Both the position numbers and the translations under genes were made by a program. From Gemmata massiliana (GTDB lineage Bacteria; Planctomycetota; Planctomycetia; Gemmatales; Gemmataceae): a stretch of 64,000 nucleotides of DNA. Under the pieces are notes generated by a model. That model did no database searches and was not told the DNA's origin. It saw only the letters and a list, made by a program, of their open reading frames with translations. The stretch is from contig HG799463.1 in the NCBI GenBank assembly GCA_000531095.1, positions 602,723 through 666,722 on the forward strand, given 5' to 3'. Position 1 is the first letter of the stretch. The number at the start of each line of letters is the position of its first letter. Positions 1 to 64,000 of the stretch are shown one piece after another.

Positions 1-459
1 CAGCGGGCGTACTACTCGGGCAAGAAGAAGGCCCACACGCTCAAGAGCCAGGTGGCCGTGGACGAGAGCTCGGGACGGATCGTAGACGTGTCCGACTCGG
101 TGCCGGGGCCGTGGGCGGATATCAAGCGGCTCAAGAAGTCACGGCTGCTGAAGCGGCTCCCGAAGGGGGTCGGTGGGATCGGTGATCTGGGTTACGTCGG
201 GATGGGTGCGTTGCACCCGACGGGGTTGGGAGCGGCGCCGCGCCGCAAGCCGCGCGGGCAGGAGCGCCCACCCGAGGATCGGAAGTACAACCGGGCATTC
301 AGCCGCCGTCGGATCGTAGTCGAGCACGCGATCGGGCGGTTGCGCCGGTTCCGCGCGGTGGCGCACGTGAACCGCCACGCCCGAGCCGGTCACGCGGCAC
401 GGGTTCGAGCCATCGCCGGGTTGGTCAACCGCATGCACGACCACCGAAACGCTTCCTGA
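1..459 (+). mobile_element. IS5-family transposase, 3' part (cut by window start)
   Basis: The reading frame is open from base 1, so the gene begins outside the window; 152 residues remain. It is the C-terminal half of a DDE transposase of the IS5/DDE_Tnp_4 type. The segment YYSGKKKAHTLK, the GDLGYVG stretch (second catalytic Asp) and RRIVVEHAIGRLRRFRAV (catalytic Glu) are hallmarks of that family. The C-terminus is intact, with a normal stop followed by non-coding sequence. I could not identify the terminal inverted repeat from one end alone, so the right boundary of the element is not fixed. It is either an intact IS copy cut by the window or an old remnant. Confidence 0.85.
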
Positions 460-560
460 GCACTCACGGGGAGGGGGACCAAACACCCCACCCTTATCGT
501 GAATGCAGTCTATTCGATTTGTCGGAAGAAGGGTGAATCGAAGTTGCCCGGATTCATCGC

Positions 561-890
561 TCACTTCTTCGGCAACATCTCCACGAACTTTAGCGCCCGC
601 TCGATCCAGCCCGCCAACTGCTCATCGTCCTCGACGCCTTCCGGCTCGATCCGCACCCAATTCCGCATCGGCTTGCCGGTGATGTCGAACACCCTGACGT
701 GCGGCTCCAGTAGAGCCGCCTCGCCCTCCTCGGGGCCGAGGCGGGCGATGAGCGAGTCCTTCCACGCGCCGACGAGCAAGTTGCCGTTCAGCAGGAAACA
801 GTCGCAGCCGAACATCCTCTTCTCCTCGACGTTCTTACGGCGGGCCAGGGCATCACGGATGCGGGCGGCGAGGGATTCGTCAAACGCCAT
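561..890 (-). CDS. TfoX/Sxy family N-terminal domain protein
   Basis: This 109-residue protein is a single TfoX N-terminal domain, recognised by the early MFG-C-F-LNGN-LVG pattern (KRMFGCDCFLLNGNLLVGAW), the conserved RLGPEE stretch and the C-terminal WIERALKFVE helix. In gamma-proteobacteria the full TfoX/Sxy is a competence regulator; stand-alone N-domain proteins are widespread and their role is not established. I chose the ATG at 888-890 because the domain starts there; the frame stays open further upstream. It lies 5 bases downstream of a zinc-ribbon ORF on the same strand, so the two probably share a transcript. Confidence 0.8.
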   Translation of the reverse strand: MAFDESLAARIRDALARRKNVEEKRMFGCDCFLLNGNLLVGAWKDSLIARLGPEEGEAALLEPHVRVFDITGKPMRNWVRIEPEGVEDDEQLAGWIERALKFVEMLPKK

Positions 891-895
891 CGGGC

Positions 896-1054
896 CTACT
901 CCTTGTCCTCGAGGCAGTTCGGGCAGTACCACGGGGCCGGGGTGAAGACCGGCCTCGGGCTGCGCTTCCGACACTTGGCACAGAGGTAACGCTTGCCCCG
1001 AGGGGCCGTCTTCGGACGGGTGTGCTTCCCGGACGTGTCTCGTTTCTCGCCCAT
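896..1054 (-). CDS. small zinc-ribbon-like protein
   Basis: This is a 52-residue basic protein with two CxxC knuckles (LCAKCRKR and YCPNCLED) spaced about 18 residues apart, as in a small zinc ribbon. The N-terminal 20 residues are rich in Lys, Arg and Thr. I start it at the ATG at 1052-1054; the frame is open 42 bases further to 1096. It ends 5 bases before the TfoX-domain gene, which suggests one operon. The function is unknown; nucleic-acid or protein binding is only a guess from the fold. Confidence 0.6.
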   Translation of the reverse strand: MGEKRDTSGKHTRPKTAPRGKRYLCAKCRKRSPRPVFTPAPWYCPNCLEDKE

Positions 1055-1375
1055 CTCTGCCTCCGCCCGATGATGTCCCACCGACGTTTTACTCACGGCG
1101 GCGACTTCGATCTTCGTTCCACTCGTTAATGGTGCCTGTTTCCGCTGTGATCCCTCACCACGTCCTGCCGTAAACTGACACGTCGGTCACCATGAAGATG
1201 CTCGGTGGCCTGTTTATCTGGGCGTGGTCGGCGGGGTTCGGTTGTGATTTGATGCACGGCCGAAACGAGGCGGCCAGCGGGGTCGTATCACGCCCGTCTA
1301 TGGGCTTTCGGAAAAGAGGCTTGACTCTGTAGTACACTCCAGACTGTAAGATGCCCCCGTGATACGGTGCGACTT
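1055..1375. other. intergenic region between divergent units
   Basis: About 320 bases lie between the leftward zinc-ribbon/TfoX pair and the rightward merR cluster. The only clear element is the MerR-type promoter at 1321-1352. A 60-codon minus-strand frame at 1155-1337 lies here, but I see no domain in it and do not call it a gene. Confidence 0.5.
1321..1352 (+). promoter_or_regulatory. MerR/ZntR-type promoter with operator in a 20-bp spacer
   Basis: A TTGACT -35 element (1321-1326) and a TAAGAT -10-like element (1347-1352) are separated by 20 bp, the over-long spacing typical of promoters controlled by MerR-family activators. The spacer holds an imperfect dyad at 1324-1345 (ACTCTGTAGT-ac-ACTCCAGACT; 8 of 10 positions symmetric). 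It resembles the zntA operator bound by ZntR. The gene directly downstream encodes a MerR-family protein, so autoregulation and control of the whole NO-reductase operon are likely. Confidence 0.75.
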
Positions 1376-1780
1376 ATGAAGCTCATGAAGATCGGCGAGG
1401 TTGCCAAGCTCTCGGGAACCGGGATCGAAACGATCCGCTTCTACGAGCGGGAAGGGCTGCTGGAGCCGGAGCGCCGCTCGTCCGGCTACCGACAGTTCGA
1501 CGGTGCCTCGGTCGAGCGCCTGAACTACATCCGGCGGGCAAAGGAACTCGGCTTCACCCTGGCCGAAATCCGGGAACTGTTGGAGCTATCGTTCGCCGCC
1601 TCAACCTGCGAACACGTTCGCCAGCGGGCCGAGGCCAAGATCGCCGACATTGAGGGCCGGGTTCGCAGCCTGCAACAGATGAGGCGGTCGCTCGGCAGGA
1701 TCGTGAAACGCTGCCGGGTGAAGAACTCGACCGAGGACTGCCCGCTGGTCCACAAGGCGAGGCGGAAATCGACGCAGTAG
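1376..1780 (+). CDS. MerR-family transcriptional regulator, metal-binding type
   Basis: This is a 134-residue MerR-family activator. The N-terminal winged helix (KIGEVAKLSGTGIETIRFYEREGLL) is followed by the long dimerisation helix and a C-terminal effector region. Cys78, Cys113 and Cys122 have the 35/9 spacing of the three metal-binding cysteines of mercury-type MerR and of ZntR/PbrR relatives. That predicts a thiolate-bound effector such as Hg, Pb, Zn or Cd, although thiols could also react with NO. The start is placed at the ATG at 1376; GTG 1367 and ATG 1385 are alternatives. It lies 24 bases past a zntA-like promoter and 19 bases before the NO reductase gene, so the two are probably co-transcribed. 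Confidence 0.85.
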   Translation: MKLMKIGEVAKLSGTGIETIRFYEREGLLEPERRSSGYRQFDGASVERLNYIRRAKELGFTLAEIRELLELSFAASTCEHVRQRAEAKIADIEGRVRSLQQMRRSLGRIVKRCRVKNSTEDCPLVHKARRKSTQ

Positions 1781-1799
1781 CGTTCTGTGGGGCAATGAC

Positions 1800-4028
1800 A
1801 TGAAACGGCTCTGGATCGGCTTCTCGCTGGTGATGGTCCTTTCCTTCTTGGTCCTCGGCTGGATCGGGACACGCATCTACCAGGAGAAGCCGCCGCTCCC
1901 CGCCGGGGTCGTGACGACGGACGGCACGGTGCTGATCGGCGAGGGTGACATCCGGGCGGGCCAGAACGTCTGGCAGTCGCTCGGCGGGATGGAGGTCGGA
2001 TCGGTGTGGGGCCACGGCAGCTACGTCGCTCCGGACTGGACGGCGGACTGGCTGCACCGGGAGGCGACCTTCATCCTCGACCGCTGGGCGACTACGGAGT
2101 TCGGGACCGAGTACGCCAAACTGGACGGCGAGCGCCAGGCGCAACTCCGGGGGCGGCTGGCGAAGGAGATGCGGACCAACACCTACGCCCCCGGCACGGG
2201 GACCGTCACCGTCTCCCCGGTTCGGGCGGATGCGTTCCGGGCGAACCTCACGCACTACTCCGATGTGTTCGCCAACGGTCGGGCCGAGTACGCCATCCCG
2301 GCGGGGGCCGTCACCGACCCCGACCGGCTGAAGAAACTGTCCGCCTTCTTCTTCTGGACCGCCTGGGCCGCAACCACGAACCGCCCGAACGACCAGATCA
2401 CCTACACCCACAACTGGCCGTATGAGCCGTTGGTCGGCAACCAGCCCACGGGGGAAACCGTCGTCTGGACCGGCGTCAGCATCATGATGCTCCTGGCGGG
2501 CATCTCGGCGATGGTCTGGTGGTACGCCGCCCGCCGGAGTGAGGAAGGGGCGACGGCCCCGCCCGAATCCGACCCGCTGGGTCAATGGGTCGCCACCCCG
2601 TCGCAGCGGGCCACCGTCAAATACTTTTGGGTCGTAGCCGCACTGATCCTGCTCCAGATGTTGCTCGGCGTGGTGACGGCCCACTACGGCGTGGAGGGGG
2701 ACGGGTTCTACGGCCTCCCGCTCTCGAAGTGGCTGCCGTACAGCGTCAGCCGGACGTGGCACGTCCAGATGGGCCTGTTCTGGATCGCAACGGCGTGGCT
2801 GGCGGCGGGGCTGTTCATCGGACCGCTGGTGAGCGAACACGAGCCGAAGGGCCAACGCCTCGGTGTCAACATTCTGTTCCTGGCCTTGCTCGTCGTCGTG
2901 GCCGGGTCACTGACGGGCCAGTGGTTGAGCGTGCAGAACAAGCTGTCCGACGACGTGTCGTTCTACGTCGGCCATCAGGGGTACGAGTACGTCGATCTGG
3001 GCCGGGCGTGGCAGATCGCCCTGTTTGTGGGGTTGCTCCTCTGGCTGGTGCTGATGGTGCGGGTGCTGCTCCCGGCGTTACGACAGAAGGGGGAGCAGAA
3101 GCAACTGGTCACGCTGTTGGCCGTGGCGAGCGCCGCTATCGCCCTCTTCTACGGAGCGGGGCTGACCTGGGGCCGGCACTCGCACCTGTCGATGGTCGAG
3201 TACTGGCGGTGGTGGGTCGTCCACCTGTGGGTCGAAGGGTTCTTCGAGGTCTTCGCCACCACGGTCATCGCCTTCTTCTTCATGCGGCTCGGCCTGATCC
3301 GGCCCGGCATCGCCGCCGCATCGGCCCTCCTGTCGGCAACGATCTTCCTGTCGGGCGGCATCATCGGGACGTGCCACCACCTGTACTTCTCCGGCACCCC
3401 CACCGTCGCCCTGGCCTGGGGGTCGGTGTTTAGCGCCCTGGAGGTCGTGCCGCTGACGCTGGTGGGCTTCGATGCGATGGAAGACCTGCGGCGGTCCCGG
3501 TTGACGCCGTGGGTGCAGCGGTACAAGTGGCCGATCTACTTCTTCGTGGCGGTCGCCTTCTGGAACATGATCGGGGCCGGGCTGTTCGGGTTCATGATTA
3601 ACCCGCCCGTCGCCCTCTACTACATGCAGGGACTCAACACCACGCCGCTGCACGGCCACGCCGCCCTGTTCGGCGTGTACGGGATGCTCGGCATCGGCCT
3701 CATGCTCGTCTGCCTGCGGGCCTTGATCCCCGGCCGGGAGTGGGCGGACGGGTGGCTGAAGTTCTCGTTCTGGTCGCTCAACGGCGGGCTGGCGGCGATG
3801 TGCCTGTTGAGCCTGTTGCCGGTCGGCCTGATGCAGACGTGGGCGTCGGTCGATCACGGGTACTGGTACGCCCGCAGCCCGGAGTTCATGCAGACGCCGA
3901 CGATGCAGACGCTCCGTTGGCTGCGGGTGCCCGGCGACACGGTGTTCTTCCTCGGTGCCGTCGCTTTGGTCTGGTTCGTGGCCGGGCTGAAGACGGGCCA
4001 CTCGTTCCGCAAGGGGGAAGCACCGTGA
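1800..4028 (+). CDS. norZ: quinol-dependent nitric oxide reductase (qNOR), single subunit
   Basis: This 742-residue membrane enzyme reduces 2 NO to N2O with quinol electrons. A first transmembrane helix is followed by a long periplasmic cytochrome-c-like segment without heme-binding cysteines (about residues 30-215), as in qNOR rather than cytochrome-c-dependent cNOR. The heme-copper-oxidase-type core of about 12-13 helices follows. Metal-site motifs are visible: His475 in VVHLWVEG with Glu479 nearby for the non-heme iron, His526-His527 in GTCHHLY, and His618/His620 in LHGHAALFG for the hemes. It starts 19 bases after merR and overlaps the DUF542 gene by 4 bases. The likely role is NO detoxification, since no other denitrification gene is seen here. 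norB is also used as a symbol. Confidence 0.95.
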   Translation: MKRLWIGFSLVMVLSFLVLGWIGTRIYQEKPPLPAGVVTTDGTVLIGEGDIRAGQNVWQSLGGMEVGSVWGHGSYVAPDWTADWLHREATFILDRWATTEFGTEYAKLDGERQAQLRGRLAKEMRTNTYAPGTGTVTVSPVRADAFRANLTHYSDVFANGRAEYAIPAGAVTDPDRLKKLSAFFFWTAWAATTNRPNDQITYTHNWPYEPLVGNQPTGETVVWTGVSIMMLLAGISAMVWWYAARRSEEGATAPPESDPLGQWVATPSQRATVKYFWVVAALILLQMLLGVVTAHYGVEGDGFYGLPLSKWLPYSVSRTWHVQMGLFWIATAWLAAGLFIGPLVSEHEPKGQRLGVNILFLALLVVVAGSLTGQWLSVQNKLSDDVSFYVGHQGYEYVDLGRAWQIALFVGLLLWLVLMVRVLLPALRQKGEQKQLVTLLAVASAAIALFYGAGLTWGRHSHLSMVEYWRWWVVHLWVEGFFEVFATTVIAFFFMRLGLIRPGIAAASALLSATIFLSGGIIGTCHHLYFSGTPTVALAWGSVFSALEVVPLTLVGFDAMEDLRRSRLTPWVQRYKWPIYFFVAVAFWNMIGAGLFGFMINPPVALYYMQGLNTTPLHGHAALFGVYGMLGIGLMLVCLRALIPGREWADGWLKFSFWSLNGGLAAMCLLSLLPVGLMQTWASVDHGYWYARSPEFMQTPTMQTLRWLRVPGDTVFFLGAVALVWFVAGLKTGHSFRKGEAP

Positions 4029-4225
4029 CCCCGTGCGACCTCGACACGTCCGTTCCCGACTGGATCATCGACCACCCGCAAACACTGGCGGTGTTCGAGG
4101 CGTTGGGCATCGACTGCTCGTGCGGCGGGAAGTCGCTGGGGTATGCGTGCCGGGTGCGCGGGCTGGACGCCGAAGCGGTCCTGGCGAAACTGCGGCAATG
4201 TTTGAGCGACCACGAACCGATCTGA
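4025..4225 (+). CDS. DUF542 (ScdA/RIC N-terminal-like) protein
   Basis: This is a 66-residue protein made only of a DUF542 domain. The stretch WIIDHPQTLAVFEALGIDCSCGGKS carries the invariant Asp-x-x-Cys-Gly-Gly loop of the ScdA N-terminal domain. Full-length ScdA/RIC proteins repair iron-sulfur clusters damaged by NO and carry a C-terminal diiron hemerythrin-like part that is missing here. The GTG start at 4025 overlaps the stop of the NO reductase gene (GTGA), so translation is probably coupled. The pairing supports an NO-stress role. Confidence 0.8.
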   Translation: MTPCDLDTSVPDWIIDHPQTLAVFEALGIDCSCGGKSLGYACRVRGLDAEAVLAKLRQCLSDHEPI

Positions 4226-4254
4226 CGGTTCTTTCCGAACGACAGAGGCGGGCG

Positions 4255-4584
4255 ATGGCAATTCCTCATGCGCAGCCGGGCGACGTGATCGACGTGCGCC
4301 CGTTGGGACCGGCTCTGGCAACGGCAAAGACTACCACACTGTTCAAGGCGGACCGGCTCGAAGTCATCCGCCTCGTGATGGCCGCAGGCAAGGAGCTGGC
4401 GGAACACAACGCCCCCGGCGAGATCACGGTGCATTGCCTGGAAGGGAAGATCGCCTTCACCGCCCTCGGCAAGACCCAGGAACTCACGGCGGGCCGGGTG
4501 CTCTACCTGGGTGGCGGCGAGCCGCACTCGGTCCGGTGCCTCGAAGACGCCTCGTTCCTGTTGACCCTGGTGCGGCCTCCGTAG
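4255..4584 (+). CDS. cupin-domain protein
   Basis: This 109-residue single-domain cupin has a beta-barrel pattern with the two cupin motifs around residues 40-60 (EHNAPGEITVHCLEGK) and 75-95 (AGRVLYLGGGEPHSV). The ATG at 4255 is preceded by GAGG at a suitable distance and was preferred over the upstream in-frame ATG at 4198, which lies inside the DUF542 gene. It sits 29 bases downstream of DUF542 in the NO cluster, so a role in NO or redox stress is plausible but not shown by the sequence. Small cupins bind metals or small ligands; the substrate cannot be read here. Confidence 0.75.
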   Translation: MAIPHAQPGDVIDVRPLGPALATAKTTTLFKADRLEVIRLVMAAGKELAEHNAPGEITVHCLEGKIAFTALGKTQELTAGRVLYLGGGEPHSVRCLEDASFLLTLVRPP

Positions 4585-4604
4585 CCCGAAACGGGGATCA
4601 CACC

Positions 4605-4880
4605 GTGACGCCTCCCGTCTTGCGGTCGATTCAAGTCGGCCTGCCCCGCCAGTTCGGAAGGCGGGGGCGGCGGACCCGATGGACCGGCCCAGGACGAGCG
4701 GCTTCGACACGCGCCCGTCGTCGTCCCCGTTCGGCTCGGCGGCATGAACCACGTCGTGGCGTTCACGAGGGAGGTCTTGGTCAGACTCCAGAGTCGGTTC
4801 CTCTGCAGCAAGATGAGTTACGCCGCCCTCTGGGACGAGTACGGGTTCCTCGAACTGTGTCGGCATTTTGAGCCGTGTCA
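4605..4880 (+). pseudogene. decayed MOSC-domain gene fragment
   Basis: Pieces of the N-terminal MOSC (YiiM-like) signature appear in three different frames in the right order. RSIQVGLPRQFG starts at GTG 4605, DPMDRPRTSGFDTR lies around 4673-4714, and PVVVPVRLGG follows in a third frame. The open frame from ATG 4744 to TGA 4880 (MNHVVAFTREVLV...) has no clear match. The core MOSC motifs, including the conserved cysteine region, are absent. This is best read as a truncated, twice-frameshifted remnant downstream of the cupin gene; sequencing error alone would not explain the missing C-terminal part. Confidence 0.55.
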
Positions 4881-4931
4881 GGTCTGGGGAGGCGGGGAGT
4901 GAAGGAACGAACGGGTTCGGGCTGCGTCTCC

Positions 4932-5846
4932 TCATGGCGGCGAAGCGAATCCTCGTTCGACACGTCCGTGGTGTCCCATTCCGCTGAAATCGTTCACCAC
5001 GTCACCCCGAACTGACTCGGCCGTGTACAGCAGCACCGTCGTTGCATCGGGTAGCAGTTGTTCAACGGGAAGGAACGGGTCGGCGTACCGTTCGCCCCGG
5101 CTGATCCGCACGACTCGCACCATTCCCTTGAAGTAGTCGATGGGATTGTCGAGGCCGATGTTACCGATCACGAACTTCGTCCCGCTCTCGGCCCTGGTCG
5201 CCGGTCCCTTCGTCACGAGCTTGCCGTCGAGGTAGAGGCGAGTTTCCTCCTCGCTGAAGACGCCCGCAAGGTGCGACCACTTCCACAGTGGGACAGGCTG
5301 AGCTCGCTTGAGGATTCCAGGGACGATCTCCACGAACGGAACCACGCCCGTAATACCGAGGCCGATCCCGTACTTGGTCGGGATGTCGCTGCCGATCACC
5401 GCCTGGGTGCCGGTGTCCCGGTACTCCTCCGGCCACACCCACGCCTCCAGCGTGCAGGGGGCAAACCGCTGGACCGGGGTGACGGTCCGGGTCCGCCCGT
5501 CAAAGTGCATCACCCCGTCGGCCACGAACGGCATCGGCTCGCCGGGTACTTTCAAAGGGAACGATGGCGTTGTGTCGGGTCGGGGCCACGGACCCACCGT
5601 CGCAGCGATCAGTCCGACAACGACCACGCCAGCAACGATCCAACCGGCCAATGGTGCCCATCGTTCAACCGCCTGCGGTGACGGAAGTGCCGTCAACGTG
5701 GCCCGCAGTGCCGCCGTTGCCGGGCACTCGTCGAGCCACGAGCTGATCGCAGGCCAAGCGTCACCCCACCGTTCGGACAGAGCGTGCAATTCAGCTCGCC
5801 CGACCGGATCAAGTCCGCGCAAGAATGTCGTGGATCGGGTCATCAA
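4932..5846 (-). CDS. membrane protein with LamG/concanavalin-like domain
   Basis: This is a 304-residue frame. The first 65 residues are soluble, a transmembrane helix spans about 68-88 (LAGWIVAGVVVVGLIAATVG), and the outer part (about 105-300) is a LamG/laminin-G-like jelly roll. The pattern FDGRTRTVTPV, TLEAWVWPEE, WSHLAGVFSEEETRLYLDGK and IGNIGLDNPIDYFKGMVRVVRIS is typical of that fold. Such domains are often displayed outside planctomycete cells for binding. The start given (ATG 5846) is the first in this frame, but an overlapping frame from 5931 probably supplies the true N-terminus through a frameshift (see next entry). The function is unknown. Confidence 0.75.
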   Translation of the reverse strand: MMTRSTTFLRGLDPVGRAELHALSERWGDAWPAISSWLDECPATAALRATLTALPSPQAVERWAPLAGWIVAGVVVVGLIAATVGPWPRPDTTPSFPLKVPGEPMPFVADGVMHFDGRTRTVTPVQRFAPCTLEAWVWPEEYRDTGTQAVIGSDIPTKYGIGLGITGVVPFVEIVPGILKRAQPVPLWKWSHLAGVFSEEETRLYLDGKLVTKGPATRAESGTKFVIGNIGLDNPIDYFKGMVRVVRISRGERYADPFLPVEQLLPDATTVLLYTAESVRGDVVNDFSGMGHHGRVERGFASPP

Positions 5847-5931
5847 GCTGGAGCAATCCGAACCGCTCGGCGGGTCCGGCCAGCCAACTCAACTCGGACG
5901 GCAATTTCGACCAGTCTAACGGGTCGGCCAT
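5809..5931 (-). pseudogene. probable frameshifted N-terminus of the LamG-domain gene
   Basis: A 40-codon frame starts at ATG 5929-5931 (MADPLDWSKLPSELSWLAGP...) and ends in DPIHDILART-stop. In the next frame the same bases continue as RGLDPVGRAELHALSERW, the start of the LamG protein. Joining the two near 5815-5820 gives a smooth sequence (DPIHDILAR-GLDPVGRAEL). The frame is also open upstream to the end of the peptidase gene at about 6057. Either a one-base error or mutation split one gene, or the LamG gene restarts by translational coupling. Confidence 0.5.
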
Positions 5932-6053
5932 GACGAGCACCTCCGTTATCCCGCGCACCGCCTGTGCTCCCCGGTGCGCGTCAATAAGGGCCGTGATACG
6001 GCCGGACTCGGTCGGGGAGAGTCGACCGGGTCCGATCCGTGCGGCGCAACCGC

Positions 6054-8804
6054 CTATTCACTCTGGCCCGCACGCACGATCGCGTTGAAGGCCAATTTGA
6101 ACGTGGCGTGCGGTTGCGCCCGGTACAGCACCTGGGGGCCGTACAGCACCACCCTCCCCTTCCCCACGGTGGCGTCGATCACTGCCGTCCCGCCGTCCAA
6201 ATGTTCCTGCCCGAACGCCCATCCGCTCCGCAACGGCGCCTTGCCCGCGAACCACGACACCCGCGTTAACCCGCTCGCAGCGGCGCCGGTCGGGAACCGG
6301 AACGTCGGGCTGTTCGCGAACATCACGTCTACCTCGTCCGACATCCCCCACGCGAGCGGGTGCGCCGGGTCCACCTTCGCGCGGAGCACGGACGGGGGCA
6401 CGTAGAACTTGTCGCGCCCGAGCGGCTTCTCCTTCCCGTCGGTCCCCGTCTCGACGAGGTGACTTTCGATCTTCAGCCCGAGCTGGTTCGCGAGCGAAGT
6501 GGAACTACCGATGGTGAGCAGCGTCCCGCCGGCGGTCACGAATTTCTTCAGTTCGGGTACAGTCTTCGTGGCAGTGATGCTCCCGCGGCGCCCGCGGAAC
6601 TCGGCCGGCAGCGCCAATTCGTCCACCGCGTTCGGCTCCGGCGGTTGATCGCCGCCCCCACCTCCACCACCACCGCGCCCGCCGCCCAGACCGTCCACGA
6701 TCACGATCACGTCGAACTTGTCGCGCAGCCCGCCGCGATCCAGGTCCGGCGGGTACACGACCGTAAACGGGAACTCGAACTGCTCGAACAGCCACCGGGT
6801 CCAGCCGGACGGCATCGCCCCGCCGTACCGGTCCACGAGCGCGATTCGCACCGGCTTGAGTGCAACCGCCTCCTTCGCGGGTGCCTCCTTGCTGCCGACG
6901 AACCGCGTGCCGAGATTTTGGGCGATCTTCTCCAGTCGCGTCTGCGTACCGTCCTTCTTGACGATAAAGAACATGCCCGCAGGGTGCTTCACGCCGTCAA
7001 CGGTACACGGCTCCTTCAGGCGCCGCACCTCTTCGCCCGCCGCGAGCAACTGGTTCACCGCACGGAACGCATCGTTGGCTTGCGCGCGGAGGAAGAACCC
7101 GACCGCGCCGTTCGCGTCGAGCACCTTGGCCGGCGGCGGCGGAACCTCGTCTTTCAGTTCCTCGAACGGGCCGGTGAAGCTTTCCAGGAGGCGATCGAAC
7201 TGAACCCCCATCTGGAACGCGAGCGTGTAGCCCGCGGCGTCATAGGGAGGCGTCGGCGGCGCACCGGGGTACGCGAAGTCGTCCGGGTGGTCCTGCGGCT
7301 CGAACATGTCCAGCACGTGGGCGCGAACCGCCTGCGCCGACTTCACCACGTAGGAACCGGCCGGGTACTTCTTCCCGCCCGCCTCGAACGCGCTAGTGGC
7401 GCGGTGGACCCGCACCCCGGTGCCGATGAGGGTGTTGACGAACTTGGTGGCCGTCAGGAAATCGGGCTGGTCGGCCGGGACGATGTACCCGCGTGCGTCG
7501 CGCTTCGCCGGGTCGCGGAAGAATTTCTGGAACGCATCTACTCCCCGCGCGCCCTTTGCCGCGGCGACCATCTTGGGCGTGACGGTCCAACTGTCCTTGT
7601 TGCCGCGCTCGGTGGCGTTCTTGCCCATCAGCCAGATGTTGTACAGCAGTTGTTCGCGGTGCCGGGATGCGTAATCGAACACGGCCTTGTTCGCGGTGAC
7701 CGAGTATTCGACCGACCGGCGGAAGTGCCACTCTTGCGGCGCGACCGGGCTGAGCAGGTCGGCCTTCGGCAGTTGCAGCGCGGGGTTGAACGGGACGCGA
7801 ATCGGGGTCGGGCTGCCGATGGTCTCGGTGAGCAGGCCGATCATGTTGTGGAAGTACGCGGTAGTCCGAAGCCCGCCGTTGAACCACGTCGAGTACCGCG
7901 CGCCGGAACGGGTCGTTGCTCCGGGTTTGTCTTCGACCAGGAACCGCTGCATCATCGCCGCCCCGACCGCGTCGATGCCGCTGACCACGAGCGGGTCGAA
8001 GTTGTAGTTGAACGGGTCGCGGAACGGCGGGCAGAACAGGACCGTACCGGGCGGGCCGGTTTGGTGGTGGTTGTACACGATTTGCGGGAGCCACTCCCGG
8101 TACATCACGCGGTTCATGTTCCGCGTCTCGGCTTGAGTGTTGGCGTAGAAGTCGCGGTTGTTGTCGTGCCCGATGTACTTCTGGTACAGCCGCGGCAGCC
8201 CGCCGAGCGACCGCTTCTTCGCGTCTTTATCGCGCATGTACCAGTCGGCCACGAGGTCGTGCCCGTCCGGGTTCGCGTGGACGAACAGAATAATCACGTC
8301 GTCCAGCACGCGGAGCGTCTCGGGATCGGTTCCGCTAACCATCTGGTAAACGGTTTCGGCCAGGGCTTGCGCGCATAGCACCTCACTCGCGTGCAACCCG
8401 CCGTCGATCCACACGACGGCTTTCCCCTCGGCCGCCAGCTTCTTCGCCGTCTCGGACGTGATCCCCTCGGCATTCGCCAGATCCCGCGCGATGGCCTGGT
8501 AGCGCGACAGGAGCTTGTGGTTGGCCGGGGACGTCACGACCGCCATCAGTTGCGGGCGGCGTTCCTCGGTGCGCCCGATATCGACCACCTTGATGCGGTC
8601 GGACTCCTTAGCGAGTTTGGCCAGGTACGCAGCGTACTGTTCGTAGTTGGCGAGGCAGTAGTCGTCGCCGAGATTGAACCCGAAGTGTGCCTTCGGAGTG
8701 GTGACATTCGGGGCAACCGGTTCTGCGGCACGCGCCGCGCCGCCGGGATAAAGGAAGGCGGCCCCGATCGCGAGCGCGAGCGGAACCAGAAAGCGTGAGG
8801 CCAT
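6054..8804 (-). CDS. exported M14 family zinc carboxypeptidase-like peptidase
   Basis: The 916-residue protein has a Sec signal peptide (cleavage near AARA-AEP, residue 26). The M14 fold occupies about residues 45-370. Zinc ligands are His138 and Glu141 in GGLHASEVL and a His in the YNHHQTG stretch; NPDG and HDNNRDF match the substrate-binding NPDG and NRN motifs, and the catalytic Glu is probably in LLTETIGSP. The remaining 500 residues contain a second alpha/beta region (KPVRIALVDRYGG..., DVIVIVDGLG) with a glycine run, as in large bacterial M14 proteins. It lies downstream of the S9 peptidase gene on the same strand (about 150 bases apart), suggesting joint use of peptide substrates. Confidence 0.9.
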   Translation of the reverse strand: MASRFLVPLALAIGAAFLYPGGAARAAEPVAPNVTTPKAHFGFNLGDDYCLANYEQYAAYLAKLAKESDRIKVVDIGRTEERRPQLMAVVTSPANHKLLSRYQAIARDLANAEGITSETAKKLAAEGKAVVWIDGGLHASEVLCAQALAETVYQMVSGTDPETLRVLDDVIILFVHANPDGHDLVADWYMRDKDAKKRSLGGLPRLYQKYIGHDNNRDFYANTQAETRNMNRVMYREWLPQIVYNHHQTGPPGTVLFCPPFRDPFNYNFDPLVVSGIDAVGAAMMQRFLVEDKPGATTRSGARYSTWFNGGLRTTAYFHNMIGLLTETIGSPTPIRVPFNPALQLPKADLLSPVAPQEWHFRRSVEYSVTANKAVFDYASRHREQLLYNIWLMGKNATERGNKDSWTVTPKMVAAAKGARGVDAFQKFFRDPAKRDARGYIVPADQPDFLTATKFVNTLIGTGVRVHRATSAFEAGGKKYPAGSYVVKSAQAVRAHVLDMFEPQDHPDDFAYPGAPPTPPYDAAGYTLAFQMGVQFDRLLESFTGPFEELKDEVPPPPAKVLDANGAVGFFLRAQANDAFRAVNQLLAAGEEVRRLKEPCTVDGVKHPAGMFFIVKKDGTQTRLEKIAQNLGTRFVGSKEAPAKEAVALKPVRIALVDRYGGAMPSGWTRWLFEQFEFPFTVVYPPDLDRGGLRDKFDVIVIVDGLGGGRGGGGGGGGDQPPEPNAVDELALPAEFRGRRGSITATKTVPELKKFVTAGGTLLTIGSSTSLANQLGLKIESHLVETGTDGKEKPLGRDKFYVPPSVLRAKVDPAHPLAWGMSDEVDVMFANSPTFRFPTGAAASGLTRVSWFAGKAPLRSGWAFGQEHLDGGTAVIDATVGKGRVVLYGPQVLYRAQPHATFKLAFNAIVRAGQSE

Positions 8805-8958
8805 TGGCAGGAACCTCGGTGTGTGGGAGTTCGACCGCGCCCCCTCTACGAGAGGAAACGCGGTCGGCGAAGCGGGTATGCGTTAGGCGGAGCGAATTGG
8901 GAATGTATCGCCCCTCAGTCGCGCACCATTGGAAGTGCGCGACCAAAGGATTTTGAGA

Positions 8959-11763
8959 CTACTTCGGCTTCGCGTTCTTCACGTACAGATCGAGCCACGC
9001 GAGCCACCGCGCCCACATATCGAGGTTGGTTTCGCGGGCGATCGGTCCGTGGCCCTCATACGGGTACATGTACAGCGCCGCGGGCTTGCCCAATCCGTCG
9101 AGCGCGGCGAACAGCGCCTCCGAGTTCATAGGGTGCGTGCCCACGTTCGCGTCCTCCATGCCGTGGTACATCAGCAGCGCGCCGTTGATCTGGTTCGCGC
9201 GCAACAGCGGCGACATTTCCAGGTAGGTCTCGCGGGCGTCCCAGAGCTGCCGGCGCTCGGACTGGAACGACATGCTGGTGAGTGTGCGGTTGTAGCACCC
9301 GTCGCCGGCGATCCCGACCTTGAAGAACGGCGTGTGCGCCAGCGCGTTGGCCGTGCTGAACGCCCCGTAGCTGTGCCCGCCACACGCGAGTCGGTCCCGG
9401 TCGATGATCCCGCGCTTGTCGCACTCGTCGATCGCGGCCCACAGCCCGTTCCGCAGGTCCGGGACGTAGTTGTCGTTCATCCGCCCGGCCGGGCCGACGA
9501 TCGGTACATCCGGCTCGACCACTGCATAGCCGGCCAGCGTGAGGATCGCGACGCTCCGCGGTGCCGGTCCGGTGTAGCGCCCGGCCATCGCCCCTGGACC
9601 GGTGCCGCCGCGACCGGTCTTGGCGTCGTAGTCGGCCTGGTCCGCGTACTCGCGCGGGTAGATCCAGAACAGCGCCGGAAGCTTGCCCTCGGCCTTGGGC
9701 GACCGCGTCACCTTCACCCAGAACTTGAACCCGTCCGCCCGGGTCGCGCGGAAGCGCTCGGTCTTCAGTTCGTGGAACCACGCGCTCTTTTCCGCGTTGT
9801 CGGTCAGCTTCGTCGCCTTTCCAGTGGCGACATCGGTCACATAGGAGTTGGGCACGACGTTCGACTTCTGCCGCGTGGTGAACACGTACTTGACGTCGTC
9901 CCCGTCCACACCATCGACCGTTTCGAGCACATCGGCCTTGCCCTCGAACACGCGCGTCTTCTTACCAGTCTTGATGTTGACGGCATCGATGTACGGTTTC
10001 GGGAACGTGCCCTCCCCGGCGCCGCGAGCGCGGTCGGTGCCCGAAAGGTAAACAGTGCCTGTACTCGACACGCGGACCACGTTCACTGCGCCGAGCGGAC
10101 GGGCCAGCAGCCCAAGACCGGCCGTCGCTCCGCCGCGCCCCGCGCCGGGCTGTTCGTCATCGGCGTCCTCGTTTTCACTGTCGCCGTCTTTCTTCGCCGG
10201 TGGTTCGTCCTTCTTCGGTGTGGCGAAATCGGAACCGCCGCGCGAGATCACGTAGGTCGTCTTCGGGTTGGCGAGGTCGATCGCGGTGATCTGCCGTTGC
10301 GCGTCCACAGTTTGCGAGATGAACAGCCAGTGCCCGTCGGCGGAATACTGCGCGCCCACGATCCGGTTCGGCGACTCGTACACGACCTTCGCGTCGTCCT
10401 TCCCGAACGGCGGGAGCCACTGCATGACCCGGTCCTTGCGCACCGCCTTCGCGTCGTCCTTTTTGGTGTCGTCCTTCTTGGCATCCTTGGCACCAGGTTC
10501 GAGTTGCAGGAACGACATCCCCTTCCCGTCCGGGCGCCACGAGAGGTCGCGCTTGGCGTCCGGGTCGAACGGCTCGGGCGCAACCGTCGGCGAGTCGTCC
10601 GGGTTCGTCGGGTTCACCGGCGGGGTGGGCGCGGGTTGCGTCGGGTCTGGTACCGGTTGGGTGCCACCCGTACCGCGTGCGCCCTTCGTTAGCCCGCCCT
10701 TGGGGAACGGCGGTTGCGTGGGGGTCGTCGCCGGGGTCACCACGGGCGGCGTCTCGGTTTCGCGCAGATTGCGATCGGATAGTGTCACCAGCACCTTGCC
10801 GGATACGTTCCAGATGCTCTCCTGTGAGCCAAACCGTTGGAAGGGCGCGTAGTACGAGAACGGCTTCTTCACGGTCGCCACGCGGAACTGTTTCTCGTTC
10901 GGCGACGCACTGACGCTGCGGACCATCGCCGGTTCCCCGATCGGCGTGACCGCGCCGTCTTCGACGCCGACGATCGCGACCTGACCGGTGAGCAGGTGTT
11001 CGAGCAACTGCATCTGGTACGGCGATTCGAGCAGGTACCGGTACGTGCGCGACGGGTCTTTGCCGTCGCGTGCGATTCGGACCTTCGGCTCGGTCGCGAT
11101 CCCGGGCTTCGGCACCGGGCGCTTCCCCCCATCCGGCAGCAGCACCGTGTGAATGCGCTTGCCGTCCGGGGACCACTGGAACGCCGTCACGAGGGTCGCG
11201 AGCACCGGCGTTTGGGTCACCTTCCGACACGCGCCGGTTTCGGTGTCGGCGACGCAGATGTGCGTGGCGTCCGGGAACAGCGCGAAGAACGCCAGTTTGG
11301 ACCCGTCCGGGGACCACGCGGGACTCGCGATCCGCGCCCCCGACGGCACCCGCACCGGGACGGTGCGGCGCTCGGCCGGGAAAAACAGGTCGAGCGCTTC
11401 CGCACTGCCCACCCACAGCTCGCGCGAGCGACACGCGACCGGATCGAAGGCCATCTCCGCGAGGTGAACGCACGGGGCTCCGAGGCGCTCGACCGACGGC
11501 AACGGATCACGCTTGGCAATCAGAAACTTGCGCCCGTCCGGGCTGAGATTCGTAAGGGCAACGATCTCCCCGCGGGACGCGAGGACCGCGTCCACGATCT
11601 CCTTCGGGGGCAGCAGGTAAGCCTCGCGCCCCAACGGGGCGAGCGAGGCCGTAGCGCCGGCGGGACGAGGAGCGGGAGCTGGCTCGGCAGCGCGCAGCAG
11701 CCCGGCCAGAGCGATCAGACCGACGCACGCGGCCGACCGGCGGAGGAAGCGGTTTCCTCGCAT
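8959..11763 (-). CDS. exported S9 family prolyl oligopeptidase-like serine peptidase
   Basis: This is a 934-residue secreted peptidase. A signal peptide (residues 1-26, ending in LLRA-AEP) leads to a beta-propeller region with repeated SPDGxK motifs (about 100-640) and a C-terminal alpha/beta hydrolase domain. The catalytic triad is visible: Ser798 in GGHSYGAF, Asp871 in GMEDANVG and His905 in YEGHGPIARE. The layout and the GHSYG nucleophile resemble glutamyl-endopeptidase-like S9 members. A low-complexity linker with NP, QP and Lys/Asp runs sits at about 365-470. The start is the ATG at 11761-11763, which opens the signal peptide; the frame is open 60 bases upstream. It lies upstream of the M14 peptidase gene. 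Confidence 0.9.
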   Translation of the reverse strand: MRGNRFLRRSAACVGLIALAGLLRAAEPAPAPRPAGATASLAPLGREAYLLPPKEIVDAVLASRGEIVALTNLSPDGRKFLIAKRDPLPSVERLGAPCVHLAEMAFDPVACRSRELWVGSAEALDLFFPAERRTVPVRVPSGARIASPAWSPDGSKLAFFALFPDATHICVADTETGACRKVTQTPVLATLVTAFQWSPDGKRIHTVLLPDGGKRPVPKPGIATEPKVRIARDGKDPSRTYRYLLESPYQMQLLEHLLTGQVAIVGVEDGAVTPIGEPAMVRSVSASPNEKQFRVATVKKPFSYYAPFQRFGSQESIWNVSGKVLVTLSDRNLRETETPPVVTPATTPTQPPFPKGGLTKGARGTGGTQPVPDPTQPAPTPPVNPTNPDDSPTVAPEPFDPDAKRDLSWRPDGKGMSFLQLEPGAKDAKKDDTKKDDAKAVRKDRVMQWLPPFGKDDAKVVYESPNRIVGAQYSADGHWLFISQTVDAQRQITAIDLANPKTTYVISRGGSDFATPKKDEPPAKKDGDSENEDADDEQPGAGRGGATAGLGLLARPLGAVNVVRVSSTGTVYLSGTDRARGAGEGTFPKPYIDAVNIKTGKKTRVFEGKADVLETVDGVDGDDVKYVFTTRQKSNVVPNSYVTDVATGKATKLTDNAEKSAWFHELKTERFRATRADGFKFWVKVTRSPKAEGKLPALFWIYPREYADQADYDAKTGRGGTGPGAMAGRYTGPAPRSVAILTLAGYAVVEPDVPIVGPAGRMNDNYVPDLRNGLWAAIDECDKRGIIDRDRLACGGHSYGAFSTANALAHTPFFKVGIAGDGCYNRTLTSMSFQSERRQLWDARETYLEMSPLLRANQINGALLMYHGMEDANVGTHPMNSEALFAALDGLGKPAALYMYPYEGHGPIARETNLDMWARWLAWLDLYVKNAKPK

Positions 11764-12047
11764 GACACGGTTCCTGATTGGATGAATTAAGAGGTGCGGT
11801 CCGAGGAGAGCGAGACGGACCACGGATGTGAACTTGTTGTAGCCGTTTGAAGATGATCGGAAGAGTGCTCAGCGGCACTCACATCGTGCTCTCATATATT
11901 TCGCGATGAGTTCGGAGAAGCTCCAATGGTTCCCGGTCACGCTCCGGAACCGCTCTTGATTGGCCGAAATGGTCGGAATGTTGTCATTTCGGCACACACA
12001 CCGCCGGCCTATAGTTGTGCTGAAGACACGTTCGGGAGTGCTGTCGC
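11764..12047. promoter_or_regulatory. divergent promoter region with palindromic operator candidate
   Basis: These 284 bases separate the leftward S9 peptidase gene from the rightward AraC-type regulator gene. A perfect 8-bp inverted repeat, CCGAAATG (11964-11971) and CATTTCGG (11985-11992), with a 13-base centre sits about 55 bases before the regulator start. A TATAGT box lies at 12010-12015. The arrangement fits autoregulation by the downstream regulator, but this is inference. Confidence 0.4.
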
Positions 12048-13094
12048 ATGGGCAATCGAAATCGGCTCGCGCACCGTTCCCGAGCGCCCCGAAAAATCGT
12101 CGTCCTGGCCTTTCCACAAGCCAAATTGCTCGATGTGACGGGGCCGTGTGAAGTGTTCGCCGATGCGAACCGGGCACTGGGGCGCAGTGCATATTCCGTA
12201 GAACTCGTTTCCAATGCGGCCGGGCCAATCGAAACGTCTTCCGGCGTGCAATTGGTGGCCCACCGCGGTTTCACCGGGGGGCGCGGCCCGATCGACACGC
12301 TTCTGGTGTCCGGCGGACCCGGCATCGATCGAGCTATGCAAGAAGTCGCCCTTCTCCGGTGGCTCGCGCGTTGCGCCGCACGAACCCGGCGCCTCGGATC
12401 GATCTGCACGGGCGCCTTTCTGTTGGCCGCGGCCGGACTCCTCGACGGGCGCCGCGCGACGACCCACTGGGCGTTCTGCGACCGGCTGGCCCGGGAGTTC
12501 CCACGGGTCCGGGTGGAACCCGACCCGATCTTCGTGCGCGACGGAAACGTGTACACCTCGGCCGGGGTTACGGCCGGGATGGACCTGGCTCTGGCGCTCA
12601 TTGAAGAAGACCTCGGGCGCGACGTCGCACTGAGCGTCGCCCGGAACCTCGTGCTGTTCGTCCGACGGCCGGGCGGTCAATCGCAGTTCAGCACGTCACT
12701 GGAGCTCCAGGCGGCGGACCGGGAGCCCCTACGCGACCTACAGACGTGGGCGGTCGAGCACCTGGCCGACGACCTGTCCGTGGGGGCACTGGCGCAGCGT
12801 ACCCACATGAGTGTGCGGAACTTCAGCCGGATCTTCCGTCGCGAAACGGGGCACACCCCCGCGCGCTTCGTTGAGCGGCTCCGCGTTGAGGGCGCGCGGC
12901 GGCGATTGGAGGAATCAGGCGCGGGACTGGAGCAGATCGCCCGGGAGTGCGGGTTCGGGTGCGCGGATTCCATGCGCCGCTCGTTCCTGCGTGTGCTGCG
13001 GGTAGCACCGAGTGACTACCGAACGCGATTTCGCGGTGCCGAGGAGCAGGCGCCCGCACCGCGTTCGCGCCCCCAAATTGAAACCGAGGACTAA
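12048..13094 (+). CDS. GlxA-type transcriptional regulator (DJ-1/PfpI plus AraC HTH)
   Basis: This 348-residue regulator has an N-terminal DJ-1/PfpI domain (about residues 15-190; KIVVLAFPQAKLLDVTGPCEVF, SICTGAFLLAAAGLLDGR, VYTSAGVTAGMDLAL) and a C-terminal AraC-type double HTH (about 225-330; LSVGALAQRTHMSVRNFSRIF, LEQIARECGFGCADSMRRSF). The Cys in SICTGA sits at the DJ-1 nucleophile position. Family members sense small metabolites, with glycine betaine known for GbdR; the ligand here is unknown. The gene ends 3 bases before a second DJ-1 gene, so the pair is an operon and the second gene is a probable target or functional partner. Confidence 0.9.
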   Translation: MGNRNRLAHRSRAPRKIVVLAFPQAKLLDVTGPCEVFADANRALGRSAYSVELVSNAAGPIETSSGVQLVAHRGFTGGRGPIDTLLVSGGPGIDRAMQEVALLRWLARCAARTRRLGSICTGAFLLAAAGLLDGRRATTHWAFCDRLAREFPRVRVEPDPIFVRDGNVYTSAGVTAGMDLALALIEEDLGRDVALSVARNLVLFVRRPGGQSQFSTSLELQAADREPLRDLQTWAVEHLADDLSVGALAQRTHMSVRNFSRIFRRETGHTPARFVERLRVEGARRRLEESGAGLEQIARECGFGCADSMRRSFLRVLRVAPSDYRTRFRGAEEQAPAPRSRPQIETED

Positions 13095-13097
13095 ACG

Positions 13098-13910
13098 ATG
13101 CAAACTCGCAGGCACTTCATCCGTGTCGCCCTAACGGGCACTGTTGCTGCAGGCGGGTGTGGCACGAGCCACGAACCGGCCACAGATACCCCGAACGAGG
13201 AACAGAACATGGCTGAACATCTGAACGTCGGGATGCTCGTATTTCCCCAGATGGACCAAGTGGACCTGACCGGCCCGTTCGCGGTTCTCTCTCGTTTGCC
13301 GAACGCATCCGTCCAACTTCTCTGGAAGGACACGAAACCGGTGCGAGATTACCGAGGGTTGGGCCTTATGCCGGACGCCCGTTTGACCGAAGCGGAACCG
13401 GTCGACCTGCTGGTCGTACCCGGTGGCCCGGGCCAGGAAGATCTGATGGAAGACGAGGGCGTTCTCTCGTTCATCACCCAACAGGCCGCGCGAGCAAAAT
13501 GCGTGTTCTCGGTGTGCACCGGAGCACTCGTTTGCGGTGCGGCCGGGTTGCTCAAGGGGCGGTCCGCGACGACGCACTGGCGCTCGGTCCACCTGTTGAA
13601 GTATTTCGGGGCCGTGGCGAAGGACCAGCGGGTAGTCGTAGACGGAACGTTCGTGAGTGCGGCCGGGCTTACGGCCGGGATCGACGGGGCGCTGCGGGTG
13701 GCCGAATTGTTACGCGGCTCGGACGCTGCAAAAGCGATCCAACTTGATCTCCAATACGCACCGGAACCCCCGTTCGATTGCGGACACCCCGACAAGGCCC
13801 CCGCCGAACTCGTCGCGAAACTGAAGGGAGCGACGGAGAAGTTAACGGCGCAACGGCTCGTGACGGCTAAGCGGGCCGCGGCCCGGCTCAAAGTTCCGGT
13901 CGAGGATTAA
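13098..13910 (+). CDS. exported DJ-1/PfpI family protein (isonitrile hydratase-like)
   Basis: The 270-residue protein is a DJ-1/PfpI domain (about residues 45-235) preceded by an RR-containing signal with a lipobox-like end (RRHFIRVALTGTVAAGGCG), suggesting a Tat-type lipoprotein. FSVCTGALVCGAAGLLKGR carries the conserved nucleophile Cys, and THWRS and VSAAGLTAGIDGAL match the isonitrile hydratase/ThiJ-like subgroup. A second in-frame ATG at 13209 would yield a cytoplasmic form. It follows the AraC-DJ-1 regulator by 3 bases and shares about the same core motifs with it, which points to an old duplication. The substrate is unknown. Confidence 0.85.
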   Translation: MQTRRHFIRVALTGTVAAGGCGTSHEPATDTPNEEQNMAEHLNVGMLVFPQMDQVDLTGPFAVLSRLPNASVQLLWKDTKPVRDYRGLGLMPDARLTEAEPVDLLVVPGGPGQEDLMEDEGVLSFITQQAARAKCVFSVCTGALVCGAAGLLKGRSATTHWRSVHLLKYFGAVAKDQRVVVDGTFVSAAGLTAGIDGALRVAELLRGSDAAKAIQLDLQYAPEPPFDCGHPDKAPAELVAKLKGATEKLTAQRLVTAKRAAARLKVPVED

Positions 13911-14550
13911 TCACGACCGGAAAACAAGTTCAGGCGATTTGAGATGGGTCATCTACGCGGTGCGGCAGAAGGCTCAACTGCGCAGATGATTTACACGCGA
14001 CTTCTGAGAACCCGCGTGCAAGTAACCTGGCGGGTAGCAATCAGGCCTCGCAATAGATTGAACGCGCATCAGAAACTTCATCCCCCAAGCGAAATTCAGA
14101 ATTTGCATACAATGTGTCGGAATATTACGCAGTATTTCGCTGCAAGATGAAGCAAAGCAAGTCCCAAAACACATCCGAGTGTCACGAAACGGCTCATCGA
14201 AACCCGCTTTGCTGCCGATGGTTACACACAATTGCTCTGAATGCGGTTGGGCGCGTTTTGCGCAGCGTGTGAATGGCACGCCAATCGCAATGCGATACAC
14301 ATCGCGTACATAAAGTTCGAGATTGTTTACACAAACCGCGAAAACTCGAACCCGTGTTACCAGTAACATACCCGTTCGGCAGTTCGCACCGCCCTAGTCT
14401 CACACCACCGGGCGTGTGCCATTCGATGCTGGTGTCCCGTTACTCGGTGAACACCTTGCGCAAGTACCTTACCACGCGCTGTTCTGACCTCGGGCGGGTC
14501 AAGGATGACACGTTTTACGGGCGGTCGAGACCGTCCACTCGGGAGCGACG
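13911..14550. other. AT-richer intergenic stretch without recognisable gene
   Basis: These 640 bases are clearly richer in A and T than the neighbours. Frames of 93-131 codons occur on both strands (13974-14369 minus, 14273-14554 plus), but their products have no domain, biased composition and no good ribosome site. I see no RNA gene or strong hairpin. It may be decayed sequence plus the promoter of the gene at 14551. Confidence 0.5.
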
Positions 14551-15528
14551 ATGAGCGACGAACTCGCCCTCCGAGCCGCAGTCGCGTGCGCCCCACTGGA
14601 GCGCACGCCCCGGCTCGTATACGCCGACTGGCTCGATGAACATGACCGCCCGCTCGACGGCGCCCTCCAGCGAATCCTCGCGGAGCCGGAGCGCGACGAT
14701 CACAGGTCGGCCTACGCCGATGTCTGTACGCGAATCGGTGACGGCCCCCGGGCCGAGTTTGTTCGCGTGCAACTCGCACTCGCTAACCTGACGCCCCCGC
14801 ACCAGTTCTGGCCCACTCAGATCGAATTCGATCCCCAAGACCACCTCTGCGGTGACCATACCGAAGGAACAAGACCGGGACCGCGCCGCGCGCGGGTGCT
14901 GGTCGGGTACGAAAGGTTCGCGGCCGACCCCCGCACCGTGAAAATCGGGGACGTAATTGATCTGGTGGGGCCGGTCGCGGCGGCGGCTTGCGAACAAAGC
15001 GCTGAGCTACTCGGCGCGCGGGTCGTCGGGTCGGTGGTGGATGTTGAGCACGCGGGGGCGATCAAATTCGATGTGGTTTGGGGTACCGACCACTATACCG
15101 ATCGCGCGGAACTGAACGACCTACGGGTCCGGGAACGCGCCCTCATGGGCGGCCCCGGGTGGGAGCAGTTGCTGCCGGGACCGTGGGCACTCGCCTTCTC
15201 AAATGTGGAACACGTTCGCGCAGTCTCTGGATCCGTTTTGGCGGCCGGCGCCCGACGTGGGTTTATCACAATGGTGTCCGGCCCCGCGTCCGAGTGGCTC
15301 GTGCACGGCGACGCAATCTGTGCCCGGCACCCGGTGGAAGTGGTGCGGCTCAGGACTCTCCCGAACATCGAGGCCGACGACCACGGAACCGCGTTCGAGG
15401 CCCGGCTCCTCGGGCGCCCCCGCTGGCGCTCGTTCGACAAAGCCCGGGCCGTGACAATACAGCAAGTCGTACTCGAACTACTCGCGTCCGAGTGGCCCGG
15501 GGTCACGTTCGAGTTTGCGGGCAATTGA
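14551..15528 (+). CDS. TIGR02996 domain-containing protein
   Basis: This is a 325-residue protein. Residues 1-50 (MSDELALRAAVACAPLERTP then RLVYADWLDEH) are the TIGR02996 repeat-companion domain, which is largely restricted to Gemmata and its relatives. The usual second half of the motif, GPRAEFVRVQLALA, follows at about 71-84. The rest (85-325) is typical of the variable tails in this family and has no function I can name; no signal peptide is seen. The domain usually heads paralogous families with leucine-rich or WD repeats; here no such repeat is obvious. Confidence 0.8.
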   Translation: MSDELALRAAVACAPLERTPRLVYADWLDEHDRPLDGALQRILAEPERDDHRSAYADVCTRIGDGPRAEFVRVQLALANLTPPHQFWPTQIEFDPQDHLCGDHTEGTRPGPRRARVLVGYERFAADPRTVKIGDVIDLVGPVAAAACEQSAELLGARVVGSVVDVEHAGAIKFDVVWGTDHYTDRAELNDLRVRERALMGGPGWEQLLPGPWALAFSNVEHVRAVSGSVLAAGARRGFITMVSGPASEWLVHGDAICARHPVEVVRLRTLPNIEADDHGTAFEARLLGRPRWRSFDKARAVTIQQVVLELLASEWPGVTFEFAGN

Positions 15529-15604
15529 GCACCCCAGCGCGTATCTCCCCAAGCACGATCACGTCTCGCAAACGGCGGTTAAAGCAGCACCTTAAAAACG
15601 AACA

Positions 15605-15647
15605 GGCCCTTTTTCGACCGACCTGATACGTCGGGCCGAAAGAGGGC
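15605..15647. terminator. imperfect bidirectional hairpin terminator
   Basis: GCCCTTTTTCG at 15606-15616 pairs imperfectly with CGAAAGAGGGC at 15637-15647, with CCGAC/GTCGG pairing nearer the loop. It lies between two converging genes, so it probably stops transcription from both sides. Confidence 0.55.
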
Positions 15648-15673
15648 GCGAGATGCGATCTTGGGACTGAGGC

Positions 15674-16249
15674 TTATGTCCGGCGACCGGGGGGCTTCAC
15701 TTTTTCGTGGATGAGCTTCACACACTGTTCGAGGAAGTCGAAATACTCCGTCCCCGCGATCTCCTTGACCCGGCAAACGAGATGGCGCCGGCGCTCGATC
15801 AGGTCGACGCAAGTTTCCACACCGAGTTTTACCAGCGGCCCGCCCGGGGCCTGCATGTCCAGAAGTTCCTGCACCTCGTCCGGGCGCAGTTCGACCGCGC
15901 GATCGCGGTTGCGTTCCAACCACGCGACGAGTTCGGGCAACTGGGCACGTTCGTATAGAAGATCGAACGTCTCCTCGTCGGCGGCCGGCTTGCCGTGCAT
16001 GCGCGGCAACAGCCGTTCAAGTGGAAGTGTGCGCAGTTCACTCACCGTCAGACCAAGTGCGTCTGCACACTGGCTGACCGTGAGGTTCCGGAGCTGGCGC
16101 TTCGGTCCGCCTTGGAGGATCTGACGGACCGTGTGCCGGTTCAAGCGCGCGATCCGGGCGAATACTTCTTGGTTCCAGCCGCGCTCTTCGACGAGTCGCG
16201 CGATCTTGTTTGCGAGTTCGGCCCCGAGCCCCGGAGATGCCCCGTTCAT
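15674..16249 (-). CDS. helix-turn-helix (XRE-like) regulator
   Basis: The 191-residue protein has an N-terminal Cro/CI-like HTH at about residues 12-65 (IARLVEERGWNQEVFARIARLNRHTVRQIL), followed by a second helical segment (LTVSQCADALGLTVSELRTLP). The remaining helical region (about 75-185) is rich in Glu, Arg and Leu and may be a dimerisation or ligand part. The start is the ATG at 16247-16249, directly before the HTH; the frame is open upstream but that part looks non-coding. No partner gene is obvious: the Cys-rich gene upstream ends with its own terminator. Confidence 0.75.
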   Translation of the reverse strand: MNGASPGLGAELANKIARLVEERGWNQEVFARIARLNRHTVRQILQGGPKRQLRNLTVSQCADALGLTVSELRTLPLERLLPRMHGKPAADEETFDLLYERAQLPELVAWLERNRDRAVELRPDEVQELLDMQAPGGPLVKLGVETCVDLIERRRHLVCRVKEIAGTEYFDFLEQCVKLIHEKVKPPGRRT

Positions 16250-16346
16250 CCGTGCTAACCCCGTTGGCGTTTTCCGTCTCTTGGCAATACTAATGCCGGA
16301 CCGCGTTGGTGGAAGAGAAGAGTTGGTAATCGGGCGGAAAAAAGTA

Positions 16347-16379
16347 CCCGCCGGCCGCTCTAAGTGAACGGCCGGCGGG
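16347..16379 (-). terminator. intrinsic terminator of the Cys-rich gene
   Basis: A perfect 11-bp GC stem (CCCGCCGGCCG at 16347-16357, complement at 16369-16379) is followed on the minus strand by TACTTTTTT. It lies 24 bases after the stop of the Cys-rich gene. Confidence 0.85.
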
Positions 16380-16403
16380 CGCGAGATCAAAAACTGCTCA
16401 GGC

Positions 16404-16936
16404 TTAGTACGGGTTGCTGCTCCCGGCCAGGCCGCTCGCCCCGGTGACCGGGGGCAGCGGCAGCGGGATGCTCACGCCGCCCTTCGGGGGGGTCGTGGCC
16501 TTCGGGGTTTCCTTCGGGGGGGTCGTGCCCTTCGGCATTTCCTTCGGCGGAGTCGTGCCGCCCGTGGTCGGCGGGGTGACCGGCGCCGCGGGGGCCGCGC
16601 CGCACGGGTCGCAAGCCGGGGTGCAGCAGTCGTGGGACTTCTTGCTGCTCCAGCGGGCCTTCAGCTTGTCGAGCAGATTGGGCTTGGCGCCGGCGCACGG
16701 GTCACACGGCGCGGGGCCGGGGTGCAGCAGTCGTGGGACTTCTTGGGGAAGCGGGCCTTCAGCTTGTCGAGCAGGCCGACCTTGCCGCTCGCGCACGGGT
16801 CACAGGCCGGGGTTCCGCAGTTGCTGCACCCGGCGCCAGAAACCACAACCGGGGCCGGCGTCGCGGGGGCCGGTTGAGCGACCGGGTCGGCACCGGCCAG
16901 GGCTGCCGACGACATGAGTAGAAACGCGGCTGTCAC
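16404..16936 (-). pseudogene. exported Cys-rich repeat protein, broken by a frameshift
   Basis: A GTG start at 16934-16936 with GGAGG just upstream opens a signal peptide (TAAFLLMSSAALAGADP). Cys-rich repeats follow: GLLDKLKARFPKKSHDCCTP in one frame, then NLLDKLKARW...KKSHDCCTPACDPCG and a Pro/Thr/Lys-rich tail with repeated TTPPKE in the next frame, ending at 16404. The first frame ends in an early stop near 16661. Adding one base in the G/C run near 16705-16712 restores one product of about 177 residues with CDPC between the repeats. Whether the break is real or a sequencing error cannot be told here. Short Cys-rich exported proteins like this occur in Gemmataceae without a known role. Confidence 0.7.
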
Positions 16937-17233
16937 GATGGCTATCCTCCAGAACGGGTTGAGTTGCCGTGAAGAATCACTCACGTGGTTCTCGAATCGG
17001 CGGGGCGTGACGGGTTCGTGAAGTGCTTGAAGAAATTCCGTGACAAAGTGAGGCGCCGCGGGCGCGATCGCACCGCGGGCGCCGGACCACACAAAAACAG
17101 CGGATGCGCCGCGGATACCGACCGCGCCGCGCTCCACTCCAAGCGCCCCGGGCATGTTGGGGTTGCTCTCGCAGTGGACATCCGTTCTAAATACAGGGTT
17201 ATTGTTATTGCCGAACGAACCGAGGACCGATCC

Positions 17234-19012
17234 GTGGCGCGTGCAGAAAAGCAGTGGCACTTGCTCCCGTCCGACCCAACCGCGACCAACCGGCTCGCGG
17301 GGTCGGCGCGGGTGTCGTCGGTCGTGGCCCAACTCCTCATCAACCGCGGCGTGCGCGACGCGGCGGCGGCCCGCCGGTTCCTCGATACGCCGCTCGGGGG
17401 GCTACTCCCGCCGATGGCGCTACCCGGCGTGCGCGACGCGGCGGATCGCATCGCCCGCGCGATCACCGACAAGCGGCGCATCTGCATCTACGGCGATTAC
17501 GACGTGGACGGCGTGACCGGCACGTCCGTGCTACTCCGCGTTCTCAACAAACTCGGCGCAGACGTGCAGTTCCACGTGCCCCTGCGCCTGTCCGAGGGGT
17601 ACGGGCTGAACGGCGAGCGGCTCCGCGAACTTCAGCGCGCGGGCGTCTCGATGGTGGTGAGCGTGGATTGCGGGATCGCGAGCCTTGCGGAAGCACAAGT
17701 GGCGCGCGAAATCGGGCTGGAACTGATCGTCACCGACCACCACGAAATGAAGATGGGGCTAGACGGCCCGATCCTCCCACTAGCATCGGTGCTCGTTCAC
17801 CCGCGATTGCCGGCCCCCGAGCCGTACCCGTTCGGTGACCTGTCCGGCGCCGGGGTCGCGTTCAAGTTGGCGTGGGCGGTCGCACAACGCGCCACCGGGT
17901 CGGAACGAGTGCCCGCGGACCTGCGCGAGATCCTTCTCGACGCGGTCGGGCTGGCGGCCCTCGGTCTGGTCGCGGACATCGTTCCGCTTCGCGACGAGAA
18001 CCGGATCTTCGTGCGCCACGGACTAGAACGCATCCGCACGAACCCCTCCGTGGGGCTTAAAGCACTTCTCGACGCCAGTGGCGTGAAACCGGACCAGGTG
18101 CTGACGTCCGAGGACGTCGGGTTCAAACTCGCCCCCCGCTTGAACGCGGCCGGACGGTTGGGTTGCGCGAGTTTTGCCGTGGAACTGCTGACGACTACCT
18201 CAATCACCAAGGCCGTTCAACTGGCGCAGCAGCTCGAAGCGCTGAACAGTGACCGACAATCGCACGAGCGCAAATACACCCAGGCCGCGAAGGAAATGGT
18301 CGAGGAGCAGTTCGCGGACGACCCGGCCATCGTGGTCGGGTCCGAGGACTGGCACCCGGGCGTGATCGGGATTGTGGCAAGTCGACTGGTGGACTACTTT
18401 GGCAAACCGGCGCTGGTGATCGCGATGCAGCCGAACGAACCCATTGCCACCGGTTCCGGGCGGAGCGTTACCGGGTTCGCACTACACACAGCGCTCGTGG
18501 CGTGCGACGACATACTCGAAGGGCACGGGGGCCACGCGGCCGCGGCCGGTCTTAAAGTGCGCCCGGAGCGCATCCCGGCACTGCGCGAGCGGTTCAACGC
18601 TTACGTCACGGGCCATTACCCCGGCGGCGCGCCGGCGCAGCAACTCACGCTCGACGCCGAGGTGCCCCTTTCGGCCATCACGTTCGGGCTGCTAAAAGAC
18701 CTCGACAAATTGGAACCTTACGGCGCCGCGAACCCGAAGCCGAAGTTCCTCGCGGCCGGGCTAAAGGTAGAAGGCGCGCGTCTCATCGGGACAGGTGAGG
18801 TCCAGCGCCACATGGACTTCCGCGTGCGCCAGGGCGAAACGACGATCCGCTGCGTCGCGTGGGGTATGGCCGACCGTTTGGAAGAACTGATGAGCGCGAA
18901 CGGCGACTGTTGCCTGGCTTTCACGCCCAAAATCAACGAGTGGAAAGGCTACAAGAAGATCGAGCTTCAGGTGATCGACCTGAAGCCCGGAAAAACGGTA
19001 CCGCTGGTGTGA
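17234..19012 (+). CDS. recJ: single-stranded-DNA-specific exonuclease RecJ
   Basis: This 592-residue enzyme degrades single-stranded DNA 5' to 3' in recombination and mismatch or base-excision repair. The DHH phosphoesterase motifs are clear: GDYDVDGVTGT (about residues 83-93), SVDCGIAS, VTDHHEM and the DHHA1-domain signature GSGRSVTGFALHTAL...GGHAAAAG (about 410-440). A C-terminal OB-fold segment ends in IELQVIDLKP. Length is close to E. coli RecJ (577). I chose GTG 17234 because conserved sequence begins there; the open frame upstream reads through the promoter region. Confidence 0.95.
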   Translation: MARAEKQWHLLPSDPTATNRLAGSARVSSVVAQLLINRGVRDAAAARRFLDTPLGGLLPPMALPGVRDAADRIARAITDKRRICIYGDYDVDGVTGTSVLLRVLNKLGADVQFHVPLRLSEGYGLNGERLRELQRAGVSMVVSVDCGIASLAEAQVAREIGLELIVTDHHEMKMGLDGPILPLASVLVHPRLPAPEPYPFGDLSGAGVAFKLAWAVAQRATGSERVPADLREILLDAVGLAALGLVADIVPLRDENRIFVRHGLERIRTNPSVGLKALLDASGVKPDQVLTSEDVGFKLAPRLNAAGRLGCASFAVELLTTTSITKAVQLAQQLEALNSDRQSHERKYTQAAKEMVEEQFADDPAIVVGSEDWHPGVIGIVASRLVDYFGKPALVIAMQPNEPIATGSGRSVTGFALHTALVACDDILEGHGGHAAAAGLKVRPERIPALRERFNAYVTGHYPGGAPAQQLTLDAEVPLSAITFGLLKDLDKLEPYGAANPKPKFLAAGLKVEGARLIGTGEVQRHMDFRVRQGETTIRCVAWGMADRLEELMSANGDCCLAFTPKINEWKGYKKIELQVIDLKPGKTVPLV

Positions 19013-19037
19013 GATCAACGGTTTCCAGGAATCGCCT

Positions 19038-19083
19038 GTTTGTTCCCAGGGTCGCGGCGCAGACGCGCACCCTGGGAACAAAC
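19038..19083. terminator. 15-bp perfect inverted repeat between convergent genes
   Basis: GTTTGTTCCCAGGGT at 19038-19052 has its exact complement at 19069-19083, with a 16-base GC-rich loop. It sits between the converging recJ and 19131-21374 genes and probably ends both transcripts, though no T-tract follows. Two partial copies of its outer end (CGCCCCGGGAAA) follow at about 19088-19120. Confidence 0.65.
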
Positions 19084-19130
19084 CGCGACGCCCCGGGAAA
19101 CAACCCCACGCCCCGGGAAATCAACCGATC

Positions 19131-21374
19131 TCACTTGCCCTCTTTCCCATCCTTCGGCACGGGCCGAGGAAGCGGAAAGGGAGTGGTGCGCTTCTTCAGC
19201 ATTTCGATCTTCCCGCGCCAGTTGGCCAGGAACTTCTTGTAGTCCTCGCTGTTCACCGCCGCGCCCACCGCACCGACGTTCGCGCGGGCCGGGGGCGGAA
19301 CCCACGTTTCCAGATCCACCGACGCGATGTTCCACAGGGCCGCTTCGCGCACCGGGATGCTCTTGTCCGCGAGCAGCTTCCCCAACTCGTCGAGGCGCTC
19401 CGGGTCGGGCTTGGTCGGCGAGACGAACCCCCGAATCAGACGCAGGAAGCGGTCGGCCGCGTCCTCATCGTCCTTGTCCTCGCCGAGTCCCTTGCTCACG
19501 AGCACGGCCCGCAAAATCGCCGTGTTCCCGCGATCGCGGGCGACCCAAGCCGTGAGCGCGGTCACGACCGATTGCCGCACGAACCACGGCAACTCGGATT
19601 TCAACACGTCCACGAGAGTTTTGAGCATTTCGTCGCCGGGGGGTGAGTTGTCGGCGAGCGCCGCGAGGGAATAGACCGTGAGGCGCGCGACGGCTTCGCG
19701 GTCGACGACCGTCGGGGGCGGATCGAGCCGCGACTCGATGACCTGGCGCACCACGTTCCGCTCGGTCACGCGATCGGCCGTTTCGGTGAAGATGCGCGAA
19801 ATGTTCTTCTGATCGTCTCCGTCAAGGGTCGGGTTCGCAGTCGCCTCCTGCATGTTCGTGATCGGCTGCGGGTCGGCCAGCGCGCCGGAACCGGAATCCC
19901 AGACGATCTGCGTGTTCACCGCGAACTTGTCGACCGTCTTGAACCGGCGCGGGGCGGCGAACTTGGCCGCGCCGTTCAGGACCGCGACCCGGCCCTCTTG
20001 CTTCGGCGGCGCCCCACCCGCGCGGGCGTAAGTCGTACCCGGCTCGAACCACGAAATGAGTTCGACCAGCACGTCCGTTTTCTCGTCCGGCAGGGAGATG
20101 TCCCACACCTCGTTCGCAGCGCGAACCCGCACTTTCCGGCTCGCCGGATTCTTGTCCCCTTCGGGCTTCTTGCTCTTGAGGTAGATGCGCCCGCCGAGCA
20201 GCGTCAGGTCCGCGTCGAACCCGGCCGCGGGCGGGTGGAACTTCACGCGCGACTCGAACACCCGGTACGGGATCTGTTCCGGTACGTTGCCCCACAAGTA
20301 CACTTGGACCTGTTTGTCGCGTGCGCCGATCAGCACGTTCGCCTTGTACCCCGGGAGCGCCATGACCGGCGCGTTCGACACGACAATTTCGTCGCCGTCC
20401 CCCTTCACGCGGAGGCGCGACCAGACACCGGGCTTCGCCGGGTCTTGCGTGACGACGAGTGTGCGACTGGTTTCAACGCGCCCGATCTCGCGAACCGCCG
20501 TGTCGGGTGTTGAAACCGGGTCCGCGAGACCGGGTCCGGGGTCGTTAGACTTAGTAGCAGCGACTTCCCCTACAACTCCGCCCGCAGCGAGCGCGAGTGC
20601 CTCGCTCACGTCCACGACCTTCGGCTTCGGTTCAATCGGGATCGGGTCGCCCGGCTTCGCCGGCCCTTCGGGAGTTTTCGGCTTAACGGGCAGTGTTTCT
20701 TCGGGCGTCAATTGCGCGAACGAGTACCCGGGAGTCGTTTCCGGGGGCTTCGGGGGCTGGTGCGGGAGCGCCATGTACACGCCCACTGTGAGGAACGCCA
20801 GCATCGCCGCGGCGATCCCGAACAGCGCGAACCGCGCGGCCCAGGTGGTTGTGGCGGAATAGCGCTTCATACCGAGGAGCAGCGCCGCGTCCGCGTCGTC
20901 GTGCTCCCCCCGGTCGCGTTCGGGTGTGCGCACCCCGCCAACGGGCAGTTTCTTGTTCGGCCGACGGCCCGGTGTGGCAGCCGGAGCCGACTGGAGGCCG
21001 TACATCCGCCTGTGCGCACGCGGGGGAACACGGACCGGTTCCGTGAGCACGAGCGTCAGAATTTGGTGACAGGCGGCTACTTCCGCGAGGTGAACGTCCG
21101 ACGCTAGGCACGTCTCTTCGAGCTGCTTGAGCGTGTCCGAGTCGAGCGTGTTGTCCAGATATTCCGCGACCGTGTTGGGGTCGGCGGTTTCGTCGTCGGC
21201 GTCGGTGGGTACGGGCGTCTTCAGTCCGCGGCGCCGGGTGACCTTTTTGATCCGCTCGACGAGTTCACGGGCCTCGTCGCTGGCCGCCACTTTCCGACCG
21301 AGACTGCGCGTTTCGGTCGGGTTCAGTGTATCGTCTATGTAGGCCAACAGGGTGCGAAGCGTCAGGCGCGGCAT
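19131..21374 (-). CDS. large single-pass membrane protein, anti-sigma-like N-terminus
   Basis: The 747-residue protein has a cytoplasmic N-terminal region of about 200 residues. It contains two short helical modules (LLAYIDDTLNPTETRSLGRKV and VAEYLDNTLDSDTLKQLEE) that recall the repeated helices of anti-sigma-like regulators. One transmembrane helix follows at about 210-230 (FALFGIAAAMLAFLTVGVYM), then a Pro/Lys-rich linker and a large extracytoplasmic part with no domain I recognise. The C-terminal 170 residues look like HEAT-type helices (SLAALADNSPPGDEMLKTLVDVLK). It is transcribed toward recJ and divergently from the PVC heme gene. The function is unknown. Confidence 0.7.
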   Translation of the reverse strand: MPRLTLRTLLAYIDDTLNPTETRSLGRKVAASDEARELVERIKKVTRRRGLKTPVPTDADDETADPNTVAEYLDNTLDSDTLKQLEETCLASDVHLAEVAACHQILTLVLTEPVRVPPRAHRRMYGLQSAPAATPGRRPNKKLPVGGVRTPERDRGEHDDADAALLLGMKRYSATTTWAARFALFGIAAAMLAFLTVGVYMALPHQPPKPPETTPGYSFAQLTPEETLPVKPKTPEGPAKPGDPIPIEPKPKVVDVSEALALAAGGVVGEVAATKSNDPGPGLADPVSTPDTAVREIGRVETSRTLVVTQDPAKPGVWSRLRVKGDGDEIVVSNAPVMALPGYKANVLIGARDKQVQVYLWGNVPEQIPYRVFESRVKFHPPAAGFDADLTLLGGRIYLKSKKPEGDKNPASRKVRVRAANEVWDISLPDEKTDVLVELISWFEPGTTYARAGGAPPKQEGRVAVLNGAAKFAAPRRFKTVDKFAVNTQIVWDSGSGALADPQPITNMQEATANPTLDGDDQKNISRIFTETADRVTERNVVRQVIESRLDPPPTVVDREAVARLTVYSLAALADNSPPGDEMLKTLVDVLKSELPWFVRQSVVTALTAWVARDRGNTAILRAVLVSKGLGEDKDDEDAADRFLRLIRGFVSPTKPDPERLDELGKLLADKSIPVREAALWNIASVDLETWVPPPARANVGAVGAAVNSEDYKKFLANWRGKIEMLKKRTTPFPLPRPVPKDGKEGK

Positions 21375-21484
21375 AATGGCTCCTCAACAGCGGGCGCCAT
21401 AGTTAGTGGCGAACCGCGCCGCGCGTCGTGCAACATTCCGGAAAAAGATTTCGGGGCACTCCTGGAACCCAACAGGCTCAACAC

Positions 21485-24478
21485 ATGACTGTCGTCCTGC
21501 TCCTGTTGTCCGCGGTTGCCACACCACCCGCATCAGTCACCGATTTGAAACTCGCGCCAGGGTTCAGCGCGAAGCTGTTCGCAGACAATCCCATCGCGCC
21601 TGATGTTTACACGATGACCATCGACGACGCGGGCCGCGTGCTGATCGCCGGGCGCGGGTACGTGCGCGTTCTGATCGATGACAATAACGACGGTTACGCG
21701 GATCGTGCGGCTGATCTCATTGACGGGCTGAAAGACGGCCCGATGGGGCTGCTCGCGGAGGGCGATTCGCTCTTTGTGGTCGGGGACAGCGGGTTGAAGC
21801 GCTACCGCGGGTACAACGGCCGAAACAAGCTGAAGGGACCGCCGGAAACGATTCTCGCGCTGAAAGCTGCCGGGGAACACGATACCCATGCGGTGCGCCG
21901 CGGGCCAGACGGCTGGTTGTATCTCCTATGCGGGAACATGTCCGGCGTGCGGAAGTCTACCATCACCGGATCGCGCTCCCCGGTACGCGACCCGATCGCG
22001 GGCGCACTGGTCCGCATCTCGCCCGATTTCAAGAACGTGGAAGTCGTCGCAGACGGGTTCCGCAACCCGTACTCGTTCGACTTCAATCGCGACGGCGAGC
22101 CGTTCACCTACGACTCGGACAACGAGCGCTGCGTGGGTCTACCCTGGTACGAACCGTGCCGACTTTATCACCTAGTACAGGGCGGGAACTACGGCTGGCG
22201 CTCACCGCAACTCTCGCAGACGTGGCGCAAACCGCCGCACTTTCCAGATGTGGTGGCGCCGATTTGCACGCTCGGCCGCGGATCGCCCACGGGAGTTGCG
22301 TGTTACCTGCACACGCAGTTCCCGGAGAAGTACCGCGGCGGATTCTTCCTCGCGGACTGGACGTTCGGGCGCATCCACTACGTTCCACTTACTGCGAATC
22401 ACTCGACTTACACGGGCCGGCCCGAGGTCTTCGCCGAAGCGAGCGGGACGAGCGGATTCGCGCCAACCGCACTCGCGGTTCACCCCAAAACGGGCGAACT
22501 GTTCGTGAGCATCGGCGGGCGCGGCACGCGCGGCGGCGTGTATCGGATCGCGTTCGATAAGGGCGACGCGAACCCGAAGCCGCTACCCACCACGAAGCGA
22601 TCACTGGAATTCGACAAGACAAGCGCCGATCAGTGGATCAAGGACACAGAGCCAAAGTCAGAGCACGCGGCCGAAGATACGCGCAAACGCCGGCACGCCC
22701 TGGAAATGGTGGTGCGCTACCACGAGAAGATACCGCGGAGCGAAGCGCTCAACAACGCGGTGAAATCAAATCTGACTGCCACCGACCCACTGACCCGTGC
22801 TGCGGCCGCACGAGCCGCGGTCGTGCTCACGGTCCCGGTCGGTGAGGTGCCGAATACCAAGCCCCCCACCGCCGAACAACTTGCAGTCGCACTCGTGGTT
22901 GCCGCAGACGAACCCGCGTGGGCACTGAAGGTCGCGCTAGGGGTACTGGATAACACCAACGCGACGTCCGGTGAACTGATCGCCGCACTGCGGATCGTAC
23001 ACCTCGCGCACGGCGATCTCACCGCAAAAGACGCTGTGGGCACCGTATGGGAGGGGTACACGCTCCGCAACGAAATCCCGAGGGCGCTGGCCCACCAGCT
23101 ACACGACATCCTCGCCAAGCGGGTCCGCAAGTTCTCCGAAGGGCCGCGCACGGTCGACCTCGAATTCGCGCGCCTGTTCGCGATTCTGGGGGGCGAATTC
23201 GATCCCCCAGCGCGCCGGGCGACGCTCGACCGAATGAGAAAAGACAGTGATCCGATTGATGACTTTCATTACCTCATCGCGGCCGCACGCACGAGTTCCA
23301 AGACCACTTCGCAGGAAACCGGTGAACTCGCCACAGCGCTGCTCGGGCTTCAGCAGAAAGTGAAATCGCGCGGGGTGACTCTGGACCGGCACTGGCCGCT
23401 GCGATTCGACGAGATCCTGACTCGGTTCGGCGGCAACTGGCACAAGTTAAACGAAGCGGTCGTCGATCACAGGGAGTTCGGGCGCCCGGAGCACGCCGCA
23501 CTCGTCCGCCCACTCAAACTGAACGCGGACGATGCGACGAGGCGGTTCATCCTGAGCGCGGCCACAGACAAGCGCTACGCCTGGACGCCGGCGGTCGTAG
23601 AGTTGCTCGTTCGAGTGCCGCGTACAGATGTGGACCGGCTGCTACGCGATTTATGGGAGCGCCCCGGGTTGGAAGACGCGGTATTGCGCGTGTTGGCCCA
23701 CGACCCGCGCGACGCTGATTGCCCCAAGTTCATTGTCGGATTAAAGGCATTCGACCCGAGCCTCGTGCGCGCATCTGCGAACGCACTGGCCAAGCTCTCG
23801 GTTACTGGCACCAAGGAAGTATGTGTTGCCGCAATCCGCGCCCTGCGCCGGTTCCCCGATACAAAGACGGACGCCACAACGCGCACGGCCCTCTTCGCGC
23901 TGCTCCAGAAGTTCACCAGTGAGAAAATCGAACCGACCGAAAAAGCCTGGGTCGCATGGCTTGTGAAAAAGCACCCAGAAACGGCAAAAGCACTCGATGC
24001 CGGCGACGGGTTCGACACAACCGCGTGGCAGAAACGAGCCGCGAACATTGCGTGGGCCAAAGGTGACGCCGAGCGCGGGCGCGCCGCGTTTACGAAAGCG
24101 ACGTGTGCCGCGTGTCACGACGGCGGACGTGCGGTCGGGCCGTCGCTGCTCGGGATCACGAAGCGGTTCGGGCGCGACGACCTGCTCACGGCTATTCTCC
24201 AACCGAATAAGGACGTGCCCCCGCGGTACCGCCCCGTGCGCGTGACGACCACCGACGACACGAGCTACACCGGCATCATCGTGTACGAAGCAACCGACGG
24301 CGTGATCCTGCAAACCGGCGCCGACACCACCGTGCGCATCGCCGGGGCCGACATCGCGTCCAAAAAGCCGGTCGACGTGTCGCTGATGCCGGCCGGGTTG
24401 CTCGACAAGCTCACGGACGCCGAAATTGCCGACCTGCTGGCGTATCTGGGCACGCTCGCGGAACCGGTCCCGAAGTGA
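21485..24478 (+). CDS. PVC-type exported dehydrogenase-like protein with HEAT repeats and cytochrome c domain
   Basis: This 997-residue exported protein starts with a signal peptide (MTVVLLLLSAVATPPAS). Residues about 20-370 are a six-bladed propeller of the membrane-bound-dehydrogenase/glucose-sorbosone type (KLAPGFSAKLFADNP, GRVLIAGRGYVRVLIDDNNDG, FRNPYSFDFNRDGEPFTYDSD). A HEAT-like helical middle follows. The C-terminal cytochrome c domain has Cys874-Ala-Ala-Cys877-His878, a GPSLLGITKRFGRDDLLTAILQPNKDV segment and a final LADLLAYL-like helix. This architecture is abundant in planctomycetes; sugar or alcohol oxidation is the usual guess but is unproven. The ATG at 21485 was chosen because it opens the signal peptide. 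Confidence 0.9.
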   Translation: MTVVLLLLSAVATPPASVTDLKLAPGFSAKLFADNPIAPDVYTMTIDDAGRVLIAGRGYVRVLIDDNNDGYADRAADLIDGLKDGPMGLLAEGDSLFVVGDSGLKRYRGYNGRNKLKGPPETILALKAAGEHDTHAVRRGPDGWLYLLCGNMSGVRKSTITGSRSPVRDPIAGALVRISPDFKNVEVVADGFRNPYSFDFNRDGEPFTYDSDNERCVGLPWYEPCRLYHLVQGGNYGWRSPQLSQTWRKPPHFPDVVAPICTLGRGSPTGVACYLHTQFPEKYRGGFFLADWTFGRIHYVPLTANHSTYTGRPEVFAEASGTSGFAPTALAVHPKTGELFVSIGGRGTRGGVYRIAFDKGDANPKPLPTTKRSLEFDKTSADQWIKDTEPKSEHAAEDTRKRRHALEMVVRYHEKIPRSEALNNAVKSNLTATDPLTRAAAARAAVVLTVPVGEVPNTKPPTAEQLAVALVVAADEPAWALKVALGVLDNTNATSGELIAALRIVHLAHGDLTAKDAVGTVWEGYTLRNEIPRALAHQLHDILAKRVRKFSEGPRTVDLEFARLFAILGGEFDPPARRATLDRMRKDSDPIDDFHYLIAAARTSSKTTSQETGELATALLGLQQKVKSRGVTLDRHWPLRFDEILTRFGGNWHKLNEAVVDHREFGRPEHAALVRPLKLNADDATRRFILSAATDKRYAWTPAVVELLVRVPRTDVDRLLRDLWERPGLEDAVLRVLAHDPRDADCPKFIVGLKAFDPSLVRASANALAKLSVTGTKEVCVAAIRALRRFPDTKTDATTRTALFALLQKFTSEKIEPTEKAWVAWLVKKHPETAKALDAGDGFDTTAWQKRAANIAWAKGDAERGRAAFTKATCAACHDGGRAVGPSLLGITKRFGRDDLLTAILQPNKDVPPRYRPVRVTTTDDTSYTGIIVYEATDGVILQTGADTTVRIAGADIASKKPVDVSLMPAGLLDKLTDAEIADLLAYLGTLAEPVPK

Positions 24479-24483
24479 CGACT

Positions 24484-25023
24484 CTACCCCTCTCCCTGGC
24501 CACCTTCGGGCTTTTCGTCTGGGGCGGCGCGCATGCTCGTTTTACGCTCCACGACCTTGCGCACGTGGGCCAGTTCGTGAAGCGTTCCGCGCACCGCCAA
24601 CCGTGATTCCCGCACCAACACGCTCGCACCGAACAGCAGCGCGGAAGCACCCATCAACCCGAACCCGATCGGTACCCACTCCATCATCCGCCCCGCGGAC
24701 GCCGACAGTCCTACCGCGAGGCTCGCACCGACCAACAGCCCGATGGCCGTATACAGCGTAATGACTGCCGATTGCAGCATGAGCAACCGGGTAGTCAGAA
24801 ACTCGATCTGCTCGGCGATCAGAATGCGCTTCTCGACGATTTCCGGGGCCGCCGACACGTCGGGTAACCCTTCTGCTTCCGTAGCGAGGGCGCGGATGCG
24901 ATCGACCACGCGCCCGAGCCGGTTCGACGTGGACAGCACCAGCGTACCGGACGCGGAGATGAGCACCGCGGGCGTAATCATGGCCCCGAGAATTTCACCC
25001 GCGCCCAGAAACGTGATCGCCAT
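24484..25023 (-). CDS. DUF2721 family membrane protein
   Basis: This is a 179-residue protein with three probable membrane helices: about 8-30 (AGEILGAMITPAVLISASGTLVL), 80-110 (LQSAVITLYTAIGLLVGASLAV) and 120-140. The PAVLISASGTLVLSTSNRLGRVVDRIR stretch is the DUF2721 signature, and the C-terminus is a cytoplasmic charged helix. The function of the family is unknown. The ATG at 25021-25023 fits the family start. It converges on the PVC heme gene with only 5 bases between stops and diverges from the amidohydrolase gene. Confidence 0.8.
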   Translation of the reverse strand: MAITFLGAGEILGAMITPAVLISASGTLVLSTSNRLGRVVDRIRALATEAEGLPDVSAAPEIVEKRILIAEQIEFLTTRLLMLQSAVITLYTAIGLLVGASLAVGLSASAGRMMEWVPIGFGLMGASALLFGASVLVRESRLAVRGTLHELAHVRKVVERKTSMRAAPDEKPEGGQGEG

Positions 25024-25129
25024 GCGTGCCCCCTTGTGAAATTCATAGTAGTAGGCACTCCGTGCGCCGTTGCTCTCCCCTCCCCACTCGGCGACAATCA
25101 CCGGTCCCGATTTCGCCACAGGACACACC

Positions 25130-26569
25130 ATGCGTTTGCTTTCCCTGCTCGCTCTTCTCGCGTTCCCCGCGCTTGCGCTCGCACAAAAAGACGCAGCCAT
25201 CAAGTCCGCCGCGGCACACGCGGACGTGAACTGGCCCGCGGCACTGAAAATCTGGAACTGGGCGGAGCCGGGCTACCAGGAGAAAAAATCCGCCGAGGAA
25301 CTCGCCGCGATCGCGGAAAAGGCCGGGTTCAAAGTGACGAAGGGCGTCGCGAAGATCCCCACCGCGTTCACCGCGGAGTTCGGGAGCGGGAAGCCGGTGA
25401 TCGGCATCCTGGGTGAGTTCGACGCGCTCCCGGAACTGTCGCAGGAAGCAGTGCCGTTCCGCAGCCCGCGTAAGGACGGCAACGGGTACGGCCACGCTTG
25501 CGGGCACCACCTGTTCGGTACCGCGTCGCTCGCCGCGAGCATTGCCATCGCGGAACAAATCAAAGCGGGCAAGCTGAAGGGAACGATCCGCTTCTACATG
25601 TGCCCGGCGGAAGAGGGTGGGGCCGCGAAAGTGTTCATGACGAGGGCCGGACTATTCGACGACTGCGACACCGTGCTCCACTGGCACCCGGGGGCACGGA
25701 ACAGCGCCGGCGACGCGAGTTGTCTCGCGCGGATCGCGGTGAAGTTCCGGTTCCACGGCACCCCGGCGCACGCGGCCGGTTCACCGGAAAAGGGCCGCAG
25801 CGCTCTCGACGCACTGGTGCTCACGATGCACGGCGTCGAGTTGCTGCGCGAGCACACCCCGGACGGCACGCGCCTGCACCATACGGTTACGTCGGGCGGC
25901 GGGGCCGCGAACGTGGTGCCCGAGTTCGCCGAGGGGTTCTTCTACGTGCGCCATCCGAAAGCGGACGTGGTGCAGAAGCTCTACCCGCGTGTGCTGAAAT
26001 GCGCGCAGGCCGGCGCGCTGGCGACCGAAACGAAACTCGAAGTCGCGTACCTCGGTGGCACGATGGAGATCCTGCCCAACGACACGCTCGCGCAGGTCGC
26101 GAAGAAGAACCTGACCGCGCTGAACGACCTCAAATACGACGACACCGAAACGAAGTTCGCCCTCCGGTTGAGGGAAACGTTCCCCGACAAGGCACCCCCG
26201 CTGGAGGAGATCGAGCGCGTGTTCGATGTATCCGGCAAATCGAGCGGGGGAAGCACCGACGTGGGCGACGTGTCGTGGGTGGTTCCGGTGGTCGGGTTCG
26301 GCACCGCATGCTGGGTGCCGGGTACGCCGGGTCACTCGTGGCAAGCGGTCGCGTGCGGCGGAACGACGATCGCGAAGAAGGGCATGAACCTCGCCGCACG
26401 CACGCTCGCTGCAACCGCCTATGACCTGTTCACCGATGCGGACCTGCGCGCGGCGGCCAAAGCCGAACTCACGAAGCGACTCGACGGCCGAAAGTACGCC
26501 GCGATGCTGGAAAAGGACCAACCGCCGCCGCTCGACTACCGCGATTCCAAGCGCAAGAGCGGCGAGTGA
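25130..26569 (+). CDS. exported M20 family amidohydrolase (AbgB-like)
   Basis: This 479-residue metallohydrolase has a signal peptide (MRLLSLLALLAFPALALAQ). The M20D motifs are present: GHACGHHLFG (metal ligands), CPAEEGGAAK (catalytic Glu) and GGSTDVGDVSWVVP (C-terminal ligand region), plus the dimerisation lid in the middle (HGTPAHAAGSPEKGRSALDA). Length and the VGDVSWVVP motif match AbgB, the subunit that cleaves p-aminobenzoyl-glutamate, but the signal peptide points to a periplasmic peptide or amide substrate. The start at ATG 25130 opens the signal peptide. It converges with the DUF1559 gene, with stops 5 bases apart. Confidence 0.9.
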   Translation: MRLLSLLALLAFPALALAQKDAAIKSAAAHADVNWPAALKIWNWAEPGYQEKKSAEELAAIAEKAGFKVTKGVAKIPTAFTAEFGSGKPVIGILGEFDALPELSQEAVPFRSPRKDGNGYGHACGHHLFGTASLAASIAIAEQIKAGKLKGTIRFYMCPAEEGGAAKVFMTRAGLFDDCDTVLHWHPGARNSAGDASCLARIAVKFRFHGTPAHAAGSPEKGRSALDALVLTMHGVELLREHTPDGTRLHHTVTSGGGAANVVPEFAEGFFYVRHPKADVVQKLYPRVLKCAQAGALATETKLEVAYLGGTMEILPNDTLAQVAKKNLTALNDLKYDDTETKFALRLRETFPDKAPPLEEIERVFDVSGKSSGGSTDVGDVSWVVPVVGFGTACWVPGTPGHSWQAVACGGTTIAKKGMNLAARTLAATAYDLFTDADLRAAAKAELTKRLDGRKYAAMLEKDQPPPLDYRDSKRKSGE

Positions 26570-26574
26570 TGGAA

Positions 26575-27477
26575 TCAGTAGTCCGTCGGAACCGGTTGCC
26601 CGTCGCTCCGGTGCGAGAGTAATCCCAGAGTGAGCTCGTCGATCCCGGACCGAACGGACCGGACGCCGCCGTCCACGAATGCGAACTGACAGATCCCGAT
26701 GTGGGGACCGCCGAATATCAGGCGCGAATCGGTGTCGGCGGTTGCGATCGGGAAACCCGGACCGGCGGTTCGCGTCGAGCACACACTATTGTGCCCATCG
26801 TAAGTGTTACAGTCCCAGGGATAAGAGGCCGAAAAACCCTTGGGAATGTGTTTCTCACCGACGAGCAGGGTGCAGCTCGTGCCGTCGGTGAATTCGGCCA
26901 CGCGCACGCCGCGGAGAGCAACGAACGCTCCGGTCGGCGGGACCACGAGCCCTTGATCGTTGCCCATCCTATCGGCCCCGTCGTCACCCGTTGTACCAAT
27001 CGCGGCAGCGTAGTCCGCAACGGCCCCACCAACACTATTGGGGAACGCACAGCCCGGAGGTTGCACGAACCCTTTTGCCGTGTTCTGGCCAGGCGTGCGG
27101 CGCGACGGGCAGAAATAAACGGGAACGGGCGTGTTGAGGAATCCCGGGTCTAATAATTGCCCGATCCCGATCGAATTACCGTCCTCCGGCCATTTTCTGT
27201 ACAGGTTGTCCTGCTCCAGCTGTGGGAGGATGAACCAGGCCCAGGTTTGCGTTTCGCCCCGGTAGCGCGTTGGTGGGAAGTACCCGCGCCCGTTCTCGTA
27301 GAGGTGACACCCCAGCCCGATTTGTTTCAGGTTGTTCTGACACTTGGCGCGGTTCGCCGCTTCTCGGGCCTTCTGCACCGCGGGCAGCAGCAGCCCGATG
27401 AGGATGCTGATGATCGCGATTACCACTAGCAATTCGATCAGCGTGAACCCGCACCGACGCGATCGCGCGTGCAACAT
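26575..27477 (-). CDS. DUF1559 domain protein with type IV pilin-like N-terminus
   Basis: The 300-residue protein begins with a prepilin-type methylation motif ([31 protein letters not shown]), with cleavage before Phe11. It continues as the planctomycete DUF1559 domain, including the C-terminal H-x8-DG motif ([16 protein letters not shown]). Cys pairs ([18 protein letters not shown]) may form disulfides. These proteins exist in dozens to hundreds of copies per planctomycete genome and are thought to be exported pseudopilins; their role is unproven. It lies 18 bases downstream of the zinc-ribbon membrane gene on the same strand, so they may be co-transcribed. Confidence 0.92.
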
Positions 27478-27495
27478 GATTGACCCTCGAAGTGG

Positions 27496-28632
27496 TTACC
27501 GGGGCTTCTTGCCCGGCTGAACGACGATCATCGAACTGGGGATCTGGAACCGGAGCACCCCGCGCCCGCCCCACGCTTCCGCGGGCAACTCGACCCGCAC
27601 CGGGCCAACGGCGTCCGGTGCCTCGAAGAGGAGCTGATCGTCAACAGACTTGCCCGGGAACACGTCGTAACCGAACGTGACTCCGGCCGGAACGTCCTGG
27701 CCAGTGTTCGCAGCGATCAGTTTCCGCCCGTCGGTGGTGGCACTAGCGGCCGGGACGGGGCGCTCCCCCGTCGTGTCCCAGTGAACGAACCGGAACCGAT
27801 CACCGTGGCCGAGGTGCTGAACCCGCACGGTGATCGCGAGGAACGACTGCTTCGTGAACCGTTTTTTGGAATCCACGACTTGAACGGGAGCGACCGTCGC
27901 CCCGGTAATCTGAACGCGCACGAGCCCCTGGTGAAGGGCCGACCGGCTCGCGTCCGCGTACCCGCCCGGCCCGAGTTCTTCGGCCCCACTCGAAACGAGT
28001 TGCAGCGGGATGGCACGAATCGCTTCTGGGTCGTAGTCGGACGTCACGCGACTCGCCTCGTAACCCGGGCCGAGTAGCGACGGTAGGAACCACGCGACAA
28101 CGAGCGCTAAGCCCGATACACTTGTTCCGCCGATTGGTGCAGCGAGCCGAGATAGGTTCTCCGCTCCCGCCGCAAGCGCGCCCACAAGTCCAACGAGCAC
28201 GCCCACACCGGCCAGCGGGCGAGCGAAGGCTGCCGTCGATTGGAACGACGCCGTAGCGAGGGCAGCCGCGGCCAGAAAACAGGCGGCGACCCCGATCAGG
28301 ACCGGTCCACTCTTCCCGTCCAAAATTTCTTCCGAGGGCTCCGGGTTCTCCGCGACCCGGAAAGCGGGACCGGGCGCCGGCGCAACGACGGGTGGAGGTT
28401 CCGTGGCGATCGCGGTTTCAGTTGGAGCCAAAGCCGGCTCCGGTACGGCCCACGCTGGAACGGACGCCTGCGTTCTCACATCAACAGGTGGGGCGGTACC
28501 CTCCTGCCCAGGCTCCTCGGGAATTGCCGTGTACCACGACAAACACGCCTGACACTTCACATTCTCCGCCATCGCACTGTCGGGCGCATCGGTCCCGCGC
28601 CGGCAGTACGGACAACGTGTAAAGAACGGCAT
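27496..28632 (-). CDS. zinc-ribbon membrane protein
   Basis: The 378-residue protein starts with a zinc ribbon (CPYCRRGTD...VKCQAC, residues 7-30). A Pro/Glu/Val-rich linker follows, then three hydrophobic segments at about 108-130, 138-156 and 172-192. The C-terminal half (about 200-378) looks extracytoplasmic and beta-rich, ending in ELPAEAWGGRGVLRFQIPSSM. Zinc-ribbon-plus-membrane proteins of this shape are common in Gemmataceae and have no assigned role. It lies just upstream of the DUF1559 gene, 18 bases apart. Confidence 0.75.
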   Translation of the reverse strand: MPFFTRCPYCRRGTDAPDSAMAENVKCQACLSWYTAIPEEPGQEGTAPPVDVRTQASVPAWAVPEPALAPTETAIATEPPPVVAPAPGPAFRVAENPEPSEEILDGKSGPVLIGVAACFLAAAALATASFQSTAAFARPLAGVGVLVGLVGALAAGAENLSRLAAPIGGTSVSGLALVVAWFLPSLLGPGYEASRVTSDYDPEAIRAIPLQLVSSGAEELGPGGYADASRSALHQGLVRVQITGATVAPVQVVDSKKRFTKQSFLAITVRVQHLGHGDRFRFVHWDTTGERPVPAASATTDGRKLIAANTGQDVPAGVTFGYDVFPGKSVDDQLLFEAPDAVGPVRVELPAEAWGGRGVLRFQIPSSMIVVQPGKKPR

Positions 28633-29002
28633 GTGTGCTCCGCACTCAGACGCAATTTAGGCTGCCAACGCTGAATCCGAACCGCCACGATCGTATCCGG
28701 TCTACACGCGCACAAGTATCAGAGTTGATAAACGCATGTGGAATTTTGGCAGTGAATATCGCTCACGCCATGCCAAACGTAACGGCACAACTTGGAAAGT
28801 GTTTGCGGGAATGCTCCCGTTCGTCTGATATCCGAGGTGGTGTCCGCAGGAGTTGTGCAGATTTGCTGATCGATTTTTGGCCTTACTCGTTTGCGAGCCA
28901 ACCAGTTACAACAAGCGCCACGGTCGAGTACGTGCTCGGAATCGGTCCCTGCACTTATGAAATAGTCATCCAGCGAAACTAAGTCGGGTGAGCGGACGTC
29001 GT
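28633..29002. other. intergenic stretch, no gene seen
   Basis: The stretch is AT-richer than the flanks. A 115-codon plus-strand frame (28635-28982) lacks any domain, a plausible start context or the local codon pattern. It likely holds the promoter of the minus-strand zinc-ribbon gene and the 3' end of the response-regulator transcript. Confidence 0.45.
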
Positions 29003-29419
29003 TCAGCCCGTTTTCCGTCCCAACTGCTCCTCGCTCAACTGCCCGACCAGTTTCGTCAGTTCGATCGGGTCAGCTGGCTTCAGGAGGAACGCCGATGCCC
29101 CGGCTGCCAGCGCTGCCCGACGGACGCTCTCGGCCGTGTGACCGGTCACCACAACGACGGCCGGGGGATCGGGCAAGCGCCGTACCCGACGAATGAGCGC
29201 GCAGCCGTCCAAGTCGGGTAAGTCCAAATCAACCATCAGAACGGCCGGGCGCGTATCGGACGCCGCTTTTAGCGCGTCCTCGGCCGTTCGAGCTTCACAC
29301 GCATCGAAACCATTGAGCCGCAAGACGGCAGTAAGAACGACCGAATCGTCCGCGTCGCCCTCCGCGACCAGCACACGCGCCCCTCCGAGCGGACGGTGAA
29401 CGAGATCCGTCGCAGTCAT
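29003..29419 (-). CDS. single-domain response regulator (receiver only)
   Basis: The 138-residue protein consists of one REC domain. Acidic residues Glu20/Asp22 bind magnesium, Asp64 (VDLDLPDLDG) is the phospho-acceptor, Thr92 (VVVTGH) is the switch residue and Lys114 (LLKPAD) is conserved. There is no output domain, as in CheY- and DivK-like proteins. The start at ATG 29419 has GGAGG 7 bases upstream. No kinase gene is adjacent, so the partner is unknown. Confidence 0.88.
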   Translation of the reverse strand: MTATDLVHRPLGGARVLVAEGDADDSVVLTAVLRLNGFDACEARTAEDALKAASDTRPAVLMVDLDLPDLDGCALIRRVRRLPDPPAVVVVTGHTAESVRRAALAAGASAFLLKPADPIELTKLVGQLSEEQLGRKTG

Positions 29420-29946
29420 GGGCACCTCCGTCAACTCACCCTGGTGTGTGGCCGAGTATACCGGGAATAAAGATGGATCTCAACCTGTGACGCGATTGCA
29501 CGCATCCACCGCACGCTTTGCGCACGGATCGGGCACAATTCAGAAACATGAAAAGGCACTCGAAAAGCCCTCGCGTTCAATTCGCCTGAAATTCCAGCAC
29601 TTCGATTTTTTTATCAGACCATGCCCGATATTGGCGCGGCACGTGCTTTACTGATGGGTACTGAAGAAGTGACTCATCGTGCAGAGTGAGGGGAGAGGCA
29701 TTCTGCACGGTGAGTCGCTATCTGAAGCAAAATACTCGGCGGATTTGTAGCAGATGGAGAGGCTGCTGCAAATCCGCCGAGTGCGTTTTGATCGCACGGA
29801 ATTCCCCGACAACACTTCGGCCGTCCCGAGCACCAATTCCGATTCGACCGAACCGCCAACACTGCGGCTTCAAAATCGGGTACCCTGACTCAACAACAAT
29901 GTACACGCCGAAAACGGACCGGTAACTCCGAGTTCAGGAGCGCCCG
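29420..29946. other. intergenic region with structured segment
   Basis: These 527 bases separate divergent genes. The right half holds three consecutive hairpins (29671-29797, listed separately). The left half (29435-29650) is AT-rich and featureless apart from presumed promoter sequence. Confidence 0.5.
29671..29797. ncRNA. candidate structured element: three consecutive hairpins
   Basis: Stem 1 is 29671-29685 pairing with 29702-29716 (15 bp, one mismatch). Stem 2 is 29735-29753 with 29763-29781 (19 bp, one T/C difference that still allows a G-U pair). Stem 3 is GTGCG 29781-29785 with CGCAC 29793-29797. The spacing is tight and no gene covers them. It may be a small RNA, a 5' leader of the diheme lipoprotein gene 150 bases downstream, or a MITE-like repeat. 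Confidence 0.45.
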
Positions 29947-31248
29947 ATGTCTCCCGCCTACCTCTCCACAGCGCTCGCAATTACAGTTGGTGTCACGGCA
30001 CTGTTCGGCTGCCACGAACCATCTACGCCCACACCGACCGATGTCACCCCGGCCACCACCGTAGCCGAAAGCACGGCCGCGAAAGTGTTCGAGGAACGCA
30101 TCGCGCCTATCTTCAAGTCCCCAGATCCATCCAGTTGCACGCGGTGCCACCTCGCGACCGTGGACATCAAGCAGTACATCCTGCCGTCCGCGACGGATAC
30201 GTTTCTCGCACTGCGCGAACAGGGATTAATTGATCTCGATAAGCCCGAGAACTCGAAGATCCTCGCGCTCATTAATCGCGGCGCGGACGATCCGAAAGCC
30301 GCGGGATTGATCTCGGCGAAGCGCCAGAAGGCCGAATACGAAGCGTTCGCGGCGTGGATCAAGGCATGCGCAAGCGATCCCACGTTGCGCAGCGTTCCAA
30401 AGCCCGAAAAAGCACCCGCACTCGCAATGAAACCGGTCGAAGTGGTCCGGCACGCGCGCAAGGACCGTATGTTGGAGTCGTTCGAGACAAACATCTGGTC
30501 GCTACGATTCCGCTGTATGAACTGCCACACTGAGGGCACGCCGCAGAACGACAAGCTCGTGAAGGAGTACGGTGAGCGCGTCGCGTGGTTCCGGAAAGCC
30601 GGCCCCGAAGCCACAATGGATTACCTGCTCGCGAGCAAACTGCTCGATCTCGACAAACCGGAAAAGAGCCTTCTTCTCACGAAACCACTTAACGAGGTGA
30701 AGCACGGAGGTGGGGTGAAGATCGTCGTCGGGGACCAGGGTTACAAGGCAATCCGCACATGGGCCGAAGATGTGGCCGCGATCAAGAAGGGTAAGTACGC
30801 AGCAGCCACCGACCTACCCCCAAAGAACGTGGCAACCAAACAGTTTGGCACCGAGGCGTGGTTCCGGCTGAACAACACACCCGCGGCCTGGAACGGGAAA
30901 TTACTCCAAGTGGGTGTGTATGCCTGGAACGCGAAGACCGGCGCGTGGGAAAAAGACCCGATCGCCACTTCAGACCGGGCATGTGGTGACAAAGGCTGGC
31001 AGCATACGGTTACGCTGCTCGCCGCACCGGGTTCCGACCGGGCAAAATCGTGGGCGAAGGGTAAGCCTTCCCTCCCGGCGGGGAAATATCTGGTAAAGGT
31101 TTTCGTCGACTCCACGAACAAAGCACAGAAAGATTGGACGGCGCGAATCGGTACGGAAGAGTTCGTCGGAGCGGCCGAATTCCAGGGGCGCTGGGCAGAA
31201 GGTTACGGTTCCATGACCATTGTGGACGCGAGCGGGATCAAGAAGTAA
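29947..31248 (+). CDS. lipoprotein with two c-type heme motifs
   Basis: This is a 433-residue exported protein. A signal peptide with lipobox (VTALFGC) makes a lipoprotein at Cys22. Two CxxCH motifs, SCTRCHLATV (about residues 63-68) and RCMNCHTEG (about 195-200), would bind two hemes; each begins a segment similar to planctomycete cytochrome domains (IAPIFKSPDPSSCTRCH). The C-terminal 130 residues are beta-rich without a named domain. Electron transfer at the cell surface or in the periplasm is inferred. It is followed 93 bases later by a kinase gene on the same strand. Confidence 0.8.
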   Translation: MSPAYLSTALAITVGVTALFGCHEPSTPTPTDVTPATTVAESTAAKVFEERIAPIFKSPDPSSCTRCHLATVDIKQYILPSATDTFLALREQGLIDLDKPENSKILALINRGADDPKAAGLISAKRQKAEYEAFAAWIKACASDPTLRSVPKPEKAPALAMKPVEVVRHARKDRMLESFETNIWSLRFRCMNCHTEGTPQNDKLVKEYGERVAWFRKAGPEATMDYLLASKLLDLDKPEKSLLLTKPLNEVKHGGGVKIVVGDQGYKAIRTWAEDVAAIKKGKYAAATDLPPKNVATKQFGTEAWFRLNNTPAAWNGKLLQVGVYAWNAKTGAWEKDPIATSDRACGDKGWQHTVTLLAAPGSDRAKSWAKGKPSLPAGKYLVKVFVDSTNKAQKDWTARIGTEEFVGAAEFQGRWAEGYGSMTIVDASGIKK

Positions 31249-31341
31249 CAGCGCCCGCGGGGTAATTTGGCATTTCGGCGCTCCCGTGCCAGAATAACAC
31301 CCGCTGGCCCAATCATTTGCGCCCTCTCGATCGGTCGAAGA

Positions 31342-32745
31342 ATGCGAACGCTCTCGGACCTTGCGAACGTGTTGATCGGCTGTCGGATCGTCAACCGAAC
31401 GCGCTGGGAGCGCGCTGCACGTGCCGGCGGGGGTGATCCGGGCGCGACCCTCGACGCGCTCACCGCGCACCCGCCCGACTGGTACACCGCGACGCCCGGA
31501 GACACGGGCGAGGTACCACCGGGGCTGAGCGAGTACCAGCGCGGCGTAATTGATTTGTGGCTCGAAGGCGATCAAACACCGATCGAGCGGCAACTGACAG
31601 TGAATCAGTTCCTACTCCTGGAGAAACTCGGTGAGGGTGGTCAGGGCGAGGTCTACCGCGGGCGCCAACTGAACCCGCCCCGATTCGTCGCGATCAAAAC
31701 ACTCACGCGCGACACTGAAACCAGCCGGGCGCGGTTCGAGCAGGAAGCCCGCGCGATGATGAAGATCCAACACCCAAGCGTCGCGCGATTCTACCTGTAC
31801 GAGCGCGTCCGCGACGAGGACAACAAGCCGACCAACGAGTACCTGATCGCGATGGAACTCGTGGACGGGAACGACCTTCACCGAATGGTCCGGTGGTCCG
31901 GTCCCATCCCCTGGCAGTTCGCGGTGAAGTGGGGCATCGATCTGCTCGGTGGGCTGGCGGTCATTCACCAAAACGGGTTCATTCACCGCGATGTGAAGCC
32001 CGCGAACGTGATCCCGCTCGGTCCGCCCCCGGAAGCCGGCACGCGCCCGAACGAAACCGCGGCCAAACTGCTCGACTTCGGCGCGGTCGGTACAGTTGAG
32101 AGCGCGGCGGTGTCCAGAAGCGGCCGGCGCGTGTTCGTCGGCACCCGGGAATACGCCCCGCCGGAGCAGTGGGCGGAGCGAGTCGTCCCCGCGTCCGATC
32201 TTTACGCACTCGGGGGTACCCTGTTTTACGCGCTGACGGGTCGTCCACCTTATGAAGTCGAGGGACGGGACGCAGTCGCGTTTATGAAGGCACACTCCCG
32301 CGCACCGATTCCGTTGGCGACCGATTTTAACTCGAACGTGCCAGAGAAACTGAGTTGGCTCCTTCAGAGAATGCTGGCGAAGCGCGCGGACGATCGCGGA
32401 ACGGCAGTTGAACTGATTGAGGAATTCCGGGAGCTTCTCCCCGTGAACGACGCGCCCGCAAAACCGGTTAAACCGGCGCGCAAGTCGAAATCGGCCCAAC
32501 CCGCACCGATTCCGGCTCGGCGCCCTTTGGCGTCATCTGAAACGGAGACGCAAGGCACGCTGGATCGTGTGTTCGGGCCGGTTCTTACGATTTTTGAGCG
32601 TGTGTTTCTCCCCGCACGTCTGCGCCCGATCCCAGGAACGGCTCACCCGTTCGGTGAGCGCATAGCATCGCTAATCCGTCAACCGATCGTTTTGCTCGTT
32701 TTTGTGCTTATTGCGGCCTTGTTCGTGTTCTGGATTGTGTGGTAG
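31342..32745 (+). CDS. tail-anchored Ser/Thr protein kinase
   Basis: This is a 467-residue Hanks-type kinase. After about 85 residues of unassigned N-terminus come the Gly-rich loop GEGGQGEVY (97-105), the catalytic Lys119 (VAIK), HRDVKPAN (Asp217) and DFG (Asp245), then APPEQ. A Lys/Pro-rich linker leads to a single C-terminal helix (about 448-467, IVLLVFVLIAALFVFWIVW), so the kinase is anchored by its tail with the catalytic domain in the cytoplasm and no outer sensor domain. The FHA-like gene 119 bases downstream is a likely phospho-reader or substrate. ATG 31342 was chosen; a TTG 75 bases upstream is possible but weak. Confidence 0.88.
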   Translation: MRTLSDLANVLIGCRIVNRTRWERAARAGGGDPGATLDALTAHPPDWYTATPGDTGEVPPGLSEYQRGVIDLWLEGDQTPIERQLTVNQFLLLEKLGEGGQGEVYRGRQLNPPRFVAIKTLTRDTETSRARFEQEARAMMKIQHPSVARFYLYERVRDEDNKPTNEYLIAMELVDGNDLHRMVRWSGPIPWQFAVKWGIDLLGGLAVIHQNGFIHRDVKPANVIPLGPPPEAGTRPNETAAKLLDFGAVGTVESAAVSRSGRRVFVGTREYAPPEQWAERVVPASDLYALGGTLFYALTGRPPYEVEGRDAVAFMKAHSRAPIPLATDFNSNVPEKLSWLLQRMLAKRADDRGTAVELIEEFRELLPVNDAPAKPVKPARKSKSAQPAPIPARRPLASSETETQGTLDRVFGPVLTIFERVFLPARLRPIPGTAHPFGERIASLIRQPIVLLVFVLIAALFVFWIVW

Positions 32746-32864
32746 GAGTGAATTTTGCAAGCGCGGCCGGATGTGAGGTATACTAATCCGAGTCGTCTCA
32801 TTTCGCCCCGACTAACTCCCGACGACCGCGCCGACCCTCCATTTCGCCCAACCGGACTGCCGAG

Positions 32865-34157
32865 ATGGACTTTCATCTACAAAACGTGCGTACAGGGGAA
32901 ATCGTCAAATTACCCCCGGAACGTGCCCTTATTGGCGCGGCCGAACACGCCGACGTTTTGACGGACGACAGCCCGTACTTGGCCGCGCTCGCAGTGCGGT
33001 ACCTGACCGGCTGGGCGCTGTTTGGGTTGTCCGACGATGGCGTCCGGTTCAACCGCCGCCCACTGCGTGCGGCCCAGCGCGTGACGCCCCGAAAAGGAGA
33101 CGTACTCGCGATCGGCGAGAACAAGTTCACGTTTATTGCACCAAACAACACCGACGACGACGAATCCGAGGCAGAAGAAGACGTTTTACCCGATTGCTTC
33201 GCGTACATCACGAACCCGGACGGTATGGAAGAGTGCCGCGCGGTGGACCACGATCTCCTGTTCGGTCGGCTCCCGGTTTGCCACGTTCAATTAGCCGATA
33301 CGCGGCTCTCGCGATTGAGCGCCCTTCTCGCTTCGCACGCCGGTACGTGGTACATTCACACGCTCTCGAAAAAGCCGCTGGGCCGGAACCGAAAAGCCGT
33401 TAACTACATCGCTCGAATCGCGGACGGTGACGAATTGCTCATCGGGCCGCTCGTAGTACGAATCGAGATCCGTCCCTCGACGGCAGAACGCGCAGCGCTC
33501 CCGGCTCTAACGGGTTCGCGTGAGCGCCCGCCGCTGAGCGAATCAGCCATCCTCACAGACCTACCCGCATCGACCGACGGGTTCGGGGGAACGCCCGATC
33601 CGGGTTCGAGCCTCGACATCCTCGCGCTTCATGCACGCGGCCAGCAGCTTGAAAACTGGCTGAAGAAGCAACCACTGCCGGCACAGGAGCCGAAAAGCGG
33701 CTTGGGCGCGTGGCTCGGCGCGCAACGCGACCGGCTCCGTCGTTTCTGGCTCGATACGCCTGAAACGACGAGCGCGCGGAGTCTGCGGGCCGCGGGCCGC
33801 ATCGACGAAGCGTTCACGGTCCTCGACCGCGCGATTCGTGTCCGGACGGACGGTCCCGAACTGCTCCGCGAACTCTACCGGCTCTACGAATCGGTCGCGC
33901 TCACAGACCTGTGTTATCGCCCGTTGCGCCAGATTGAGAAGCTGGCACAAGCCCGCGGAACAACGGACCCGTGGGTGTTCGAGACGCTGGCCAAATTGTG
34001 CGAACGCCTCGGACCCGAGCGCCCCGAAATGTACGAACGAGCCATTGCGTACTGGAACAAGCTCGAATCCGCGACCGGCCTGAGCTACGCCCACCAAAAG
34101 AACGATGTGATGGCCCGGCGCGCACTTCACGAGGGCGGCTACGCGGGCGGGGGATAG
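32865..34157 (+). CDS. FHA-like protein with helical repeat C-terminus
   Basis: The 430-residue protein appears to contain two degenerate FHA-type domains. The first is at about residues 1-95 (TGEIVKLPPERALIGAAEHADVL...GDVLAIGENKFTFI). The second is at about 105-205 (LLFGRLPVCHVQLADTRLSRLSALLASHAGTWYIHTLS...ADGDELLIGPLVVRIEI). The canonical phosphothreonine-binding Gly-Arg-Ser and Asn-Gly residues are only partly kept. The C-terminal half (about 300-420) is helical with TPR-like periodicity. Its position directly after a Ser/Thr kinase suggests they act together. The FHA assignment is by pattern only. Confidence 0.65.
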   Translation: MDFHLQNVRTGEIVKLPPERALIGAAEHADVLTDDSPYLAALAVRYLTGWALFGLSDDGVRFNRRPLRAAQRVTPRKGDVLAIGENKFTFIAPNNTDDDESEAEEDVLPDCFAYITNPDGMEECRAVDHDLLFGRLPVCHVQLADTRLSRLSALLASHAGTWYIHTLSKKPLGRNRKAVNYIARIADGDELLIGPLVVRIEIRPSTAERAALPALTGSRERPPLSESAILTDLPASTDGFGGTPDPGSSLDILALHARGQQLENWLKKQPLPAQEPKSGLGAWLGAQRDRLRRFWLDTPETTSARSLRAAGRIDEAFTVLDRAIRVRTDGPELLRELYRLYESVALTDLCYRPLRQIEKLAQARGTTDPWVFETLAKLCERLGPERPEMYERAIAYWNKLESATGLSYAHQKNDVMARRALHEGGYAGGG

Positions 34158-34195
34158 AATGACACCCCACCACCCGACCCTCGCGAGTCCCGCAC

Positions 34196-35281
34196 ATGCG
34201 TCCGATGATCGATGCCCACCTCGACCTCGCCCTCAACGCCCTCAACTACAACCGCGACCTGTTCCTGAGCGTCCCGAAGCTGCGTGAGGTCGAAAAGGGC
34301 TTCACCGACATCAAGGGGCGCGGGCAGGGAACGGTCACGTTCCCCGAACTCAAGCGGTGCCGCGTGCCCGTTTGTGTCGCGACGCTGTTGGCCCGCAGCG
34401 GCCCGGACGCGGCAACCCGCTGGGGCTTCAAGCGCGGCGACATCGACTACGCCACGCAGCACATCGCGTACTCTCACGCCTTCGGTTCCCTCGGTTACTA
34501 CCGGCTCCTGGAAACACAGGGGCACCTGAAGTTCATTCACACCCGCAGCGAGCTAACCGCACACTGGAAAGCGTGGGAAGCGGACCCGAACAACACCCCG
34601 CTCGGGATCATCCTGAGCATGGAAGGCGCGGACCCGATCGTGACGCCAGAGCAAGTGGCGCACTGGTTCGGACTGGGTCTGCGTGCGGTCGGCCCGGCGC
34701 ACTACGGGTTGGGGCAGTACGCCTTCGGCACGGCCGTCGATGGGCCAATGACACCCGCGGGCGTGAAGCTCCTGAAGGAGTTCATGAAAGTCGGGATGAT
34801 TCTCGACGTGACGCACCTCTCGGACCAATCGTTCTGGACCGCGATGGACGTGTACGACGGGCCGATGCTCGCGAGCCACCACAACTTGCGAGCACTCGTT
34901 CCCGGCGACCGGCAACTGACCGACGAGCAGGTGAAGGAACTCATCAAGCGAAACGCGGTGATCGGTTCAGCCTTTGATGCCTGGATGATGTACCCGGGTT
35001 GGGTGCGAGGAGAAACGCAACCCGCAGTGGTAGGGTTGGAAGCGATCGTCGATCACATGGACCGGATCTGTCAGTTCGCGGGCAACGCACGCCACATCGC
35101 GCTGGGCACCGACCTCGACGGCGGGTTCGGCACCGAACAAACCCCGCGCGACCTGGATACGATCACCGACGTCCACAAGCTGGAAGACATCCTCGCGCGC
35201 CGCGGGTACAGCGCGGCCGACATCGACGGCATTTTCTACGGAAACTGGCTCCGGTTCTTCGGCTCGGCACTGCCGGCGTAA
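34196..35281 (+). CDS. membrane dipeptidase (M19 family)
   Basis: This 361-residue zinc peptidase of the renal-dipeptidase family hydrolyses dipeptides, often with a D- or dehydro C-terminal residue. Metal ligands can be seen in IDAHLDL (His and Asp near the N-terminus), MEGADPI (bridging Glu), DVTHLSD (His), SHHNLRAL (His) and LGTDLDGGFG (Asp). There is no signal peptide, so despite the family name it is probably cytoplasmic. The start could be ATG 34196 or 34205. It stands alone, and a strong hairpin terminator follows. Confidence 0.92.
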   Translation: MRPMIDAHLDLALNALNYNRDLFLSVPKLREVEKGFTDIKGRGQGTVTFPELKRCRVPVCVATLLARSGPDAATRWGFKRGDIDYATQHIAYSHAFGSLGYYRLLETQGHLKFIHTRSELTAHWKAWEADPNNTPLGIILSMEGADPIVTPEQVAHWFGLGLRAVGPAHYGLGQYAFGTAVDGPMTPAGVKLLKEFMKVGMILDVTHLSDQSFWTAMDVYDGPMLASHHNLRALVPGDRQLTDEQVKELIKRNAVIGSAFDAWMMYPGWVRGETQPAVVGLEAIVDHMDRICQFAGNARHIALGTDLDGGFGTEQTPRDLDTITDVHKLEDILARRGYSAADIDGIFYGNWLRFFGSALPA

Positions 35282-35309
35282 AACCAAACCGAGTCTCGCT
35301 GAAACCTCC

Positions 35310-35353
35310 AAACCAAGCGAGCCGCAGAGAAATCTCTGCGGCTCGCTTGGTTT
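35310..35353. terminator. bidirectional terminator (perfect 21-bp stem)
   Basis: The bases 35310-35330 are exactly complementary to 35333-35353. The stem is GC-rich (core GCGAGCCGCAGAGA) and ends in A/T pairs, so each transcript leaves a short U run. It lies between the converging dipeptidase and ribonucleotide reductase genes. Confidence 0.9.
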
Positions 35354-35373
35354 CTGCACTTTGCCTATCGCAA

Positions 35374-38300
35374 TTACCCGCAGCCCGTGGTTTCACCGCA
35401 GGTATCGCACTTCATACAGGCGCCACTGCGCACGAGCGTCATTTGCTGACAGTTCGAGCACGGGTCGCCCTCGTACCCCTTCAGACGCGCGGCCCGAATC
35501 CGCTCCGACTGCGATCCGGCTACCGGCGTGTAGCTGTTCCGCGGCGGGAGCACCGCGGCTCCGTTGGACGCCTTCGAGTGGCCATTACCGTTCCCATTTC
35601 CGTTGCCGTTCGCGTGCCCGTTACCGTTCCCGTTCGTGTCACGCGGCGGGGGTGATTGCACCACGTCGCTACCCGACTTGTTGCCCCCGTTGCCGGTCGG
35701 CTTCAGGTGCGCCGAGCGCGGGTGGGCAATACCGGACTTCGGCGGGGCCTTCGGATCGACCGTCCGCGTGCTCACGACCTCTTCGTCGCCCTCGAAGTCG
35801 TCGTCCTCGTCGTGCAGCGAGTCCCCGCGGAGGTCTTCCGGCAACACGTGGGCCAAGTCCTTGCGGTCCAGGTACGTGATGGCCAGTTCCCGGAAGATGT
35901 AGTCGATGATCGACGTGGACATCTTGATGTACGGGTTCCCCTGCACCACCCCGTTCGGCTCGAAGCGCGTGAACAGGAACGCATCAATGTACTCTTCGAG
36001 CGGCACCCCGTGCTGGAGCCCGAGCGACACCGCGATGGCGAAGCAGTTCGTCATGCTGCGGAACGCGGCGCCCTCTTTGTGCATATCGATGAAGATCTCG
36101 CCGAGCGTACCGTCCTCGTACTCGCCCGTGCGGATGTACATCTTGTGGCTGCCGATGCGGGCCTTCTGCGTGTACCCCGCCCGGCGGTCCGGGAGCCGGC
36201 GCCGCTTCGCGATGTACCGGTGAACGATCCGCTCCGTGATCCGCTCGGCGACCTGCACCGGGGCGGCCTTCGGCTCGGCCTTCTCTGCGTCCGGGATGAC
36301 CGACGCGAGCAGGGCGGCTTCGGGCGAATCGGCGACCGAGTTGAGCGGCTGGCTGAGCTTCGAGCCGTCGCGGTAGAGCGCGTTGGCCTTGGTCATCAAT
36401 TGCCACGAGAGCAGGTACGCCTTCTTCACGTCCTCGACGGTCGCGTCGTAGGGCATGTTGATGGTCTTCGAGATCGCGCCGCTGATGTACGGCTGCGCCG
36501 CGGCCATCATGCGGATGTGCGCCTCCCACGACAGGAACCGCTTGCCGATCTTGCCACACTTGTTGGCACAATCGAACACCGGGTAGTGCTCGGCCTTCAG
36601 GTGCGGCGCGCCCTCAATGGTCATCGTGCCGCAGACGTAGGCGTTCGCTTCCGTGACCTGTTGCTTGCTGAAGCCCAAGTGCGAGAGCAGGTCGAACGTC
36701 GGGTTGGCGAGAGCCTCGGCCGACACCTTCAACGTGTTCTTGACGAAGTCCTCGCCCAGCGTCCACAAGTTGAACACGAACGGCAGCTCGAACGTGCCGG
36801 GGAGTTGTGCTTCGATCTTCTTGAGCACCTCGTCCGTGAACCCCTTCGCCTTGAGAACTGAGGGGTTGATGTGCGGGCACCCGTTGAGCGTGGCTGCCCC
36901 GCGGCTGTACCGCACGATGTCCTCGACCTGCCACGGAGCGTAGCCGAGCTTCGCGAGTGCGGGCGGCACCGACTGGTTGATGATTTTGAAGTACCCGCCG
37001 CCCGCGAGCTTCTTGAACTTCACCAGCGCGAAGTCCGGCTCGATGCCCGTGGTGTCGCAGTCCATGACCAGGCCGATGGTCCCGGTCGGGGCAATGACCG
37101 TGACTTGAGCGTTCCGGTACCCGTGGCGCTCGCCGAGTTCGAGCATCCGGTCGGACTCGCGCCGCGCGGTCGCGAGCATGTCGGCCGGGCAGTACCGGGC
37201 GTCGATACCGACCGGGAACACGGTCAGCCCCTCGTACTCCGCGGGGGCGGCGTTGTACGTGGCGCGGCGGTGGTTGCGGATCACCCGCAGCATGTGGTCA
37301 CGGTTGTCCGCGAACCGCACGAACGGCCCGACCTCCGCGGCCATTTCCGCGCTGGCGGCGTAAGCGCCCGCGTGCATGATCGCGGTGAGCGCGCCGCACT
37401 GGGCGCGGCCCTCGGGCGAGTCGTAGGGGATGCCCTGCACCATGAGCAGCGCGCCCAGGTTCGCGTAGCCGAGGCCGAGCGTGCGGAAGTCGTAAGACTT
37501 CTGCGCGACGGACGGACTCGGGAACTGCGCCATGTACACGCTGACTTCCAGGATCATCGTCCAGATGCGGACCGCGTGCCGGTACGCCTCGATGTCGAAC
37601 TTGTTCGCCTTCACGTCGAAGAACGTCGTGAGGTTCAGCGACGCGAGGTTGCACGCCGTGTCGTCGAGGAACAGGTACTCGGAGCAATTGTGAACGGTAA
37701 TACCGTTGGCAACGAAGTGGTGCGTTACGGGTTCCGTCAGGTCGTACACCGATTCGACGCCCAGGTACTCGAGGCTCTCGACTGGGTCTTCGAGCCGATC
37801 GGCGTAGGTCGTGACCTCGCGGTTGAGGCGCGCCAGTTGTTCGCACTTCGGGCTACCGGGAACGAACCCGATCTCACGCTCGAAAACGAGCCGCGAGGTG
37901 CGGCTGATTCGCAGGCTGTGGACCTGCTGAACCGGGTACTCTTTGACCCCACCGCGGCCGTCGGGAAGCATCGCCGTCGTCTGCCCAGCCACTCGCCGGT
38001 TGGTGTACAGCTTCGCTTTAACACCGAACGACAGAAGTAGCAATTGGACCTGTCTGAGCAGGTCGAGCGAACAACTGTCGAGGCTGATGTACTGTGATTT
38101 GGCACCGTACTGGGCTACGGTCCCGTCGGCGGTGAAGAGGCCACGAAGGACACCCGCGAGCGAGGCACGGTCGAGGCGGAAGACGTCGCTGGTGAATTGC
38201 TTGGCAGCACTGCCCTCGTTTAACACGGCGAACCGCTTCAGAACGTCCACCACACACCGACTGCCGGTGCCAACGCGCACGGTCGCTTGCGGACTGGTCA

Positions 38301-40239
38301 CATGCGTTTCGCGTGCGCCGCGCCCGTCGACCGCGAACTCGGATCGGTACGAGCGGAGGTCTTCGTGTACCCGCTCCGCAACAGCTTGCTCTTCGGGCGC
38401 GAGGGTCACCATCGCGGCTTCCCGCTCACCCATCAAGCACCCGTCACCGACCATTAAGCCGAGGTATTCAGTCAACCGCGAATCGAGTTCCACGAACCCG
38501 TGCACCGGGCGCGGGTCGCGCCGGTCCGCGAATACGCCGCGTCCCAACTGCACCACGTCGTCCTTCGTCAACTCGCAGGCCGGTACGTCCCCGCGGTTCA
38601 CGGTCAACACACGGTGGTCGCCGGTCAACTTAACTTCAAAGCCGGCGCGCGTCCGGAGCCGGTACACGGGCTTCTCACCGGTTTTGAAAGCCGGCTTGAT
38701 GGAGTGAAGCTCACCATCCGCACCGACAACGGCCGTAGCGCGTTCAAGCAGTTGATCGATCTGGATCAATCCGTCCGCGGTGGCAACCAGAGTGTCTCCC
38801 GTCACACACGGGTTACTCGCCCGAATGTCCCCGTCGAGGGGGCACGTGTGCCACTCGTTGATGGTGGTGTGGAACTGCACGCCGGGGTCGGCACAGCTCC
38901 ACGCGGCGTAAGAGATCTGCTCCCACAAGTCGCGTGCGGGAATCGTCCGCTTGGCCTTCGGCGCGCGGTTCTCCTTCTTGGCCTTCTCCAGTTCCGTGCG
39001 CCAGTACAGGTGCCACGGGCCGTTCGTCTCCACGGCCTTCATGAACTCGTTGGGAATGCGCACCGAGTTGTTGCTGTTCTGCCCCGAAACGGTGTAGTAC
39101 GCCTTGGACGTCCAGTCGGTGTCGTATTCGTCCACCTCGATGCTCTTCCACCCCTGGCGTGCGAGTTGCAACACGCGGGCGATGTAGTTTTCGGGCACGA
39201 GTGCCGCACGCGCGTCGAGCACCGACTTGCGAAGCCCCGCGTTCTTCGCCGGGTCGTACCGCTCCTCGGCGACCGCGTGGCCGTGAATGGCCTTCATCAC
39301 CGCATTGAGGTGCTTGTTCAGCAACTTCGAGCCGGTCACGAGGTCCGCGACCTTCAGCTCCTCGGTCACCTTCCAGTTGACGAACTCTTCGATGTCCGGG
39401 TGGTCGAGGTCGAGCACGACCATCTTCGCGGCTCTGCGCGTGGTCCCACCGCTCTTGATCGCCCCGGCCGCCCGGTCGCCGATCTTGAGGAAGCTCATCA
39501 GCCCCGACGATTTACCGCCGCCAGAAAGAGGTTCGCCCTCACCGCGCAGCGACGAGAAGTTCGACCCGGTGCCGCTGCCGTATTTGAAGATGCGCGCCTC
39601 ACGGACCCACAGGTCCATGATGCCGCCATCGTTCACGAGATCATCCGAGACGTGCTGGATGAAGCACGCATGCGGCGCGGGCCGCTCGTAAGCGCTCGTG
39701 GACCGTTCGAGTTGCCCCGTGAGCGGGTTGACGAAGTGGTGGCCCTGGGGCGGGCCTTCGATGCCGTAGGCCCAGTGCAGCCCGGTGTTGAACCACTGCG
39801 GGCTGTTCGGGGCCGCCATCTGCATCGCGAGCATGTGGCAGGTTTCGTCGTAGAACGCCCGCGCGTCGCGTTCAGAGGTGAAGTATCCGCCCTTCCAGCC
39901 CCAATACGTCCAGCACCCTGCGAGCCGGTGGAACACCTGGCGCGAGTCCGATTCCCCGCCGGTCGGGGTACTTGGTGATTCGGGCGCGCTGCGCTGAATC
40001 CACGAAGGCACGTTCTCTTCGACAACGTGCGTGAGGTGCATGGGCACCCCGGCCCGCCGGAAGTATTTTTGCGCGAGGATGTCGACCGCGACTTGCGACC
40101 ACTTCGCGGGCACCATCACGTCGTTCATCTCGAACACGACCGACCCGTTGGGGTTGCGGATCGTGGAGCTCCGGGGGGCGAACTCGATGCCGGCGAACGG
40201 ATCTTGACCCTCGCGGGTAAATTTGCGGGTGATCTGCAT
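35374..40239 (-). CDS. nrdJ: class II (B12-dependent) ribonucleotide reductase with intein
   Basis: The 1621-residue precursor reduces ribonucleotides with adenosylcobalamin. The N-extein (1-477) holds [24 protein letters not shown] and [11 protein letters not shown]. The C-extein (852-1621) resumes at [19 protein letters not shown] and contains the thiyl-radical region and [16 protein letters not shown]. The end is an NG-repeat linker ([16 protein letters not shown]) and a zinc-binding tail (CSNCQQ...[14 protein letters not shown]) typical of this long type. An intein splits the conserved NPC-SEY site. Without it the enzyme is about 1247 residues, normal for planctomycetes. The start is ATG 40237-40239. 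A dCTP deaminase gene lies upstream. Confidence 0.95.
37687..38808 (-). other. intein in NrdJ with LAGLIDADG homing endonuclease motifs
   Basis: This is a 374-residue in-frame insert. It starts with Cys ([13 protein letters not shown], block A), has block B around [10 protein letters not shown] and ends with [13 protein letters not shown] (blocks F and G, terminal His-Asn), followed by Cys as first C-extein residue; all splicing residues are present. Two dodecapeptide motifs of the LAGLIDADG endonuclease, YLGLMVGDG and LRGLFTADG, lie in the middle at about intein residues 128-136 and 223-231, with acidic residues kept. It therefore looks like a full intein able to splice and possibly to home. 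It sits between the Pro and Cys of the conserved NPCSEY site of the reductase. Confidence 0.93.
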
Positions 40240-40549
40240 ATCTGGGTCCGGCAAGATTATTGAGCGAAAAAGATCGGCCCGTCCGTGAACCGGTCTTCAT
40301 GATCGCGTCGCCTGCACTTGATCGGCAGACGAAGTCACCGAGGCACCGCCAAGATTTGTCGCGCGATCCAGGGCGCCCAATGCGCCTCCGGAACAACCGC
40401 TACAAACCCCCAAAACCATTCTACAGCAATTGTGAACACTATTCCACTATCCGCTACGCGGTCAAAACTGGCGCATTCCGAACTGACCATAAAACGAGCG
40501 CGGCGAGCACCTAAACGGATACTCGCCGCGCTCACAGAATTACGCGATC
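40240..40549. other. region between nrdJ and dcd
   Basis: These 310 bases lie upstream of nrdJ and downstream of dcd. The dcd terminator is at 40496-40533. The rest is AT-richer and may contain the nrdJ promoter. I looked for a cobalamin riboswitch but found no clear B12-box sequence, and cannot exclude one by eye. Confidence 0.45.
40496..40533 (-). terminator. intrinsic terminator after dcd
   Basis: GAGCGCGGCGAG (40496-40507) pairs perfectly with 40522-40533, loop 14 bases. On the minus strand the stem is followed by GTTTTATGG. It lies 17 bases past the dcd stop, so dcd and nrdJ are separate transcripts. Confidence 0.85.
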
Positions 40550-41107
40550 TCAGTTGCCCGTGCCCGGCACAAACGGGAGCGTTAAACCCGTTTGGTCCTG
40601 GTACTTACCCTTCTTGTCCGCGTAGCTCGTGTGGCAGACCGCCTCGCCCTTGTAGAAGAGGATCTGCGCGATGCCCTCGTTCGCGTAGATCTTGGCAGGA
40701 AGCGGAGTTGTGTTGCTGATCTCGATCGTGATCCGCCCGCGCCACTCGGGCTCCAGCGGCGTTACGTTCACAATGATCCCGCACCGCGCGTAAGTGCTTT
40801 TCCCCAAACACACGCAGAGGATGTCGCGCGGGATTTCGAGGTACTCGACCGTTTCCGCGAGCGCGAAGCTGTTCGGCGGAATAATGCAGAAATCCGCGTC
40901 GACATCGACGAACGATTTCGGGTCGAAGTTCTTGGGATCGACCGTGCTGCCCCACACATTGGTGAAGACTTTAAACCGCCGGTCCACTCGCACGTCGTAA
41001 CCGTAACTCGTTACGCCGTAAGAGATGATGCCGGGTCGGTGTTGTTGCGGAGCGAAGGGCACGATCTTCACGTCGCGCTCGATCATCCAATCGGGTAGCA
41101 CGCCCAT
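40550..41107 (-). CDS. dcd: dCTP deaminase
   Basis: The 185-residue enzyme converts dCTP to dUTP (and ammonia), the first step to dTTP in many bacteria. Typical motifs are [13 protein letters not shown], the catalytic region [33 protein letters not shown] with the conserved Glu, and the C-terminal [14 protein letters not shown]. Length fits the family (about 190). The ATG at 41105-41107 has a strong GGAGGAAGG ribosome site. It sits upstream of nrdJ but is separated from it by a terminator; the two genes share the deoxynucleotide pathway. Confidence 0.93.
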
Positions 41108-41282
41108 CCCTTCCTCCACAACGGGTCCATTCGATTATCGGCTACTTTCGCGGTCGAGATACAAGCAAACGCGCAAGAACCGCGCACTGGAGCCGATCCA
41201 GTCAAAACTGCGGTAGCGGTGTCGATGGCCGAGCCGATACAACAGACACGCACACACACGACCGTCGACAGCGAGGACCGCG

Positions 41283-42176
41283 ATGACGTCCACCCTGTTC
41301 GCGATTGCTTTAATCACGTCCGCACCCGTTCCTATTCCAGAGCCGTCTACCGAACTCTGGCAGGTCGCGCCCGGAACGAGCGCGAAGGTGTGGACCGTGA
41401 CCGACAAACCGAGCGAGAAAAAACGGGCGCTGGTGCTGATCCCCGGGTTGCATGTTCACCCGCTGCGCCCGGCCAAAGCGACCAAGCCGGAACTTCGAGA
41501 CTGGCAGCAACCCAAAAGCGAACTCGTGAAGGCGCTGGCGAAAGACTTCGACGTCTTCGCCTTCGGCTACTCTCAAACGATCAGCGCGGACGAAGTGGCT
41601 CAAGGCCCTGGGCTGCGCGACACGGTCGCGAACCTGCGCAAGTCCGGGTACACCGAAATCGTTCTGGTCGGGCACTCGGCTGGTGGCGTCATCGGGCGTC
41701 AATTCGTCGAACAGAACCCCGACGCGGGCGTGACGCGACTGATCGCGATCGCCGCACCGTTCGCGGGCGCGGAGGCCGCCACCTTAAATGTCGGCTACCC
41801 GAAGGTTCAGGCGCCGTTCGTGAAGTCGCTCGCGCCCGAAGCGCGGAAAGAAGCCATGCGGGGGAACAAGTTCGCCCTCAACGCGGACACCGAGTTCGCG
41901 TGCGTGGTGTGTCGACTCAAGCGCGGGGACACGGACGGCGTGGTACTCGTGCGCAGCCAGTGGCCCGAAGACCTTCAGCAGCTCGGCATCCCGGCCGTGA
42001 TCGCGCCGGTCAGCCATTTCGACGCAATGGACAACGCCACGACCGCGAAAACGATTCTTGAACTCGCGAAGGGGAAGCTGACCCGCTGGTCAACAGAGGA
42101 AGTGGATACCGCACGCAAGATCCTGTTCGCTGAGCAGCCAGCCCGCTCGAACTTCCTCCGGCGCCAGGCAAAATAA
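41283..42176 (+). CDS. exported alpha/beta hydrolase
   Basis: The 297-residue protein has a hydrophobic N-terminal export signal (TSTLFAIALITSAPVPIP). The alpha/beta hydrolase fold has ALVLIPGLHVHP (oxyanion region), nucleophile elbow VGHSAGGVIG (Ser about 126) and a likely catalytic His in VSHFDAMD. Two Cys in CVVCRL could form a disulfide. The esterase or lipase substrate is unknown. It diverges from dcd and converges on the TPR-kinase gene. Confidence 0.82.
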   Translation: MTSTLFAIALITSAPVPIPEPSTELWQVAPGTSAKVWTVTDKPSEKKRALVLIPGLHVHPLRPAKATKPELRDWQQPKSELVKALAKDFDVFAFGYSQTISADEVAQGPGLRDTVANLRKSGYTEIVLVGHSAGGVIGRQFVEQNPDAGVTRLIAIAAPFAGAEAATLNVGYPKVQAPFVKSLAPEARKEAMRGNKFALNADTEFACVVCRLKRGDTDGVVLVRSQWPEDLQQLGIPAVIAPVSHFDAMDNATTAKTILELAKGKLTRWSTEEVDTARKILFAEQPARSNFLRRQAK

Positions 42177-42280
42177 CAAGAGAACTCGCCCGGAAAATCC
42201 GGTGAAACACGAAAGCCTCTAGAGCGCTTGTAAGCGCAACGTTTACAGCGAGAGAGCCGAACGCAAACGATTACTGCTGC

Positions 42281-45200
42281 TTAATCACAACGAACGGCGC
42301 GTGGGGGCGGAGCGACGGACGGGTACTTGGCCCGCTCGGTTCGCCACCTGGCGAGTTCGGCGGGTTGGTTCGTCGCGGTGCACAGTTCGATTAGTCGGTC
42401 TACCGCATCCGGCAGAAGGGCCTTTTGGGAACCGGGGATTTTATCGGCCCGCGCGCGAAGCCCCTCGTACCCCCCGGCGAGAAGCGGGGCCGCCTTGTCG
42501 AACTGCTTCCGCCCCACTGCGACCGCGCCGAGCAGGGACTTGGTTTGAAACGTCCGCCAGTCGTCCGGTAACTTCTTTTCGCGGATCGTCAGGCACTCGC
42601 GCAGAACTGTCTCGGCCTCCGGGAACTTGCGCGCGACGAGAAGGGCCTCGCCCAACCCGGCGAGCGTCCGCGCCAGGTTCGGGTCGTCGGGCTTCAGGAG
42701 AGGGCGCGTGGCCGCGAGCAGGTCGCGGTACGTCGCGGCCGCGCGATCGAGTTGGTTGTCCTTCAGGTACGCGGCCCCCAAGTACTGTGTCACCGTTTGC
42801 GTGTCCGGGGCGACCGCCCCGAACCTCTTCTGGAACGCGGTGGCGACCTGTTCGTGGAGGCGCACCGCGTCTCCCGTGCGCCCCACCGAGCCGTATGCAA
42901 GTGCCAGGTTCGCCATTGTGACCAACAGGTCGCGGTGATCCGGATCGAGCTTGGCCTTTTGAACGACCAGTAGTTGTTCGAGTAGCGGGATCGCGTCGAC
43001 CGCGCGCCCCGCCGTGTCGTATGCGGACGCGAGCTGTGCGGTCGTCCGCTGCACCCCGGTGTCGTCCTCGGGGCCGACTTTTTTCCGCGCGGCGAGGGTC
43101 CGTTCGAGTACCGGGATCGCTTCGTCTAGTTTGCCGGCGACCCGGAGGGCCACGCCGAGGTCGTGGGTCGCGGTGAGTGTCGTTCTGTGCATCGGCCCGA
43201 GTTTCGTGGTCGCGAGGTCCACCAACTCGCGGAGCAGCGCGAGTGCGTCCGCGGGCCGGTTCAGGTAGCTGTAGGTCATGGCCAGGTCCTGCGTAGCCGT
43301 GAGCACGGCCCCGGTGTTCGGTTCCTTGGCGCTTTTCGCGCGCTTTAGCGCCTCCTCGCTCACGGGCAGCGCGTCGGGCGCTCGGCCGAACTGGTAGCAG
43401 GTCTGGGCCAGTTTGCTCATCGCGTCGAGCGTCCGGTGGTGGGTCGGGCCGAACTTGTCCTCGATCCGGGTCAGCGTTTCGCGCTGCATGTCAATGCCTT
43501 TGGCCGTGTTTCCGGACTCGGCGTAAGCCCGGCCCAGGAAGTTCACGGCCAGGAGCGTATCGGGGTGGTCGAAGCCCTTGTTCGTCCTCATGAGGGTCAC
43601 GGCCTCTTCGTGCAGCGTCACCGCGTCGCCCGTCCGACCCACCGCCTGGTACAGCATCGCCAGGTTCGTGACCGAGTTGATGAACTCGACGTGGTCCGGA
43701 GCCCACGCCTTCCGCATCCCGGCCAGTGCCTGTTCCGCGAGCGGGATCGCGTCGCCCAACCGATTGGCGCTCCAGTACCGGCCGGCGAGTTGGGTCATCG
43801 TCATCAGGGTGTCGGGGTGCTCCGGCCCGAGCACCGACCGGCGCCGCGCGAGCAAATCCTCGCTCACCCGAACGGCCTCGTCGATCCGGTCCGATTGCCC
43901 CAGCGCGAACGCCAGTCGGTGCATCACGTCGAGCGCGGCGGGGGCGTTCGGCCCGAGCTCCTTCTGGTAGTCGGCCAGGGCCTTTTCCTGTATCGCGGCC
44001 GCGCGGTCCGGCAACCCGAGTCCGAAGAACGTTTGGCCCAGCGCGTCCCGGAGCCGGGCGCGCGCGAGGGCGGCCATGTCTTTGTCCCGGTCAAGTTGTG
44101 ACGCGGCCCGCTCGAGGAGGTCGACGACCTTGAGCTGGCGCCCGTCCTCGGCCGGGTCCGGCTTGCGGAACGCATTCACGAGATAGTCGGAAGTAGCGGT
44201 CGCTTGCTTTTGGGCCGTTTCCGCCTTCGCTTGCGCGTGTTTTGAATCGGCGAGCGCCCGTTCGGTTTCTTTCTGTGACCGCTCGGCCTCTTCCCGCGAT
44301 TGTTCGGCCTGCGCGAGCCGCTCTCGGGCCAGGCCCTCGGCCCCCAGCGCGCGCCGCAACCCCCAGGAGGTGCCGACGATGCCGCACACGAGCGCGAGAA
44401 AAACCAGCGCGCCCGCGGCGACGGGGCCGCGGTTCCGGCGCGCGAACTTCCGCGCCTTGTACCACCGGGTCGGCGGGCGCGCCTCGACCGGTTCGTCGGC
44501 CAGGTACCGCTCGACGTCGCGCGCCAGGCCCCCGACACTGTCGTAGCGCCGGTCGCGGTCCTTCTCCAGCGCCCGCATCACCACCCAGTCGAGTTCCCCG
44601 CGCAGCGCCTGCACCAGTTCGGCCGGGCCGGTGCTGCGGTTGGCCGCGATGAGCGGGCGGGCGTCGGCCGTGCTCAGCTTCGTGCTCGGGCGCGGCGGCT
44701 CGACCTCCCGAACCATTCTCAGCGCTTCCAGGATCGTCGCCCGCTTGAGCTGCTGGGCGTCGATCGGGAGCAACCCGATCAGCAACTCGTAGAGCACCAC
44801 CCCGAGCGCGTACACGTCGGTCCGCGTGTCGACGTCGACCGCGAGCGGGTCGGCCTGTTCGGGGGACATGTACGCGGGCGTGCCCACGACGGCGCCGAAA
44901 TCCCGGATGCTCTGGTCCGTCAGCTTCAGCTCGGTCGCCTTGGCCACGCCGAAGTCGATGACCTTCGGGGTCGGGCGCCCATCAACCTCGGTAACGAGGA
45001 TGTTGCCCGGCTTCAGGTCGCGGTGGATGATCCCCTTCTGGTGCGCGTGCTGCACGGCCCGGCACACCGAGACGAACAGTTCGAGGCGGGCGCCCACCGG
45101 GAGCCGGTGCCGGTCGCAGTACGCGGTGACCGGCACCCCGCGCACCAGTTCCATGACGAAGAACGGCTGCCCCGCGCTCGTGGTGCCCCCATCGTACACG

Positions 45201-45715
45201 CGGGCGATGTTCGGGTGGTCCATCAGGGCCAGCGCCTGGCGCTCGGCGTCGAACCGGGCCAGCACGTCCTTCGAGTCCGCTCCGACCTTGATGAGTTTGA
45301 GCGCGACTTGCCGCTTAACGGGATCGGTCTGGTCGGCGAGGTAAACGGTCCCCATCCCGCCCGTGCCGATGACCTCGACGAGCGCGTACCGGTCGGCGAC
45401 GACGGTCCCGATGCGCTCACTCATTTGGGGGACCGGTGCGGGGGCCGCGGAGATCAATGTGTCCTCGGCCGAAACCGCGGGCACGTGCCGCGAGTGCGCG
45501 CCGGTCGGAGACACGACCGTCGCGGACGGGTTCGAGGGTGGAAGAAGGGTTCCGTCGGTGTCGATGGCACTCCCGGATTCGTCCGGCGCGCGGAGCAGGG
45601 CCTCGACGCGCGCCCGGAGTTCCGTGTCGCCCGCGCACGCCTCGTCGAGGTACGCGGCCCGGGCCTCGGGATCGGGCCGTTCCGACGCCGAAAGGAAGAT
45701 CTGCCGCTCGGTCAT
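42281..45715 (-). CDS. transmembrane Ser/Thr kinase with C-terminal TPR repeats
   Basis: This is a 1144-residue Hanks-type kinase. Residues 1-50 are the planctomycete leader with AAYLDEAC and LRARVEALLRA. The kinase domain runs from about 108 to 400: Gly loop IGTGGMGTVY, Lys140, HRDLKPGN (Asp233), DFG (Asp254), YMSPEQ. A membrane helix at about 432-454 is followed by an Ala/Glu/Lys-rich coiled coil (455-510). Then come at least ten TPR units of about 42 residues (e.g. LAMLYQAVGRTGDAVTLHEEAV), in the extracytoplasmic part if the usual topology holds. The TPRs probably bind a protein ligand. No sigma factor is adjacent, unlike many paralogues of this class. Confidence 0.92.
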   Translation of the reverse strand: MTERQIFLSASERPDPEARAAYLDEACAGDTELRARVEALLRAPDESGSAIDTDGTLLPPSNPSATVVSPTGAHSRHVPAVSAEDTLISAAPAPVPQMSERIGTVVADRYALVEVIGTGGMGTVYLADQTDPVKRQVALKLIKVGADSKDVLARFDAERQALALMDHPNIARVYDGGTTSAGQPFFVMELVRGVPVTAYCDRHRLPVGARLELFVSVCRAVQHAHQKGIIHRDLKPGNILVTEVDGRPTPKVIDFGVAKATELKLTDQSIRDFGAVVGTPAYMSPEQADPLAVDVDTRTDVYALGVVLYELLIGLLPIDAQQLKRATILEALRMVREVEPPRPSTKLSTADARPLIAANRSTGPAELVQALRGELDWVVMRALEKDRDRRYDSVGGLARDVERYLADEPVEARPPTRWYKARKFARRNRGPVAAGALVFLALVCGIVGTSWGLRRALGAEGLARERLAQAEQSREEAERSQKETERALADSKHAQAKAETAQKQATATSDYLVNAFRKPDPAEDGRQLKVVDLLERAASQLDRDKDMAALARARLRDALGQTFFGLGLPDRAAAIQEKALADYQKELGPNAPAALDVMHRLAFALGQSDRIDEAVRVSEDLLARRRSVLGPEHPDTLMTMTQLAGRYWSANRLGDAIPLAEQALAGMRKAWAPDHVEFINSVTNLAMLYQAVGRTGDAVTLHEEAVTLMRTNKGFDHPDTLLAVNFLGRAYAESGNTAKGIDMQRETLTRIEDKFGPTHHRTLDAMSKLAQTCYQFGRAPDALPVSEEALKRAKSAKEPNTGAVLTATQDLAMTYSYLNRPADALALLRELVDLATTKLGPMHRTTLTATHDLGVALRVAGKLDEAIPVLERTLAARKKVGPEDDTGVQRTTAQLASAYDTAGRAVDAIPLLEQLLVVQKAKLDPDHRDLLVTMANLALAYGSVGRTGDAVRLHEQVATAFQKRFGAVAPDTQTVTQYLGAAYLKDNQLDRAAATYRDLLAATRPLLKPDDPNLARTLAGLGEALLVARKFPEAETVLRECLTIREKKLPDDWRTFQTKSLLGAVAVGRKQFDKAAPLLAGGYEGLRARADKIPGSQKALLPDAVDRLIELCTATNQPAELARWRTERAKYPSVAPPPRAVRCD

Positions 45716-46090
45716 TTGAGGGTTCCACCGGAATATCGCCCGAGAGTCCGTCCGGAAGAAGGATATCCGGGTAGGCGTGTCCCATCAACGAACCGGGCCT
45801 TTGATAAACCCGGAGTGCATGATTCGTTTCGCGAATTTAAATAGGCAGAGATGGATAGGTTGGCGGTCTCGCGCTGGCGTTGTGCCCGGCTTCGTGCCCT
45901 AATCCAGAGTGACAAAGCCACCAGAATCGTCGCTCGTCACGTTGGCTCATTCCGGGGGCAGAACCACGTTGGTCCCGATCGGGTGAGACAGCTCGAGCGC
46001 CCCTTCGCCACGGCTGCGCTCGCCCGCGAGTAGATCACGTACCCGAGGAGCTGGCCGCCGAGCTCGTGCCGAAAGTTGGAAGCCACGGAC

Positions 46091-46143
46091 CGCTTGTCAC
46101 CTGTTGCGGGCCGAACACATCGGCCCGCAACAGGTGACAAGCG
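46091..46143. repeat. perfect 24-bp inverted repeat with 5-base loop
   Basis: The arms 46091-46114 and 46120-46143 are exact complements (core CACCTGTTGCGGGCCGA), loop ACACA. There is no T-tract on either side, so it is less like a terminator than a dispersed hairpin (REP/MITE-type) or a structured RNA. Confidence 0.75.
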
Positions 46144-46243
46144 TAACGAACGGACCCGATCGTTACGCCCGTGTGATGCGCGAGCACGGGCGCTCTGCTG
46201 CGCGGGTCCGCGCCAAGCCGTGGGGGAGCGGCAGCCAAAAGAC

Positions 46244-46270
46244 GCGACCCGCGGATGATCCGCGGGTCGC
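46244..46270 (-). terminator. terminator of the mcp gene
   Basis: GCGACCCGCGGA (46244-46255) pairs perfectly with 46259-46270 around a 3-base loop. On the minus strand it is followed by GTCTTTTGG. It lies about 60 bases past the mcp stop. Confidence 0.8.
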
Positions 46271-46330
46271 CGTATTTCGCGGTCCCGTTGCGCTCGTATT
46301 GGGTGACTGCTCGATTCGCTCGCCCCGCGT

Positions 46331-48346
46331 TTAGAACTCGGTAAAGCCGCCGTCACCGCCGAGCTGATCGAGTTCGTGCTTGCGCCCGTTACCGTTGGAG
46401 TGCCCGCTCTTCAGCGCCTTGGCCACCGCGGGCCGGGGCTTGGGCGCCGGGGCCTTGCTCCGGTGCGCGGGGCGCGGGACGGAGCGCCCGCTCTCACTGA
46501 GCTTGAACCGGGCGACGAGGTCGCGGAGCTGGCCCGCCTGGTCCGTTAGCGTTTGGGCCGTCGCCGACATCTCTTCAGTCTGCGAGGCGTTCTTCTGGGT
46601 CACGGAGTCCATCTGGGTCACGGCCTTGTTGACCTGCTCGATGCCCGTGGACTGCTCCTTGCCGGCCGCCGCGATCTCCGTGATGAGGTCGGTGACCCGC
46701 TTCACGCTCGTCACGATCTCGCCCAGCGTCGAGCCGGACTGGTTCACGAGTTCGGTGCCCGCTTCCACCTTCTTGACCGAGTCCTCGATCAGCGACTTGA
46801 TCTCTTTCGCGGCCGTGGCCGAACGTTGGGCCAGGTTGCGCACTTCGGACGCGACGACGGCGAACCCGCGACCCTGTTCGCCGGCGCGGGCGGCTTCCAC
46901 GGCGGCGTTGAGTGCGAGCAGGTTGGTCTGGAACGCGATCTCATCAATGGTCGTGATGATGTCCGCGATCTTCTTCGACGACTGATTGATCTCGCTCATC
47001 GCCTCGACCGCGTTGCCCACCACTTTACCGCCACGCTCGGCCACGTCCTTGGAGGTACTGGCGAGCTGTCGGGCTTGCTGGGCGCTGTCGGAGTTCTGGC
47101 GCACGGTGGCGGTGATCTCTTCGAGCGTGCTGGCGGTTTCTTCGAGGCTCGAGGCCTGTTCCTGGGCGCCGGTCGAGATCTCGTCGCTGGCCGCGGACAG
47201 TTGGCCCGAGGCGTCGGCGAGCTGCTCGGACACCTCGCGCACGCCTTCGAGGGCCGTTCGCATCGAGGTGACCGCTTTGTTGAGCGACGACGCCATTTGG
47301 CCCACTTCGTCGGTGCCCAGGTTCGGAACCTCCTGGGTGAAGTCCCCGGCGGCCAGTGCGTTGACCGAAACCGTGACGGCCGCGATCTTGCGCTGGAGCT
47401 CGGTCGCGCGGGCCAGTTCCTGTTCGGCCCGGGCGCGCGTGTCGGCGGCCTCGCGCTCGGCCCGCTCGCGCGTGTCGGCGGCCTCGCGCTCGGCCCGCTG
47501 GCGGTCCTTTTCGATCTGGTCCTTCTCCGCTTCTTTGGCCGCCACGAGCGCACCGATCGCGGTGTTCAGTGCCACCGCCATGCGCCCGACTTCGTCCTGG
47601 GAGTTCACTTCGGCCCGCTTGGTAAGATCCCCCTTGGCCACGCCCTCGAGGACGGTTACGGTTTGTCCGAGCGGCCCGGTGACCGACGCCGCAATGGTCA
47701 GCCCGAGCCCGATGGCGGCAGCGACGCACGCGGCGATGGTCGCGAACAGGGTGAACCGTGCGGACGCATACGTGCTGTTGGCCTGCTTGTCCTCGTCCCT
47801 GGCGATTTCCGCCTGGTACGCGAAGACGTCCGCGAGGAGGCTGTTCAACCGGTTGGCCGTTTTCAGCTCGCGGATGGTCGCGTCCTCGGCCTTTTCGAGG
47901 TCGCGCCGGCCCAGGTGGGCCATGATCTCCTCGTAGTCGCGTTTCCACTCGGCGAGCGCGCTCGCGGTCTCCCGCCAGAGGGCCGCTTCCTTTTCGACCA
48001 TCGGGGTGGCAGTGTAGGCCTTGGTGCCCTCGTCGATCATCTTCCACCCGTTGTCCATGTTTTCCCGCGTCGTCCGGACGAGTCCCTCGTCGTTCCGCTT
48101 CATGGCGACAATCATTGTCCGTTCGCCCCGTTGCACACGGAGCGCGCCGGCCCGGACGTTGTCCAGTGCGAGGGCCGAGGGTACGAGGTTGGTGCCGGCG
48201 TTCACCTGGAACACCCGGAGCTCGCCGAGCGCGCCCAGGGCCGTGTACCCGAGGAACGCGCACCCGCAGGCGACGAGGAGGAACCCGGCGATCAACCGCG
48301 GGCCGATGCGGACTTTCAAGAACAAGGCGAGAAGGGACTGGGGCAT
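46331..48346 (-). CDS. methyl-accepting chemotaxis protein
   Basis: This is a 671-residue chemoreceptor. TM1 is at about 18-38, a four-helix-bundle sensor at 40-195 ([16 protein letters not shown]...), TM2 at 197-222 ([21 protein letters not shown]), and HAMP follows ([25 protein letters not shown]). A tandem duplicated coiled coil ([26 protein letters not shown]-like) and a second HAMP-like unit precede the signalling hairpin. Its tip is recognisable as [31 protein letters not shown]. No CheR-binding pentapeptide ends the protein; the tail is basic and Pro-rich. The ligand is unknown. It lies 65 bases downstream of cheW; no other che genes are nearby. Confidence 0.94.
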
Positions 48347-48411
48347 GACAGCACGTCCTAATTACCTGAGTGGGTTAGGTTGCGGCCGCTGGCCGCAGGT
48401 TGGGTGCGCAA

Positions 48412-48897
48412 TTAAGCGGAGAGTGAGGGCTCGGCGGCGTTGCCGATCAGTTTGTCGATGTTGAGTAGTGAGACGAGGCGCTCGCCGGTGCGCGCGATCC
48501 CGGTGAGGAACGAGGTATCGACGCCCGCGCCCAGGTCCGGGGCCGGGAGCTTCTCGTCGGACTCCACGTTGAGCACGTCGGACACGGCGTCCACGACCAG
48601 GCCCACGATCTTGGTGCCCACGGTCACGACGATGATGACCGTGAACACGGTGTACTCGGCCTCGCGCATGCCCAGGCGGATGCGCAGGTCGATGACCGGG
48701 ACCACGCTCCCGCGCAGGTTCATCACGCCCTTCATCTCGGGCGGCGTGTTGGGCAGCGGGGTGATGCGCGAGTACCCCTTGATTTCTTGCACGCGCAGGA
48801 TCTCGACCCCGTATTCCTCTTCACCCAACCGGAACGCCAGGAACTGGCTCCCGTGGGTTACGAGTTCGGCCGCCTCGTTCGTATCGAGTGAACTCAC
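48412..48897 (-). CDS. cheW: CheW chemotaxis coupling protein
   Basis: The 161-residue protein links receptors to CheA. CheW signatures are FLAFRLGEEEYGVEILRVQEIKGY, TPLPNTPPEMKGVMNLRGSVVPVIDLRIRLG and the later VGLVVDAVSDVLNV. Its C-terminal half includes TGIARTGERLVSLLNIDKL. It immediately precedes the mcp gene on the same strand, forming a cheW-mcp operon that must work with CheA/CheR/CheB encoded elsewhere. Confidence 0.94.
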   Translation of the reverse strand: MSSLDTNEAAELVTHGSQFLAFRLGEEEYGVEILRVQEIKGYSRITPLPNTPPEMKGVMNLRGSVVPVIDLRIRLGMREAEYTVFTVIIVVTVGTKIVGLVVDAVSDVLNVESDEKLPAPDLGAGVDTSFLTGIARTGERLVSLLNIDKLIGNAAEPSLSA

Positions 48898-49510
48898 AGC
48901 TCATCTCCCTCGTGAATGTGCCAGGACGCGCGCGCCGGTTCCGGGCCGCCGAGCGACCGGTCCCAACGTGGTGTGCTCCTTTTGCCTCGGCTATCTGCCC
49001 GACGGTAACAGGGCGACAATTGAGTATCGTGACTCAAGCGAGTGCTTTGCCCGACAACCCTAGCACGCGGTAGAGGGGAGCGCATTTCTGGCAATAATTG
49101 ATTGGCTCATGAGGCGGTAGAGGTGGAGGCTGGTCGCAACTCGTTGCCCGACAGCATCCTCTGCTAAACCTCCACCTCTACCGCCTCATGAGCCAATTGA
49201 TTTAATCGGGTAACAATTGACCAGAATTTGAACACGTCGCGCCCGGGCACCGGTCCGCGTCGCATGTCTTGAGAACCCGGTAACCCTGCTCCGACGCGCG
49301 GGTTAAGTTGTGGACGGGCGCAAAAAGTAAGGGGCGCGCAGAATTCGCCCCGGTTACGCGGGGCGAGCACTGCGGGTTCCCGCGTAACGCGATCCGGTCG
49401 TGGAAGCGCTGACCGCGTGTGGCTTTATCCCAGTGATCCAGAAAAAACGAGTCGCACCGCCGTTCGCTGTAAAACGTTTCTGACGCAGACACTCTCCTGG
49501 GGATCGCACC
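48898..49510. other. intergenic region with long inverted repeat
   Basis: These 613 bases lie between divergent cheW and the SulP gene. The main feature is the perfect 29-bp inverted repeat at 49101-49197. Its arms share a GCGGTAGAGG core with single copies at about 49067 and 51859. No gene was seen. Confidence 0.5.
49101..49197. repeat. perfect 29-bp inverted repeat with 39-base loop
   Basis: The arms 49101-49129 and 49169-49197 are exact complements (start ATTGGCTCATGAGG, end GGTAGAGGTGGAGG). The loop is 39 bases. It may be a MITE-like element or a processed hairpin. No coding frame and no T-tract are associated. Confidence 0.8.
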
Positions 49511-51814
49511 ATGACATCGACGAACGGGCCGGCGGGTGCCCCGCTCCCCACCGGCGGGGCCGCACTCCCGCGTGACCTGGCGGCCGGGTTGGTCGTGTTC
49601 CTGGTGGCACTGCCACTGTGTTTGGGGGTCGCGCTGGCGTCCAACGCGCCGCTCTTCGCGGGCGTGGTAGCGGGTGTTGTCGGTGGGATTCTGGTCGGCA
49701 TTTTGAGCGGGTCGCACACGAGCGTGAGCGGCCCGGCCGCGGGCCTGACCGCCGTGGTCGCCGCACAACTCGTCGCGCTGGGGTCGTTCCCGGCGTTCCT
49801 GATGGCCCTGGTTCTCGCGGGCCTGATCCAGGTCGTTTTGGGGCTCGCGCGGGGCGGGTTCGTTGCCGCGTTCTTCCCGTCGAGCGTTATTAAGGGGCTG
49901 TTAGCCGCGATCGGGGTCATCCTCATTCTGAAGCAGATCCCGCACGTCGTGGGGCACGACGCGGACCCGGAAGGGGACATGGCGTTCCAGCAACCGGACC
50001 AGCAGAGCACGTTCTCCGAACTGGTCGAGGTGCTCGGTGACTTGCACCCCGGTGCGGCCGTCATCGGCGTGCTCTCGATCGCCCTGTTGGTAGTTTGGGG
50101 CCGGTGGAAGGTGCTGAAAACGTCGCTGGTGCCGGCGCCGCTGATCGTGGTCCTCCTGGGTGTGGGGCTGAGCCTCGCGTTCCGGGAACTGGGCGGCTCG
50201 TGGGTGATCGGATCGGGTCACCTCGTTCAGGTGCCGGTCGCGGGCAGCGCGGCCGAGTTCTTCGGTCTCCTTCAGGCGCCGGACTTCGCGCAGTTGACGC
50301 GCCCCGCAGTTTACATGGCGGCTCTCACGTTGGCCGCGGTCGCGTCGCTGGAGACGTTGCTGAACCTGGAAGCGGTGGACAAACTCGATCCGCGCCGGCG
50401 CGTGTCCCCGCCGAACCGGGAACTGATGGCCCAGGGCGCCGGGAACGTGGTGTGCGGGTTGCTCGGCGGGTTACCGGTCACCTCGGTCATCGTCCGCAGT
50501 TCGGTCAACATCCACGCCGGCGGGCGGACGAAGCGGTCGACGGTGGTTCACGGGCTTTTGCTCCTGGGCAGCGTCGCGCTCCTGGCGCCGTGGTTGAACC
50601 TGATCCCGCTGTCGTGCCTGGCGGCGATTCTCCTGGTCACCGGGATCAAGCTCGCGAGTCCGGCCCTCGTGCGCCGGATGTGGGCCGAGGGCCGGGCGCA
50701 GTTCCTCCCGTTCGCGACGACGGTGATCGCCATCGTCCTCACCGACCTGCTCGTCGGCGTCCTGATCGGGTTGGGCGTCAGTGCGGCGTTCATCCTGTGG
50801 AGCAACGCGCGGCGCCCGATCCGGGTCATCGTGGAGCGGCGCCTGAGCGGAGAGGTCGTCCGCGTCGAACTGGCGAACCAGGTGAGCTTCCTGAACCGCT
50901 CGGCGCTGGCCGACGTTCTCGACGCGGTGCCGGCCGGCGGGCACGTCCTGCTGGACGCGACCGGGACCGACTACATCGACCCGGACGTCCTGGAACTGCT
51001 CCGCGACTTCGCCGAGCAAACGGGACCGGCCCGGGGCGTGTCGGTCAGCCGGGTCGGGTTCCGGAGCCGCTACCGGCTCGCGGACCAGACCCAGTTCGTC
51101 GACTACTCGACCCGCGAGTTGCAAGCGGCCATGACGCCCGAGCAGGTGGTTCAGGTTCTCAAGGACGGGCACGAGCGGTTCCGCACGGGCCAGCGCCTGA
51201 CCCGGGACTTGGGGCGCCAGGTGGAGGCGACCGCGGCCGGACAGCACCCGCTCGCCGTGGTCCTCAGTTGCATCGACTCGCGCACCCCGGCGGAGCTAAT
51301 TTTCGACCTGGGGGTGGGGGACGTGTTCAGCGTCCGCGTGGCCGGCAACGTGACCAGCCGGAAGATTTTGGGGAGCATCGAGTACGGGTGCGCCGTGGCC
51401 GGGGCGAAGCTGATCGTGGTGATGGGGCACACCCGGTGCGGGGCGGTGGGCGCGGCCGTGGACCTCGTGTGCTCGGCCCAAACCGCGGCCGAAGCCACGG
51501 GGTGCCAGCACCTGGACCACGTCATCACCGCCATCCAGCGCTCGGTCGATCCGCACGTGTGTCGCGGGATCGAGCGCATGGCCCCGGCCGAGAAACAGGC
51601 GTTCGTGAACTCGGTGGCCCGGGAGAACGTGCGCCGGTCGGTCGCGGACCTGCTCGGGCAGAGCGAGACGCTCGCGGGCCTCGTGAAGCAGGGACGGATC
51701 ATGGTCGTGGGGGCGCTGTACGACGTGGCCACGGGCGGGATCGAGTTCTTGTCGGAAACGGCCGGCGCCCCGCCGCACGCGAGCACGGACGGGAACGTGG
51801 CGCGCGAATCGTGA
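49511..51814 (+). CDS. SulP transporter fused to beta-carbonic anhydrase
   Basis: This is a 767-residue fusion. Residues about 20-440 are a SulP/SLC26 transporter of 10-12 helices (LPRDLAAGLVVFLVALPLCLGVALAS, SGPAAGLTAVVAAQ, GGLPVTSVIVRSSVNIHAGGRTKRS). A STAS-like segment follows (about 450-540, HVLLDATGTDYIDPDVLELL). The C-terminus (about 555-750) is a beta-carbonic anhydrase with zinc ligands Cys587 and Asp589/Arg591 (CIDSRTP), His640 and Cys643 (GHTRCGAV). The fusion implies import of bicarbonate (or export) coupled to CO2 interconversion. The start has no strong alternative. Confidence 0.93.
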   Translation: MTSTNGPAGAPLPTGGAALPRDLAAGLVVFLVALPLCLGVALASNAPLFAGVVAGVVGGILVGILSGSHTSVSGPAAGLTAVVAAQLVALGSFPAFLMALVLAGLIQVVLGLARGGFVAAFFPSSVIKGLLAAIGVILILKQIPHVVGHDADPEGDMAFQQPDQQSTFSELVEVLGDLHPGAAVIGVLSIALLVVWGRWKVLKTSLVPAPLIVVLLGVGLSLAFRELGGSWVIGSGHLVQVPVAGSAAEFFGLLQAPDFAQLTRPAVYMAALTLAAVASLETLLNLEAVDKLDPRRRVSPPNRELMAQGAGNVVCGLLGGLPVTSVIVRSSVNIHAGGRTKRSTVVHGLLLLGSVALLAPWLNLIPLSCLAAILLVTGIKLASPALVRRMWAEGRAQFLPFATTVIAIVLTDLLVGVLIGLGVSAAFILWSNARRPIRVIVERRLSGEVVRVELANQVSFLNRSALADVLDAVPAGGHVLLDATGTDYIDPDVLELLRDFAEQTGPARGVSVSRVGFRSRYRLADQTQFVDYSTRELQAAMTPEQVVQVLKDGHERFRTGQRLTRDLGRQVEATAAGQHPLAVVLSCIDSRTPAELIFDLGVGDVFSVRVAGNVTSRKILGSIEYGCAVAGAKLIVVMGHTRCGAVGAAVDLVCSAQTAAEATGCQHLDHVITAIQRSVDPHVCRGIERMAPAEKQAFVNSVARENVRRSVADLLGQSETLAGLVKQGRIMVVGALYDVATGGIEFLSETAGAPPHASTDGNVARES

Positions 51815-51975
51815 GTGCTCTCGCGTACTTCAATTTCACCCGGCCTTCCGAGCAAACGCGGTAGAGGGCACATTCGGCACGACGTTCGCAAAGAATGACG
51901 CGCATGTCCCCCGCGTGCGGCAACGGCGCGGGCGGTTCCACTACGAGTATCGATTCACCGGTTTTGCGCTCGAAC

Positions 51976-53661
51976 ATGAAATGCGATCATCTAACGGCGT
52001 CCCAACCCCCAGGGGGCGCCGGGGCCACGAAGGTCTGCGTGCTCTTTAATCCCCGGGCCGGATCAGCCGATCGGATCGAGGAACTGCGCGCCGCTCTTGC
52101 GGCGGATCCGCGTGTCACACTGCGCGAACTCGGACCCGACGACGATCTGGGGCGCGCCGCGGGCGAGGCGGGCACCACTTACGACGTGGTGGCCGTGGCC
52201 GGCGGTGACGGGACGGTTCACACCGCGATCAACGGGCTGGTGACGGCCCGCGCGCGGGCGGCTCTGGCCGTGATTCCTCTCGGCACGGGTAACGACTTCT
52301 GCCGCACGATGGCGATCCCACTCGATCCGGTCGCGGCCGTCGCGCTACTTCGTACCGGTCAGCCCCGCGCGGTCGACGTAGCGAAGTTGGGCGGTGACCG
52401 GACCGGGTTCATGGTGAACGCCGCGACCGGCGGGTTCAGCGGGCGGGTGGCGGCCGACGTGACCCCGGACCTGAAGGCGTTCTGGGGTCCACTCGCGTAC
52501 CTGCGCGGGGCCGTTGGTACCGTCACGAACCCGCCCCAATACCGGCTTACGGTGCGATTCGATGACGGCGCTCCCGAGTCGTTCGACGCCCTGAACGTGG
52601 TTGTGGCGAACGCGCGCACCGCGGGCGGGGGAACCCCGGTCGCGCCGACCGCGAACCCGGAGGACGGGCTCCTGGACGTGGTCGTTGTCCGGTCCGCGGG
52701 GGCGCTCGAACTGTCGGTGGTCGCGGCCCGGCTCATGCACGGCGACTATCTCGGCGACGAGAACGTGGTCCACCGGCTCGCCCGGAAGGTGGAAATCGAG
52801 TCGCACCCGGCGCTCCCCGTGAGCATCGACGGCGAACTGGACGAGGGCGCACGGTTCACGTTCGAGGTGGTGCCCGGTGCGCTCCGGGTGCTCGCCGGGC
52901 CGGAGTACCGTGCGCGGGCCGAGGTCGAACGGCCCCTGGAGGAGCACGAGGTTCCGTCGGTCCCAAAAAAGGGAATCGGGCCGCGGTTCTTCGGGTTGCT
53001 GGGCGGGGCACTGCTGCTGGCGAAGCGGACCCCGGGGGCGGCTCTGGCCGGGTTCGCAGCGGCCCTGATGATTCTCGTGTTCGCGTGGGTCGCGCGAGGG
53101 GTGGTCGGCGAGCGATGGCGCGATTGGGACGAGCGCGTGGGCACGGCGGCACGCGCCGGGGCGGACTGGTCCGGTGTCGCGGTCGCGGTAACGGCCCTTG
53201 GTGATGCCGGCCCGTTCGCCGCGCTGGTCGTCGTTACGGTGGCGGTGCTCGTGGCCCGGCGGCGTTACGTGGACGCGGCGGCGCTGCTCGCGGTGGTGGG
53301 TGGCGTGCTGATACTGGAGGGCGTGCTCAAACCCCTGTTCGCGGTCGCCCGCCCGGCGCTACCCGTTCCCCGGCACGCGGCACAGGGGTTCAGCTTCCCG
53401 AGCGGGCACGCGCTGCGTGCGGTCGGGTTCTTCGGGTACCTGGGCGGAATGGCCGTTGCGAGCGCGTGGCGCGCGTGGGGGCGCTGGGGCGTAGCAATCG
53501 GGTGCGCGGTACTGGCCGGTGCGGTGTGTTGGAGCCGGGTGTACCTGGGAGTGCACCACCCAACGGACGTGATTGCCGGAGCACTGGCCGCCGGCGCCTG
53601 GGTCGCGACTTGCCTGCTCGGGCGGCACTACGCGATGGACCGGATGAACGGTCGCGGATAA
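51976..53661 (+). CDS. diacylglycerol kinase-like domain fused to PAP2 phosphatase
   Basis: The 561-residue protein has two opposite lipid enzymes. Residues about 15-310 are a DAGK/YegS-type kinase (KVCVLFNPRAGSA, VAGGDGTVHTAINGL, PLGTGNDFCRTM, SIDGELDEGARF). After a membrane helix, about 380-555 is a membrane PAP2 domain with its three motifs: KPLFAVARP, PSGHA and SRVYLGVHHPTD. It would phosphorylate and dephosphorylate lipids such as diacylglycerol or undecaprenol at the membrane; the real substrates are unknown. ATG 51976 was chosen; ATG 51895 gives 27 extra unconserved residues. A terminator follows. Confidence 0.9.
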   Translation: MKCDHLTASQPPGGAGATKVCVLFNPRAGSADRIEELRAALAADPRVTLRELGPDDDLGRAAGEAGTTYDVVAVAGGDGTVHTAINGLVTARARAALAVIPLGTGNDFCRTMAIPLDPVAAVALLRTGQPRAVDVAKLGGDRTGFMVNAATGGFSGRVAADVTPDLKAFWGPLAYLRGAVGTVTNPPQYRLTVRFDDGAPESFDALNVVVANARTAGGGTPVAPTANPEDGLLDVVVVRSAGALELSVVAARLMHGDYLGDENVVHRLARKVEIESHPALPVSIDGELDEGARFTFEVVPGALRVLAGPEYRARAEVERPLEEHEVPSVPKKGIGPRFFGLLGGALLLAKRTPGAALAGFAAALMILVFAWVARGVVGERWRDWDERVGTAARAGADWSGVAVAVTALGDAGPFAALVVVTVAVLVARRRYVDAAALLAVVGGVLILEGVLKPLFAVARPALPVPRHAAQGFSFPSGHALRAVGFFGYLGGMAVASAWRAWGRWGVAIGCAVLAGAVCWSRVYLGVHHPTDVIAGALAAGAWVATCLLGRHYAMDRMNGRG

Positions 53662-53690
53662 AGCCCCGACGCTCGCCGGGGCCGTGCTGG

Positions 53691-53746
53691 GGAACTGTGC
53701 GCCGGTAACCGAACGGCACTACCGGCACACAGTTCCTTCTCTTTTT
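53691..53746 (+). terminator. intrinsic terminator after the lipid kinase gene
   Basis: Seventeen bases at 53691-53707 pair with 53720-53736 with one mismatch; TTCTCTTTTT follows on the plus strand. The stem overlaps the end of the converging arsR-like gene and may end its transcript too. Confidence 0.85.
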
Positions 53747-54053
53747 ATTCCAGCGGCAGGAACACTTTGGACCCGGACGAGTGAACCAATTCCAGGGTCG
53801 TTCCGACGACTTTGGCGTCGACGAGCGCGTAAATCATGTACCGCCCGTCCCGCGTCACGGTCACCAATCCGGTGTCTTTCAGCAGGCTCAGGTGGTGCGA
53901 CACGTTCACCATCTCGGCCCCGACCTCGCGGGCCAGGTTGGTCACGGTCTTTTCGCCGGCGGCGAGCGCGCGGATCAGGGCCAGGCGGGTGGGTTCCCCG
54001 AAGGCCGCGAGCCATTCGGCTTGTAATTTTGCGTCTTTGGGTGGTTTTGCCAT
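53745..54053 (-). CDS. ArsR-family transcriptional regulator
   Basis: The 102-residue winged-helix repressor has the ArsR pattern AAFGEPTRLALIRALAAGEKTV, LAREVGAEMVNVSHHLSLLKDTGLV and VTRDGRYMIYAL. It has no Cys, so it does not use the usual ArsR or SmtB metal thiolates; a different ligand or redox-independent signal is likely. The start at ATG 54051-54053 fits the family. No metal transporter is adjacent; the target gene is unknown. Confidence 0.9.
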   Translation of the reverse strand: MAKPPKDAKLQAEWLAAFGEPTRLALIRALAAGEKTVTNLAREVGAEMVNVSHHLSLLKDTGLVTVTRDGRYMIYALVDAKVVGTTLELVHSSGSKVFLPLE

Positions 54054-54361
54054 TGGAGGTACGACTCGTGGGTCGGGTGAAAGCGGATCACGGCTCCGGG
54101 GTGCGTGAACCGGAGCGCGGCCGTTTCGGGTGATAGTTGGATCGGAATTGATTTATTGAAAGATTGCCCAAAAAGGAATCGATTCGACAAATAAATTGCC
54201 GGATTAGTGCATCAATTGTTGACGCAGGCGCCCGGTGGCTGTTCGCTCATACCGACATCATAACCCGTTTGCGGGGCGGATCGCGGCCCGAAACGCGGTT
54301 CGTGGTTCCAAAAAGGTAAAAGGCGCGCGGAAAATCCGCACCCCGGTGTCGTCCCCCTTCT
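54054..54361. other. divergent intergenic region
   Basis: This stretch lies between the arsR-like gene and the ECF sigma gene. It is AT-rich around 54130-54230, where both promoters probably lie. No operator-like dyad could be assigned with confidence. Confidence 0.4.
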
Positions 54362-54838
54362 ATGACCGCACGGCAAATCGCCGAACTGATCGCCTCGCAC
54401 GCGGCCGTGCTCGCGCTGTTCGCCCGCCAGTGGTGCGCGGACCCGGAGGACGCGGTCCAGGATGCGTTTTGCAAGCTCGTGCGCCAGTCCGTACCCCCGG
54501 GCGACCCGGTCGCGTGGCTGTTCCGCGTGGTGCGAACCACCGCCATTGACCGCGGGCGCGTGGACCGGCGCCGCGTGAAACGCGAGAGCGTCACCGCGCG
54601 GCCCGAGCGCTGGTTCGCGGAGCGCGAGGTCGACGGGCTAGACGCGCCGACGGCGGTCGCAGCGCTGGGCGCGCTCCCGGCCGAGTTGCGCGAGGTGATT
54701 GTCGCGCGGCTCTGGGGCGGGATGACGCTGGAGCAGGTGGCGGCGGTCGCGGGCTGTTCGCTCACCACCGCGCACCGGCGGTACGAGGCCGGGATTGTGG
54801 CCCTGCGAGAAAGGCTCGGTGTGACGTGTCCGAAATGA
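54362..54838 (+). CDS. ECF-type RNA polymerase sigma factor
   Basis: This is a 158-residue sigma factor with region 2 (ALFARQWCADPEDAVQDAFCKLVRQ, then VAWLFRVVRTTAIDRGR) and region 4 (LPAELREVIVARLWGGMTLEQVAAVAGCSLTTAHRRYEAG). No C-terminal extension is seen. It directs transcription of an unknown regulon. The next gene starts inside its stop (ATGA), which commonly marks a sigma/anti-sigma or partner pair. Confidence 0.9.
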   Translation: MTARQIAELIASHAAVLALFARQWCADPEDAVQDAFCKLVRQSVPPGDPVAWLFRVVRTTAIDRGRVDRRRVKRESVTARPERWFAEREVDGLDAPTAVAALGALPAELREVIVARLWGGMTLEQVAAVAGCSLTTAHRRYEAGIVALRERLGVTCPK

Positions 54839-55236
54839 CCCCCGACCCGGTCGCGAAACTCGCGCAGTTCACCCCTGCTGCTTCGATCGATGCGGCCGAG
54901 CTACTGTTTGCGGTCGGGCGCGCTTCAGCCCGCACGCATTGGGGGTGGAAGGTTGCGGTCGCGGGGCTGGTGGTATCGAATATCGCACTTGGTGCGATTC
55001 TCTCGTTCGCTCCGCGCAGCGCGCCGCCCGCGGCTCCGGTTCCCGTTGTTTCACCCCCCGAGCCGGCACCAGCACCGCCGGCGTCCGCTCCGGCCCCAAC
55101 CGACGAGCCGTGGAGCTACCGCACGCTCCGCGCAACGGACCTGGAGCGCTCGCCGCAAATGGAGCCGATCGCGAACCTCGTTCCGGGCAACGAACCGCTC
55201 ACGGCCCGGTCCGGGCGCCGCGGTGACATCGACTGA
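54835..55236 (+). CDS. small membrane protein translationally coupled to the sigma factor
   Basis: The 133-residue protein has one membrane helix at about 36-58 (WKVAVAGLVVSNIALGAILSF) and a Pro/Ala/Val-rich outer segment, then a short C-terminal part. No anti-sigma domain or zinc motif was recognised. The ATG at 54835 overlaps the sigma stop by 4 bases, so equal translation is likely. Position suggests a regulator of the sigma factor; sequence alone does not prove it. Confidence 0.65.
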   Translation: MTPDPVAKLAQFTPAASIDAAELLFAVGRASARTHWGWKVAVAGLVVSNIALGAILSFAPRSAPPAAPVPVVSPPEPAPAPPASAPAPTDEPWSYRTLRATDLERSPQMEPIANLVPGNEPLTARSGRRGDID

Positions 55237-55284
55237 CGATCGATCCCCCTATTTCACATACCAAACTTCATTCGGAGGCATCTG

Positions 55285-56670
55285 ATGCGTTGCCGTTGGT
55301 CCCTGTTTGCGCTCGCGGTCGTATTCGTTGGGGCGCCCGCAGCGCCCGGCCAACCGCCGATCGAACCGAAGGACGGCAAGTACGTCGTCGAGTTCACCGT
55401 GGACGCGGTCGCCCCGGCGCGCCCGGCGCTCAAGCACCGGCTCCTTCCGGACCCGCGTGACCTGCAACCCGGGAACCAGATTCAGGCGTTCTACAAGTGC
55501 TTCTTCGAGCAGAACAAGCTGTTCCACGCCAAGGAATCGACGGACAAACAGCAAAAGTGGAACACCGCGCCACTGAAGGATTTGGTCACCGAGAAAGAAC
55601 TGGTGAACTACGGTGGCGGCGCAGTCAAACAGGCGTTCTACGCGGCCCGGCTCGACGCGGTGAACTGGGAACTCACGCACCAGGCCCGGGTCGAGGGCGT
55701 GGAGTTGCTCCTCCCGGACGTGCAGCAGATGCGGATGCTCACCACGGTGATGAAGGTCCGCGCGCGCGGCGAGATCGCGCGAGGCGAGTTCGGCGCCGCG
55801 CTCCAGACACTCCAGGCGCAGTTCGCACTGGCCCGCACGTTCAACGAGCACCCGACGCTCATCGGCCACCTCGTCGGCATCGCGCTCGGTATGGTCGCGG
55901 CCACCGAACTGGAAGAGTTCGTGCAGCAGCCGGGCGCGCCGAACCTGTTCTGGGCGCTCACCGACCTCCCGCGCCCGTTAATCGACTTGCGCAAGGGGCA
56001 CGAGGGCGAGCGGCGGTTGGTCGGGAAAGAGTACGACGTGTTGCGGAAGGCGGTTCCGGTTTCGGAACCGGAGCTGACGGCGCGGATCAAAATGCTCGAC
56101 ACGATCAACGGGTTGGGGGACGGCAAGAGTGCCACGCCGAGTGCGTGGTGTGCGAAGCAATCGCGAGACAAGGACGCGGTCACGGCCGCAACGACCCGGC
56201 TCACGGAAGCCGGTCACAAGGCCGACGCCCTGGCAAAACTGTCACCGCTCCAGGTGATCCTGATGGACGACTTCTTGCAGTACGAAAACGAACTCGACGA
56301 CAACATGAAATGGACCAACGTCCCGTTCTGGCGCGCCCCCGCGGACTTCGGCACGCAGAAGCACCCGGGCGCGTTCGGTACCCTTCTCCCGGTTTACAAG
56401 AAGGTGACGCTGGCGCGGGTCCGGTTGGAGCAACTCGTCGCGCAACTGACCGTGGTAGAGGCCGTGCGTGCGCACGCGGCCGAGAACGGAGGACAGTTAC
56501 CGACCGCTCTCGACGCGGTAAAGCTCCCGCTCCCGATCGATCCGATTTCGGGCAAACTGTTCGTGTACGAGGTGAAGGAGAACCGGGCGACGATCCGCGG
56601 TACCCCTCCACCGGGACAGGAGCAGTGGCCGACTTCCAACCGCGTTTACGAGGTCACGGTGCGGAAGTGA
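55285..56670 (+). CDS. exported hypothetical protein
   Basis: This is a 461-residue protein with a signal peptide (MRCRWSLFALAVVFVGAPAAPGQ). The rest looks helical and soluble (ARGEIARGEFGAALQTLQAQFALARTF; LEQLVAQLTVVEAVRAHAAENGGQLPTAL). The C-terminal AENGGQLPTALDAVKLPLPIDPISGKLFVYEVKEN motif recurs in planctomycete proteins, where it resembles a pilin-like or export-linked tail. No function can be given. It follows the sigma/membrane pair by 48 bases on the same strand and may be in the same operon. Confidence 0.75.
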   Translation: MRCRWSLFALAVVFVGAPAAPGQPPIEPKDGKYVVEFTVDAVAPARPALKHRLLPDPRDLQPGNQIQAFYKCFFEQNKLFHAKESTDKQQKWNTAPLKDLVTEKELVNYGGGAVKQAFYAARLDAVNWELTHQARVEGVELLLPDVQQMRMLTTVMKVRARGEIARGEFGAALQTLQAQFALARTFNEHPTLIGHLVGIALGMVAATELEEFVQQPGAPNLFWALTDLPRPLIDLRKGHEGERRLVGKEYDVLRKAVPVSEPELTARIKMLDTINGLGDGKSATPSAWCAKQSRDKDAVTAATTRLTEAGHKADALAKLSPLQVILMDDFLQYENELDDNMKWTNVPFWRAPADFGTQKHPGAFGTLLPVYKKVTLARVRLEQLVAQLTVVEAVRAHAAENGGQLPTALDAVKLPLPIDPISGKLFVYEVKENRATIRGTPPPGQEQWPTSNRVYEVTVRK

Positions 56671-56739
56671 GACGAGTTGAGCGCCTGTGACAGCGCTTGG
56701 GCCGCGCTGCGTCATCAGCGTGGCCCGATTGCGTACTGG

Positions 56740-56991
56740 TTAATCCGCTCCCAGATCCTCGATGAATCGCGTCGACGGGTGCACGCGCTCGTACTCCACG
56801 GCGAAGTGGTCGGCCACGATCCGCCGCACCTTCAACGCGACTTTGGGGTCGGTACCCGGCGAACACAGCGCCAGGAACTCGGCGTCCGAAATGGGCGGGA
56901 ACTGTTCCTCGAACATCCGGCGCCTCCGTTTGGCCATGAGGTAGAGGCTCACGAGAAGCCCGATGCCCACGCAAACCGCATACGAACTCAT
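56740..56991 (-). CDS. small membrane-anchored acyl-carrier-like protein lacking the attachment serine
   Basis: The 83-residue protein starts with a membrane helix (SYAVCVGIGLLVSLYLMA, residues 2-19) and a basic RRRR stop. The C-terminal 40 residues (KVRRIVADHFAVEYERVHPSTRFIEDLGAD) match helix I and loop of acyl carrier proteins up to the DLGAD just before the phosphopantetheine serine. It then stops. It cannot carry an acyl chain. Homologues in relatives may have the same form; I cannot verify. ATG 56989-56991 was chosen. Confidence 0.6.
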   Translation of the reverse strand: MSSYAVCVGIGLLVSLYLMAKRRRRMFEEQFPPISDAEFLALCSPGTDPKVALKVRRIVADHFAVEYERVHPSTRFIEDLGAD

Positions 56992-57065
56992 CGCGCGCCT
57001 CTGAAACGCATCAACACGCCTTTCGCCCGCACACTCGACACAGCGTATCACGACCGCACTCAACT

Positions 57066-57115
57066 CGCTATTCCTTGCCGAGCACGAGATCCACGACCCA
57101 GCACCAGCGAAGGTG
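57066..57115 (-). pseudogene. orphan C-terminal fragment of the neighbouring WVVDLVLGKE family
   Basis: In-frame on the minus strand this piece reads TPHLRWCWVVDLVLGKE and a stop. It is nearly identical to the end of the gene at 57722 (HVRGCWVVDLVLGKE), and the following 10 bases (CTCGCTATTCC) match too. It looks like the remains of a second copy whose 5' part was lost or replaced by the 57138-57665 gene. Confidence 0.6.
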
Positions 57116-57137
57116 AGGCGTCGAAGCGAGATGTGCA

Positions 57138-57665
57138 TCAATCGGCTCGCACCGGTACCTCGACCGCAGTCCCGGCGGGCTTTACCCACAGCGTGACATC
57201 CATACCAAACTGGATGTCGAACTCGTCCTGGACGAGCACAAACGTGGCGTCAGCCAGAGCCCATCCGACGAACGAATACGGCCATCCGGAGCGATGATTG
57301 TAGGTGTACTCGCCCGATCGTGTCTCCGCTCCTAGCGCATCGGAAAGATTATTGGACAAAATCTGGAACGCGCGATCGAACGGTTCGCGAGAGGTGCGAT
57401 AGTTTCCAAAATAATACAGTGGCACGAATGCCCACGGGCGGGAACCGCTCTCCGCAACCTGTATCGACAGTGAGGCCGAACCTAACTCGTCTGGAGCCCC
57501 CGTCGGCCGCATATCGTACCGAAGGTATCCCAGATCCAGTTCATCGTCGATTAGCTCCCACCGAGCAGATCGGCACACATCCTTAGTGGGCTCGTAGGCA
57601 AACCCGACATGCGCGATTGCCCGCAGCGCCACGATTGTGAATTCGGATAGCGTGATTGGTTCCAT
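57138..57665 (-). CDS. hypothetical protein
   Basis: The 175-residue protein has no signal peptide, membrane helix or domain I recognise. It is moderately acidic and beta-rich (WELIDDELDLGYLRYDM, SGWPYSFVGWALADATFVLVQDEF). Its codon use is a little less GC-rich at third positions than neighbours. It sits between a remnant tail of the WVVDLVLGKE family and a full copy of that family, so it may be a lineage-specific insertion. Confidence 0.55.
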   Translation of the reverse strand: MEPITLSEFTIVALRAIAHVGFAYEPTKDVCRSARWELIDDELDLGYLRYDMRPTGAPDELGSASLSIQVAESGSRPWAFVPLYYFGNYRTSREPFDRAFQILSNNLSDALGAETRSGEYTYNHRSGWPYSFVGWALADATFVLVQDEFDIQFGMDVTLWVKPAGTAVEVPVRAD

Positions 57666-57721
57666 GCAGATTTTTTAGGGAGCCTACTTGGGGTATGACC
57701 GCCCGCTGTCGCATTCCCTCG

Positions 57722-58393
57722 CTATTCCTTGCCAAGCACCAGATCCACAACCCAGCACCCGCGCACATGGGCACCCGGTCGTCGGCAGTGGTTCAGCACA
57801 TCGGCGCTGTCACATCCGGCGTCTTGGAGCGCATCGGCCAGAATGGGCATCGCAGAGAAGTCCCGGGACTCGTACATTTGGGACGCCAGCGTGGTGGCGG
57901 TGGATGTGCGCCAATCGAGGGAGAAGGCGACGGGGCGGAACGGATTGCCGAAGATGTCGCGGAGGAGTGCAGTTTGATTGCTCCGCTCCGCCTGCCAGCG
58001 GGCAGCGAAATCACCGACATCGGTCCAAGCGGCTGCCTGGGCCGCCCGTTTGCCACAATCACGGGCGACGCGGCGCAGTGACTTCGTGGCCGCGAACGAC
58101 AACTCGGCCGCCACACAGACTTCTTTCGTCCTTTTCACGTCGTCGTACAACTCCATCCTCACCGCCTCACTCTGCTTCCTCGCTTCGGCCCGTAGTCTCT
58201 CGGCCGTAGTCCCGTCCGCGTATCTCTCTAACATGTCGATCACCCGCCCCAATCTCTCGTCCCTCACCACGGCCCAAGCCCTGTGGCAGCACGCGCAGGA
58301 GAACAGTCGTAATTTGTGATCGCGAGCCGTGTTTCCGACCTGTGACAACATCGCTTCGGGGTCTGCGCACTTCGACCACTCCGCTTCGGTCAT
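57722..58393 (-). CDS. Gemmataceae-type hypothetical protein (MTEAEW...WVVDLVLGKE family)
   Basis: The 223-residue protein begins MTEAEWSKCADPEAML and carries KLRLFSCACCHRAWAV (Cys-rich motif), LLRDIFGNPFRPVAFSLDW, ILADALQDAGC and the ending GAHVRGCWVVDLVLGKE. These blocks define a family that I know as recurrent in Gemmata relatives and without assigned function. The CACC-H cluster could bind metal. A truncated second copy of its tail lies at 57066-57115. Confidence 0.7.
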   Translation of the reverse strand: MTEAEWSKCADPEAMLSQVGNTARDHKLRLFSCACCHRAWAVVRDERLGRVIDMLERYADGTTAERLRAEARKQSEAVRMELYDDVKRTKEVCVAAELSFAATKSLRRVARDCGKRAAQAAAWTDVGDFAARWQAERSNQTALLRDIFGNPFRPVAFSLDWRTSTATTLASQMYESRDFSAMPILADALQDAGCDSADVLNHCRRPGAHVRGCWVVDLVLGKE

Positions 58394-58481
58394 CGGGAGC
58401 CCTCCTTACCTTCAGCATCACCGAATCTGGTGCCCGAGCAAGTGCGATCGCCGTCGTATGCGGTCGCAACGCGGTCGAAGA

Positions 58482-59465
58482 TCAACGCAGCAACCACCGT
58501 CCGAGGTTGAAGTACAGCAGCAGGGTGACCATGTCGGCCGCGGCCAGTGCGAGCGGCCCGCTGGCGACTTGCGGGTCGCGTCGCACGAGCCGCAACAGGA
58601 ACGGCAGCGCGATCCCGATTGCGGCTGACCCCGCGACCCCGCCCGCGATCCCGATGAACAAACTCAGACCGGCCATCGCGCTCCCTTTCCAGACGAACGC
58701 GACCACGCCGACGATCAGCCCGCACACCGCTCCCAGTAGTAGCCCGACCAACAGTTCTCGGCCGGCTTTCTGGGCCAGTACGCCCCACGTCGGTCGGCGC
58801 CCGTGTAGCGTCTGGAGCGCGAGGCTGACGGACTGGATCGCGACGCCCTCCGCCATGCCCGTCACGAGCGCGATGAACGGGGTGACCAGCGCGAGCGTGG
58901 CCACGTCCTCGTAGGCGTCGGCGATCACGGCCGCGATCATCCCGCCCACCACGTTGCACAACAGCCACGGGAACCGCTTGCGCACCGCGAGCACCGTTTG
59001 GCGCTGCTCGGCCTCGGTCAGGTACACACCGACGAGCTGGAACAGGTCGTCGCTCTCCTGGCGCTTCTCCAGGTCGGTTAGCTCGTCGGTGTACAAATCG
59101 ACGTCCACCAGCCCGAGCAACTTCCCCTCCGCGTCCACGACCGGGAACGCGAGCAACTTGTGAAGCGTGAAGAACTCGCACGCATCGAGCACGGTGGCCG
59201 TGTGCGGCACCGCCACCACGGGCGCGATCATGACCTCGGTGATCGGGGTGGTCGGGGCCGCGCGGAGGATGCGCCGCGTGGGGACGACGCCCACGAGGCG
59301 GTCCGCGTCGTCCACGACGTAGAAGTACACGACCCGGCCCCCGATCTCGTGGTCCCGGATGTATTCGAGCGCCTGGGCCACGGACGCGCCGGCCGGGATG
59401 CGAGTGGGGTCGGTGCGCATGTGCGCGGTGACGGGGTCGGTGAGGATCTGGCGGGCACTGGACAT
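58482..59465 (-). CDS. MgtE-like divalent cation transporter with CBS pair, lacking the N-domain
   Basis: This 327-residue protein has two CBS domains (about 1-140; ADRLVGVVPTRRIL, AEGKLLGLVDVDLY) and five membrane helices with MgtE signatures (GGMIAAVIADAYEDVATLALVTPFI, DPQVASGPLALAAADMVTLLLYFNLG). Standard MgtE is about 450 residues with an N-terminal helical domain that locks the channel at high magnesium; that domain is missing here. It may be regulated by the CBS pair alone. The start at ATG 59463-59465 fits the first CBS strand. Confidence 0.88.
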   Translation of the reverse strand: MSSARQILTDPVTAHMRTDPTRIPAGASVAQALEYIRDHEIGGRVVYFYVVDDADRLVGVVPTRRILRAAPTTPITEVMIAPVVAVPHTATVLDACEFFTLHKLLAFPVVDAEGKLLGLVDVDLYTDELTDLEKRQESDDLFQLVGVYLTEAEQRQTVLAVRKRFPWLLCNVVGGMIAAVIADAYEDVATLALVTPFIALVTGMAEGVAIQSVSLALQTLHGRRPTWGVLAQKAGRELLVGLLLGAVCGLIVGVVAFVWKGSAMAGLSLFIGIAGGVAGSAAIGIALPFLLRLVRRDPQVASGPLALAAADMVTLLLYFNLGRWLLR

Positions 59466-59693
59466 GGAACCTCCGTTCGGTCACCGCGGGCACACGGCAC
59501 AGTCGGTCTTCAGCGGAAAGGCGCCGGGTTATCGGTACGGAGTCGGGGGCGGAAGTGGTAACCGTGCGCCCGCACGCGGCCCAAGAGAAAGTGGCAATTG
59601 CAAATCGTGCGATTTTTCACATCCCAATGGCGCGGACCGGGTTTATGCTACTTTTGCCAGATCGCTCACTTTACCCATTCCCTGAAAAGTCCC

Positions 59694-60473
59694 ATGCTCC
59701 CGCCCCTCAGCCAAGCCGAGCTGAAGGTCAGCGCGGCCCCCGACCCCGACCCGCACGCGGAGGATCACGCGCGCGAGGCTCAAAAAATGGAAGCCCTCGG
59801 CCGGGCCACCGCCGGGGCTACCCATGATTTCAACAACCTACTCACGGCCATTAACGGCTTCGCGGACCTGGCCCTCGACCGGCTCCCGCCGGACGACCCG
59901 GTGCGCGAATTCGTGTGGCAGATCCGGCGCGCCGGTGAGAGCGCGACGCTGCTCAACCAGCAGCTCGCGGCGTTCGCGCGCCCGACCCGCGCTAAGCCGC
60001 CGATCGACCTCAACACGCTGGTTCACGAACTGGTCCCGATCATCGACCGGGTCGTCGGCCCCGACGTCGCCGTGTCGGTCGTCCTGGCCCCCGACTTGTG
60101 GGCGACCGGGGCCGAGCACGCCCGCGTGGAGCAGGTGCTTCTGGACCTGTGTGCCCGCGCCCGGGACACGATGCCCCGGGGCGGGCAACTGCGCATCGAA
60201 ACCGCAAATGTGGAACCGGAGCAGCCGGGCGCGGGCCGGTGCGTGCGGCTGGTGGTCGCCGATACCGGGCGCGGGATGATCCCCGGGGACCAGAACAAAC
60301 TGTTCGGATCGGCGCTCATGAATCAGGAGCCCGCGCGGGTGCTGGCCCCGGTGTTCGCGGCGGTTCAGCGGATCGGCGGGCGCGTCACGATTTCCAGCGT
60401 GTTGGGGCGCGGGAGCACATTTAACGTGGATCTCCCCGTGGCGCAGGGACCGGAGCCCGACGGTACGTGCTGA
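59694..60473 (+). CDS. degenerate histidine kinase-like protein
   Basis: This is a 259-residue soluble protein. The DHp helix keeps its phospho-acceptor His in GRATAGATHDFNNLLTAI (about residue 43). The ATPase domain is degenerate: the N-box reads LLDLCARARDTMPRGG (the Mg-binding Asn is missing), the G1 box is VVADTGRGMI, and the G2 GTGLGL motif is absent (replaced by ARVLAPVFAAVQRIGG). It may be a phosphotransfer or scaffold protein rather than an active kinase. It precedes a response regulator gene. ATG 59694 chosen over the longer open frame. Confidence 0.8.
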   Translation: MLPPLSQAELKVSAAPDPDPHAEDHAREAQKMEALGRATAGATHDFNNLLTAINGFADLALDRLPPDDPVREFVWQIRRAGESATLLNQQLAAFARPTRAKPPIDLNTLVHELVPIIDRVVGPDVAVSVVLAPDLWATGAEHARVEQVLLDLCARARDTMPRGGQLRIETANVEPEQPGAGRCVRLVVADTGRGMIPGDQNKLFGSALMNQEPARVLAPVFAAVQRIGGRVTISSVLGRGSTFNVDLPVAQGPEPDGTC

Positions 60474-60595
60474 GTGTTTCACTTCTATAAAAGTTTGGAC
60501 GGGCCGATTAGGGGATGATCAATAGAGTGAGGCTGGTTGGCGGCCCGCGTGCCGCGCTGCGCCCCGCGTAACCTCTCCTCCCCGACGGAGCGAGA

Positions 60596-61015
60596 ATGAG
60601 TTCGCCTGATCGGAGCATCCCGACGGTCCTCGTCGTCGACGACGAACCCGCCATCACCCAGCTCCTCTCACTTGCCCTCGGTCGGGCCGGGTTCGTGGTG
60701 CGCGCCGTTAACAACGGCGTGGGTGCGTTCGACGAATACCAGAACGGCGACATCGATTTGGTCGTGATCGACGTTCAGATGCCCCGGCCCTGGGACGGCC
60801 CCCGAACTTTGGCCGCGCTGCGCGCGATCGACCCGGACGTGCGGGCCGTGTTCATGTCCGGGAACACGGGCGAGTATACGCACGAAGAACTTCTTGCTCG
60901 CGGGGCACTACGAGTGCTCACCAAACCGTTTCCCAGATTGAGCCAACTGGCCGAAGAACTCCGGGCGCTGATTCCCGGTGCGGGGCCGCCCGCGGAACCC
61001 GACGGCGAACTGTAA
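60596..61015 (+). CDS. response regulator, receiver domain only
   Basis: The 139-residue REC protein has Asp15/Asp16 (VVDDEPA), phospho-acceptor Asp59 (VVIDVQMP), Ser88 (FMSGN) and Lys110 (LTKPF). There is no DNA-binding or enzymatic output domain. It follows the degenerate histidine kinase by 122 bases on the same strand and probably works with it. Confidence 0.9.
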   Translation: MSSPDRSIPTVLVVDDEPAITQLLSLALGRAGFVVRAVNNGVGAFDEYQNGDIDLVVIDVQMPRPWDGPRTLAALRAIDPDVRAVFMSGNTGEYTHEELLARGALRVLTKPFPRLSQLAEELRALIPGAGPPAEPDGEL

Positions 61016-61149
61016 CGCACATCGAACCGCGACTGTTTTCGACCGAGTTTTCACGTCATTTTTTCGCTCGTCGATTTTTCCGCGACGCGCGGGAGCAGTT
61101 CCACCCAAAATGGGAAGCGAGCCACAACGGTTCGCTCGCGGAGGTCACG

Positions 61150-63015
61150 ATGTCTCGGGCCGCTTTGTCCGCATTCGTCTCCCGTGCGTCGCGCGCCGCC
61201 GAACCGCTGCCCGTCGAAACCGACGGCGGGTTGCTCACGCGGTTCGTGCGGGACCGCGATGAGGGCGCGTTCGCGGCGCTCATTCACCGGTTCGGGCCGA
61301 TGGTGCTCGGGGTGTGCCGGCGCGTCACGCGCGACGCTCACCTCGCCGAGGATGCGTTCCAGGCCGCGTTCGTCGTGCTGGCCCGGCGCGCGGCGGACGT
61401 GTACCCGGCGGGGGCCGTGCGCAGTTGGCTGTACGGGGTCGCTGTTCGCACCGCTCGGGAGGCCCGCACTGTGGCAGCACGTCGGCACGCGAGAGAGGTT
61501 CCTGTCGCCCAGGTTCCCGACCGCGCCGCGGAACTCGTCGAGCACCCGGACGCAGACGCGCTTCGCGCCCTCGACGAAGAGGTCGGCGCGCTGCCGGAAC
61601 ACCTCCGCGCGGCGGTGGTGCTGTGCGAACTCGACGGGCTGAGTCGCGCGGACGCGGCCGAACGCCTGGGCGTTCCCGAGGGCACGCTGTCGAGCCGACT
61701 GGCGAAGGCGCGCAAGCTCCTCGCCGGGCGGCTCCGGGCACGCGGCGTCGCAGCGCCCGCGGTCGGGCTGGCCGTTCTCACTCAAGCCGCGCTCGCGCCG
61801 GCACTCGTGGCCCGAACCTCCGCGCTCCTCCACGCGACCGCGCCCCTTCCGCGCGCCGTCGCGGCGATCTCGAACGGGGTGCTACGAACCATGTTCTTGC
61901 GCAAACTGACTCTCGGGTCCGCCGGGGCCGCTCTGCTCGCGGTCGCGTGTCTGGCCGCGTGGGGCGCGCTGTCCACGAGCGCGGCGAAAGAGCCGCCGAA
62001 AGCGAACCCGCCTCTCGTACTCAAAGCCGTACCGACTCGGGCGACGCAACCGCCCGCGGCCAAACCCGCTGCCCCCGGTCGGCTCCTGGTGTGGAAAGAG
62101 ACCAAGCACGTCTTCCTCACTCCGGACGGAAAAGAGGGCGACACTTTTGTCAGCGATCACCCGGACAAGAAGGCGATTTTCAACGAGCCAGTTCTGTCGC
62201 CCGACGGGAAGATCGTGGCGTTCCGCGTCAACGACGATCCCCCGACCGACCGGGGCGGGAACCGGAAACAGCATCTCTACTTCCGCGATGTGGAGGGCAA
62301 GAAAGCCGGCGTGAAGATCGAACTCAATCCCATGACACTCGCGTGGGATTGGGACGGCAAGGCGCTGCTTGTTACGGAATTCATCCCCGCAAAGGAACTC
62401 AAGGACACGGAACTTCTCGTGTGGCGCGTGGACGTTGCGACGCAGAAGAAGACCAAACTCGACTTGCCGAAACACACCGTCGTTTACGCCGCGGCTCCCG
62501 ACGGTGAGGCGTTCGTGGGGGCCGTGTTCGACTTCAAGGCGATGAAGATCAGCCTCGCGACGATCTCGCGCGACGGGAAGGACGTCACCAAGCTGTGCGA
62601 GGTGCGGAACGAAATGCCGGACCCGCGACTGTCTCCCGACGGAACGAAGTTCCTCTTCCAGGACTACGACGCCGACGAGAAGCCGGCTAAGGGCACGCCC
62701 CCACTCCGGCGCTTGTTTGTTTACGACCTCAAGGCCCAGAGCCGCAAGCGCGTGGCCGACGTCCCGTTGAATGCCTCCCTGATCGGGTACTGTTGGTCCC
62801 CCGATGGTAAGCAAATCGCTTACACCTGGAAGCAGGTGCAACCCGGCGTGCCGCTGGCGATCAACACCGAGAACATGAACGACCCGAAGCTGAACACCGA
62901 GACGGAATCGCACCTGATTATCAGCGACGCGACCGGGAAGAACCCCAAGACGGTGATGTCGATCAAATCCGAGTTCGCCCCGCGAACCACCATCGGGGCA
63001 CTCGACTGGCGGTAG
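61150..63015 (+). CDS. ECF sigma factor fused through a membrane helix to a propeller domain
   Basis: This 621-residue protein starts with sigma regions 2 (about 27-105; LLTRFVRDRDEGAFAALIHRFG...VRSWLYGVAVRTAREAR) and 4 (about 148-195; LPEHLRAAVVLCELDGLSRADAAERLGVPEGTLSSRLAKARKLL). A membrane helix follows (254-274), then an extracytoplasmic TolB/WD40-like beta-propeller (about 305-621; LSPDGKIVAFRV, LSPDGTKFLFQDYD, WSPDGKQIAYTW). Planctomycete ECF groups with such C-terminal sensor domains are known. The fused part probably keeps the sigma at the membrane until a signal. No separate anti-sigma gene is adjacent. Confidence 0.9.
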   Translation: MSRAALSAFVSRASRAAEPLPVETDGGLLTRFVRDRDEGAFAALIHRFGPMVLGVCRRVTRDAHLAEDAFQAAFVVLARRAADVYPAGAVRSWLYGVAVRTAREARTVAARRHAREVPVAQVPDRAAELVEHPDADALRALDEEVGALPEHLRAAVVLCELDGLSRADAAERLGVPEGTLSSRLAKARKLLAGRLRARGVAAPAVGLAVLTQAALAPALVARTSALLHATAPLPRAVAAISNGVLRTMFLRKLTLGSAGAALLAVACLAAWGALSTSAAKEPPKANPPLVLKAVPTRATQPPAAKPAAPGRLLVWKETKHVFLTPDGKEGDTFVSDHPDKKAIFNEPVLSPDGKIVAFRVNDDPPTDRGGNRKQHLYFRDVEGKKAGVKIELNPMTLAWDWDGKALLVTEFIPAKELKDTELLVWRVDVATQKKTKLDLPKHTVVYAAAPDGEAFVGAVFDFKAMKISLATISRDGKDVTKLCEVRNEMPDPRLSPDGTKFLFQDYDADEKPAKGTPPLRRLFVYDLKAQSRKRVADVPLNASLIGYCWSPDGKQIAYTWKQVQPGVPLAINTENMNDPKLNTETESHLIISDATGKNPKTVMSIKSEFAPRTTIGALDWR

Positions 63016-63057
63016 GCACTGAGGTCGGGCGGTTGGTGCCGAACCACTCGGCTTCGT

Positions 63058-63543
63058 TCAGCGACCGAGCGCGATACCAAACGCAGCCGCCGCAGCGAGT
63101 GCGGCGATCGTCCGCACGTGGTTCCAGACCGTCCACCCGCTGAGGTATTGGTTCCAGTACGTTGCCGCGGCGGGATCGGTCGGCTGGAGCGCGGCCAGAG
63201 CGTCGTTCCTGGGAATGTTGAACGCCCGCGTGACTGCGAACGTGCCGATCAGGTACAGCGCTCCTCCCACAAGTAACCAGACGGCTCCGGGAGCGTGCCA
63301 GTACGCGAGCGCCGCGACCACCGCGAGCACGCTGACCGCGGCGGTCCCGATGAACGCGCCCAGGAACAGCGGGTTCAGCACGACGACGTTGATCGACTGC
63401 ATCGCGGCAATGCCCTCATTCGCCGGGAGTCGCGAAAGAGCCTTCATGACGAAGGTCGAGAACGCGAAGAACGCGCCGGCGATGAGTCCGCACCCGAGGC
63501 ACGCGACGAGTGCCAGCACGAAGAACACTTGGTCGATCGTCAC
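63058..63543 (-). CDS. DUF1772 family membrane protein
   Basis: This is a 161-residue protein with four membrane helices (about 5-30, 52-75, 80-105, 135-158). The FSTFVMKALSRLPANEGIAAMQSINVVVLNPLFLGAF stretch and NIPRNDAL motif are typical of DUF1772. The function is unknown. It converges on the ECF-propeller gene. Confidence 0.85.
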   Translation of the reverse strand: MTIDQVFFVLALVACLGCGLIAGAFFAFSTFVMKALSRLPANEGIAAMQSINVVVLNPLFLGAFIGTAAVSVLAVVAALAYWHAPGAVWLLVGGALYLIGTFAVTRAFNIPRNDALAALQPTDPAAATYWNQYLSGWTVWNHVRTIAALAAAAAFGIALGR

Positions 63544-63866
63544 TGTTCCGTCTCCGGCTCACGTCGAACGTCACTTGCTCCCCGCACACCGTACCAATCC
63601 CGTTTTGCGCACACCACCTCGTCAGTTGCGGCCGGTGTAACCCGGTGCCCGGCGAACGGCCGGTGTCATGCTGAGGGCGTTTGTGGCCTGTGGGTGTCGC
63701 TGATGGTCAATGATCGCGTGGGTTGCCTGAGATGATTGTTCCGATTTTGGTGACAGCGTAAATCCCTCATTTCTCCCAAAATAGCGTCCCTTTCGGCGCA
63801 TTCGTTGAAATCGGAAACAATAATTAACTCCGTTCCCGGCCCCACCTTAAAGCACGGTGCGCGCTG
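63544..63866. other. intergenic region
   Basis: This is the region upstream of both flanking genes, with no gene or strong hairpin. AT-rich sequence around 63730-63850 is the likely promoter of the exported protein at 63867. Confidence 0.4.
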
Positions 63867-64000
63867 ATGTCCCGCCGCCTCCGACTCGAACAGCTCGAAG
63901 CCCGAGACGTACCCGCAACCTTCGCTGCCTTCACCAATTCCCCGATCGGGGTCGGCACCAGACCGCTCGGGGTCACGTCGGCGGACCTGGACGGAGACGG
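63867..64000 (+). CDS. exported repeat protein, N-terminus only (cut by window end)
   Basis: Only the first 44 residues lie in the window. MSRRLRLEQLEARDVPATF is the planctomycete leader (RLRLEQLEARDVPA) that precedes large extracellular or surface proteins. GTRPLGVTSADLDGDG resembles the first FG-GAP/VCBS-type repeat (calcium-binding DxDGDG). The rest is outside the window. Confidence 0.75.
   Translation, partial: MSRRLRLEQLEARDVPATFAAFTNSPIGVGTRPLGVTSADLDGD

Follow-up and report, generated by a model that had tools for sequence, protein, structure and literature searches.

The gene nrdJ in Gemmata massiliana, which encodes an adenosylcobalamin-dependent (class II) ribonucleotide reductase, is interrupted in frame by an insert that is very probably a self-splicing intein of class 1 (Cys1, +1 Cys) that harbors a nested LAGLIDADG homing endonuclease. 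Within the 64,000-nucleotide stretch of DNA analyzed here (the window; genome G000), nrdJ lies on the minus strand at positions 35374 to 40254 and translates as a single open frame of 1,626 codons plus a stop, an assignment based on translation, Pfam, NCBIfam, and alignment. The ATG at position 40239 is more likely to be the start than the listed TTG, since the residues from there align with a solved NrdJ from residue 1. The insert occupies codons 483 to 856 (positions 37687 to 38808, minus strand) and separates NP from C (NP/C), as seen by translation, Pfam, NCBIfam, homologue alignment, and modeling; the 374-residue insert proposed in an earlier reading of the sequence alone was right to the base. 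The N-extein (38809 to 40239, minus strand), which ends in GDIRASNP, aligns end to end with residues 1 to 475 of PDB 7b9q. The C-extein (35374 to 37686, minus strand) starts with the +1 Cys (CSEYLF), which aligns with residue 476 of 7b9q and residue 322 of 1xje, and Pfam places ribonucleotide reductase domains on both sides of the insert. The residue matched by the +1 Cys in the Thermotoga NrdJ, C322, is presumably the radical cysteine and, by alignment, the +1 splicing residue would be the catalytic cysteine of NrdJ itself.

The residue set of a class 1 intein, namely, Cys1, TxxH, a terminal Asn, and a +1 Cys, is present. Splicing block A, 13 residues with Cys1, lies at 38770 to 38808; block B, LTGDHRV with T62 and H65, lies at 38608 to 38628; and the C-terminal splicing blocks with H373-N374 lie at 37687 to 37749 (all minus strand). 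C1, T62, H65, H373, and N374 are invariant in all 85 aligned full-length homologous inserts, an alignment that includes only rows reaching both ends. Pfam matches within the insert were Intein_splicing (1.4e-14) and LAGLIDADG_3 (1.5e-17), and the NCBIfam models intein_Nterm and intein_Cterm both scored above their cutoffs. The endonuclease domain spans residues about 105 to 335 (37804 to 38496, minus strand), as delimited by Pfam and a model match to I-DmoI, with the LAGLIDADG_3 match covering its second half (residues 217 to 314). It contains two LAGLIDADG motifs, each with an acidic catalytic residue: D122 in the first (15 residues, 38431 to 38475, minus strand), kept in 81/85 homologues, and D228 in the second (16 residues, 38113 to 38160, minus strand), kept in 82/85. 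The features that the sequence-only reading had listed (Cys1, the block B His, the terminal His-Asn, the +1 Cys, and both LAGLIDADG motifs) were all found. The residue at position -1 is Pro, which in the Mth RIR1 intein reportedly slows the first splicing step; a literature search on this proline effect returned nothing on the point.

An AlphaFold model of the intein, built with an input of 70 sequences from the window and the homologous loci, had a mean pLDDT of 94.9 and a pTM of 0.93. The predicted fold is a Hint splicing domain plus an I-DmoI-like endonuclease. Over residues 1 to 374, the best solved matches were homing inteins (TliVMA [7qss], Z 27.9; PI-PfuI [1dq3], Z 27.1). The Hint fold of the model matched Ssp DnaB (1mi8) with a Z of 20.7 and an rmsd of 1.9 over 129 residues, and model residues 106 to 330 aligned with I-DmoI with a Z of about 18.

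We infer that the intein splices. In the proposed pathway, an N-S acyl shift at Pro(-1)-Cys1 would be followed by transfer to the +1 Cys, cyclization of Asn374, and an S-N shift joining NP to CSEY, which would restore the N-P-C-S-E active-site motif. The unspliced precursor would be expected to lack reductase activity, as its catalytic cysteine is parted from N and P by the intein. The gene, although interrupted, seems to be still functional, since the G000 branch has accumulated 28 synonymous codon changes versus 1 amino acid change in the 680 NrdJ codons compared. An argument from essentiality, by which the intein must splice since NrdJ is the sole reductase, was ruled out: class I NrdA and NrdB are also encoded in the genome, so that splicing of NrdJ is not strictly needed for life. 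A search of the assembly gave no NrdD.

In a census of the host family, 64 of 79 readable genomes have an empty site, with the site codons contiguous in the DNA in 64/64; the LAGLIDADG intein is present in 10 and an HNH-type intein in the other 5. The presence of the same protein without the insert in these 64 genomes, together with the splicing residues in 85/85 homologues, shows that the insert is not due to chance. Within the genus, 9 of 16 readable genomes are empty. The sister genome G008, whose NrdJ is 99% identical in protein and 95.7% in DNA, has an empty site, as does the next relative, G012. The empty nrdJ of G008 has conserved neighbors on both sides and that of G012 on the upstream side only. 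Orthology of both copies is supported by the adjacent gene at 40550 to 41119 (minus strand), which we take to be dCTP-deaminase-like and use as a synteny marker only; next to the empty nrdJ of G008 and G012, its counterparts show 99% and 98% identity, respectively. Its absence from the closest sampled relatives makes the intein look like a selfish element, well known in kind, that moved recently.

The endonuclease would recognize the uninterrupted NP/CSEY coding site, and the intein would be copied in by repair of the break. We infer that it cuts the empty site, and homing of this kind probably moved the intein into the G000 lineage. The timing is less firm. The empty sites that the sequence-only reading had proposed to look for in sister genomes were found in G008, G012, and most of the family, but the gain cannot be placed after the split from G008 with confidence, since the modeled probability of an intein in the G000/G008 common ancestor is 0.37. 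A timing variant compatible with the main reading, in which this ancestor already had the intein and G008 lost it precisely, is therefore possible but the less probable course. The codon beside the site, which is TCC in both G000 and G012 and has changed to AGC in G008, fits such a loss; against it, G012 and still deeper branches would also have had to lose the intein, and at the next node down the probability of presence is 0.13. With the very high rates fitted for gain and for loss, the tree holds almost no signal on ancestral states. No co-conversion tract was found: when nrdJ of G000 is compared with that of G008, no stretch resembling a donor stands out at the site, and residues flanking the site follow the host's own clade type (G000 compared with G008 and G012). 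Foreign base composition was considered as a sign of recent arrival and set aside: the GC3 of the intein (0.749) is lower than that of its own gene and is within the range of the open reading frames of the window. Of the 10 inteins compared, 9, among them that of G000, had a GC3 below that of the host.

Beyond the family, the intein is a widely traveling NrdJ allele in presence/absence polymorphism. Of 96 homologous loci read, 92 had both junctions readable, and in all 92 the insertion sites compared agree (NP/C at the start and HN/C at the end); the hosts include Bacteria, Archaea, and viral contigs. The intein and enzyme trees disagree, and inteins of Myxococcota, Patescibacteria, and one viral contig nest within an intein clade of mainly planctomycete members, while the corresponding enzymes are placed elsewhere. 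In the enzyme tree, which covers 80 genomes, the 11 carriers require at least 10 changes. For only one pair out of 28 tested, G000 and G014, the inteins are closer to each other than the enzymes are (ratio, 0.69; 95% range, 0.50 to 0.92). The dS between the compared inteins is high or saturated, so that no recent common source is among those sampled. Taken together with the sequence, family, and structure model results, these comparisons uphold the earlier view of a complete intein with a seemingly intact LAGLIDADG endonuclease in a planctomycete class II NrdJ.

It is also conceivable, although rather unlikely, that the intein is competent for splicing but has an endonuclease that is inactive or mismatched to local targets, so that it is inherited and is being lost around G000. 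Such relatives exist: D122 and/or D228 is replaced in 5/85 homologues, among them those of G017 and G037. The empty sites within the genus fit this picture, as does the pair G000 and G003, for which intein and enzyme distances are equal, a result that vertical descent would also give. On the other hand, both catalytic Asp residues are kept in the G000 intein, and conservation is equal in the endonuclease and the splicing part (dN/dS of about 0.04 to 0.08 where dS could be estimated). In addition, a loss-only model (lnL, -43.7) fits far worse, by about 13 log units, than one with gain and loss (lnL, -30.7), on a tree with many weak branches. The idea that the insert, being in frame and conserved, stays in the mature enzyme as a domain can be practically dismissed, given the family members without it, the intact splicing residues, and the separation of the catalytic motif that it would cause.

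The HNH-type intein (HNH/NUMOD3) sits one codon downstream, at NPC/S, and was never found together with the LAGLIDADG intein in any one of the 79 readable genomes. Either insertion would destroy the target of the other, and the site would therefore have three mutually exclusive allelic states. We tentatively suggest that two mobile inteins may compete for one catalytic cysteine and that this competition may drive turnover among these states.

We also considered whether synonymous recoding of the target could serve the host as immunity. Among 80 genomes, the conserved Ser codon directly after the +1 Cys shows 20 TCN/AGY switches, more than any other of the 12 conserved Ser columns (next, 12). 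Around the junction, the turnover of codons is mildly raised (P values of 0.006 to 0.017 in one-site permutation), with wider windows elsewhere equally high. As a control, we used another planctomycete family, in which 41 of 42 genomes with a match are uninterrupted across the site; a family of only 3 genomes was left out. In 30 of these 41 genomes, the same Ser column varied more than any other of the 37 (8 switches; next, 4); in 30 of the 64 empty genomes on the Gemmataceae side, it had 10 switches (next, 7) among 38 columns. With an equal signal in a nearly intein-free family, the Ser codon effect cannot be attributed to the intein, and the idea was dropped.

The filled and empty sister genomes, with nrdJ genes 95.7% identical, offer natural material for homing tests, and since the +1 residue is by alignment the catalytic cysteine, reductase activity would report splicing directly. 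The census, with empty sites, LAGLIDADG inteins, HNH-type inteins one codon away, and replaced catalytic Asp residues, displays steps of the homing cycle in one family and its neighbors.

Literature searches on inteins with Gemmata, planctomycetes, or class II reductases, at the abstract level and with few subscription journals, found no paper on this intein, and within the same scope no study of homing in this bacterial group; in PMC2814812, the only hit was an entry in the reference list. The site is probably that of rir1-b, a widespread reductase intein allele reported from 15 Halobacteria, 55 Bacteria, and 5 other Euryarchaeota; the source passages name the allele without a site sequence, and the text has no mention of planctomyc-, Gemmat-, Isosphaera, or Singulisphaera (PMC4071816). 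The Aquifex NrdB intein, as described in passages on it, is also of the LAGLIDADG type and splits catalytic residues of a reductase, but its host is a class I small subunit rather than NrdJ (PMC8772380). The fold matches to TliVMA, PI-PfuI, and PI-SceI (1lws; Z 22.8) extend over the whole length (314, 323, and 317 residues, respectively), with only 18 to 20% identity, and TliVMA and PI-SceI have, by name, VMA ATPases as hosts, unlike the present intein. The split intein NrdJ-1 (8ubs), likewise from an NrdJ by name, matches the Hint fold (Z 19.7). We take NrdJ-1 to be without an endonuclease and located at NPC/S, one codon downstream of NP/C, which is the site of the HNH-type intein in relatives. 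The closest known systems also include the NrdJ NP/C LAGLIDADG inteins of NCBIfam PRK08332, which we take to be the two-intein reductase of Pyrococcus furiosus, the relevant intein being the second, PI-PfuII. Intein residues 41 to 374 match profile positions 941 to 1241, and in the whole protein (283.6 of 2,400 bits, far under the cutoff), the match continues past the C-terminal junction and on into the enzyme, so that the insertion point agrees; the G000 enzyme differs in having one intein rather than two and in its planctomycete host.

The class II ribonucleotide reductase NrdJ is encoded at window positions 35374-40254 on the minus strand as a 1626-codon frame. Translation of this frame gives an insert of 374 residues (codons 483-856; window 37687-38808, minus strand) with the junctions RASNP|C...HN|CSEY, which is exactly the position assigned in the sequence-only reading. 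That reading had taken the insert for an intein in a class II NrdJ, in agreement with the intein splicing and LAGLIDADG domains recognized by Pfam and the N-terminal and C-terminal intein ends matched by NCBIfam. The flanking enzyme halves align up to residue 475 (NP) and from residue 476 (C) of the solved NrdJ 7b9q, and the alignment counterpart of the +1 Cys in Thermotoga NrdJ (1xje) is residue 322, which we take to be the thiyl-radical cysteine. A catalytic thiyl radical is described as being used by all reductases (PMC6459318, PMC6370689). NrdJ is not the sole reductase of the host genome (G000); class I NrdA (with an ATP cone) and NrdB genes are also present (L292, contig position C8:408512), both open and intein-free.

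A structure model of the intein, built from 70 aligned window and locus inteins (A2), had a mean pLDDT of 94.9 and a pTM of 0.93. In comparisons with Foldseek and VIA-align, it matched the full-length homing inteins TliVMA (7qss; Z 27.9, rmsd 3.5 over 314) and PI-PfuI (1dq3; Z 27.1, rmsd 4.2 over 323), with its outer part matching the mini-intein Ssp DnaB (1mi8; Z 20.7, rmsd 1.9 over 129) and residues 106-330 matching I-DmoI (Z about 18). The predicted fold groups with homing inteins, and the fold alone is no proof of activity.

Contigs were scanned with patterns derived from the window's intein itself, so that distant relatives are under-sampled; the best 80 of 169 relatives from genomes were kept, and the best 6 of 79 viral loci were examined. 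Within the host's order, 15 of 102 genomes matched at E 1e-10, only 11 of which hold this intein (E of 2e-100 or lower; 12 matches, counting both contig-end pieces of one split gene), with the remaining 4 giving weak matches near 1e-11. The phylum sample yielded matches at E 1e-20 in 11 of 392 genomes, the host genome and two partial matches included. The insertion sites of homologues, whose comparison had been proposed from the sequence alone, agree: NP|C...HN|C was found in 92/92 loci with both junctions, 4 of the 96 loci read (L156, L158, L180, and L181) being cut by a contig end or partly matched. Reductases of other lineages carry four distant relatives of the intein at an NP|C point followed by CGEQ or CSET (L175, L176, L179, and L182; two on viral contigs). 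Some loci represented one contig retrieved twice; once 21 duplicate or partial loci had been removed and 10 genomes from within the host's family and order added, 85 inteins were compared. C1, T62, H65, H373, and N374 (intein numbering) are kept in all 85, D122 is kept in 81, and D228 is kept in 82, an Asp being replaced in five (G017, G037, L100, L154, and L177). For pairs among G000, G003, and G014, with dS high throughout, dN/dS was 0.04 to 0.08 in the endonuclease part and, in the two pairs with unsaturated dS, a similar 0.04 to 0.05 in the splicing part.

NrdJ was matched near the site in 82 of 95 genomes of the host family, Gemmataceae (13 without a match), and 79 were readable, since three matches (G060, G089, and G114) stopped short of the site. 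NrdJ is uninterrupted in 64 of these, with contiguous codons across the site in 64/64 on a recount; 10 carry the window's kind of intein (G000, G003, G011, G014, G017, G022, G068, G071, G077, and G093; in G011, as halves at two contig ends), and in 5 a different intein lies one codon downstream. Of the 19 genomes in the host genus, 16 could be read at the site: 9 are empty, 5 carry the window's kind of intein, and 2 carry the other. The suggested search for empty sites in sister genomes was borne out by the sister, G008 (NrdJ 99% identical in protein and 95.7% in DNA, with neighbor genes retained on both sides of nrdJ), and by the next relative, G012 (96% and 92.8%, with upstream neighbors only within the 11 kb read). 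Over 680 NrdJ codons, 28 synonymous changes and 1 amino-acid change fall on the G000 branch and 33 and 5 on the G008 branch, 10 codon changes being left unresolved in this count. Among the conserved Ser codons compared, the one following the +1 Cys (window 37681-37683) shows the most frequent TCN/AGY switching, and it does so in the host family as well as in a control family that is nearly free of inteins. The G017 bin holds two NrdJ versions (L041 and L042), one with an intein whose first endonuclease Asp is replaced by Asn and one empty piece 66% identical to the window's NrdJ, either a second copy or contamination.

The intein one codon downstream (NPC|S, +1 Ser; G006, G007, G029, G066, and G100; loci L037, L038, L043, L286-L291, L313, and L314) has the junctions NPC|C...HN|SEY in 4 of 5 genomes; in G100, the downstream junction alone was read. 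That of G007, the one scanned, contains HNH_3 and NUMOD3 and shows only weak, Hint-level similarity to the window's intein, and that of G006 is a 302-aa form without much of the middle part. The two kinds occur together in none of the 79 genomes, where 0.6 would be expected by chance; the absence of double carriers thus matches chance, and we infer mutual exclusion of the NP|C and NPC|S inteins from geometry only.

An intein tree of 85 rows, made by a quick method and with one support value, puts the window's intein together with those of G003 and G014 (99), nested in a mainly planctomycete clade of 23 rows (97) that also includes two Chloroflexota, two Myxococcota, and two Patescibacteria inteins and one viral contig. 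The enzyme tree covers 90 rows, with four divergent ones set aside; of the rows it contains, L178, L146, L131, and L160 sit on very long branches and are of unsure placement, and names given to metagenome bins may be incorrect. Here, a support of 98 unites the window's NrdJ with the empty G008 and G012 copies, and a distant branch (100) contains the enzymes of virus L177, Myxococcota L092, and Patescibacteria L097 and L099. Both Chloroflexota enzymes adjoin the host's order, a placement that whole-gene transfer or wrong binning would also fit. The disagreement between the trees indicates that at least some inteins have moved independently of the whole enzyme gene. Among 28 pairs from 8 of the 10 carriers, the intein/enzyme distance ratio was at least 0.91 in 27; the single low pair, G000-G014 at 0.69 (0.50-0.92), fits movement between those two lineages. 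On an enzyme tree of 80 genomes (including G037 from another family), at least 10 changes are needed for 11 carriers. Log likelihoods were -30.7 for gain plus loss, -43.7 for loss only, and -46.4 for gain only, and the modeled chance of an intein was 0.37 in the G000/G008 ancestor and 0.13 in the ancestor shared with G012, all rough figures because fitted rates were near saturation and many branches weak.

Inteins occupy at least four additional NrdJ positions across the host family and order (L035, L036, L043, L046, L065, and L068), before CFIQ, TGSNFS, TRRAAK, and TIALVMD, and include LAGLIDADG as well as HNH kinds; nrdJ of G029 alone holds four inteins in a frame of 2857 codons. G000 has other inteins in its DNA polymerase III alpha subunit (with LAGLIDADG; L002, contig C1) and a UvrD-type helicase (L003, contig C6). 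Elsewhere in the window, ARAGORN places a tRNA-Ser at 670-746 (minus strand) with the anticodon act, which is unusual for a bacterial serine tRNA.

Reductase inteins are common, with about 80 described as curated in RNRdb (PMC2795772), and those of phages have been surveyed (PMC3653736). An allele named rir1-b is reported to span Bacteria and Archaea (PMC4071816), and in haloarchaeal MCM, neighboring inteins are described as interfering with one another's homing (PMC10643990). The window's intein is therefore a new case of a familiar type, and one that offers unusually good comparative material.
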